From contig PIYB01000006.1 in the NCBI GenBank assembly GCA_003601835.1, forward strand, positions 1-38,087: a DNA stretch of 38,087 bases, read 5' to 3'. The stretch comes from Candidatus Bathyarchaeota archaeon. Its GTDB lineage: Archaea > Thermoproteota > Bathyarchaeia > Bathyarchaeales > DTEX01. Below, piece by piece: positions 1 through 38,087 of this stretch. Below the pieces are notes generated by a model, which made no database searches, was not told the origin of the DNA, and worked only from the letters and a program-made list of their open reading frames with translations. Each line of letters starts with the position of its first letter. Positions within the stretch are counted from its first letter, which is position 1. The translations under genes and the position numbers were made by a program.

Positions 1-154
1 TGTGGTTGTCATTTTGCTTGCTCCGGTTTATGAATGGAGTTTGGACATGTTATTTCGAATCCATGTTTTTTGTATCATGTTTAAGGTCTGTCTTCGATAT
101 CAAGGTTTTTTACATATGTAAGTTTGTTTTTCGTATTTTTCTTGTAAAACAATT

Positions 155-170
155 GTATACAAAAGTATAC
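155..170. promoter_or_regulatory. Paired GTATAC palindromes, possible operator
   Basis: Two copies of the palindrome GTATAC are separated by four A residues, so the 16 bases form a symmetric site. It lies in AT-rich intergenic DNA nearly 400 bases before the nearest start. It could be a regulator site for a gene to the left of the window. This rests on symmetry alone. Confidence 0.2.
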
Positions 171-486
171 CTGCTCTTAAATTAACACAAATTTGTCTAT
201 AACCGTCAAAATGACTTGTTAAATAAACTGAATCTCGAAACTAGACAAAAAAACAATGCGCAAAAACGAGAACGGAAGAAACCTGCACATTAAAACAGCC
301 CTTAACCAAATCTGCATTCACTTCAAGAAGCAAAACGACAAAAACGGCAAATACACGGCATTTCAACCGCGAAAAACGCTCAGAAAAACAACCAAAACAG
401 CATCACCGCACTTTTCAGCAGCGGTTTGTGCAGCTACTCCCAGTCACCGCAAGAAACAAAGGTTAACGGCGTCTAGCTGCCTAACG

Positions 487-495
487 CTTTTATAC
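487..495 (+). promoter_or_regulatory. TATA box for the KaiC-like gene
   Basis: The sequence CTTTTATAC fits an archaeal TATA box. Transcription would begin near 517, which leaves a leader of about 27 bases before ATG 544 and rules out the upstream ATG at 256 as the start. Confidence 0.5.
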
Positions 496-543
496 GGATC
501 TGAATTTTGTATTATTGCAAGGGTTCCAAGGCGGACGGCTTTT

Positions 544-1512
544 ATGTTGATCCAGCGTATCCCAACGGGAATTCCCAAATTCGACGAACTCATAGAAGGC
601 GGTTTCCCCGTCAACAGCATGATACTTTTAGTCGGGTATCCGGGCGCAGGGAAAACTACCTTCTCAGCCCAATTCCTCTATAATGGAGCTACGAAGCACA
701 GGGCTAGAGGAGTGTATGTGTGTTTCGCTGAGACGAAGGAGACATTCTTAAGGAACATGTTGAGGTTCGGATGGGACTTCGAGAGGCTTGAGCAAGAAGG
801 CAGGGTCGCCATACTAGACCTCTCGGTAACCCGTGAAGCTGGCCTTCAAAAGAACCTTGACACAATCATGGAAACAATGGCCTCACTCAATGCAAGCCGT
901 TTGGTCATAGATTCCTTTTCTGCAATAGGCATGGGGCTGAAAGAATCGATAGACATCCGCATCATGATCCATCTTTTGTATAAGTTCCTAAAGAAGGCGA
1001 ACTGCGTATCAATATTGATCATAGATCAGCCTTGGGGTTCATCCTCCATCGGTGAAGGAATATCCGAGTTTCTCGCTGACGGCATAATTCATTTGGAAAC
1101 ATACTTCGATGAACACGAAATGTTCCGCAGAAGGCTGAGAATACTCAAGATGAGAGGAACAAACCATGCGAAAATGCCGTGTGCGTATGACATTAATTCC
1201 AGAGGCTTCGTGCTTTTCACTCCAGAACCAAGCGTGCCGAAAGTTGAGCGTAAAAGAACGGCGAAACGAAAGGAAGGTGCCGGTGCAAGCAGTAGAAGAA
1301 CGGCGCGCCGCGGAACAGTTGATTTGACCGAAGTAAAAGGAATAGGTCCGAAACGTGCGGAGAAGATAAAGACGTTAGGCATTCGTTTTGCTGAAGATCT
1401 TGCAGAAAGCAACCCGGAGGACATAGTTAGGTTTCTCGGGGTTTCTGAGAAAGTGGCTTCAACATGGGTTAGGAATGCGAAAGCCGCTGTGTCGAAAAAG
1501 AAGTTTTTCTGA
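544..1512 (+). CDS. KaiC/RAD55-like RecA-superfamily ATPase with C-terminal HhH domain
   Basis: This 322-residue protein is a single-domain KaiC-like ATPase of the RecA superfamily. It opens with the family signature (IPTGIPKFDELIEGGFP) followed by a Walker A motif, GYPGAGKTT, near residues 28-36. The strand LVIDSFSA near 120 is the Walker B region. After the ATPase core (about 1-240) comes a basic linker, then a helix-hairpin-helix segment with DLTEVKGIGPKRAEKI near 260-275, a fold that usually binds DNA. KaiC-like archaeal ATPases serve in signalling or DNA metabolism; the HhH tail favours a DNA-linked role here, which is inference. ATG 544 is chosen over 256 because of the TATA box at 487 and because similarity starts exactly at MLIQRIPTG. 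The gene stands alone. Confidence 0.85.
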   Translation: MLIQRIPTGIPKFDELIEGGFPVNSMILLVGYPGAGKTTFSAQFLYNGATKHRARGVYVCFAETKETFLRNMLRFGWDFERLEQEGRVAILDLSVTREAGLQKNLDTIMETMASLNASRLVIDSFSAIGMGLKESIDIRIMIHLLYKFLKKANCVSILIIDQPWGSSSIGEGISEFLADGIIHLETYFDEHEMFRRRLRILKMRGTNHAKMPCAYDINSRGFVLFTPEPSVPKVERKRTAKRKEGAGASSRRTARRGTVDLTEVKGIGPKRAEKIKTLGIRFAEDLAESNPEDIVRFLGVSEKVASTWVRNAKAAVSKKKFF

Positions 1513-1580
1513 GACATCTTTTTTGCGCATTGATTACAGAATCTTAGCGTTATATGGCAAACTGTAAATATTTATTTCTA

Positions 1581-1614
1581 GTTCAGATTAGGGGTTTGAA
1601 TTATGTGTCTGAAC
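1581..1614. promoter_or_regulatory. Inverted repeat upstream of a TATA box
   Basis: Perfect arms GTTCAGA (1581-1587) and TCTGAAC (1608-1614) flank a 20-base spacer. The next bases include a second copy of an AGGGGTTTGAA-like stretch (AAGGGTTTGGA), then a TATA-like CTATATATT at about 1627-1635. The layout suits an operator for the zinc-ribbon gene at 1720, but its function is unproven. Confidence 0.3.
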
Positions 1615-1719
1615 TAAGGGTTTGGACTATATATTAGACATAAACGTTTCAAAAATGGCGTATAATTGTGTTTATTTTCTTCATAATTGTTTTAATATTC
1701 TGAGACAAAAAGGCAAAGT

Positions 1720-2082
1720 ATGCCTCTTGAAAAATCCGCTAGACCGTTCTCTCTACAATCAACATTAAAAAGATCGTTCTCCAGCATAAGGGGGGATTAT
1801 TATAGGTGCCGCTACTGTAACCATGTCATACTGAAGAAACAAGCGAAAATCTCAGGGTACGACTCGGAACATTCACTGCGTCACATTCACTGCCCTCGTT
1901 GCGGGAGAATAATCAGATGGTCCCCAGGAGGCAGCAGATTGCGAAGCATAGTTGAAGGCGTTTGTTTGACGGCGATCGGGGGAGCAGTGGCTTTCATGTT
2001 GTATCCGTTTTTCAACATTTACGGGTTGCAGGCGGGTTTCTTTGCGTCTTTGTACGGTATAATTAAGATTTTTTGTTTGTAA
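1720..2082 (+). CDS. Zinc-ribbon protein with C-terminal membrane segments, function unknown
   Basis: I do not recognise the family of this 120-residue protein. Residues 28-66 form a likely zinc ribbon: CRYC near 30-33 and CPRC near 58-61, the second followed by GRIIRW. The C-terminal 40 residues are hydrophobic (CLTAIGGAVAFMLYPFF and the following stretch) and could make one or two membrane helices, so the ribbon would sit at the inner face of the membrane. The gene is alone, behind a TATA-like site at about 1627. A role in membrane-linked regulation is possible but unsupported. Confidence 0.6.
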   Translation: MPLEKSARPFSLQSTLKRSFSSIRGDYYRCRYCNHVILKKQAKISGYDSEHSLRHIHCPRCGRIIRWSPGGSRLRSIVEGVCLTAIGGAVAFMLYPFFNIYGLQAGFFASLYGIIKIFCL

Positions 2083-2190
2083 AAAATGTCGCATATTTTT
2101 AGGCGTCAGATAGGGGACAGCGAAGATGTGCGCAGTTAGAAAAGCGTTTTTAAGCACGTAAATCGTTCCCTTATCTTGGAGTAGTAGTGT

Positions 2191-2403
2191 ATGCCGAAGA
2201 TAGAAGGCACCTCAAAAGCGGAGCTTTTATGCACGCGTGTGACGCCGCAAATAAAGGAGGCAGTTATCCACGAATCTCAAGTGGAAGGACTGACAGCCTC
2301 AGAATGGTTACGTAATCTCATCGTTAAAGAACTCAAAGAACGAGGAGCTCTCCAAAGAGTCTATAGGTTCCCAAACCTCAGCAGAGTCAGCTCAGAATCT
2401 TAG
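2191..2403 (+). CDS. Small ribbon-helix-helix-like protein
   Basis: This 70-residue protein has the size and pattern of a ribbon-helix-helix DNA-binding protein. A short basic strand (ELLCTRVTPQIKEAV) leads into two helices, with the typical TASEWLRNLIVKEL second helix. Such proteins bind DNA as dimers, often at their own promoter. No toxin-like partner lies next to it: the 255 bases downstream hold no convincing gene. The assignment rests on pattern only; it could also be an unrelated small helical protein. Confidence 0.55.
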   Translation: MPKIEGTSKAELLCTRVTPQIKEAVIHESQVEGLTASEWLRNLIVKELKERGALQRVYRFPNLSRVSSES

Positions 2404-2658
2404 GCCGGCTTGTTCCTTCAGACTTGTTCTTTAAGCCTCCGAGCTGCGGTTCTCAGCTTAACTCATCATTCATCTCTAAACTGATTGTTTTTGTAGCAAC
2501 ACAAGTTCATATGGAAAGAGCGATGCTTCCAGAATTTTATAGCCCGTTCGTTTTCAACGCGTTTAAACCATTTGTCCCAAGAAAACATGGCTGGAAAAAT
2601 AATTTCTAGAAAAATCTCTTAAGTAGTTATCCTCAATTGTAGTAGATCGGGATTTGCC

Positions 2659-4092
2659 TTGGAAGAATTAACCCAGTTCGCCGTGGATTTTGCTGGAAGC
2701 CTCAAAGCAGAGTATGCTGAGGCTAGGTTTCAATCAGACGTAAAAGAAGTGGTGATCCTGAAAAACGGGTTCACTGAAGCATTGGCGTTTCAGGAATCCA
2801 AAGGCATCAGCGTAAGAGTTGTAGCCGGGAACTCTCTAGGTTTCGCGTCGGCAAGCAGGCTGACGAAAAAGGCTGTCCGTTCTGCTGTAAGACAAGCTGT
2901 GAAGCTAGCTCGAGCCGCCTCAAAAATTCCGGGGAAAGGCGTTTCGATGAGTGAATGTGATTTAGGAAAAGCAAATGTGAAGGTCAAACCAGTCATCAAA
3001 TTCGCCGATGTAGACCTTGAAACACGGGTCCAATTGTTAAAAGAAGTTGATCAGTGTGCACAAGAGTCCGCTGCAAAGGTCAAGGTTAAGATGCCTGCAC
3101 GCATGCTAAACTTCACCACTTGGATCACTGAGAAGAATGTCGTAACAAGTGATGGAGCGCGTGTTCACAGCGTTACACCCAGAGTTGCATTGTCCTCGCT
3201 CTTGACCGCTTTGCATCCTCAATCAGGCATTGTTCAGAGATCATTCAATCTGGGGGGCACAGGGGGCTGGGAAGTTGTGAAAGAATGGAATATGTTCGAG
3301 CTCTTCGCAGAAGAAGCGAGCTCTCTGTCAAGAATTCTCCTTGAGGCTAAAAAAGCTCCTAAAGGCGTAGTAGACCTTGTTCTCGGACCTGAAGTCATCG
3401 GTCTTGTCAGCCACGAATCTTCTGGGCATCCCGGTGAGGCGGATAGAATACTTGGAAGAGAAGCTGCACAAGCAGGGGAAACCTATCTGAAACCGGACTC
3501 TCTGGGGCTACGTGTGGGGTCCTCGCATGTGAACGTTGTTGACGACCCAACTGTGAAGGGGTCATTCGGGTACTACGAGTATGATGATGAAGGGGTGAAG
3601 GCTAGGAAAAGAACGTTGATCAAGGAAGGAGTTATCAACGAATTTCTTCATAACCGTGAAACCGCCAGCGTTTTCAGGGTTACCAGCAACGGAGCATCGA
3701 GAGCCGTGGCTTATAATCGTGAGCCGATCGTGAGAATGGCAAACACGTTTCTTGAGCCGGGAGACTACACGAAGGAGGAGCTTTTCGAGGGAGTGAAGGA
3801 CGGCGTCTACATTAAGAACTTCATGGAATGGAACATTGACGACAGAAGGTTCAACCAGCGGTATGTTGGACTGGAAGCATACCGAATAAAGAACGGGGAA
3901 CTAAGCGAAATGGTGAAGAACCCGGTTCTCGAGGTGACAACAATCGGTCTCTGGTCGGCGGTTGACGCCGTCGGGAAAGACTTAGAGTTTCAGGCAGCCT
4001 ACTGTGGAAAAGGAGACCCTATGCAGGGCATACCTGTGTGGACTGGAGGACCGCACGTACGTTTAAGAAAGATTAGGCTTGGAGGGGCATAA
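2659..4092 (+). CDS. tldD: TldD-family metalloprotease
   Basis: This is the catalytic TldD subunit of the TldD/TldE (PmbA) heterodimeric zinc protease, 477 residues, the usual length. The zinc-binding motif HESSGHPGEADR near residue 254 gives the HExxxH pattern, and the later YYEYDDEGVKARKRTLIKEG stretch is typical of the family. In bacteria the pair trims modified peptides such as microcin B17 and degrades unfolded peptides; archaeal substrates are unknown. The start is a TTG at 2659. Its stop lies two bases before the ATG of pmbA, so the two are translated as one unit. Confidence 0.9.
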   Translation: MEELTQFAVDFAGSLKAEYAEARFQSDVKEVVILKNGFTEALAFQESKGISVRVVAGNSLGFASASRLTKKAVRSAVRQAVKLARAASKIPGKGVSMSECDLGKANVKVKPVIKFADVDLETRVQLLKEVDQCAQESAAKVKVKMPARMLNFTTWITEKNVVTSDGARVHSVTPRVALSSLLTALHPQSGIVQRSFNLGGTGGWEVVKEWNMFELFAEEASSLSRILLEAKKAPKGVVDLVLGPEVIGLVSHESSGHPGEADRILGREAAQAGETYLKPDSLGLRVGSSHVNVVDDPTVKGSFGYYEYDDEGVKARKRTLIKEGVINEFLHNRETASVFRVTSNGASRAVAYNREPIVRMANTFLEPGDYTKEELFEGVKDGVYIKNFMEWNIDDRRFNQRYVGLEAYRIKNGELSEMVKNPVLEVTTIGLWSAVDAVGKDLEFQAAYCGKGDPMQGIPVWTGGPHVRLRKIRLGGA

Positions 4093-4093
4093 A

Positions 4094-5425
4094 ATGAAGA
4101 AAAGTGAGATTCCAACCTTCGTTGTCAACCTAGCCTTAGAAAAAGGCGCAACTGATGTTGTTGCAGAACTCGAAGATCAACAGCGGGTTATGATCCGCTT
4201 CTCGAACAACGAGATCACCGTTTCAAAATTCTATCAAGAGACACTTCTCAGCGTTTTCTTGATGATAAAGAAGCACAGAACAGCCACAGTCTTGCCCGTG
4301 TCATCAACTAGGAACCTTAAGAAAGCCGTAGAAACCCTTGTGAAAACCGCTAAGGTCACGCCGCCCGCAGACATCTACGTTCCGCTTCCGAAGGGACCGT
4401 TCCAGTATAATCCAACATTGCAGAGTGCACCAAAAACCTCGCTTAGTCCAAATAAGCTAATCGGATACGTCAAAGACGGAATAGACGGCGCTTTGCAGGA
4501 AGGCGCCAAGAAAGTTGCGGGAACGCTCATTGCATCCAAATCTAAGTCAACACTATGCACTTCTGGCCAAGTTTATGCAACACAGGAAGGAGGAGGACTA
4601 GAATTGTCCATTCGAGCTTTTGTGTCTGATGTGTCCTCCGGACATTCTGTTTCCATAAGCAGAAACGAAGAAGGATTTAACCCTGCTGAAGCTGGAGAAT
4701 CAGCTGGCAGAATCGCTAAGGCTGCTGCGAATCCTACACAGGGACAACCAGGCAGATTCACTGCGCTTCTAGGACCCTTGATCTTCGCCGATCTGGTGAA
4801 CCAGATAGGAACACGAACTTCAGCGTTCATGGTGGATGCCGGTCGGTCTTTTCTTACGGGAAAGATAGGACAAGAAGTTGCATGCGACAAGTTTACACTC
4901 GTAGATGATCCAACGGTTGCGGATGCTTTCAGCGTTAGAGCTTTCGATGATGAAGGGGTCCCAACCCGGAGAAACATCATCATAGATAGAGGCGTGCTGA
5001 AGACTTACTTGCACAATAGCACAACCGCTAAAAAATTCGGTGCGGAAACAACTGCTAACGCGGGGTTAATTGCACCTCGACCGTGGAATTTGATCGTTCA
5101 ACCGGGAGAGAAATCATTCGAGCAGTTACTGGGAGAAATAGATAACGGTATCTACGTTACAAACGACTGGTACCTGAGATATCAGAACTACCGAACGGGC
5201 GACTTCTCCACAATCCCCCGAGACGGCATGTTTCTCATCAAGAATGGGCAAATCTCGGCTTCAATAAGGGAGCTAAGAATAAGCGACAACATGCTGCGGA
5301 TCATGCGGAACATAAGAGATTTAAGCCGATCTCGATCGTGGATCAGGTGGTGGGAAGTAAGCATCCCCACATTAACACCTTACGCAGTCATCGAAGACTT
5401 AAACTTTACGAAATCCGGCATGTGA
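4094..5425 (+). CDS. pmbA: TldE/PmbA protease subunit
   Basis: This 443-residue protein is the non-metal-binding partner of TldD. It keeps the family fold and the VDDPTVADAFSVRAFDDEG segment matching the same part of TldD, but lacks HExxxH, as expected. ATG 4094 is the start: GGAGGGG at 4081-4087 ends six bases before it, while the upstream TTG at 4079 overlaps that site. The subunit is needed for proteolysis by the complex. An intact adjacent pair argues that this part of the sequence is accurate. Confidence 0.9.
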   Translation: MKKSEIPTFVVNLALEKGATDVVAELEDQQRVMIRFSNNEITVSKFYQETLLSVFLMIKKHRTATVLPVSSTRNLKKAVETLVKTAKVTPPADIYVPLPKGPFQYNPTLQSAPKTSLSPNKLIGYVKDGIDGALQEGAKKVAGTLIASKSKSTLCTSGQVYATQEGGGLELSIRAFVSDVSSGHSVSISRNEEGFNPAEAGESAGRIAKAAANPTQGQPGRFTALLGPLIFADLVNQIGTRTSAFMVDAGRSFLTGKIGQEVACDKFTLVDDPTVADAFSVRAFDDEGVPTRRNIIIDRGVLKTYLHNSTTAKKFGAETTANAGLIAPRPWNLIVQPGEKSFEQLLGEIDNGIYVTNDWYLRYQNYRTGDFSTIPRDGMFLIKNGQISASIRELRISDNMLRIMRNIRDLSRSRSWIRWWEVSIPTLTPYAVIEDLNFTKSGM

Positions 5426-5636
5426 AAAACCAAAAATCCACCGTGCAAACCGGTCGATCTTCATGTTTCGCTGAAACCGTTCAACGTAAAGGACAATCTT
5501 TCATAGACCGGTCTAAAGAATCTCCAGAGTCAAATATTGATTCTGTAGGCTGAAAAAACAAAAAGGGGGATAGAAAAAGTAGGCGTGTCAAGCTTAAGGA
5601 CGCAAGACACTTTTCCGTGGAGGTTACCAGTTCAGC
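5426..5636. other. Intergenic region between convergent genes
   Basis: Between pmbA and the convergent winged-helix gene I see no reading frame with family features. It includes a perfect 12-base palindrome, TAGACCGGTCTA, near 5505-5516, and an A- and G-rich run near 5550-5575. Confidence 0.5.
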
Positions 5637-5933
5637 TTACTTATACTGAGCGTAAACTGCTGATGGAAGAGCCTTCTTTTTGTGATAAAGTTCTCCTTCA
5701 ATTCTTTTGAAGTACCCTATGACATCCTTGCCTTTCGGGGTCAACGCGAACACTGTTGAACCGTCATTATCCTTCTCCAACAGAAGATCTTGGCTTATCA
5801 AGAAATCCAAGTATTTTTTCAGTCTTGTCCAAGAAAGATTTGCACGATACATAATGTGCGTCGGCTTCTTTTTCCCCTCAGCAACTGCCTTCAGAATATC
5901 GATGTATATCTCCATTTGAGACCTTCGGGTCAT
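5637..5933 (-). CDS. Winged-helix transcriptional regulator
   Basis: This 98-residue protein is a typical small archaeal winged-helix protein. MTRRSQMEIYIDILKAVAEG forms the first helix; THIMYRANLSWTRLKKYLDFL is the helix-turn-helix; the wing follows, and LTPKGKDVIGYFKRIE is the characteristic closing helix (PF14947-like). Length fits the family. ATG 5933 is preferred to the ATG at 5951 because a TATA box at 5969-5977 places transcription start near 5947, and GAGGTC sits just before ATG 5933. It lies next to decayed carbohydrate genes and might once have controlled them, but nothing in the sequence shows this. Confidence 0.8.
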   Translation of the reverse strand: MTRRSQMEIYIDILKAVAEGKKKPTHIMYRANLSWTRLKKYLDFLISQDLLLEKDNDGSTVFALTPKGKDVIGYFKRIEGELYHKKKALPSAVYAQYK

Positions 5934-5968
5934 CTTGACCTCGCCGAACACGTATTCCGAACGCTGCG

Positions 5969-5977
5969 CTTATAAGC
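5969..5977 (-). promoter_or_regulatory. TATA box for the winged-helix gene
   Basis: Read on the minus strand, GCTTATAAGC is a good TATA box about 40 bases before ATG 5933. It would place the in-frame ATG at 5951 outside the transcript. Confidence 0.5.
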
Positions 5978-6075
5978 TTTATGAACCATGGGAATATGTG
6001 GCTGCTTTTCGGTAGGAAACAATGCACAAGTTATTGTTGCTGAAACATGCGTTTACTACATTTTCCGGCTCGAGG

Positions 6076-6912
6076 TTAGATTATGCCCATTCTTTTCAGA
6101 ACATTTCTTAGTTCATCCTTCTCTTCATCCGTAAGCGTTTCCATAGGCAACCTAAGCGGACCGCCGTGCAAACCTGTGAGACCCATGCAAGCTTTGCCGA
6201 TGCTCATGTACATGTAGTTGCCTCTGAGAATAGACGGAATTATGGATGGGCTTTTTCGAGCCTTCATGAACCTTCCTACAAGCTCATTTATCGGCAACAA
6301 TTTTTTCAAAGCATCCATAGCTCGGGGAAAATCTCCTTCGTTGGCTGCCTCGTAAACATCGTAGCTTATGGACGGCGCGAAATTCCCAATGAAGGTAACG
6401 AAGCCCTTGTACTTTAGACCGTACGCGGCTGAACCGACATAATGCATCTCACCTAACCCGCATAACAAGACCATATCATTCTCGTCAATCAAGGCGGCTT
6501 TCCACGCGTAGTCACCTGCATTCGGAGAATTGTCTTTTAAAGCCACAATGTTTTCAATCTTCGAAAACCGCTGCGTAAGGGCGGGATCAATCAGCACACC
6601 TGAGACGGCTGGATTGTTGTACACCATCACACCTATCTTTATCGAGTCAGCTACTTGTTTGTAGTGTCTATACAAGGCTTCCACAGTCGGCGTGTGGTAG
6701 TATGGTGGAACAACCAATGCGCAGTCCGCTCTAACCATCTCAACATATTTAGCCATCTTAACGGTCTCCCGGGTTCCGGAGTGAGACACACCTGCAATCA
6801 CAGGCACGCGACCATCCACCGTTTCAACCACGGTCTTAATGACATTCTTCTGCTCTTCAATGGAGTTCGCGTAAAACTCGGTTGTGCTGCCGTTTGTCAT
6901 TATGACGACGTC
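6076..6912 (-). pseudogene. DapA-family aldolase, N-terminally truncated
   Basis: This is a remnant of a dihydrodipicolinate synthase / N-acetylneuraminate lyase family TIM-barrel aldolase. The sequence picks up in the middle of the family's GSTGEF motif (here TNGSTTEFYANS), so the first 40 or so residues, including the first barrel strand, are missing. The rest looks complete: PPYYHTP, the tyrosine in VMVYNNP, and the Schiff-base lysine in VALKDNS are kept, and the C-terminus is intact. The missing front end is replaced by the tail of a GH4 gene in another frame, which marks a deletion junction near 6903-6915. The ATG at 6900 is internal to the old gene. The substrate was probably a sugar-derived keto acid, given the neighbour; that is inference. 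Confidence 0.75.
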
Positions 6913-7942
6913 TCTATTGCACCCCTGTTTAGCACGTTCACAACGTGAATCGCCTTTCGGTTATCCAGAATTCCTTCAACTATTTCTACAACTTCCACTC
7001 CTTCAGATGCAGGCACCGCCTTTAGAGAAACTTCGTTCTTTTCTCCTCGTGACATTGTTTCCACAAGCGACTCCCATTTTTCCACCCGTGCTCTGCCACG
7101 TTCCATGTTGTGCACCTTTAGCCCATACTTCATCTTGAGCCCTTGAAGCCGACCTTTGTATTCTTCCTCCAGCTGGCATAATGAAGGGAAAAATTCAGTC
7201 CAGTGACTCCAACAGTAAGGCAGCACGCCATAGTTTTCAAGTCCCCACCTTTGAACCGGGTTTTCAATTCTCTCCCTTAACGTTGGGAAGGCATCCTCCC
7301 CATCCTTAAATCGAAGGTCCAAGATAGCTGCACAGTGGTTCAACCCAGCAGCAGGTGCAGGCAACAACAGGTCTTCCGGTTCAACCCCCATGAGGCGACC
7401 TAGATATTTACCGTTTCTCGGAATAGAAGAGCATGTGCATAATCCGACGCTTTTTATTCTGCTATTTCTGTTCATAGCCATCGTGTTTGCTGTTACAGGA
7501 TTCGTGTAGTTGAAAACCCAAGCATCCGGAGAAACTTCCTCGAGATCTTTACATACTTCCACGAGTACAGGGATGTGCCAGAAGGCTCTCATAATCCCGC
7601 CGGGGTCCTATAGAATCAGCTATAGGCATGTAGACGCCGTATTTCGCCGGTATTTCAATGTCTTTTTCCCCAAGCATCGAAGCCGCCGACAGAAATTGCA
7701 GTGATAACGAAGTCAGCGTCAACCAGCGACTCTCTTTGATCCGTAGTGCTCTCAACCTTGAGGTCTACCCCTTCCTTTTCCACCAATCTTTTTGAAAGAG
7801 CCGCCATCATCTTCAACCGGTCAGCGTTCACATCCATCAGCGTAACGGTGCTTCCGCTTAAGATACTGGACTATAAGAAAAGCCTCATCAACTGCGGGGT
7901 GAAAGTGCTACTTCCCCCTCCAATAATGGTTATCTTGACCAT
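6900..7942 (-). pseudogene. Glycoside hydrolase family 4, broken
   Basis: This is a GH4-type NAD-dependent glycosidase (alpha-glucosidase or alpha-galacturonidase type). ATG 7942 begins MVKITIIGGGSSTFTP, the family's NAD-binding start, and FNYTNPVTANTMAM, GLCTCSSIP and GLNH follow in order. It carries four defects. An in-frame TAG at 7871-7873 sits where family members often have Gln. A one-base insertion lies in a G run at 7668-7671 and another in a C run at 7602-7605. The 3' end is cut after HVVNVLNRGAI and joined to the DapA-family remnant. A TATA-like TTTTATATGC near 7977-7988 shows the old promoter remains. Two homopolymer indels could be sequencing errors, but the nonsense codon and truncation are independent of them. 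Confidence 0.8.
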
Positions 7943-8305
7943 GCTTATCACCACGGCGATTCCAACAAAGCCATAGCATATAAAACTATTACCTTCCCGC
8001 GATTTCAGTCACACTTTATTTCAGCAGCTAGCCAAAGATATTCTAGCCTGAAACATGGTATGGCTAAAAGACGTCGCCAAGCCTAGTCTCTACCTATGCT
8101 TTGATTAGGAATTCTGAACATGTACGGCTGATTTGAATAGTATTAATTAAACTCGTAAAACCTCAGCGTTCTGCAATCAAGATTACAGCTATCGTACAAT
8201 CTGCTGATTCATCTGGCAGACTCCGTGTTCTATTAAGAGCCTTCAAAAACGATGCATGGGGCGGCTTCGTTACGCCTAAAGATCCCTGCTCCTGCCAAGA
8301 GATGG
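7943..8305. other. Intergenic region
   Basis: About 360 bases lie between the 3' end of the acetate transporter gene and the start of the GH4 remnant, both on the minus strand. Apart from the TATA-like site of the GH4 remnant near 7980 I see no gene, repeat or stable RNA. Confidence 0.5.
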
Positions 8306-8866
8306 CTACCCTATGGGCAGAACGTTTCTTTTGTAAGTCTCGTTCAGTATTTCGGCGATAGCCAAGTACACAGCACTTGATCCACAGAAGATTCCTTCGT
8401 ATCCAGCGAGAATCTTGATCGCACCTATCCCTGTGAAATCCCCAATTGCCAAGATGAAGAAAAGAATGGTGAGCGTTATGAAAACAACTTGTAAAGCCTT
8501 ATTTGATTTGAACGTTGCCGCAGTCATCAAAGCGGTGAAGATTCCCCAAGCCAACAGATAAGCCCCAACAGCAGTCTTCGACGGAGCAGCAGCCAGCCCC
8601 ATCGTCGGCAGAAGATTGATGGCTACGAACGACCACCAGAACAGCCCATAAGAAGTGAACGCTGTCAAACCGAAAGTTTTCTTTTGTTTAGCTTCAAGCA
8701 AACCGGCAATTATCTGCGCTAAGCCTCCGTAGAACAGTCCCATAGGAAGAATCATTCCCATAGCATCCGTACTGAGCAACCCTGCGTTCAAAAGGTTGAG
8801 AAGAATCGTCGTGAAGCCAAACCCCATCAAGCCAAGGGGACCGGGATTCAAAGATTCTTCAGACAT
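8306..8866 (-). CDS. satP: SatP/YaaH (GPR1/FUN34) family acetate transporter
   Basis: The family signature NPGPLGLMGFG opens the mature protein, followed by six hydrophobic segments over about 186 residues, the normal size for this family of acetate/succinate-proton symporters in the cytoplasmic membrane. GLFYGGLAQIIAGLLE and FTSYGLFWWSF are typical helices 2 and 3. A longer start at 8917 is unlikely because a TATA box (8917-8926) overlaps it; ATG 8866 (MSEESLNPGP) has AGGTG upstream. An intact acetate transporter fits an acetogenic or acetate-using life, which is inference. It stands alone next to decayed sugar genes. Confidence 0.88.
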   Translation of the reverse strand: MSEESLNPGPLGLMGFGFTTILLNLLNAGLLSTDAMGMILPMGLFYGGLAQIIAGLLEAKQKKTFGLTAFTSYGLFWWSFVAINLLPTMGLAAAPSKTAVGAYLLAWGIFTALMTAATFKSNKALQVVFITLTILFFILAIGDFTGIGAIKILAGYEGIFCGSSAVYLAIAEILNETYKRNVLPIG

Positions 8867-8916
8867 GTCCGCACACCTGAACGTATCCGTATGAGCCTTT
8901 CCTTGCATTGATTTCA

Positions 8917-8926
8917 TTTATAAAGT
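8917..8926 (-). promoter_or_regulatory. TATA box for satP
   Basis: The minus strand reads CTTTATAAAT here. The predicted transcript start near 8896 lies between the two candidate ATGs, which selects ATG 8866 as the satP start. Confidence 0.5.
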
Positions 8927-9012
8927 TACCTGAAAACGCGCCGTGCGGAACCGTGTCAAGGTAAAAACATTAAAGCGTTATGGTTGGGAAACGTACGGAG
9001 CTGCTTGGATTT

Positions 9013-9297
9013 TCATTCTTTCAAGGACTCGATTATCTTAATGATCTCATCGATTTCGCGGTCGGTCTTGATCTTCATGTAGATTATTGAACCTTGGTCT
9101 GACGGAGCAGCTTCGCTTTTTCCTTTTGAAACCCGTGCTTTTCCTCTGTTTGAGCTAACCTCATTGTAGAGGTTTTTAAGATCCTTACATGTTTTCTCCA
9201 GTTTTTCCACTAGCGCATCAAGGTTCTTTTCGTGCTCCATTAACGTAGTTATGAGCAGATCGAGGTAGCTTGATCTTCCTCTCTCTTCTGAGCTCAT
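9013..9297 (-). CDS. Small coiled-coil protein, paralogue of the 9577 gene
   Basis: This 94-residue acidic and basic protein is predicted to be largely coiled coil. The N-terminal half (YLDLLITTLMEHEKNLDALV and the next residues) resembles the divergent gene at 9577 (IDVLISTIIRHEKRLQECLE); the shared pattern is D-x-L-I-(S/T)-T-(L/I)-(I/M)-x-H-E-K-x-L. A Ser/Lys-rich linker leads to a C-terminal amphipathic helix (IDEIIKIIESLKE). No known family or catalytic motif is visible. A TATA box lies near 9346-9357 on this strand. It is likely a structural or adaptor protein. Confidence 0.65.
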   Translation of the reverse strand: MSSEERGRSSYLDLLITTLMEHEKNLDALVEKLEKTCKDLKNLYNEVSSNRGKARVSKGKSEAAPSDQGSIIYMKIKTDREIDEIIKIIESLKE

Positions 9298-9576
9298 CGC
9301 ATATCCTTCTCGGATTCTCTATCTTTTTTGGTTTTCGGTTAGGAGTTTTATATAACTCTGTTTTTAAACCGTTTGTGAACGGTTAAACTTAACCGTAAAT
9401 TGTGTTGTGTATTGCGTAAGTAATATACTTATTAAAGATTCTCATTCGACATCTTTACAGAATGACAGTACTAATACTCCATTCTTCTGAAACCGATTAG
9501 ATTAATGAAACTTAAAATCCATTTGTTTCTTCTAAATCCGGGGACCGCAACACTTTTTATTTATGGTTCATGTAGA
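9298..9576. other. Shared upstream region of two divergent paralogues
   Basis: This region contains the minus-strand TATA box (9346-9357), the inverted repeat at 9367-9384 and a plus-strand TATA-like TTTTTATTT near 9555-9563. I do not count the open frame from 9505 to 9576 as coding, because it precedes the plus-strand TATA-like site. Confidence 0.45.
9367..9384. promoter_or_regulatory. Perfect inverted repeat between divergent paralogues
   Basis: AACCGTT, a 4-base spacer TGTG, then AACGGTT form a perfect 7-base inverted repeat, followed at once by another AACCGT. It lies just upstream of the minus-strand TATA box, where an archaeal activator or repressor could bind. The core ACCGT also occurs in the hairpin at 9856-9874. 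Confidence 0.4.
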
Positions 9577-9843
9577 ATGGCTCTAACGGAGAGACGGGTC
9601 GTGACGGAAGAACATGACAGAATCGACGACATTGATGTCCTCATCTCAACCATCATACGGCATGAGAAAAGACTACAAGAATGCCTAGAACGTATAGATG
9701 CAATAATCAAGAGTCTGCGATGCGGCAACCGCGCCGAACAACGTGATGATTCCTGCTCATCCGTAAACGGTGAAAAAATGGGACTCTTCATTGACGGAAA
9801 CCGTAAAAACAGATCTTTGGTTTCTCCGCTCTCGGAACCTTAG
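9577..9843 (+). CDS. Small coiled-coil protein, paralogue of the 9013 gene
   Basis: This 88-residue protein begins MALTERRVVTEEHDRIDDID and carries a helix resembling the divergent 9013 gene (ISTIIRHEKRLQECLERIDA). The C-terminal third is polar, low in predicted structure and not shared. The start is uncertain: ATG 9577 is about 20 bases after a TATA-like site and would be leaderless, while GTG 9601 is another option. Function is unknown. Two divergent paralogues sharing an operator-like repeat suggest co-regulation and possibly a heteromeric complex; that is inference. Confidence 0.55.
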   Translation: MALTERRVVTEEHDRIDDIDVLISTIIRHEKRLQECLERIDAIIKSLRCGNRAEQRDDSCSSVNGEKMGLFIDGNRKNRSLVSPLSEP

Positions 9844-9855
9844 AGGGATCTGCTT

Positions 9856-9874
9856 TGACCGTCAATAACGGTCA
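9856..9874. terminator. Hairpin between convergent genes
   Basis: TGACCGT and ACGGTCA form a 7-base-pair stem around the loop CAATA. The hairpin lies between the ends of the small coiled-coil gene and the convergent glycosyltransferase gene, overlapping the latter's stop. It could slow transcription from both sides, or be a site for the regulator that binds the related repeat at 9367-9384. Confidence 0.35.
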
Positions 9875-10981
9875 GACCTTCCAGTTTATGTCCACTTCTT
9901 TCTGTTTGAAGTAAACTTTTGTTATGCTAGCAATTATCATTAGAAGCCAAAGTGGAGAATAGATCAGGTAGAAGATTGCGAATTCCGCAGGGTTGAAATA
10001 GCAGCCAAGTTTTCTTGCAAGCAGATAGAACACGAAAGAATAAGTTCCGAAGCTACCGATCATGAGGAACAGGTTTCTGAGCACTGCTAAGGATGTCGAG
10101 GTGAAAGCGGTTGGAGGCAGAAGTAAACTGGCCTGCGTTGACAAAAACAGAAGCGCAATATAGAAAGCCTTCACGTAAAGCTCATCCGGGGTGAACAGCG
10201 TAACCAGAAAGAAAGGCAGGCAAGGAAAGATGAAGAGTAGCGACGGCAGAAGGACTCCGGGATGAGCTCGAACGATCCGCAAGAGGTCTTTAAAGTATTC
10301 TTTGAACCATAGGGCGGTTCCAATTGCCCAACGTTTCCTCTGGTCAAACCATGATTTCCAAGACGGGGGCGCCCGGGTGTAGACACCTAGGTTCTTTATG
10401 AACTTGTACCGGATGCCTTTGATGAAGGCCCGTGTGCCTATGTCAAGGTCTTCAACGATGACTCTTCTGAACCCTCCGAGACTTAAGAATGTCTCTCGCC
10501 TGATTGCAAACGCTGCGCCGTTCAAACCTAGACATTTGTTCAGCTTTCGAGAGAAGAACCAATTTGTAAAGTTGAAGCTCAAATAGTCATAGCTCACTAT
10601 CCTCGCTAGGAAAGAGTCCCGCATTATTTCTTTTTTCACTTCAACTATCTCGGCTTCTTTAATCCCCGACGCAATTGTTTCTAAAAAATTGTTTGAGTTT
10701 CCGTTTAAGAGAACATCGGAGTCAAGAAAAAGAAGGTATTCACCGGTTGAACGGTCCACGGTCTCGTTCAGCACGTTGACCTTGCCTTTTCTTTCACCGT
10801 TCCATATGAAATGAACTTTTTCGAACTTTTTTGCTAGACTGAGGCTTTTTTCAGTTGGTTCATCTACAACCACAAATATTTCTTTTTCAGGGTAAGGATC
10901 AGCAATAAGGCTATCCAGCAGATTTGCAAGGAAATTCGATTCTTTGTAAACTGGAATGAAAATGCTGAACTTTTTAGACAT
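9872..10981 (-). CDS. Family 2 glycosyltransferase, membrane-bound, processive type
   Basis: This 369-residue protein has a GT-A fold catalytic domain at residues 1-230: the opening FSIFIPVYKESNFL, the metal-binding LDSDVLL near 92-98, the acceptor-site VEDLDIG near 180, and DQRKRWAIG matching the Q(Q/R)xRW motif of processive GT2 enzymes. Three to four hydrophobic segments follow, so the active site faces the cytoplasm at the membrane. It likely builds or extends an extracellular polysaccharide or a lipid-linked glycan; the sugar cannot be told. A TATA box near 11006-11015 and ATG 10981 imply a leaderless transcript. No polysaccharide gene partners are adjacent. Confidence 0.85.
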   Translation of the reverse strand: MSKKFSIFIPVYKESNFLANLLDSLIADPYPEKEIFVVVDEPTEKSLSLAKKFEKVHFIWNGERKGKVNVLNETVDRSTGEYLLFLDSDVLLNGNSNNFLETIASGIKEAEIVEVKKEIMRDSFLARIVSYDYLSFNFTNWFFSRKLNKCLGLNGAAFAIRRETFLSLGGFRRVIVEDLDIGTRAFIKGIRYKFIKNLGVYTRAPPSWKSWFDQRKRWAIGTALWFKEYFKDLLRIVRAHPGVLLPSLLFIFPCLPFFLVTLFTPDELYVKAFYIALLFLSTQASLLLPPTAFTSTSLAVLRNLFLMIGSFGTYSFVFYLLARKLGCYFNPAEFAIFYLIYSPLWLLMIIASITKVYFKQKEVDINWKV

Positions 10982-11131
10982 TTATTTTCATTTACATGAA
11001 ATCTTGTTTAAAAGTCTTTTTGGATGTTGTTAAGTCGTTCGGTACGTCAACAATGTTTCCAGTTTATGACAGCGGTGAAAAAAGCAACGTGAGCAGAAAG
11101 ACGTATTAGGGTTTTCCACGAAAATAGAAGA

Positions 11132-11455
11132 ATGTGGGCGGAGATGGCTGAGAAAGACCTTTTTCAAGTGAAGGGTAGAATCTGTCCTAAATGTGGGTCA
11201 GAAACCATTCTTCGGGACACAGAAGCAACATTCTGTGGGGACTGCGGGCACATCATCGAAGAAACAGGCATAGTAGACGCCATGATTGACGAGCAGTTGA
11301 AGCTAGAAATTGGAAAGGTTTATTCAGCGCAGGACCTAGAGGAAATGATTAAAAAGAAATATTCCGATGCCTACTTTTTCATGAACGCCCTTCTTAGCTC
11401 TGATAGGCTTCAGCCGTATTTCAAGATCTTGCCTAAAACCAAAACCAAAAAATAG
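11132..11455 (+). CDS. TFIIB-like zinc-ribbon protein
   Basis: This 107-residue protein has an N-terminal zinc ribbon: CPKCGS near residue 18 and CGDCGH near 35, spaced as in transcription factor B and related archaeal ribbons. The C-terminal 60 residues (VYSAQDLEEMIKKKYSDAYFFMNALL) are helical, without a cyclin fold, so it is not TFB itself. The start may be ATG 11132 or ATG 11144; a GGCGGAG directly abuts the second and does not decide it. Function is unknown; it may be an adaptor in transcription or RNA metabolism. Confidence 0.65.
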   Translation: MWAEMAEKDLFQVKGRICPKCGSETILRDTEATFCGDCGHIIEETGIVDAMIDEQLKLEIGKVYSAQDLEEMIKKKYSDAYFFMNALLSSDRLQPYFKILPKTKTKK

Positions 11456-11554
11456 CGTCAACCGTTGCTTTTCGTCGTTGATTCTTTAATCTTATCGTGC
11501 CGTAAGATCTTCATCAGCCAGAGTAGATTCCAAAAACCTAAAACGAACGCGGCG

Positions 11555-11563
11555 AGATTTATT
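11555..11563 (+). promoter_or_regulatory. TATA box for the TIM-barrel gene
   Basis: GATTTATTA lies about 30 bases before ATG 11589, so that codon would be at the transcript's 5' end and the ATG at 11568 would not be transcribed. Confidence 0.4.
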
Positions 11564-11588
11564 ACGTATGTATAGAGACCCACGTAAG

Positions 11589-12542
11589 ATGCTTGTACGG
11601 CACAAAATGATTCTCGGCAACCTTCCTTTCCTTGGAATAAGCTATCAAGGAAAACAGAGGGACGAACAGCTGAGAAACAAGTTTTCCAGTAAAGATGAAA
11701 TAAAAAAGGTCATGAAAACCGCTATAGACTACGATGTAAGAATTTTTTCGGCTTCCGCTCATATGTTCAACAGTCTTGCGCAAATCTATCTTCAAGCCGT
11801 GAAGGAAGTTGAAGACGAAGAAGGGATGGATATCCAGCTTATACCATGCTTGGATGTGCCATTGAGGCTTAGAGGGAGAAAGCTTAACGACTATAAGCGG
11901 TGGAAAACCCATGTGAACTACGAGTCAGAAACGTTCGGGAAATCCGTCACACAAAGGGTGCTTGAGGATCCAATCTTGAACTGCCGCCCGAACTGGAAGG
12001 AAAACCTGCAACTCGCCAAGCCTTATCGGATGAAAGATCTTCAGAGAGAGTTAAGGATCGACTGGAACCTATGGGAACGCAACATCGATGCCTTCTCCGA
12101 GTACCACATAGCTTGGATTGAACCTGGATCGGAAACCGATTTCTTAGCCATATCCAGAATGGACCTACTTGAGGAACTCCTAGACGTAACTCGTGAAGCT
12201 GGATATCGGACGTTGCTGGGGTCGCATCATCTAGGCGTCTCATTTCCTCTCGTTGAAGAAGGACGAGTGAAAAGATTCGACGGATACGTTACGCCGGTCA
12301 ACAAACTTGGCATCATGATGTTCCCAACACAAAAAGCAGTTGAGAACGCCGTAAGGAAGGCTAGAAAACAAGGAAAACTCATAGTAGGCATCAAACCTTT
12401 AGCAGGAGGCAGAATCAAGCCGCAAGAGGCATTATCCTACGTTTACAAGGAGATAAAGGCAGACGCTTGCATGATCGGGGTAAGCTCGGTTGACGAGGCA
12501 AAAGAAGACTTCGAAACCGCACAGAAACTTCTGACGAGCTAA
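11589..12542 (+). CDS. Aldo/keto reductase-like TIM-barrel protein, function unknown
   Basis: This 317-residue protein looks like a TIM barrel related to aldo/keto reductases: an early ILGNLPFLGISYQGK strand-loop, a central IAWIEPGSETDFL, then GYRTLLGSHHLG and the late VGIKPLAGGRIKPQEAL and CMIGVSSVDEAKE, which match strands 7-8 and the phosphate-binding end of AKR enzymes. The classic catalytic Asp-Tyr-Lys-His set is not obvious, so reductase activity is doubtful. ATG 11589 would be leaderless after the TATA box at 11555; ATG 11607 is also possible. Confidence 0.6.
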   Translation: MLVRHKMILGNLPFLGISYQGKQRDEQLRNKFSSKDEIKKVMKTAIDYDVRIFSASAHMFNSLAQIYLQAVKEVEDEEGMDIQLIPCLDVPLRLRGRKLNDYKRWKTHVNYESETFGKSVTQRVLEDPILNCRPNWKENLQLAKPYRMKDLQRELRIDWNLWERNIDAFSEYHIAWIEPGSETDFLAISRMDLLEELLDVTREAGYRTLLGSHHLGVSFPLVEEGRVKRFDGYVTPVNKLGIMMFPTQKAVENAVRKARKQGKLIVGIKPLAGGRIKPQEALSYVYKEIKADACMIGVSSVDEAKEDFETAQKLLTS

Positions 12543-12585
12543 AACAACGCCTCAATCTTCTTGCAGTAGTTCGTCATCAGCGAGC

Positions 12586-13662
12586 CTAACATATCCTAGG
12601 AACAGGGTCACCGATTGGTCTGGCGATTATCCGTTTTCCTCCTACAACAGTTTGCATTGCTACTCCTTTAAAGTCCGCGGTTGCCTCACCAATGATCTCG
12701 GCATCCTTCCCTTCCTCAGTGGCTCTTAAAAACTCAAGTAGCTCTCTAGCCTTGTCTTTAACAACCCCAATCAAGATTTTCCCTTCGTTTCCTACCTCAA
12801 AAGGGTCTAACCCCAGCATCTCGCAGGCGGCTCGAACATCATCACGAACAGGAACTTTATCTTCATTAATGAGGATGCCGACTCCTGATTTCTCGCTAAA
12901 CTCGTTTAAGGCGTCAGCCAGACCGCCGCGGGTCGGGTCTTTCATAGAAACTACGCCGCCGATTTCGCTGAGAAAACGTTTTATCAAACGGTTCAACGGT
13001 TTGGTGTCGGACATTATTCCGCTGCCGAACGTTAAGCCTTCTTGCGCTGAAAGCACTGCTAAGCCGTGGTCACCCACCGTGCCGGAGACGATTATTATGT
13101 CGCCGGGGGACAGGTTTGAATCAAGGATCCAACGCTGATCAAAGTTTTTTCTGAATCTCTTAACAACTTCGATGTTCTTTTCGAGTGCTTCACCGCGTCT
13201 GCCGATTCCAGAAACGTTTATGACGCATCCGCCAAGGCTGCCTTTCTCAACAACCTTGGTGTCACCAGTAACAACGTTCACGCCGGCTTCTGCACAGGTA
13301 TCCCGCATGCTTTTGAGTATCCGTTCAAGACTAGTCAAGGGCAAGCCTTCTTCTAGGACGAGTCCACAGGCTAACGCCAGAGGCTCAGCGCCCAAAACGG
13401 CGATGTCGTTTACGGTACCCGAGACAGCAAGCCGTCCGATGTCCCCACCGGGAAAGAAGATAGGTTTAACCGCGTGGGAATCACTTTTTAGGACGATGCC
13501 TCCAACAACGGCGGCGTCATCTAAAGCCTCAAGCGGCACTTCTGCGGTTTCCAACGTGGTCAGTCCGCGCAGATATTTGACGACGTAATTCTTAACCAGG
13601 TTGTGCATGACTGTTCCGCCGGCGCCATGCAGCATCGTAACGGATTCATCCTTAGATGTCAA
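12586..13662 (-). CDS. hypE: Hydrogenase maturation protein HypE
   Basis: HypE dehydrates a carbamoyl group carried on its C-terminal cysteine to a cyano ligand for the iron of [NiFe]-hydrogenase. This 358-residue protein has the AIR-synthase/PurM fold and the expected motifs: LHGAGGTVM near the start, DDAAVV, SGTVNDIAVLGAEPLAL, KDPTRGGLADALNE, and it ends in the diagnostic PRIC, so the active cysteine is the last residue. TTG 13662 is a likely start with AAGGTG upstream; ATG 13635 is internal. hypA and a Mrp-type hypB follow on the opposite strand after one gene. No hydrogenase subunit gene lies in the window. Confidence 0.92.
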   Translation of the reverse strand: MTSKDESVTMLHGAGGTVMHNLVKNYVVKYLRGLTTLETAEVPLEALDDAAVVGGIVLKSDSHAVKPIFFPGGDIGRLAVSGTVNDIAVLGAEPLALACGLVLEEGLPLTSLERILKSMRDTCAEAGVNVVTGDTKVVEKGSLGGCVINVSGIGRRGEALEKNIEVVKRFRKNFDQRWILDSNLSPGDIIIVSGTVGDHGLAVLSAQEGLTFGSGIMSDTKPLNRLIKRFLSEIGGVVSMKDPTRGGLADALNEFSEKSGVGILINEDKVPVRDDVRAACEMLGLDPFEVGNEGKILIGVVKDKARELLEFLRATEEGKDAEIIGEATADFKGVAMQTVVGGKRIIARPIGDPVPRIC

Positions 13663-13787
13663 TCAGCTATCAACACCTTTTCTTTTTTGATGCCCAAACT
13701 GTTCTGCATCTTAGTCTCGTAAGAAAAACTGGAACATAGCCATAAGACTTTTGTATCCTAAGATTCAAACTTCCTAGTCGGGGTTTA

Positions 13788-14933
13788 TTGTTGTCCATTT
13801 CAGACAAGCTGGCAGATTATGAAGCAACACGAGAATTGCTGGAGAGACTTACTGTAAAGGAGCTTAAGCAGCTCGCTCAACGAAACGGTATCATTCTCCA
13901 GAAAGAAGACAGCCGGGGAAACATTAGAACCCTCAAGCAAAAATCGGAGATCATAGACCTTCTGGTCGCCTCAGAGTTCAGAGAATCGGATCTTATAGAA
14001 CTGCTGGGTTTGCCGAGGTTGAAAAAGGAGGAGCTCCTGAACCAGATGACTACTCAGCAGTTAAGACAACTAGCAAAAGAAACCGGGGTACTATTAGAGA
14101 AATCCACGCTTTTTGGAACGAAGAAAGCAACAAAGAAAAAAGACATGATCGATGTGCTAAAAGTACTCTCCACGTTAAAAATCAGGCAATACTCCAAAAA
14201 GATCGGACTGATAAAGAAGGCAACCAAGAAAGGCAAGAAACGGAAAGCCACAAAACCCGCACCAAAGAAAGCCACGAAGAAGGCATCTAGGAAAAAAGCA
14301 AAGAAAACGGAGAAAGCTAAAGAAAAAAGAAGGCAGACACGGAGAACACAGAGGGCGGCGTTAAGAGCTGAAAGACCAGTAGTTCCTCGGATAACCGTGC
14401 CCAGTTCCACTGAAGGCAAAGGCGCTGTGCCGATGCAGATGCCTGTTGAAACGCAGTTAAGAGGCAAGGCGAGGATGATTCAAGAGGAGATCAGGGAAAG
14501 AATAATCGAACGGGAGATCATAAGAAGACAAATCTCCATAGGAATAAGCGACGAGAAACTTCTGAAAGAACTTAGATATGCTCCTCTAGTCAGCGCCAAG
14601 AAAGAAACAGATTATGAGTCTCAGCTTTCTGAATGGTTGTCTAAAAGGGGAATCCCAATCGAACGTGCGAAACCTCGAAAACGGGACAAGTTCGATCTGG
14701 TTCTAGGCAAAAACGACGTTGCAGTGGAACTTAAGAAGGTTAGAACCGTCCGAGCCTTCGACAGGCTGGTTGGACTCATCTACCGAAACAAAGACCGGTA
14801 CAGAAAGATTTTCGTTGTTCTCGTGGATGAGCTTCAAGACCCGAAGACCATCAGAAAGGAAGCTGAACGAATCAAAAAGATGGACCCGGAAAAAATCAAG
14901 GTCATAGTCAAAAAAGCAAAGAAAAAGAAGTAA
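13788..14933 (+). CDS. Double-SAP protein with basic linker and PD-(D/E)XK nuclease-like domain
   Basis: I recognise domains rather than a family in this 381-residue protein. Residues 20-60 (LTVKELKQLAQRNGI) and 87-127 (MTTQQLRQLAKETGV) are two SAP-like DNA-binding motifs. Residues 135-195 are a Lys/Ala/Thr-rich tail like histone H1 (repeated KKATKK units). The C-terminal 110 residues look like a PD-(D/E)XK nuclease core: a helix with E277, D303 in KFDLVLG, and E314-x-K316 in VAVELKKV. Together they predict a chromatin-associated DNA-cleaving or repair protein. Start is TTG 13788 (TTG 13791 equally possible). It lies between hypE and hypA, without a clear link to hydrogenase. Activity is inference. 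Confidence 0.7.
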   Translation: MLSISDKLADYEATRELLERLTVKELKQLAQRNGIILQKEDSRGNIRTLKQKSEIIDLLVASEFRESDLIELLGLPRLKKEELLNQMTTQQLRQLAKETGVLLEKSTLFGTKKATKKKDMIDVLKVLSTLKIRQYSKKIGLIKKATKKGKKRKATKPAPKKATKKASRKKAKKTEKAKEKRRQTRRTQRAALRAERPVVPRITVPSSTEGKGAVPMQMPVETQLRGKARMIQEEIRERIIEREIIRRQISIGISDEKLLKELRYAPLVSAKKETDYESQLSEWLSKRGIPIERAKPRKRDKFDLVLGKNDVAVELKKVRTVRAFDRLVGLIYRNKDRYRKIFVVLVDELQDPKTIRKEAERIKKMDPEKIKVIVKKAKKKK

Positions 14934-14955
14934 ATCATCCTCAGCTTCACCCTAT

Positions 14956-14965
14956 CCTTAAATAG
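14956..14965 (+). promoter_or_regulatory. TATA box for hypA-hypB
   Basis: CCTTAAATAG lies about 25-30 bases before ATG 14988, which predicts a leaderless hypA-hypB message. Confidence 0.4.
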
Positions 14966-14987
14966 ATTCTAGCCTAGAATTCTCTGT

Positions 14988-15395
14988 ATGCACGAATGGG
15001 CTTTAGCCGAAGCCGTCATAACCACAGCCTTTCAGATCGCTGAAAAAGAAAACCTAGAGGAGATTATAGAGGTCAACATCAAACTAGGTGAACTCCAGCA
15101 AGTAGACCTAGACATCTTCAAGTTTGCACTTTCTCAACTTAAGCCGCCTCTGCTAAAAAATGCAAAGTTCAACGTGACAAGGATGAACGCAAAGTTCAAG
15201 TGCAGAGCATGCGGACATGAATGGTCATTCAACGACGTTGCAATCGACGAAGACGCCAGAGAAGCCATCCATTTTGTGCCCGAGATAGCCCACACCTACG
15301 TCAAATGCCCAAGATGCGGCAGTCCTGATTTTGAGGTTCTGCAGGGACGTGGAGTTTGGATAGATAGTGTAGTAGGAGCTAAACGTGATGATTGA
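14988..15395 (+). CDS. hypA: Hydrogenase nickel incorporation protein HypA
   Basis: HypA delivers nickel to the hydrogenase large subunit with HypB. The protein starts MHEWALAEAVI; the N-terminal His2 and Glu3 bind nickel. The zinc-binding loop is present as CRACGHEW near residue 64 and CPRCGSPDF near 106, with a long insert between, as in archaeal HypA. Length 135 is normal. The downstream ATPase gene starts inside its last codons, so the two are translationally coupled. Confidence 0.92.
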   Translation: MHEWALAEAVITTAFQIAEKENLEEIIEVNIKLGELQQVDLDIFKFALSQLKPPLLKNAKFNVTRMNAKFKCRACGHEWSFNDVAIDEDAREAIHFVPEIAHTYVKCPRCGSPDFEVLQGRGVWIDSVVGAKRDD

Positions 15396-16122
15396 CCCTA
15401 GAATAAGCGTGATCCATGAACGGCTTCGCAACGTACGCAACATAATCGCTGTTTCAAGCGGAAAAGGCGGAGTGGGAAAAAGCCTTGTTGCCTCCGCCGC
15501 GGCATTAACGCTTGCACGGAAAGGCTTCAAGGTAGCTCTCTTCGATTTAGACTTCACAAGCCCCTCTTCGCACATAATCTTGGGCATAGACGATTTGCAG
15601 CCGAAAGAAGAAAAAGGCATAATTCCGCCTGAGGTTCACGGTCTTAAGTACATGTCAATTGTGTACTATGCAGGTGAAAGAGCCTCACCGCTGAGAGGTG
15701 CGGACATCTCTAATGCTTTGATAGAACTGTTCGCCGTGACAATCTGGGGTGACCTAGATTTTCTCATAATAGATATGCCGCCGGGCATAAGTGATGCCAC
15801 GTTGGATCTTTTGAGGTTTGTTGGGAACATAAAGTTTCTCATCGTCACTACGCCTTCTCAGCTAGCGTTTGAGACTGTTAGAAAGTTCATTGAGCTGCTT
15901 TCAGAGATTAAGGTTCCAGTTATCGGGGTTATTGAAAACATGAAGATGAAAGACTCGACGTTCATTAAGCAACAGGTCGAATCGAAAGGTGTAAGATTCT
16001 TAGGCGAGATACCCTTTGACCCTCAACTTGAAGAAAGCATAGGAAACGTAGAACGATTCTTGGCAACAAGATTCAGCAAAGCCTTAGAAAAAATAATTGA
16101 AAGAAACTTGAAACCCGGCTGA
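15388..16122 (+). CDS. hypB: Mrp/MinD-type ATPase, atypical archaeal HypB
   Basis: This 244-residue P-loop ATPase has the deviant Walker A of the Mrp/MinD class, SSGKGGVGKS near residues 24-33, with the DLDFTSPS switch and IIDMPPGISDATLD. It lacks the CxxC of Mrp Fe-S carriers. In Thermococcus, a Mrp/MinD-type ATPase encoded beside HypA acts as HypB and stimulates nickel transfer from HypA, so the position here supports the same role. It starts at ATG 15388 (or GTG 15385), overlapping hypA by 8-11 bases, with GGAG six to nine bases before. A general Mrp Fe-S role is the alternative. Confidence 0.8.
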   Translation: MIDPRISVIHERLRNVRNIIAVSSGKGGVGKSLVASAAALTLARKGFKVALFDLDFTSPSSHIILGIDDLQPKEEKGIIPPEVHGLKYMSIVYYAGERASPLRGADISNALIELFAVTIWGDLDFLIIDMPPGISDATLDLLRFVGNIKFLIVTTPSQLAFETVRKFIELLSEIKVPVIGVIENMKMKDSTFIKQQVESKGVRFLGEIPFDPQLEESIGNVERFLATRFSKALEKIIERNLKPG

Positions 16123-16178
16123 AACCCGGAAAATGAAATAAGTCCTTGTTAAGTTATTTCCGTGAAGGCGAAAGAGCG

Positions 16179-16797
16179 ATGGTTGACCTTTCCGTCGAGT
16201 TCGCAGGCGTAACTTTCAGAAACCCCATCATCGCCGCATCAGCAACCCCGACAAAAGACGCAAAAAGCATGAAAAAAAGATGTGGATGCAGGTTTCGGAG
16301 GGGTCGTAGCCAAATCTCTTTTCGGCAATTCAGCTGCACTTGGGAGACGTTACCCAAAACCTAGGTTCATGCTTCACGGATGGAAGGAATATCCGGGCTA
16401 TCCTAAAAAGAAGACAAGATTCTTTACGCTTCGTTCCTTAGAAGACGCTTCCAGCTTCGACTATAACGAATACGCTGAGGACATAAACAAAGCAAAACGT
16501 CTCATCGGGGAGAACGGCGTCGTCATAGCCAGCATATCCGGAAGCAGCCCAGCGGAATGGGAAGAGCTGTGCGAGGTAATCAACGGAACAAAAGCAGACA
16601 TGTGCGAACTGAACATCTCATGTCCCTTCGCGGCGGACACAGGTCTAAAGATGGGTGCAGGTGCAGTTGACATAGCTCCTGAGATTGTGAGAATCGTAAA
16701 GAAGACTCTTTCTTTGCCTTTCAGCGCGAAACTGTCTCCACAAGTGCCAAACCTGAGCGCCATAGCAAGGGCGGCGGAAGAAGCAGGCGCCGATGGG
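16179..16797 (+). pseudogene. Dihydroorotate dehydrogenase/PreA-like, frameshifted and truncated
   Basis: The sequence starts MVDLSVEFAGVTFRNPI and later has GFGGVVAKSLFG, ELNISCPF and FSAKLSPQVPNL, all marks of the FMN-binding TIM-barrel dihydroorotate dehydrogenase / PreA family. A run of seven A at 16272-16278 breaks the frame; removing one A joins SMKK to DVDAGFGG. The gene then stops matching the family at EEAGADG near 16797, about two-thirds of the way along, where the convergent alcohol dehydrogenase remnant begins. The FMN-phosphate-binding C-terminus is gone, so the product cannot work even if the A run is a sequencing error. Confidence 0.8.
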
Positions 16798-17373
16798 TCC
16801 GGGACCTTGTACGAGCACCGTTTCACCTGTTTTCAGTGGGTGCAGATCGAAGCTATGAGCAGAGGTGTCTCCGGAACATGAAGCGGAAACAAGGGTCACA
16901 GGGTCGATTTGCTTGTCTAGCTTTATGATTTTTGTCTTTTCATCTAAGACCATCGCTTCGGAATAGCAGCCGTTAAGGTATGGCGGCTCCGCGCATGTTT
17001 TTGAGATGCCGTAGGTCCACCTGTTGACGCACAGTGACGGCGTTTTATGTATGACGCAGTAATGGCATACGCCGCAAACAACACCTCTGTCCCATATTAT
17101 GTTATCTCCCACGTTCAGAACATTTCCGAAAACGTCAGATTTTTCGCCGGCGAGGTCTTCGACGACCCCGATTCCTTCATGCCCCAAGATTAAAGGCGTC
17201 TTAACTCTCGGATCTAATCCTTTCCAGATGTGAACGTCTGAACCGCAAACTCCTGAGGCGGTTATCCTGACAAGAACCTGTCCTTCACGGAGTTTAGGAA
17301 CCTCAAAGTTCTGCATTTCGAGCGGTTTGCCAAACTCTGTGACAACCGCTGCTCTAACTTTCCTCAACACCAT
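16790..17373 (-). pseudogene. Zinc alcohol dehydrogenase (MDR family), C-terminally truncated
   Basis: The protein starts MVLRKVRAAVVTEFGKPLE at ATG 17373 and has the normal MDR N-terminal half: the catalytic zinc motif GVCGSDVHIWKG and GHEGIGVVEDL, then the structural-zinc loop CGVCHYC with a fourth cysteine in SLCVNRW. It reaches VLVQGPGPIGA, the start of the NAD(P)-binding Rossmann fold, then stops matching: about 195 of roughly 345 residues remain. The frame runs on into sequence antisense to the dehydrogenase-like remnant. It follows the flavoprotein gene by 22 bases and was the last gene of the sugar-acid operon. Confidence 0.8.
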
Positions 17374-17395
17374 TTTCCTTCTTTTCTGTCTCAAG

Positions 17396-19092
17396 TTACG
17401 GGTGGATTAGCATGTTAGGCATCCTCGTGTTGACTTTCAGGTCTGGACCAACCTTTTGAACCTCTATCATCTTCAACCAGTCCTCGTCGTTTCTCTCCGG
17501 ATAATCAGCCTGGTAATGGCTTCCCCGCATTTCTGTTCTGGTCAATGCGGATTTCACGATGACCAATCCTACGTCAATCATGTTCCTTGGCTCCAAAGCC
17601 TTAACTAAAGATGATTCACACACATCTAGCTCTGAACGCGTAAGCCTTTCGTACTTCAGTAGATTTTCGTAGGCTTCATTCAACGATTTTTCAGTTCTCA
17701 CCACAGAAACCTTACGCCACATCGTCTCTTGGAGAACGCTCGTAATATCTCGGACAGCGGTTTTTCCCCTCTGTTTTTCTAGTTCTGCAATTCTGTCTGC
17801 GATTTTTTCAGCTTCTTCGAAACCGGGCGCAAACACGTTCTTTCCTTGTTCAGCTGCATATTTGCCTGCTCTCGCCCCGAAAACTTGGCAGTCTGCAAGC
17901 GAGTTGCCTCCAGGTCTGTTAGATCCATGTTGTCCGCCAGCCGCCTCTCCAGCCGCGTATAATCCGGGAACCGTTGTTTCAGCCTTTCCGTTTATGAGTA
18001 TTCCTCCGTTCATGTGCTGGATTGAAGGCGCTGTTTCCAGCGGTTGTTTTCGGATGTCTATTCCTCTTGTGACAAAATATTTGAACGGGATGCCGGCTTT
18101 TGTCTCTATGACATCTGCGGGAACGTGGGAAAGGTCGAAGTGGATTGCTCCATGCTTTGTCGCTCTTCCTTCAACTATCTCTGTGAAGTTAGCGATGTCA
18201 ATGTAACCCGATGAGTTTCTCATAGTGAACGGAAACGTCACAGACTTAAGTCTGTAAACTTCCTCGACGCTTAAGCCTGAAGGAAGATATCGTTTAAGAT
18301 ACTCTTCTCCACATCCGTTAAGGAGCCGGGGTCCAAGCCTCCACAGAATCCCGCCGACATCAAACTTGGTAACTACACATGGACCTATTTGCATGAACTC
18401 CATGTTAACAAGCTTTGCACCTGCGCGGAGAGCCATAGCGTATCCGTCACCCGTCATTCCTGAAGGAAAAACATTGTACTTATACAAGCCTCCATGCCCA
18501 CCCGTAGCAATAACCGTGGACTTCGCGATGAAAGCGGTCAGCTCCAAGGTTTCAAGATTGACGCCAACAGCGCCTGCTACTCTACCCTGATAGGTTACGA
18601 GATCTACAACCATCGTGTTTTCGACTACATGTATGCTTCTTTCTTCTACTTGCCGTTTCAAAGCGTCCATAATCTGTTTACCTGTGTCAGCACCGGTTCC
18701 ACAAGCTCTGGGATAGGTTGCACCATCAGACATGACATGCCGAAACCTTCCATCGGGCTCTTTAAGAAATTCCACCCCCCATTCTACGAGCTCACGGAAC
18801 CGTTCTGGCGCCTCATACACTATTATTTTCGCTAGGTTATGGTCACAGATGTAGCCACCCATTTTGACGATGTCTTGGAAATGAGCTTCGCAGCTATCTC
18901 GGGGATCAGTTAGACCCAAAGCGACGCCGTAAGCCATCCACTCTGAGGCTGAGTTAGGAGTGCAACCGGAAGCCCGTACCTACCTTTACATAGAATAATT
19001 GTTTCTGCCCCTAGACTGTCTGCCTCAATAGCAGCCCTTGATCCAGCTCCTCCTCCACCGATAATCAGAACATCGGTCTTGAGAACATTCAA
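17396..19092 (-). pseudogene. Fumarate reductase/succinate dehydrogenase-like flavoprotein, frameshifted
   Basis: The FAD-binding start DVLIIGGGGAGSRAAIEA (ATG 19092) and the main body (from about 18970 on) are in different frames; one base appears lost in the GGGCTTCCGG stretch near 18966-18975. Restoring it gives SGCTPNSASEWMAYGVALG, as the family expects. The body has ATGGHGGLYK, and the C-terminal FAD motif LYAAGEAAGGQHGSNRPGGN is intact, with total length near 565. The usual RGEGG catalytic segment is altered (GILWRLGPRLLNG), so the substrate may differ from fumarate. The lesion is a single base, so this is the remnant most likely to be a working gene hidden by an error. It is followed by the dehydrogenase remnant. 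Confidence 0.7.
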
Positions 19093-19213
19093 GCATGTTT
19101 TCTCCTAGCCACACCTGTAAACAATCAAGGCTAGTCTTACCTGAAAGACAACAGCATCTATCTTATGACCTTGTGGACTTATCACGGTTAACGCGTAATT
19201 CGTATCCTTTTGC

Positions 19214-19903
19214 CTATGTCAGCGTTGCCCTTGCTTCCTTAATCCATTTCAGACATTGCTCAGCTTTCTTCGATATCGCCTCGAAGTCGCCTGCCTTCAC
19301 CAAATCCTTCCGAACGAGCTTCGACCCGATGCCTAAAGCCGCAGCACCAGCCGTTATCCACTCAAAGATGCTTTCACGCGTAGCATCCACCCCGCCGGTT
19401 GGCATCAGCAACACCCACGGACAAGGACCGCGGATAGCCTTGATAAAAGCGGGACCTCCAACCTGCGTTCCCGGAAAGACTTTAACAATGTCGCATCCCA
19501 ATTCCTCGGCTAAAGAGATTTCGGTTGCAGACCCGCATCCCGGGCTGTACGGGATCTTCCTTCGGTTGCAGATTTTCGCGATTTCCGGGTTGAGAACTGG
19601 TCCAACCACAAAGTTGGCGCCGCTGTTTATGTAGATGCCTGCTGTGACGGGGTCAATGACTGAGCCTACGCCTATGATGACGTCGTCGTATTCCTTGTTA
19701 ACCCATTTCGCAAGATCTGTGAAAACTTGGTAAGCGAAGTCACCTCGGTTCGTGAACTCCACTACCTTCGCTCCGCCGTCAACGCATGCCTTAACAATGT
19801 TTTTTGCGGTATCTAGGTCGCCGTTGTAGAAAACTGGAACTAGTCCTAGCTCTAAGATTTTGCCGATAACCACATGCTTCATAAATTTTGCCATTTTTAA
19901 CAT
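19214..19903 (-). CDS. eda: KDPG/KHG aldolase
   Basis: This class I aldolase cleaves 2-keto-3-deoxy-6-phosphogluconate to pyruvate and glyceraldehyde 3-phosphate. The 229-residue protein has VVEFTNRGD near residue 47 (catalytic Glu), PGCGSATEI, and the Schiff-base lysine in CDIVKVFPGTQVGG near 140; MPTGGVD is the phosphate-binding loop. ATG 19903 has GGAG just upstream. It lies 14 bases after the KDG kinase gene, and together they form the lower, phosphorylating part of the Entner-Doudoroff or hexuronate route. Unlike its operon neighbours it is intact. Confidence 0.88.
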   Translation of the reverse strand: MLKMAKFMKHVVIGKILELGLVPVFYNGDLDTAKNIVKACVDGGAKVVEFTNRGDFAYQVFTDLAKWVNKEYDDVIIGVGSVIDPVTAGIYINSGANFVVGPVLNPEIAKICNRRKIPYSPGCGSATEISLAEELGCDIVKVFPGTQVGGPAFIKAIRGPCPWVLLMPTGGVDATRESIFEWITAGAAALGIGSKLVRKDLVKAGDFEAISKKAEQCLKWIKEARATLT

Positions 19904-19917
19904 CGCTCCTTCATCGT

Positions 19918-20970
19918 TTATCTTGACACTCTTCCAGAAACTATCCCTGACATTATCTTCTCAACTTCCTCAACTGAAACAATGTTTGAATCTCCAATGA
20001 TCGTGTGCTTCAGACAGGAAGCTGCCACAGCGAAGTTCAAGACCCTCTGCGGATCCTCTGGGAAGTTCAGAAGACCATAGATCAACCCTGCAGCAAAAGA
20101 GTCTCCTCCTCCCACTCGATCTACTATGTGAGTTATGTCATACGTCGGCGCCGTGAAAAAGTTCTTCCCGTCATAGAGCACACCTGACCATGTGTTGTGG
20201 CTAGCGCTGATGCTGCCTCGCAGCGTGATTGCAACCTTTTGTAAATTCGGAAACTTTTGCATCAGTTGCTTTGCAACGTAAAGATATTTTTCGCTTTCCA
20301 CCTTACCTTTGAGAACATCTACTCCCGGCGCCTTTATGCCGAAGACTTTGTCAGCATCCTCCTCGTTGCCGATTGCTATATCAGCGTACTTTACAAGTTC
20401 GGTCATGACCTCCGTGGCGGTCTTTCCCCACTTCCATAGCTTGCTACGGTAGTTGAGGTCGCAGGAAACCGTTAAGTTCATCTCCTTAGCCTTCTTCACA
20501 GCCTCCAAGCAGGTTTCAGCTGCTCCGCGGCTTATAGCAGGGGTTATCCCGGTCCAGTGGAACCAACAGGCGTCCGAGAAAACCTTTTCCCAATCAATCA
20601 TACCTGGCTCGATTGTTGCAATAGCCGAGTTCGCTCGATCATATATCACCTTGCTTCCCCGCTGAACAGCCCCCACCTCCAAGAAGTATATTCCCAAACG
20701 TTCTCCGCCGCGAATGATTTTGTCTACACCTACACCGAACTGGCGAACATAGTTCAAACAAGCGTCTCCGATCTCGTTGGGAGGAAGCCTCGTCACATAG
20801 TCAACGGGAACCCCGAAGTTCGCCAAAGCTATTGCCACGTTAGCTTCTCCTCCGCCGTAAATAGCGTCAAAAGACCTGGCTTGCACGAATCTAAGGAAGT
20901 TGGGCGGCGAAAGCCGCAGCATTATTTCCCCAAACGTTACAACCTTCTTTTCCAAATCAAACACCACCAT
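19918..20970 (-). CDS. kdgK: 2-keto-3-deoxygluconate kinase (PfkB family)
   Basis: This ribokinase-family enzyme phosphorylates 2-keto-3-deoxygluconate to KDPG, the substrate of the next gene's aldolase. The 350-residue protein shows the PfkB N-terminal signature (GGGEANVAIALANFG near residues 39-53), and VGGGDSFAAGLIYG near 290 contains the catalytic aspartate and anion hole. It starts about 13 bases after the isomerase stop. Substrate assignment rests on the neighbour; fructose or another keto sugar cannot be excluded from sequence alone. The gene is complete. Confidence 0.85.
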   Translation of the reverse strand: MVVFDLEKKVVTFGEIMLRLSPPNFLRFVQARSFDAIYGGGEANVAIALANFGVPVDYVTRLPPNEIGDACLNYVRQFGVGVDKIIRGGERLGIYFLEVGAVQRGSKVIYDRANSAIATIEPGMIDWEKVFSDACWFHWTGITPAISRGAAETCLEAVKKAKEMNLTVSCDLNYRSKLWKWGKTATEVMTELVKYADIAIGNEEDADKVFGIKAPGVDVLKGKVESEKYLYVAKQLMQKFPNLQKVAITLRGSISASHNTWSGVLYDGKNFFTAPTYDITHIVDRVGGGDSFAAGLIYGLLNFPEDPQRVLNFAVAASCLKHTIIGDSNIVSVEEVEKIMSGIVSGRVSR

Positions 20971-20983
20971 TAACAGGTGACCA

Positions 20984-22237
20984 TCATTTTATGCGGTCCC
21001 AAATCGGCTTGACTCGTCGTTGCCCCTCCGACCCAAGTATTATCGGCTCCACCCCGCTGATTTCGCAGAGATATGTTAACGCGCGAATGTGGTTACCTGC
21101 GACGCCTAGTATGTGGTTGCATGGGAACAGCTTAAGGAACTCCTCGAAGTCGCAGTGGAGCTTAGCGTGAACGTGCCAAGTCGGGTTGGTTTCTGCGTTG
21201 AGGCGAATCCGTTCTTCACGGGGCAGCTCAACAGCTTCACCTAACACCATGACCATGTAAAGCTTGTCATCCCACAACCCAAGCCGAGCAAAAGTTATCT
21301 CGCCCGGTGCAGCGTCAAACTCAACTGAGGCGCCTCCAGCCTTGAAGTAGTATTCCAGAGCAGGATGAAACGTGATCTTCTTGAAGTTCTCTTCCGGGTT
21401 CATGCTTCTCGAAGCGTACCAGCTGGCGTGATTGCCTGAGTTGCAAAGGTCCCAAAGGTCTTTGTCAGGGTGGTACAGTCGAACATCCATGAACAGAACC
21501 GGCAATCCTCCGGAGATATATTTGAGCAGCTGCATTGTCACGGCTGCCAGTGAATCAGCCTCAGTGGCGCAGACGGTGGACTCCTTGGCTCCGTTCCAGT
21601 CATAGGGATCGTTCATCAACATTTCAGGAACATCTCCTAGGCACATGTATTCCGTTAGTTCATGTTACCCTTTCAACCCGCAGAAGTCAAACCCTTCTTC
21701 TTCATTGACCATTTTCATAGCCAAGTAAAGCCTAATCTGGTTTTTTAGCGTTTCAGGGGTTAACATTTTCTCGTCGTATTTTAACCGGTCGCCTAGAAGC
21801 TGCTCGAACCACTTGAAGCCTTTCTCCCCCTCTTCTTCATCAACTTCCTTCATCTTTTTGACGAGCCACAACTGGTCGATCTGGCGGGTAGTGACGCCGA
21901 ACGTTTTTATGATCGGCACAAGATGGAAGTAACCTGTTTCCATGTCCATAGAATGTCCGCCGTACATCCCGTACACTTCGTTTTGAATCGTCGTGTATGC
22001 TTGGGACGCTCGAACCCAGTCAATGACCTTGGCACATGTTTCAGGGTCATCAATATCGCCGACTATGCGATGGGTTCTGATTCCAGCTTGACGCAACGCG
22101 CCGTCAATGTTCTTTGCTCCTTTGCGGATGACCTCCGCCCATTGTTGCAGAACTTCCGTACATTCACGGTTGTTTGTTTTCCAGAGGTGTCCCCTTTCAT
22201 CGTTGAACATCACAATACCGATTGGGGTGCTTCGCAT
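20984..22237 (-). pseudogene. L-fucose/arabinose isomerase-like protein with internal stop
   Basis: Two blocks in one frame make a sugar-isomerase-like protein of about 417 residues. The first block (ATG 22237) has IGIVMFNDERGHLW and YGGHSMDMETGYFHLVP and ends FDFCGLKG. A TAA at 21665-21667 follows, then HELTEYMCLGDVPEMLMNDP, the usual continuation, where family members have a residue such as Gln at the stop. The second block has VCATEADSLAAVTMQLLK and AGNHIRALTY. The frame is otherwise unbroken, so this is a single nonsense change. The enzyme would have made a ketose for the kinase and aldolase downstream. An N-terminal extension to 22300 is unlikely. Confidence 0.75.
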
Positions 22238-22408
22238 GGAATCGCCTTTCTGGTCTCCAGTTAGGAAAGCATGGCTGATAACATTTAAAGTTGATGTCAT
22301 GTAACCCTATTCAAAAGCTTTAGCAGCCACATAATGAAAGGGAGAACGAAAGGCGAAGAAAGATTCAGGGCTGAAGAAACAATTTTTGCCGTTTTTCTCA
22401 GCCGTTTC

Positions 22409-23185
22409 TCATCGTGCTAGCGAGTCGCCGTATTTAGATATGTCAGAGCCCTCGAGGATTTCTCTTCTTTTCACTATTTCATTGAACTCGATAAATTCGC
22501 CGCCTACTATCTTAAGCTTCGGTTCTATTATTCGGTTATTAATTTCAATTACATTGTAGGAGTTAAGGAAGAAGCCTCTTAGCTTTTCACATGACACGCT
22601 TCCCGCGTGCAACACTTGCATGTCTTCAAGTTTCCACTTCCAAGGTCTATGCCTATGCCCGCATAGAACGAGGTCAACCTTGGATTTTGTAAGGCTTCTT
22701 AAGGCGTCTCCGGCGTCTATCACAGTGATTTGGTCTGCGCCGGTGTCTGGAACCGGAATGATGTGATGGTGTATTGCGACAATCTTTATCTTGTCCTTGT
22801 ATTTTTCCAGGGTTCTTTCAAGCCACAGGTTCTGCCGGTGCCCGATTTCACCGTCGTTTCTGTCCGGTCTTGCTGAGCTTAAAACTGCGATAACGACATC
22901 GTCCAGTTCGGTTACTTGAAGAAACGGAAAATACTCCTTGAACAAAAGGTAACCTGTGGACCGATAGTCGTGGTTACCGCTGACATAAATGATCTTCTCG
23001 GCTTTCAGTTTCCCAAGTTCCTTCTGCGCCATCTTGAATTCTGACATAAGACCTTCTTCTGTTAGATCACCGGTAACCAGCACAACATCAGGACGCAGTT
23101 CATTGATCTCCTTAACCGCGGTTTCGAATACTTTTTTGCGGAATAAAGGTCCGCAGTGAAGATCGGATATCTGAACTAACAGCAT
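22409..23185 (-). CDS. Calcineurin-like metallophosphoesterase
   Basis: All metal-binding motifs of the family are visible in this 258-residue protein: ISDLHCG near residue 6, VTGDLTEEG near 37, the active-site SGNHDYR near 68, AIHHHIIP near 138, and LCGHRHRP near 173. It most resembles the Icc / 3',5'-cyclic-nucleotide phosphodiesterase branch, cytoplasmic, with no signal peptide. Its true substrate is unknown. A TATA box (CGTATAAATC near 23218-23226) and GGTGA upstream support ATG 23185. It stands alone. Confidence 0.85.
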   Translation of the reverse strand: MLLVQISDLHCGPLFRKKVFETAVKEINELRPDVVLVTGDLTEEGLMSEFKMAQKELGKLKAEKIIYVSGNHDYRSTGYLLFKEYFPFLQVTELDDVVIAVLSSARPDRNDGEIGHRQNLWLERTLEKYKDKIKIVAIHHHIIPVPDTGADQITVIDAGDALRSLTKSKVDLVLCGHRHRPWKWKLEDMQVLHAGSVSCEKLRGFFLNSYNVIEINNRIIEPKLKIVGGEFIEFNEIVKRREILEGSDISKYGDSLAR

Positions 23186-23402
23186 TCTTTTTCACCAAAA
23201 CAGGGTTTGTTCACAGATTTATACGCAGACTCCTTATTTGGGTTTACGGTGCGGACACGACATTCTCTCGTTTAGAACCTAGATGGCAAATCAGCTGGTC
23301 GGTAGCCTTTTTTTAATCCCAGCGCCGTTTCTGGATGAATATTTATCTTAAGGTTTACTCTTCTGTTTTCAGAAGAGATCTGGGAAACTGCCTGGGCGAA
23401 CC
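23186..23402. other. Divergent promoter region
   Basis: These 217 bases hold the phosphoesterase TATA box at about 23218-23226 and TTATCTTAAG near 23342, a possible promoter element for the zinc-finger gene. No coding sequence is convincing; a frame opening at 23335 is out of frame with the zinc-finger protein. Confidence 0.4.
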
Positions 23403-24071
23403 ATGGTTCTCATTGAAGAAGAATGTGCCTCCTGCGGCGCAACTTTCAATTATTATTCGCTTTACCGATGCTACGTATGCGGAAAAATGTTCTGCAGAAA
23501 CTGTTTCATCTATGATGAGGAAGGAAAAGTAATCTGCTTGAGATGCGCCAAGAGAAGAATTTTCCCGAAAACTCGGCTGAGCAAATATTCGCCGCTTACT
23601 ACGTATCTCGCTAGAAGAGCGAAATACGCAAATTATGTAACCCTTAGTTTCAAAAAGATCGAAGAAATAATCGGGGACCAGCTTCCTCCATCCGCTTACG
23701 AAAACCGGTATTGGTGGAGCAACACAAGAAACCGATCTGGTTCTGAGGCATGGCTAACAGCAGGCTGGAGCGTGTTAGAAGTCAATCTTGACAGCAAAAC
23801 AGTAGCCTTCAAAAAGAACAAGCCCACGGAAATCAACGTCCAAAGAAAAAGGCGAAGACGAATATCTGTGTCCCCTGCTTTCAAGGCGCTAGCTAAAAAA
23901 CGGAAACGTAAAAAACCGTCAGGACCGTCGAAGACTAAACTGGCTAAGGCTCAAGCTCGCTTCAAGAATATGCAACGGGAAAAGCTGCGTGTCCCGAAAT
24001 TCAGAGGAAAATTCAAGCCGAAAAAAGCATATGAAAAGAGACTTTACAACCTTGATGAGAAACCAGATTAG
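23403..24071 (+). CDS. Zinc-finger protein with DUF7662-like domain and basic tail
   Basis: Residues 9-50 hold a treble-clef-type zinc finger with four Cys pairs (CASC, CYVC, CRNC, CLRC), close to FYVE/RING spacing. Residues 60-140 match the DUF7662 pattern: YSPLTTYLARR, VTLSFKKIEEIIGDQLPPSA, YENRYWWSN and AWLTAGWSV. That domain is often seen in restriction- or defence-like proteins and small orphan proteins, without known activity. The last 80 residues are Lys/Arg-rich, suggesting nucleic-acid binding. The combination of finger, DUF7662 and basic tail in 222 residues is unusual to me. Start ATG 23403. Confidence 0.7.
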   Translation: MVLIEEECASCGATFNYYSLYRCYVCGKMFCRNCFIYDEEGKVICLRCAKRRIFPKTRLSKYSPLTTYLARRAKYANYVTLSFKKIEEIIGDQLPPSAYENRYWWSNTRNRSGSEAWLTAGWSVLEVNLDSKTVAFKKNKPTEINVQRKRRRRISVSPAFKALAKKRKRKKPSGPSKTKLAKAQARFKNMQREKLRVPKFRGKFKPKKAYEKRLYNLDEKPD

Positions 24072-24457
24072 ACCATTCAGAATGGTTGGTTTAGTAGCAT
24101 GTAAACAGAAGAGGCTGATGAATAACCAGCGAGATGGGGAGGGGGAAGATGAAAGAAAAAGAAATAGCGCCTTATCTGTAATGCATGTACCATTTTTCGA
24201 GGCTTCAAGTCGACTGGTGCAAGGAAAAACGTCGAAGAAATAAGCAGTAAAAACGCAGCTGAATAAAACGCCTTCAATAGGTCCCTCCTCATTAAGAATT
24301 TTTGGCAAAGCGAAGGGTTCCCGAACTCTCATTAAGCGTTTTAGAGCTGTTATGTCTGCGGTTTTAAGGTGCTCATCGATAAGACTTATAGTAGCGTTAA
24401 TGCAAGTAGTTTGCAGTTATCGCAGTTACATCAATACGCGTCCTTTGTAACGGAGTG
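24072..24457. other. Intergenic region with a strong ribosome-binding site and tiny frame
   Basis: This 386-base gap holds the miniature frame at 24149-24181 and the asnS promoter (ACTTATAGT near 24383-24391). Other open frames cross it on both strands but show no family features. A TGATGA near 24116 resembles a C box but has no matching D box. Confidence 0.5.
24149..24181 (+). CDS. Tiny reading frame behind a strong Shine-Dalgarno site
   Basis: A GGAGG core inside a G-rich run (24136-24145) lies seven or eight bases before an ATG that encodes only MKEKEIAPYL before a TAA. The same frame continues directly after the stop as CMYHFSRLQVDWCKEKRR and ends at 24250. It could be a leader peptide for asnS, a small gene broken by one nonsense change, or chance. 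I cannot choose between these. Confidence 0.3.
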   Translation: MKEKEIAPYL

Positions 24458-25777
24458 ATGAAAGGCTTGGAGAAGAACGGATTCGTTGATGTTTCTTCAA
24501 TTCTTTCCGGCTGCTACACAGGAGAAAAAGTGCGAATAAGAGGTTGGCTTGACAACATGCGGTCAAGCGGCGGCATCCATTTCTTCTTGGTACGAGACGG
24601 GACAGGCATAATTCAATGCACAATGAAAAAGGGAAAGGTAGATAACGAAAAGTTCGAAGAAGCGAGAAAGCTCACCCAAGAATCTACGCTGGAATTAACA
24701 GGCACCGTGCAGGAAGATCGTAGAGCACCCGGCGGGTACGAGATCCGAATAGAAGACATGAACATCATCCACCTAGCCGAAGAAGGTTATCCCATCGCGA
24801 AAAAATATCATGGCCCAGAATTCCTTTTGGATCACCGGCATCTTTGGATCCGAAGCGAAAAAATGCAGAAGATCCTGCGTGTAAGGGCGAAATTTCTTGA
24901 AGCTGCCAGAGAATGGTTCCAGCTTAACGGCTACACAGAGTTCCATTCGCCGACGCTTATAACCGCCGCATGCGAAGGAGGCTCAACCCTTTTCACCGTG
25001 AAATACTTCAACACAGAAGCATACCTAAGCCAAAGCTGGCAGCTCTACGCCGAGGCTGCCATAGCCAGCTTGGGCAAAATATACACCGTTGCCCCTTCTT
25101 TTAGAGCTGAAAAATCAAGAACAAGAAGACATTTGACGGAATACTGGCATCTTGAGGCAGAAGCTGCATGGTGCGACCTAGAATGCATAATGAAGGTTCA
25201 GGAAGACCTGCTGGCTCACGTTTTCAACGCCTTGTCGGAACGGGTTCCTAGGGAACTCGAATCTCTCGGCAGACCTCCCGAAGAGCTTGCGAGGATGATG
25301 CCGCCATTCGAGAGGATTTCGTACGATGAGGTTGTGGACATCCTAGCCAAGAAGAAAGTGAAATTTAATTGGGGGGACGACCTCGGGTGGACGGAAGAAC
25401 AGAAACTTACAGAAGAATTCGACAAGCCATTCTTTGTCACCCATTTCCCCACTGGCGTAAAAGCTTTCTATCACAAACCTGACCCCGCGAGGCAGTCGGT
25501 TACGCTTTCAGCTGATCTTCTTGCTCCTGAAGGATACGGCGAAATCACCGGTGGCGGTCAACGGATCGATGATTTGGAGGAGCTGCTGAGAAGAATAGAG
25601 GAGGAGGGCCTTAACCCGAAGGATTATGAATGGTATATTGACTTAAGGCGATACGGTTCTGTACCACATTCAGGCTTTGGACTCGGCGTCGAACGGGTCA
25701 TAGCGTGGCTGTGTAAACTCAACCACATAAGGGATGCTATTGCCTTTCCAAGGCTCATAAACAGAGTTTATCCGTGA
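24458..25777 (+). CDS. asnS: Asparaginyl-tRNA synthetase
   Basis: This class IIb synthetase has 439 residues. An N-terminal OB-fold anticodon-binding domain (VRIRGWLDNMRSSGGIHFFL) is followed by the catalytic core with motif 2 in FRAEKSRTRRHLTEYWHLEAE and motif 3 in GFGLGVERVIAWL. The C-terminal AFPRLINRVYP is typical of AsnRS. Archaeal AspRS is its nearest relative; the closing motif and LSQSWQLYAEAA favour AsnRS, and a relative that makes Asn by another route is possible. ATG 24458 follows CGGAG. The gene is intact. Confidence 0.85.
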   Translation: MKGLEKNGFVDVSSILSGCYTGEKVRIRGWLDNMRSSGGIHFFLVRDGTGIIQCTMKKGKVDNEKFEEARKLTQESTLELTGTVQEDRRAPGGYEIRIEDMNIIHLAEEGYPIAKKYHGPEFLLDHRHLWIRSEKMQKILRVRAKFLEAAREWFQLNGYTEFHSPTLITAACEGGSTLFTVKYFNTEAYLSQSWQLYAEAAIASLGKIYTVAPSFRAEKSRTRRHLTEYWHLEAEAAWCDLECIMKVQEDLLAHVFNALSERVPRELESLGRPPEELARMMPPFERISYDEVVDILAKKKVKFNWGDDLGWTEEQKLTEEFDKPFFVTHFPTGVKAFYHKPDPARQSVTLSADLLAPEGYGEITGGGQRIDDLEELLRRIEEEGLNPKDYEWYIDLRRYGSVPHSGFGLGVERVIAWLCKLNHIRDAIAFPRLINRVYP

Positions 25778-25822
25778 CCAACGCCTGACTCCGAGCTTTA
25801 GCTGACAAAGAAGATTCCGATT

Positions 25823-25995
25823 TTAGTATATGTCTTCTTCTTCAGCTGTCTTCCTAATCGCTTCATCGCGGGTTAAGCCTTGCGTTTGGTATTCAGCGAT
25901 TTTGTATTCCAGAACATTTATGTTGCCCCAAGTTGTGATGTGTTTTCTGCGTAGCCTAGCGTAGAGATTATCGATGTTTTTCGGCTGTTTCCTCC
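25823..25995 (-). pseudogene. C-terminal fragment of an unknown small protein
   Basis: The minus strand encodes a protein-like stretch ending LEYKIAEYQTQGLTRDEAIRK and a short acidic tail, with regular helical spacing and normal codon use, but there is no ATG, GTG or TTG at its head. Before residue IDNLYARLRRK the frame runs into sequence antisense to the GH42 remnant, so its N-terminus has been lost at the same junction. I do not recognise the family. Confidence 0.45.
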
Positions 25996-26371
25996 ACCGT
26001 GGATAATTAAGGCTTATCCGGACATTCTTCGGGTGGACGGTTACGGCAGAAGAAAACCTGCAGGAACACGAAAGAACTATTGCCCGAACAATCCTCACTA
26101 TGCAGAATACTCGAGAACTATCGTGGAGAGAATGGTTCTTCACTATAAAGATAACCCGAACATCGTGGGGTGGCAGATAGACAACGGGTTTGAGGCAATC
26201 AAGAGAACTAGCTCTGACCGAGAGATAGTTTTCGCACTGAATCACAATGAAAAACCAGTACAGGTTTCTTGTGGCAAAATGGAACTTGAGGACCTCATAT
26301 CTGGAGAAAAGGTTGACCGCATGCTGAAGATTGACGGTTTCGATGCCAAGATACTGAAAAGAGTGAAGTGA
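25985..26371 (+). pseudogene. GH42 beta-galactosidase remnant, internally deleted
   Basis: Two distant parts of a family 42 beta-galactosidase are fused in one frame. The first is the N-terminal catalytic-barrel stretch PPPWIIKAYPDILRVDGYGR, then YCPNNPHYAEYSR and NIVGWQIDN, where the enzyme normally goes on with EYG and the acid/base region. The second, joined near 26184-26188, is the C-terminal sandwich domain (VFALNHNEKPVQV, LEDLISGEKV, FDAKILKR). Some 400 residues are missing between, as are the first 100 or so. The frame has no true start; the fragment joins the minus-strand remnant near 25990. Confidence 0.75.
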
Positions 26372-26685
26372 CAGCTGGAGCAAGATGAAAGGTCAACCCG
26401 TCCATGTTTGGGCTGGATTGAATCCCAATCACCTTCACTGGTATGTCGTACACCTTCCCATAGCTGATATAAACGGCGAAGTCGCTTTCTATATGCGTGT
26501 ACCGCTCCGTTTTTCTTTAGAAAGCATGTAAAGGATCCCGGGGAAAGGCGTTAGGGTTCAAGTTGTTTAGGTACGATTTCCGTAAAGGAAAGACGAAAAA
26601 CATAAATATGCGCCGAACCAAGGCTTGCTGAAAACAATGAAACCCGATATTTTATTGAATAAATGTAACTGGACAGGTGAAATTG
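26372..26685. other. Intergenic region with dapF promoter
   Basis: Over 314 bases I see TATA-like AACATAAATATG near 26598-26609 and a second AT-rich site near 26648-26656, both candidates for dapF. A 48-codon frame at 26385-26531 has no family likeness and no ribosome-binding site. Confidence 0.45.
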
Positions 26686-27534
26686 ATGGTTAACGTGAGC
26701 TTTTGGAAAATGCACGGGTTAGGAAACGATTATATCCTTGTCGATAACAGAGATGGAAAACTGAAAGAGGAAACCCTTGGAAAAATCGCTCAAAGATTGT
26801 GCAGGAGAAGATTTTCGGTCGGAGCCGACGGCTTTCTCGTCTTATCTAATTCCTCAGTGGCAGACGCAAAGATGAGAATCTTTAATGCTGACGGAAGCGA
26901 GGCTGAGATGTGCGGGAACGGCATCCGCTGCTTCGCAAAATATTGTTTTGAAAAGGGAATAGTCGACAATACCGAATTGAAGATTGAAACCCTTGCAGGC
27001 ATCAAAAACATCAAGCTCAAACTTGAAAACGGAAAGGTCATTTCAGTCACAGTTGACATGGGGCAACCTGTTCTTGACAGACGACTGATCCCCGTTCAAG
27101 GAGAAGGAAGATGCGTCAATGAGGAGCTACGGGTTGACGATTTGACTTATCGGATGACTTGTGTGTCCGTTGGGAACCCGCATTGCGTCATCTTCGTTAA
27201 CGATGTTGAAAGTTTCCCTGTTGAAACAGTCGGTCCGAAGATCGAGAATCATAGTCTATTTCCTAAAAGAACGAACGTCGAGTTCGTCCAAATATCAGGC
27301 GTCGACAAGCTCAAGGTACGTGTATGGGAGAGAGGAGTAGGAGAAACGCTTGCATGCGGAACAGGAGCATGTGCAGCTGTGGTGGCTGCCAATTTGCTTC
27401 ACAAGGTCGGCGACCGTTGCACTGTTAGCCTTTTAGGCGGCGACCTAGATATTCAACTCAGGGGCGACCGGATTTTTATGACCGGGCAGGCTGAAAAAGC
27501 CTTTGAAGGTGTTATAGATCTGTGGGTTCATTAG
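26686..27534 (+). CDS. dapF: Diaminopimelate epimerase
   Basis: DapF interconverts LL- and meso-diaminopimelate in lysine synthesis. Both catalytic cysteines are in their usual contexts: MCGNGIRCFAKY near residue 75 and ETLACGTGACAAVV near 221. The family opening FWKMHGLGNDYILVDN and SVGADGFLVL are present and the length of 282 is normal. ATG 26686 is favoured over GTG 26677, because AGGTG sits six to seven bases before it. With dapL 1.6 kb downstream it points to the aminotransferase route. Confidence 0.93.
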   Translation: MVNVSFWKMHGLGNDYILVDNRDGKLKEETLGKIAQRLCRRRFSVGADGFLVLSNSSVADAKMRIFNADGSEAEMCGNGIRCFAKYCFEKGIVDNTELKIETLAGIKNIKLKLENGKVISVTVDMGQPVLDRRLIPVQGEGRCVNEELRVDDLTYRMTCVSVGNPHCVIFVNDVESFPVETVGPKIENHSLFPKRTNVEFVQISGVDKLKVRVWERGVGETLACGTGACAAVVAANLLHKVGDRCTVSLLGGDLDIQLRGDRIFMTGQAEKAFEGVIDLWVH

Positions 27535-27645
27535 TAGGGATGTATAACATGGTTAACATTTATCTATGGAATGCTCGTTAAGGAAGAAACGGGTTAATTG
27601 TTGAATCCGAAGTACGAGACTGGACTTTATGAGGAAGAAAACATC

Positions 27646-28857
27646 ATGGAAGAAGATAGAAAAAAGGCACTGAAGAATCTGATAAGAAGTTTGCACGAGG
27701 GCGCTGACCCGGAGGAGGTTAAGGAAAGATTCAAAGAGATAATTAGGGACGTCACACCCGCGGAGATTGCGAGGGTCGAAGAAGAACTAATAAAGGAAGG
27801 TATGCCACAGGAGGAAATCCGCAAGCTGTGTGATGTTCATCTCGCTTTGTTCAGGGAGTCGCTTGAAGCGGAGAAAGTTATTGCTCCAAACGGGCATCCG
27901 ATACGCATACTTATGGAAGAACACAAAAGGCTCCTTAAATTCGCAGGGGAACTTAAGAACGTCGCAAAGGCAATGGGCGGCTTAAAAACTTTTGACGACG
28001 CAAAAGAAGAAGATGAACAGCTTACGCATGTTATGGAGCATTTTCAAGAGTCTGAGAAGCATTATCTACGCGAAGAGAATGTTTTATTTCCGTACTTGGA
28101 AAAGCATGGGGTAACGCAGCCGCCTGCCATAATGTGGATGGAACACGACAAAATAAGAGAAATTGAGAAAAATCTTCGGTCTCAATACGAGGCACGGAAG
28201 ACCACCGAGTTCCAACGTTTCACGAGGATTATTGAAGAAACAGCTATATCTTTAGCGGAGACGCTTGCAAACCATTTCTACAAGGAAAACAACATTCTCT
28301 TCCCTACGGCTTTGAAGGTTATAGAAGAAAACGAGTGGAAGGACATCAGAAGACAGTTTGACGAAATCGGGTACTGCTGCTTCACACCGGAATCCGCAAC
28401 AATAGCCATCGGAGAACCTCAAGCCCCTACGCCTACGATCGCAGCTGAAGATGCAATTCCGTTCGAAACAGGTTCTCTTTCAAAAGCAGAACTAGAAACC
28501 ATGCTCAACACGTTGCCGGTGGACATCACCTTCGTCGATAAAGATGACACTGTGCGCTACTTCAGCCAAGGAAAAGACCGGATATTCGTGAGAACCAAAG
28601 CCATAATTGGACGTAAAGTGCAACAATGCCACCCTCAAAGAAGCGTGCATGTGGTCAACAAGATACTTGAATCCTTCAAAAACGGAAGCAGAGACACGGC
28701 TGAATTCTGGATCAACCTTAAAGGTCGGCTTATCTACATCAGATACTTCGCCGTTCGAAACGCAGAAGGAAAATATCTCGGCTGCTTAGAAGTAACTCAA
28801 GACATCACAGACATCAAGAAGATCGAGGGAGAAAAAAGGCTGCTAGACTGGAAATAG
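27646..28857 (+). CDS. DUF438-hemerythrin-PAS protein
   Basis: Three domains follow in order in about 403 residues. DUF438 (1-70) has LHEGADPEEVKERFKEIIRD. A hemerythrin-like HHE domain (about 85-230) has iron-ligand-type residues in HPIRILMEEH, HFQESEKHYLREENVLFPYL, WMEHDKI and NHFYKENNILFPTAL. A PAS_10-type PAS domain (about 280-395) has TFVDKDDTVRYFSQG and GCLEVTQDIT. Such proteins sense oxygen, nitric oxide or redox state. ATG 27646 has GAGGAAG upstream and matches the DUF438 start better than TTG 27598. The zinc-ribbon gene 43 bases downstream is a likely partner. Confidence 0.88.
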   Translation: MEEDRKKALKNLIRSLHEGADPEEVKERFKEIIRDVTPAEIARVEEELIKEGMPQEEIRKLCDVHLALFRESLEAEKVIAPNGHPIRILMEEHKRLLKFAGELKNVAKAMGGLKTFDDAKEEDEQLTHVMEHFQESEKHYLREENVLFPYLEKHGVTQPPAIMWMEHDKIREIEKNLRSQYEARKTTEFQRFTRIIEETAISLAETLANHFYKENNILFPTALKVIEENEWKDIRRQFDEIGYCCFTPESATIAIGEPQAPTPTIAAEDAIPFETGSLSKAELETMLNTLPVDITFVDKDDTVRYFSQGKDRIFVRTKAIIGRKVQQCHPQRSVHVVNKILESFKNGSRDTAEFWINLKGRLIYIRYFAVRNAEGKYLGCLEVTQDITDIKKIEGEKRLLDWK

Positions 28858-28859
28858 CC

Positions 28860-28868
28860 TTTTTTTTT
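28860..28868 (+). terminator. Oligo-T terminator
   Basis: Nine T residues lie just after the stop of the DUF438-PAS gene, the usual archaeal intrinsic termination signal. Readthrough to the zinc-ribbon gene 31 bases on remains possible. Confidence 0.45.
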
Positions 28869-28899
28869 ATGTCCGAAGATTTTACGGGGATGAGAAAAC

Positions 28900-29121
28900 A
28901 TGATGAGACGCACCTGCCCCGGGCTGGATAACCTGTTGAGACCGAAACCCGAGTTCATCAAGTGTCCTCATTGCGGGGGAGACGTGGAAATATGGACCGA
29001 TGAAAACGAGGGGGTATGCATAAACTGCGGGGCAAAAGTTTCCAGAAAAACACAGTCCTGCCTTGACTGGTGCAAGTACGCGGACAAATGTAGAGAAATA
29101 CTTGCTGAGAGAAAACGTTAG
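28900..29121 (+). CDS. Small cysteine-rich zinc-ribbon protein
   Basis: This 73-residue protein has two zinc-binding pairs (CPHCGGDV and CINCGAKV), then a further CLDWCKYADKC, so eight cysteines in all with C6. The last trio suggests a second metal site. The family is unnamed to me. Its last base pairs overlap the start of dapL, and it follows the DUF438-PAS gene, so it could act with either. The tight coupling to dapL may be only operon packing. Confidence 0.65.
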   Translation: MMRRTCPGLDNLLRPKPEFIKCPHCGGDVEIWTDENEGVCINCGAKVSRKTQSCLDWCKYADKCREILAERKR

Positions 29122-30302
29122 TGAAAAAGGTGGTTTTTGTGAAGATTGAGCCGGCGGATAGACTGAAAAGGCTTCCTCCATACATCTTCGCTGAGCTGGA
29201 GAAGATCATAACCGAGAAAAGGAGAAAAGGTGTCGACCTCATTTCGCTTAGCATTGGAGACCCAGATATTCCCCCACCTCCTCTTGTGCTTGAAACGTTG
29301 AAAGAGGAAAGCTCCAACCCTAAGAACCATAACTACTCGTTCAGCCAAGGAGAACCCGAGTTCAAAGAAGCTGTAGCAGAATGGTACAAAGGACGATTCG
29401 GCGTGGACTTAGACCCGAAAACTGAAGTCATTGCGCTTATAGGCTCAAAGGAAGGGATTGCCAACATTGCCCGCGCCTTCGTCAACCCTGGAGAAAAGGT
29501 TCTTGTCCCGAACCCGGCTTATCCAGTGTATGCGAACGGGGCGACGATACTCAGCGAAGGCGTGCCTGTTCCGATGTCTCTGCTTGAAGAAAACGAGTTC
29601 AAGCCTGACCTTGAATCGGTGGATGCGCAAGGGGCAAAAATGATGTTCCTTAACTATCCGAACAATCCAACGGGCAGCGTCATGAACAAGGAAGAGCTAG
29701 CTCAGGTAGTTGACTTCGCAAAAGAGAACAACATCATCGTCTGCTACGACAACGCTTACTCAGAGATAACGTTTGACGGTTACAGAAGCCCAAGCATTCT
29801 CGAAATTCCAGAAGGAAAAGAGGTTGCAATTGAGTTCCATTCATGCTCAAAAACCTTCAGCATGACCGGTGACCGTATAGGATTCGCCGTCGGCAACAGC
29901 CAAATCATAGGCGCATTATTGAAGGTTAAGGCGCAGGTTGACTCCGGTCCGCCCAGTTACATCCAAAAGGTGGCTGTGAAGGCGTTGAGGAGCTATGTTA
30001 ACGGCAACCCACCGGAATATGTGAAGAGAACTGCCCAGACCTACGGCGAAAGAAGAGACGAGCTGGTGAAGGGGCTTAGAAGACTTGGTTTCAAATGTAA
30101 CAAGCCACTAGCCACATTCTACGTTTGGGTTAAATGCGGGGGAAGCTCAATGGAGTTCGCCCAAAAACTGTTGGATGCGGGAGTCGTAGCAACACCGGGA
30201 ATCGGTTTTGGAGAATATGGAGAAGGATACGTAAGATTCTCAGTGACCCAGCCTAAAGAGAAGATCAAAGAAGCTTGCGAAAGAATCGAAAAAGCGCTGT
30301 AG
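29121..30302 (+). CDS. dapL: LL-diaminopimelate aminotransferase
   Basis: DapL makes LL-diaminopimelate directly from tetrahydrodipicolinate, skipping the acyl intermediates. The protein has the class I aminotransferase fold with ISLSIGDPDIPPP near residue 40, the PLP-binding YPNNPTGSVM and YDNAYSE, the Schiff-base lysine in SCSKTFSMTGDRIGF near 240, and the late ATPGIGFGEYGEGYVRFS. Length of about 390 is usual. GTG 29121 overlaps the previous stop; GTG 29139, behind AAGGTGG, is the alternative. Related alanine or aspartate aminotransferases are less likely with dapF close by. Confidence 0.88.
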   Translation: MKKVVFVKIEPADRLKRLPPYIFAELEKIITEKRRKGVDLISLSIGDPDIPPPPLVLETLKEESSNPKNHNYSFSQGEPEFKEAVAEWYKGRFGVDLDPKTEVIALIGSKEGIANIARAFVNPGEKVLVPNPAYPVYANGATILSEGVPVPMSLLEENEFKPDLESVDAQGAKMMFLNYPNNPTGSVMNKEELAQVVDFAKENNIIVCYDNAYSEITFDGYRSPSILEIPEGKEVAIEFHSCSKTFSMTGDRIGFAVGNSQIIGALLKVKAQVDSGPPSYIQKVAVKALRSYVNGNPPEYVKRTAQTYGERRDELVKGLRRLGFKCNKPLATFYVWVKCGGSSMEFAQKLLDAGVVATPGIGFGEYGEGYVRFSVTQPKEKIKEACERIEKAL

Positions 30303-30447
30303 AACTATCCAACATTTTTTCAACCCTTGCTTACAATTTGAGGTAGAATAACACCTTCAACATTCCAGTTTTCAGTATGCTGTTGAGAATAAATAACAAA
30401 GGAAGAATAGCGAGAAGGGTTTTAGCCCTCTCTCTGTTTCGTTTATT

Positions 30448-30924
30448 TCAGACACCGGGTTTTACCGCCGAAGCGGATCTCTGATCATCAAGGTTTTTCA
30501 AGAATGTTTCAGCTTTCACCAACAGGTTCTTTGAGTTTTGGTACTTCAAAAGGCGAAGCGCGTCCTCGAAGCTCAGCCATCTGGCGCCAACGTGCTCCTC
30601 TGATATTTTCACGTTTTCGGTTTCCGTTTCAGCTAAAAAGTATGTTACCTTCTTGTAAACTGTCTGCCCCAGAAACTTGTAGAACCATGTGACCTCTTCT
30701 TTGAAGCCTTCAACGAGTTTGAGCTCGTTTTCTGTCAAGCCTGTTTCTTCTCTTGTCTCTCGAATGGCTGCTTCTTTTGCTGATTCGCCTTCCTTTATGT
30801 TTCCACGTGGAAAATCCCAGTAGTCACCCTTATAATGGTAGTGGAGGAGAAGATAGAATCTTTCGCCGAGAACACGACGGAAAACTATGATGCCTGAACT
30901 GAACTCCCTCATCTTTCCGCACAT
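30448..30924 (-). CDS. Nudix hydrolase, Ap4A-type
   Basis: The 158-residue protein has a complete Nudix box: GNIKEGESAKEAAIRETREE with TGL next, matching G-x5-E-x7-R-E-x2-E-E. The opening SSGIIVFRRVLGERFYLLLH and the DYWDFPRG approach are typical of diadenosine tetraphosphate hydrolases. It probably clears Ap4A or other nucleoside diphosphate-linked compounds. ATG 30924 or 30912 is the start: a TATA-like AATATACT centred near 30948 excludes the TTG at 30984. Confidence 0.85.
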   Translation of the reverse strand: MCGKMREFSSGIIVFRRVLGERFYLLLHYHYKGDYWDFPRGNIKEGESAKEAAIRETREETGLTENELKLVEGFKEEVTWFYKFLGQTVYKKVTYFLAETETENVKISEEHVGARWLSFEDALRLLKYQNSKNLLVKAETFLKNLDDQRSASAVKPGV

Positions 30925-31103
30925 CTTACTAGTAATCGCCTCAAGTATATTACGGTTTTTTGACTTTGACGGTTTGGTTGCCAAGTTTTCATTGAGGCTC
31001 CGCCGTGGGGAAGCCTTTCAATGCGCTGTTGACTATATATCAGTACGTAGGAAAGAAAAATCATATATTCATGAGGCTGTATGTTCTCTGGGAAGGAACT
31101 ATC

Positions 31104-32495
31104 TTGGGGTACGACGTAATAATTATCGGAGCTGGTCCCGCCGGCATCTTTTCAGCGCTTGAACTAGCAGAAAAAACAAGCCTCAGCATTCTGATGTTAG
31201 AAAAAGGCTCAGATATTGATAAACGTAAATGTCCTGCAAGCAGAGGCTACGGTTGCGTAAACTGTGATCCATGTCAGCTTCTTTCAGGTTGGGGAGGCGC
31301 CGGCGCCTTCAGCGACGGAAAACTAACGCTCTCAACGTCTGTAGGAGGCTGGCTGAACGAGTATATTGGCAATGAAGCCTTGGCAAGCCTCGTGGATTAC
31401 GTTGACAAAACTTACATGAAATACGGGAACTCGCCCATTGTATATGGCTGTGACGTTGATGAAGTAGAAAGAATCGAGAGACAAGCCGCCCTAGCAGGAT
31501 TGAGGCTGATAAGACAAAGGATACGGCATTTGGGAACAGACAAGTGCGCCGAGATTCTTCAGAAGATGCGTAAAGAGCTCAACAACCGCGTCGAGGTTCG
31601 CACAAGAACCGAGGTTAAGAGCCTCCTCGTAAAGAACAGGAAGGCTGAAGGTGTCGAAACCGTAAACGGAGAAAAAATTTACGGAAAATACGTCATAGCT
31701 GCGCCTGGACGTGTCGGAGCGGAATGGCTGAAATGTGAGGCTCAGTCTTTAGGTTTGAAAACTCTCAACAACCCGGTTGATGTTGGGGTTAGGGTTGAAA
31801 CTTTGGCTTCCGTGATGGAAAACCTCACAGATGTGTTATATGAGCCGAAATTCATCTATTATTCTCGGGCTTTTGATGATAAAGTGCGGACTTTTTGTGT
31901 TGCTCCTTACGGAGAAGTGATAACCGAATCGTACGGCGGAGTTATCAGCGTGAATGGGCAGAGTTACGCCGAAAGGAAAACTGAAAACACCAATTTTGCC
32001 ATACTGGTGAGCACAGCGTTCACGTATCCGTTTAGGGAGCCGATTGCCTACGGAGAATACATTGCTAGGCTTGCCAACTTGTTGAGCGGATGCGTCATAA
32101 TTCAAAGGCTTGGCGATCTTGATCTGGGTAGAAGATCTACGGAGGAAAGAATAAGAAGAAGCGTCGTTAAACCCACGTTGAAGACAGCTACGCCAGGAGA
32201 TCTTAGCTTTGTTCTACCATACCGGTATCTAACGGATATCCGTGAAATGCTTCAAGCTTTGGATAAGGTTGCGCCGGGAATCTCCAGTAAACATACGTTG
32301 CTGTACGGCGTCGAGGTCAAGTTCTACTCTTCTAGGCTGGAGCTAAACGAAAGCCTCGAAACGAGAATCCGAAACCTTTTCACGATAGGTGACGGAGCAG
32401 GAGTGACAAGAGGACTTGTGCAAGCAAGCGCGAGCGGCGTAATAGTAGCGAGAGAGATAATGAACAGGGAGAAACAGGGTTCCGTTAAGTCTTGA
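31104..32495 (+). CDS. FAD-dependent dehydrogenase, COG2509 type
   Basis: A Rossmann FAD motif (YDVIIIGAGPAGIFSALELA) opens this 463-residue protein. The family's Cys-rich loop follows: KCPASRGYGCVNCDPCQLLSGWGG is a stretch with four cysteines near residues 40-55, then GAFSDGKLTLS. It ends LFTIGDGAGVTRGLVQASASG, the C-terminal FAD loop. COG2509 enzymes are uncharacterised dehydrogenases. The start is TTG 31104: GGAAGGA at 31091-31097 sits six bases before it, and a TATA-like CATATATT near 31059 would leave the ATGs further upstream outside the transcript. Confidence 0.85.
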   Translation: MGYDVIIIGAGPAGIFSALELAEKTSLSILMLEKGSDIDKRKCPASRGYGCVNCDPCQLLSGWGGAGAFSDGKLTLSTSVGGWLNEYIGNEALASLVDYVDKTYMKYGNSPIVYGCDVDEVERIERQAALAGLRLIRQRIRHLGTDKCAEILQKMRKELNNRVEVRTRTEVKSLLVKNRKAEGVETVNGEKIYGKYVIAAPGRVGAEWLKCEAQSLGLKTLNNPVDVGVRVETLASVMENLTDVLYEPKFIYYSRAFDDKVRTFCVAPYGEVITESYGGVISVNGQSYAERKTENTNFAILVSTAFTYPFREPIAYGEYIARLANLLSGCVIIQRLGDLDLGRRSTEERIRRSVVKPTLKTATPGDLSFVLPYRYLTDIREMLQALDKVAPGISSKHTLLYGVEVKFYSSRLELNESLETRIRNLFTIGDGAGVTRGLVQASASGVIVAREIMNREKQGSVKS

Positions 32496-32695
32496 AACGG
32501 AATTACAGACTCACAGGAATTCATGTAAACGTTTTCTTTTTCAATGGTGCAGCGCTTTTTTGGTGTAACAGCACAAAATATCCAGGGAGAAAAAGGTTTC
32601 GGAGATGTGTATTCCGTAGCTTTATTAGTCCCGAATGAGCAAATGACTTAATGGATGCGACGGGACTGGCTGAAAGGTGACGAGCAATCACGTTT

Positions 32696-33898
32696 TTGGT
32701 CGGGATAGTAGGTAAGCCGAACGTAGGTAAATCCACATTCTTTAGTGCTGCTACCTTGGCAACAGTTGAGATTGCTAGCTACCCGTTTACCACGATAAAG
32801 CCGAACAGGGGAGTAGCCTATCTCAGAACCCAATGCGTGTGCAAAGAGTTCAATGTCAGGGACAACCCGGTAAACTCAATATGCCTAGACGGCGTCAGGT
32901 TGATCCCGGTTGAGCTGATAGACACCGCAGGTCTTGTTCCCGACGCATGGCAGGGAAGAGGGCTGGGAAACCAGTTTCTAGATGAGATACGTAAAGCTGA
33001 CGCTCTTATTCACGTGGTGGACGCATCCGGAGCCACAGATCTTGAGGGAAGAATCCTCAAGCCGGGAACCCACGACCCGTTGGAGGATGTGCGGTTTCTG
33101 GAAAGAGAGATGACAATGTGGTTTGCGCAGATCTTGAAGCGCGATTGGGCGAAGATTGCTAGAACGGTGGATTCAGGTAGAATCGACCTGTCCACTCTTC
33201 TCGAGGAAAGGCTGAGCGGACTCTCCGTGACAAGGCGGCACATATCTGAAGCCTTAAAAAGAACGGATCTCAAGCCTGACAAGCCTACGCAGTGGAGCAA
33301 CGAGGATTTTCTCAGGTTTGTGGACGCGTTAAGAGCTGTTTCTAAACCGATGTTGATAGCCGCCAACAAGATAGATATGCCGGCTGCTGAAGAAAACCTT
33401 GCAAAACTCCGAGAGACCGGTCACATGGTTGTTCCTTGCAGTGCAGAGGCTGAACTGGCGTTGAGAAGGGCTGCTGAGAAGAAGTTGATAAAATATTTGC
33501 CGGGGGACCCGGATTTCGAGGTGTTGGAACCCAGCCGTATGACGAGCTTGCAGAGGAAGGCTTTGGAAGCTATTCGAAACAAGGTTCTAAAGCCCTATGG
33601 AACCACAGGGGTTCAGGAGGCTATAAACGAGGCTTTCTTCAAGATACTCAACATGATTGTCGTCTATACTGTTGAGGATGTTGAGAAGCTTTCTGATCAC
33701 AATGGAAGAGTTTTGCCGGATGCAAGGCTTGTTCCCCGTGGAACCACCGCGCGCGAATTGGCATACAAGATTCACACTGAGCTTGGGCAGAGCTTCATTT
33801 ATGCCATAGATGCCCGGAGCAAAATGAGGCGGGGAGAAGATTACGTTCTGCAAGACAGAGATGTGATTTCTGTGGTGAGCGCCATGAAAAGGGCTTAG
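32696..33898 (+). CDS. YchF/OBG-type GTPase with TGS domain
   Basis: This P-loop protein has G1 GKPNVGKSTFF, G3 DTAGLVPDAWQGRGLG and G4 NKID (AANKIDMP). The YchF-type insert with a long helical region and a C-terminal TGS-like domain (AYKIHTELGQSFIYA, ending DVISVVSAMKRA) are present. YchF proteins prefer ATP in bacteria, but the intact NKID here suggests GTP may bind too. They associate with ribosomes. TTG 32696 is the only start after an in-frame stop at about 32678, with AAAGGTGA upstream. Length 400 is normal. Confidence 0.9.
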   Translation: MVGIVGKPNVGKSTFFSAATLATVEIASYPFTTIKPNRGVAYLRTQCVCKEFNVRDNPVNSICLDGVRLIPVELIDTAGLVPDAWQGRGLGNQFLDEIRKADALIHVVDASGATDLEGRILKPGTHDPLEDVRFLEREMTMWFAQILKRDWAKIARTVDSGRIDLSTLLEERLSGLSVTRRHISEALKRTDLKPDKPTQWSNEDFLRFVDALRAVSKPMLIAANKIDMPAAEENLAKLRETGHMVVPCSAEAELALRRAAEKKLIKYLPGDPDFEVLEPSRMTSLQRKALEAIRNKVLKPYGTTGVQEAINEAFFKILNMIVVYTVEDVEKLSDHNGRVLPDARLVPRGTTARELAYKIHTELGQSFIYAIDARSKMRRGEDYVLQDRDVISVVSAMKRA

Positions 33899-33902
33899 CT
33901 TA

Positions 33903-34685
33903 TTATTCTCCGAACCGTCTTTTTCTTTTCTGGTACGTTCTGATGGCTCTTAAGATGTCTATGCGTCTGAACTCGGGCCAGTAGACATCTACGAAGAATA
34001 ATTCACTGTAGGCTGACTGATACAGCAGAAACCCGCTAAGCCTTTCTTCTCCGGATGTTCGGATAATTAGGTCGGGGTCTTGTTTCGGAAGGTGAGCTGT
34101 GTACAAATATTTCTCGAATACATCTTCGTCTATTTCTTCCGGTGACAGGGTTCCTTCAGTAATATTCTGTGCTATCTCTTTCGCGGCGTCAACAATTTCG
34201 GCTCTTCCTCCATAGGCCATCGCTAAATTCAAGAAGTGTTCGTTGTAGTCTTTTGTTGCGTCCTCAACTTGTTTGATCAATCGTTGAATTTTTTTAGGGA
34301 GAAGGTTCAATCTGCCGATAGCTTTCACTCTGACCTTGTGTTTATGTATATCCTCGTTATCCAACATCTGTTTCAGTTTATGTTCGAACAGGTTCATGAG
34401 CTCTTTAACTTCATCAGGGGGACGCTTGAAATTTTCAGTTGAGAAGGCGTATAATGTGATCGTTTTTACGCCGAGGTCTAGACACCATCTTAGGACCGAC
34501 TCAGTTTTATCTGCGCCGTAATAGTGGCCTAGATGTGAATTCAAGGAGTGATCCAAAGCCCATCTCCGGTTTCCGTCGAGGATTATGGCTATGTGTTCAG
34601 GTTTCGGCTTGTCCTTAATTTGTTGCCAAAGCCATTTTTCGTAAACCTTGTAGATCCCCAGCGCCGATAGCAAACCCTTCAACAT
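33903..34685 (-). CDS. uppS: Cis-polyprenyl diphosphate synthase
   Basis: This UPP-synthase-family enzyme makes long-chain polyprenyl diphosphate, the precursor of the dolichol-type carrier for glycans. The catalytic AIILDGNRRWA near residue 34, SHLGHYYGADK, TLYAFSTENFKRP near 77, and the magnesium-binding DLIIRTSGEERLSGFLLYQ are all kept in 260 residues. ATG 34685 overlaps the end of the MTA phosphorylase gene by seven bases, so the pair is translationally coupled; the ATG at 34736 lies inside the upstream gene. Confidence 0.92.
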   Translation of the reverse strand: MLKGLLSALGIYKVYEKWLWQQIKDKPKPEHIAIILDGNRRWALDHSLNSHLGHYYGADKTESVLRWCLDLGVKTITLYAFSTENFKRPPDEVKELMNLFEHKLKQMLDNEDIHKHKVRVKAIGRLNLLPKKIQRLIKQVEDATKDYNEHFLNLAMAYGGRAEIVDAAKEIAQNITEGTLSPEEIDEDVFEKYLYTAHLPKQDPDLIIRTSGEERLSGFLLYQSAYSELFFVDVYWPEFRRIDILRAIRTYQKRKRRFGE

Positions 34686-35491
34686 TGCCTTGTTTCCTCT
34701 GTTCTTGATTCCACGATTGAGGTCGCACATGAACAACTACGTGCTTTAGGCAGATATGAAACCGCTTCAATTAATATCTTGCGAATTTTCGGCATAATCA
34801 ACTTGGAGGTTTCTGTGATCTCGCGGGCGGAAAGTTTTTTCGTTATTCCCGCAGCCATATTGGACACGAAACACAACGAGGCGTAACACATTCCAAGCTC
34901 ACGGGCGAGGGTGGCTTCCGGGGCACCCGTCATTCCCACGATGTCGAAGCCCAAGGTTCTGAACATTCTGATTTCAGCCGGGGTTTCAAAACGAGGCCCT
35001 TCTGTGCAAACATAGACGGCTCGCTCCCAAACATTAGGGGTGTTCTCTTTAGCTTTTTGAATCAGAGCTTTACGGATCTGTGGACAGTATGGTTCGGTGA
35101 AATCTATGTGGACAACTGCGGCTTCATCATAGAAGGTAGAGGGACGGTTTTTCGTGAGGTCGACAAGGTCGTGAGGAACAGCGATGTCTCCCGGCTTAAA
35201 CTTCAGATTTATCGCTCCAACAGCATTGGTTGCCAGTACTCTCTCGACACCGATTTTGTGAAGCGCATAGATGTTTGCTCGATAGTTCACTTTGTGCGGG
35301 GGAACTGCATGAGTGTAGCCGTGCCGCGGTAGAAACGCTATTTTTACTGAGTTAGCTACGCCTATTTGTATTGGCGGGGGGATGCCGTATGGGGTTCCAA
35401 CGTGGATTTTCTTAGCTTCTTCGAATAAAGATTCAAACCCGGTTCCGCCTATTATCGCGGTGTTAACTTTCTCGGGTAGTTTGTTTTTCAT
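34679..35491 (-). CDS. mtnP: 5'-methylthioadenosine phosphorylase
   Basis: This purine nucleoside phosphorylase of the MTAP branch recycles methylthioadenosine from polyamine or methionine metabolism; some archaeal members act on methylthioinosine. Motifs are TAIIGGTGFESL at the start, FLPRHGYTHAVPPHKVNYRAN, ATNAVGAIN, YVCTEGPRFETPAEIRM and GMTGAPEATLARELG. The C-terminus is Ser/Cys-rich (SCSCATS). Start is ATG 35491 or 35497, overlapping the end of the DUF373 gene by roughly 30 bases. Stop overlaps uppS. Confidence 0.9.
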   Translation of the reverse strand: MKNKLPEKVNTAIIGGTGFESLFEEAKKIHVGTPYGIPPPIQIGVANSVKIAFLPRHGYTHAVPPHKVNYRANIYALHKIGVERVLATNAVGAINLKFKPGDIAVPHDLVDLTKNRPSTFYDEAAVVHIDFTEPYCPQIRKALIQKAKENTPNVWERAVYVCTEGPRFETPAEIRMFRTLGFDIVGMTGAPEATLARELGMCYASLCFVSNMAAGITKKLSAREITETSKLIMPKIRKILIEAVSYLPKARSCSCATSIVESRTEETRQC

Positions 35492-36701
35492 CGGCATCAC
35501 TGGGTTTTTCTGATAGTTCTTCTTCAATCGGTCTACCTTTGAATGTGTCTTGATATTTTCTGCTTAGAAAGTGTGTGGTGAGTCCTGAGGCAACTATCAC
35601 TATGATTCCTACGATTATGGAGACTACAAGAGGCTCAGGAGGTCGGTTGGGGTTGATTATGATCAGTGAGATCTCGTTGAAGATTGTCCATGACCAAGCG
35701 GAAATTATGACTAGAGCTGAGGTTCGCCAGAATCTTGAATCTTTGTCTAAGAGGTATCCTATTGTTCTGCCTGCGAGGGATATGCAGACGCCGATGATGA
35801 TCAGGGTTAATGATTTTGAGATAAACCAGCCGATAAGATGCGGGAGCAATTCTAACAGTCTGCCGACCTCGATGGGAAATTGGAGTCCAATGTTGAATGT
35901 TTTGCTGATGAAGTCTCCAGCCTGATAAAATCCGAGTCCTACCAGCAGAAATCCTGTTAGTATTGAGAAGCTTGTGACAAGCCCGGAAACGGTGTAGTGG
36001 TATGGTCTGGATAAGATGGCTGAAATTTTTCTGTCTAGTCCGTAGCCTTTTCCGAGTAGGTAGCTGCCTGTTATGATGAGGCCGACGATGGCGGTCCACA
36101 TGTAGATATCGAACTGTATGAAGACCGCGAGGAAGCTCAGGATGCCTAGGGCTATTAGAAATACTCCGGGTAGTCCTAGGGCTATTCTTGAGTATCGTGG
36201 GTCTTCGATTATCATTCTCCAGTATTTTGAGAATATTGCCGCTGTTTCTTCTATTGATTCGCTGTGTTTCACAACTACCCGCCGTACAGAAGTAACGGGG
36301 ATTCTTGATTGGAGAAGCGGCATGATGTCTTCATCTGCGAACCCGTCGGTGACGAGGATTAATCCGTCTGCTTTGAACCGTTTCAGGACTTCGGTGAGTT
36401 CTGATACGAGTTTTCGGTCTGCTGAGACGCCGCCTATTTCGGAGCCGGCTATGGTGGCGATCTCGTATAGGTCTCGGGTTGTTTTGTCCTGTTTGAGGTT
36501 ATCGTAGAGTCTGATGGCTTCGAACATGGCGTTGGCGTCTGCTTCTTCTGGGTCTGCGAGGATGAGTTTCAGCGCTGATTCCATGTTGTCTTTTCTTCCG
36601 ATGATCGGTGTTTTCACGTTTGCCTTTCTGCCTATGTCGTTGTCTCTGTCGACGCATAAAATTAGAAGATGCTCTGCCCTCTGTTCTTCTGGTTCTGCCA
36701 T
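35463..36701 (-). CDS. DUF373 family membrane protein
   Basis: This archaeal DUF373 protein of 412 residues has an N-terminal soluble domain with LLILCVDRDNDIG, KTPIIGRKDN, DPEEADANAMFEA and the later ILVTDGFADEDIMPLLQSR. About six hydrophobic helices follow, then a polar acidic tail. The pattern of Asp residues resembles a metal-dependent, TOPRIM-like or phosphatase site, but no activity is known. ATG 36701 has GGAGAAGGG upstream and a TATA-like AGATTTATT near 36745, which rules out the ATG at 36776. Confidence 0.85.
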   Translation of the reverse strand: MAEPEEQRAEHLLILCVDRDNDIGRKANVKTPIIGRKDNMESALKLILADPEEADANAMFEAIRLYDNLKQDKTTRDLYEIATIAGSEIGGVSADRKLVSELTEVLKRFKADGLILVTDGFADEDIMPLLQSRIPVTSVRRVVVKHSESIEETAAIFSKYWRMIIEDPRYSRIALGLPGVFLIALGILSFLAVFIQFDIYMWTAIVGLIITGSYLLGKGYGLDRKISAILSRPYHYTVSGLVTSFSILTGFLLVGLGFYQAGDFISKTFNIGLQFPIEVGRLLELLPHLIGWFISKSLTLIIIGVCISLAGRTIGYLLDKDSRFWRTSALVIISAWSWTIFNEISLIIINPNRPPEPLVVSIIVGIIVIVASGLTTHFLSRKYQDTFKGRPIEEELSEKPSDADEKQTTRES

Positions 36702-36823
36702 TACCCTTCTCCTGTGCGGGTCTAATGAAAAGATAGTGATTCCTCCCAATAAATCTTTTAGAATTAGGGCTTTCAAGTTTTGAACAAATTTTATGTCTGA
36801 ATGTTTTTTGAGAAAAAGTTTGG

Positions 36824-37780
36824 TTAGATCTTCCCTTGTTCAGCCAGGATTTTGAATTCTTCAAAGCTGAGTTTTTTGCCGCGTTTCAGTTTGTCTAAAG
36901 CCTCTTCCTCCGTCTTCTTTCGGAGAATGGCTTGTTGTCTGGCTTTTTCTTCTTCCTCTTTTTTCTGCATTGCGGTGTGCAGAGTTTTGATTTGTTTTTG
37001 AACTTCGACGTATTTGAGATGTGTTGCTTTTGCTTTTTCTTTGTGTTTCACGTATTCTCCGTGCATCTTGTCGGCTTCCGATTTGAGTTCCTTAGTCTTT
37101 TCGAGTTTTGTAATCATTTTTTCGTGAAAACGTTGGCTTTCTTGAGCTAGTTCTTGTATTCTTCTGTGTTTTTCTAGAATCTCCGTTTTGAGTTCAGCCG
37201 TCTCCTGTTTGAGGGATTCGATTTCCTTTTTTATCCGTTCGATTTCTCGGTAGGCTTTTAGCTGCGTCTCCAAGAACTTGGCGCGTTCAACGAGTTTTCT
37301 TTCCTCGTCAAGGGTAAGCGTTTCAGTTTGGATTTTCCATTCAACCTTCTGTAAGTCGTTTTCTAGGAAACGGAAGGTTCTCTCAGATTTTTCCGCCCGA
37401 AGTTCTCTTATTTTCTGTTTTAGCTGCTTCATTCTTTCGAGTTTTTCACGCCGCGTTTTCTGCTGTTCATCCCTTAAGGCTTTCAGGTATTGGATCTCAG
37501 CGTTCAACTCGTCTCGTTTGGCCTTGAGGCTTTTGGCTTCAAGCATGTTTCTCCGGATTTCTTCGTGGAACCGGTCTCGTTTTTCAGCCCATTTACGGGC
37601 TTCACTGTTCAAGTTTTCTCTTTCCGTTCTTAAGGCGTCTCTTTCCTTATACAGCCGTTCAAGTGTTTGCTCTGAGGCAGTGATCTCGGTTCCCTCGCTT
37701 AGAACTTCGAATGCTTTGGAAACATAAAAACGTTTCAGACGTTTCCTGCTTTGCCGACGAAGTGACCAGTAACCTTGCAA
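36824..37780 (-). CDS. COG1340-type archaeal coiled-coil protein
   Basis: This is a long charged coiled coil of the COG1340 family. From LERLYKERDALRTERENLN onward the pattern of KxRDEL and EKRDxF repeats continues for nearly 270 residues; the C-terminus (LDKLKRGKKLSFEEFKILAE) is the conserved closing helix. Its role is unknown; some such proteins are linked to ribosome- or chromosome-associated structures. The frame stays open far upstream, but that part overlaps the tRNA gene. Between the tRNA end (37824) and the coil the only start codon is TTG 37780, so the start is uncertain. Confidence 0.75.
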   Translation of the reverse strand: MQGYWSLRRQSRKRLKRFYVSKAFEVLSEGTEITASEQTLERLYKERDALRTERENLNSEARKWAEKRDRFHEEIRRNMLEAKSLKAKRDELNAEIQYLKALRDEQQKTRREKLERMKQLKQKIRELRAEKSERTFRFLENDLQKVEWKIQTETLTLDEERKLVERAKFLETQLKAYREIERIKKEIESLKQETAELKTEILEKHRRIQELAQESQRFHEKMITKLEKTKELKSEADKMHGEYVKHKEKAKATHLKYVEVQKQIKTLHTAMQKKEEEEKARQQAILRKKTEEEALDKLKRGKKLSFEEFKILAEQGKI

Positions 37781-37823
37781 AACAGCGGCGGAAAAAGAAG
37801 AATCGGAGCAGCTCAGGGATTTT

Positions 37824-38035
37824 TGGTCGGGCGGGCAGGAGTCTCCTAGGAAGCTTGTTAGCTGTCCTATTTTGAATTCGCCGAGCCGCGGGCTTACCTC
37901 GGCTCTCCTGCGACACTCCGGTTTCTGTACGCTCGGCAGGCTGAGCAGCATCCGCCGACAGGCAGACGCCTACAGCGTCTCCACCGGCCTGTTTCAAGCC
38001 GGTTCGGAAGCTCTGCCAAGCTGAGCTACCGCCCG
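37824..38035 (-). tRNA. tRNA-Tyr(GUA) with four introns
   Basis: Five exons assemble into a 77-base tRNA-Tyr. Exon 1 (38035-38005) gives the acceptor CGGGCGG, T8, the D-arm GCTC/GAGC and TCCG of the anticodon stem. Intron 1 is 38004-37977 (28 bases), exon 2 is 37976-37970 (GCTGTAG, with GTA at 34-36). Intron 2 is 37969-37923 (47 bases, position 37/38), exon 3 is 37922-37907 (A38, CCGGA, GTGTC, GCAGG). Intron 3 is 37906-37877 (30 bases, 53/54), exon 4 is 37876-37871 (TTCAAA). Intron 4 is 37870-37841 (30 bases, 59/60), exon 5 is 37840-37824 (T60, CCTGC, CCGCCCG, A73, CCA). All stems pair perfectly, and A14, G15-C48, G18G19, T33, T54T55C56 and A58 are right. C1-G72 with A73 is the archaeal Tyr identity set. 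Confidence 0.88.
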
Positions 38036-38060
38036 ACAGTCTCTTCAGAAAGAGAAATTC

Positions 38061-38070
38061 AGATATATGT
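38061..38070 (-). promoter_or_regulatory. TATA box for tRNA-Tyr
   Basis: The minus strand reads ACATATATCT. Twenty-five bases on, transcription would begin near 38039, four bases before the first base of the tRNA, which supports the 5' end chosen. Confidence 0.6.
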
Positions 38071-38087
38071 TTTTCGTCTCTGTTTCA

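Follow-up and report, generated by a model that had tools for sequence, protein, structure and literature searches.

The question raised by this locus is whether a tRNA-Tyr gene divided among five exons can be functional, and what part its introns may play before they are removed. The window (the whole stretch of DNA that was analysed, 38,087 nt) belongs to the 1.25 Mb assembly of a Bathyarchaeota MAG that is 85% complete and is assigned to this group by its similarity to named public records. On its minus strand, at 38035-37824, lies a 212-nt tRNA-Tyr(GUA) gene made up of 77 nt of mature tRNA and four introns of 28, 47, 30 and 30 nt at positions 30/31, 37/38, 53/54 and 59/60, which separate exons of 31, 7, 16, 6 and 17 nt. 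The gene reads CGGGCGGTAGCTCAGCTTGGCAGAGCTTCCG, 28 nt, GCTGTAG, 47 nt, ACCGGAGTGTCGCAGG, 30 nt, TTCAAA, 30 nt, TCCTGCCCGCCCGACCA, and its parts are as follows.

38063..38076, minus strand: putative BRE/TATA box with the sequence CGAAAAACATATAT; lies about 32 nt before the mature 5' end and recurs upstream in relatives
38005..38035, minus strand: exon 1 (nt 1-30), CGGGCGGTAGCTCAGCTTGGCAGAGCTTCCG; boundary the same in 53 homologs
37977..38004, minus strand: intron 1, 28 nt, at 30/31; missing in L025, L029, L090, L092 and L094
37970..37976, minus strand: exon 2, 7 nt, GCTGTAG (nt 31-37, anticodon GTA)
37923..37969, minus strand: intron 2, 47 nt, at the canonical 37/38; present in 53/53 order homologs
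37907..37922, minus strand: exon 3, 16 nt, ACCGGAGTGTCGCAGG
37877..37906, minus strand: intron 3, 30 nt, at 53/54; missing in L023, L028, L033, L035 and others
37871..37876, minus strand: exon 4, a 6-nt micro-exon, TTCAAA (T-loop 54-59)
37841..37870, minus strand: intron 4, 30 nt, at 59/60; missing in L022, L034, L035 and others
37824..37840, minus strand: exon 5, 17 nt, TCCTGCCCGCCCGACCA, CCA encoded

The preliminary description had proposed a tRNA-Tyr gene with introns of these lengths and a TATA box at the right distance; coordinates, strand, lengths and junctions were all confirmed, and ARAGORN called the spliced 77-mer as tRNA-Tyr(gta), with C1-G72 and the CCA encoded. ARAGORN found no tRNA in the raw window and made no call on the unspliced 212-mer, and Rfam gave 0 matches above the gathering score in the raw window. 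A coiled-coil protein ORF (36824-37951, minus strand) opens at an ATG within the tRNA gene, and its true start must be downstream of the tRNA.

One explanation for such a structure is that this is a decaying pseudogene, or that at least one of the 'introns' is an assembly or sequence error. The gene does end only 52 nt from the contig end, and its being missed by generic tRNA tools would fit this. However, the exons are intact and conserved in dozens of species, the intron helices covary and similar architectures occur in independent public records, so that we consider decay or error very improbable. A search of the genome for another tRNA-Tyr, which had been suggested as a check, found none among 28 RF00005 hits or the BLAST hits in this 85%-complete genome. 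No Tyr anticodon is present among the 28 RF00005 hits, and those that ARAGORN left unnamed have no C1 start, as far as their 5' ends are readable. The 15% of the genome that the assembly lacks could still, formally, contain an intact second copy. We note two observations on other tRNA genes: L072 (G000:C10:12206-12487) is a probable tRNA-Arg(TCT) with introns near 7/8 and in the anticodon region, and L070 and L074, on separate contigs, have differing 5' parts but the same 3' sequence over about 70 nt, a stretch that takes in the intron.

When the gene was compared with 60 relatives, most genomes gave one strong match, and 53 distinct precursors of the same order were parsed. All 53 splice to exactly 77 nt with identical junctions. 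Introns 1 and 2 alone are present in 24 of them, all four in 18, introns 1, 2 and 4 in four, intron 2 alone in three, and introns 1, 2 and 3 or introns 2, 3 and 4 in two each. Introns 1, 3 and 4 are therefore each cleanly absent from some homologs at the exact predicted junction, while intron 2 is never absent. Chance is excluded as the source of the spliced product, because homologs without intron 1, 3 or 4 at the same junction all give 77 nt. The four-intron state is common to at least 18 distinct genes of the order and, since it is also found in the public record CP070759.1, named a chromosome (L051), it is not an artefact of a single MAG assembly.

Two further features of these homologs were observed. 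An identical 23-nt intron 4 (ATGAAGGTTTCACTTCATGAAAG) occupies 59/60 in L020, L032, L043, L044, L048, L054 and L117, which are from different families; it was found once each in three of 61 genomes searched and nowhere else. Copying of intron 4 from other tRNAs was considered and rejected, as the 23-nt intron occurs once per genome and always in tRNA-Tyr (three genomes). Does its sharing mean that the 3' half of the gene was recently transferred, or subject to gene conversion? In addition, a copy of the acceptor 5' strand is found in the 5' leaders of L024 and L051 (TGGTCGGGCAACGGGCGG) and of L148-L150 and L152 (GTCCCGCGGANCCCGCGG); these leaders complement the tRNA 3' end, in some cases including CCA, and may contribute to processing of the 5' or the 3' end.

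The junctions were tested for the bulge-helix-bulge (BHB) motif, and each exon-intron junction carries one with the predicted cut point after the second bulge base. In introns 1 (CTTC-CG/A ... GGAG-AC/G, the slash marking the cut; inner helix ACCGGC/GCCGGT) and 2 (CTGT-AG/G ... ACAG-AA/A) the central helices are 4 bp and fully paired. The preliminary description had taken the BHB of intron 1 as strict; the 4-bp helix stands, but one of its pairs is U.G. Its pairing of CTGT with ACAG in intron 2 is borne out by a CTGT central helix that is paired in every distinct homolog sequence. Introns 3 (CGCA x GGCG) and 4 (TTCA x GGAG) have, in the window, an A.G beside the 5' bulge, which leaves three central pairs and a relaxed BHB; A-U replaces A.G to give a strict 4-bp BHB in relatives, for intron 3 in 7/21 and for intron 4 in 13/18. 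The inner helices covary at 6/6 pairs in intron 1, 5/6 in intron 3 and 5/5 in intron 4, with two-sided changes at 16 of these 17 pairs. They are paired in 92.6%, 98.4% and 93.3% of cases respectively, against shuffle maxima of 83.7%, 91.3% and 87.8%, although these maxima take no account of relatedness and are not probabilities. The sequence data establish a gene of five exons and four introns with BHB-type junctions and intron helices that covary, and with introns 1, 3 and 4 that are present or absent in relatives precisely at the junction.

Intron 2, the one intron that is always retained, reads hairpin-GCT-CAGC-CTGCCGAGC-GT-ACA-GAA and can be resolved into an element that involves the D-loop.

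38013..38021, minus strand: D-loop segment GCTTGGCAG (nt 15-22), 5' strand of a predicted lower stem; 9/9 pairs with intron 2
37947..37970, minus strand: 10-bp upper hairpin predicted by RNAfold (G37 to CT), above unpaired U35-A36
37931..37943, minus strand: CAGC (pairs with GCUG 31-34) and CTGCCGAGC (complements D-loop GCTTGGCAG)
37926..37928, minus strand: ACA trinucleotide; CAGC starts 15 nt before it

The general form, in the anticodon-loop intron, is YAGC, a 9-bp D-loop complement, NN and ACA. It was followed in a set of 91 genes. The order supplied 53 of them, nearly all through BLAST, and the rest came from the class and phylum through a motif search. The full 9 bp of D-loop:intron pairing is present in 83/91 genes, the other eight being one pair short or having a one-base bulge, and there are compensatory changes at position 17 (U:A/C:G, 43/39) and position 20 (66/13). 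The distance between the YAGY start and ACA is 15 nt in 86 genes, 14 nt in four and 16 nt in one, and this spacing is held even where a bulge shifts the lower stem; variation in YAGY is restricted to pairing bases. ACA is part of the splice-site ACAG in 56/91 genes. In the remaining 35 the 3' splice site is further downstream, and ACA is kept in 34, with AAA in the other. For part of the motif-found set the search pattern itself contained ACA, and those sequences carry no independent weight for the conservation of ACA, which rests on the order genes and one further gene set. The motif occurs once per genome across the Bathyarchaeota, in 81/201 genomes, and a reversed-pattern control gave 0. 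RNAfold gave the D-loop pairing P>0.5 in 50 of the 53 full precursors and the central helix of the intron 2 BHB P>0.5 in none; when the guide pairs were imposed, the unpaired left side was most often U35-A36 and the hairpin was 9-10 bp. The duplex has a mean energy of -15 kcal/mol. The element, with its D-loop pairing, is new here. In other genomes of the phylum (L129, L151 and L154), tRNA-Tyr has introns within the D-arm, and these separate the stretch pairing with intron 2 from the 5' end.

Removal of the introns would be carried out by an (alpha-beta)2 tRNA splicing endonuclease cutting each BHB after the second bulge base, with the exons then ligated; this is inferred. A heterotetrameric endonuclease arrangement is known to handle relaxed BHBs (PMC6379350). 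EndA alpha (Tyr/His/Lys triad) and beta (His lost) paralogs occur together in 9/10 relatives examined, which corresponds to this arrangement. In the present assembly only beta was found and not the catalytic EndA alpha, most simply because the assembly is incomplete. We note that a splicing endonuclease paralog without the catalytic His lies beside a HisRS-like gene (G000:C20:365-619). Splicing is probably stepwise, an order inferred from geometry only. Two simultaneous neighbouring BHBs require 1+4+2 = 7 exon nt; exon 2 has 7 nt and exon 4 has 6 nt, so that the intron 3 BHB, in its 3' bulge, and the intron 4 BHB, in its central helix, would both have to use T54 at the same time. In addition, the outer helix of intron 2 (TCCGG/CCGGA) forms only after intron 1 has been removed. 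It is because exon 4 is one base short, and because the outer helix of intron 2 needs intron 1 out, that a stepwise course is proposed. We propose that the locus is a functional single-copy tRNA-Tyr(GUA) gene, spliced stepwise, whose precursor folds by D-loop:intron pairing before splicing; even though EndA alpha is absent here and present in relatives, and introns 3 and 4 are relaxed BHBs in the window, we hold this joint explanation with high confidence, in the absence of RNA data.

What the intron 2 element does is less certain, and the covarying D-loop:intron pairing, itself a comparative inference, is a firmer result than any guide role. Before cleavage, CAGC-CTGCCGAGC-GT-ACA would pair with nt 31-34 and with D-loop nt 15-22, a fold that would exclude the BHB and the cloverleaf and expose U35-A36 unpaired. 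The exposed U35-A36 would most likely serve a step on the precursor, either formation of pseudouridine 35 or a folding checkpoint, to be followed by refolding and splicing. One explanation, which refines the stepwise account and does not exclude it, is that intron 2 is a cis H/ACA-like guide for pseudouridine 35 before splicing; we rate this tentative reading a little below an even chance. The D-loop:intron duplex would then act as the lower stem and the 10-bp hairpin as the upper stem, CAGC would pair with GCUG to form the 3' guide duplex, the UN target would be U35-A36, and Cbf5 would bind the ACA box. In its favour, the guide start lies 14-16 nt from ACA in 91/91 genes, ACA persists in 34/35 genes in which it is off the splice site, YAGY changes only to pairing bases, the motif is found once per genome (81/201 against none in the reversed control) and genes for Cbf5 and Nop10 are present in the genome. 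The predicted target, U35, is moreover a known pseudouridine site for which a trans H/ACA guide has been validated in Sulfolobus solfataricus (PMC4652768).

In archaeal H/ACA RNAs the lower stem measures 7-9 bp, ACA lies 14-16 nt from the pocket and there are 10 stacked layers (PMC4652768). The 9-bp D-loop:intron stem falls within the first range; the ACA spacing fits when counted from the guide start and is about 3 nt longer from the hairpin closing pair; Cbf5 and Nop10 are both encoded. The 3' guide, by norm 5-6 nt adjoining the upper stem, is only 4 nt (YAGC) and usually 2-5 unpaired nt away. Against a guide role, about 3 unpaired nt too many separate the guide from the upper stem, no 5' guide strand pairs 3' of the target, which runs straight into the upper stem, and an L7Ae K-turn or K-loop would not fit into the hairpin loops, most of which are only 3-5 nt. 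Since it has neither a K-turn or K-loop nor a 5' guide, the element is not classed as a member of the H/ACA family. TruD/aPus7, the usual enzyme at the U35 site, is also encoded in 57/61 relatives and, as it is present in most carriers, another enzyme could modify U35. The idea that the element replaces a missing aPus7 was rejected on the same count, with TruD also in 18/20 wider genomes; two f32 genomes without TruD carry the element, and so do many genomes with it. A box C/D guide was likewise rejected, as no CUGA was seen by eye beside the D-loop complement.

Another possibility is that the D-loop:intron pairing is only a folding lock that holds the precursor off the tRNA fold, without Cbf5, until other steps have been completed. 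The pairing is nested and strong, as its mean energy indicates, and the intron 2 BHB is excluded in the RNAfold ensembles; the lock would leave unexplained both the fixed ACA spacing and the retention of ACA away from the splice site, and we judge it clearly short of an even chance, without being remote. It could also be that ACA is kept only for ACAG x CUGU in the BHB, that aPus7 makes pseudouridine 35 and that the D-loop match has no role. TruD is common, the 56 genes with ACA at the splice site would fit, and UGUAG resembles the Pus7 consensus, UNUAR. This is unlikely, however, given the genes with a displaced splice site (34/35) that keep ACA at unchanged spacing and the compensatory changes in D-loop and intron. 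We retain the guide reading as a possible one, not quite an even prospect, in which intron 2 acts like an H/ACA guide and pseudouridylation is inferred with no RNA data. If it is correct, modification would be coupled to splicing, and there would be a reason for retention of intron 2 in 53/53 genes while neighbouring introns come and go. More broadly, the canonical tRNA-Tyr intron may, in Bathyarchaeota and in certain further lineages of the phylum, be a cis, K-turn-less H/ACA machine that borrows a D-loop strand for its lower stem, directs modification of U35 and must refold to the BHB before splicing; we offer this as possible rather than probable.

The published archaeal maximum, in reviews and with tRNAscan-SE 2.0, is up to three introns per tRNA (PMC4033280, PMC8450103, PMC6379350, PMC4390854), as in Pyrobaculum calidifontis tRNA-Glu(UUC) and P. 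islandicum tRNA-Pro(UGG) (PMC4390854). The preliminary description had raised four as a possible record; it is above the published three but is not the natural limit. L148, L149 and L150, from other Bathyarchaeota orders of the same class, have five introns, at 9/10, 30/31, 37/38, 53/54 and 59/60, giving at least three five-intron genes. The fifth, at 9/10, reads CCCGCGGTA/A...CCGT AA/GCTC, and spliced L149 is a clean 77-nt tRNA-Tyr by ARAGORN. A search of the openly accessible literature for tRNAs with four or five introns gave no relevant paper; older subscription papers lie outside it. For Atabeyarchaeia and Freyarchaeia (Asgard), 228 tRNA introns are reported, and the main text, the part of the source available to us, gives no per-gene maximum, only 'multiple' (PMC11291895); on that partial view a four-intron gene in those genomes is not excluded. 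Four introns here and five in relatives exceed the published three and explain why standard tools miss such genes, which in turn makes genomes appear to lack a tRNA. With intron numbers that range from one to five while the junctions stay fixed, these genes also provide ready substrates for the study of stepwise splicing.

As with the multi-intron tRNAs of Thermoproteales, BHB introns here lie at canonical and non-canonical sites, and 30/31, 53/54 and 59/60 are among known intron positions (PMC4090602). In contrast to Thermoproteales, in which three is the maximum, the present gene has four and its relatives five, the host is in the Bathyarchaeota and there is a 6-nt T-loop micro-exon. The Atabeyarchaeia and Freyarchaeia are alike in that, in the part of the source seen, most tRNA genes have introns, more than half have several and many are non-canonical (PMC11291895). 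The intron of pre-tRNA-Trp in some archaea, a box C/D guide, offers a parallel for a tRNA intron that guides modification of its own anticodon region (PMC6313347); there the reaction is C/D 2'-O-methylation, whereas the tRNA-Tyr intron is H/ACA-like and, on inspection by eye, shows no C/D boxes. The trans H/ACA guide Sso1 of Sulfolobus solfataricus shares the predicted target U35 and the 14-16 nt from guide to ACA (PMC4652768, PMC7991803), and its '10/5/9' fold has a 9-bp lower stem, as in the tRNA-Tyr element. Unlike Sso1, the tRNA-Tyr element has no K-turn and no 5' guide, would act in cis and would take one strand of its lower stem from its own D-loop.
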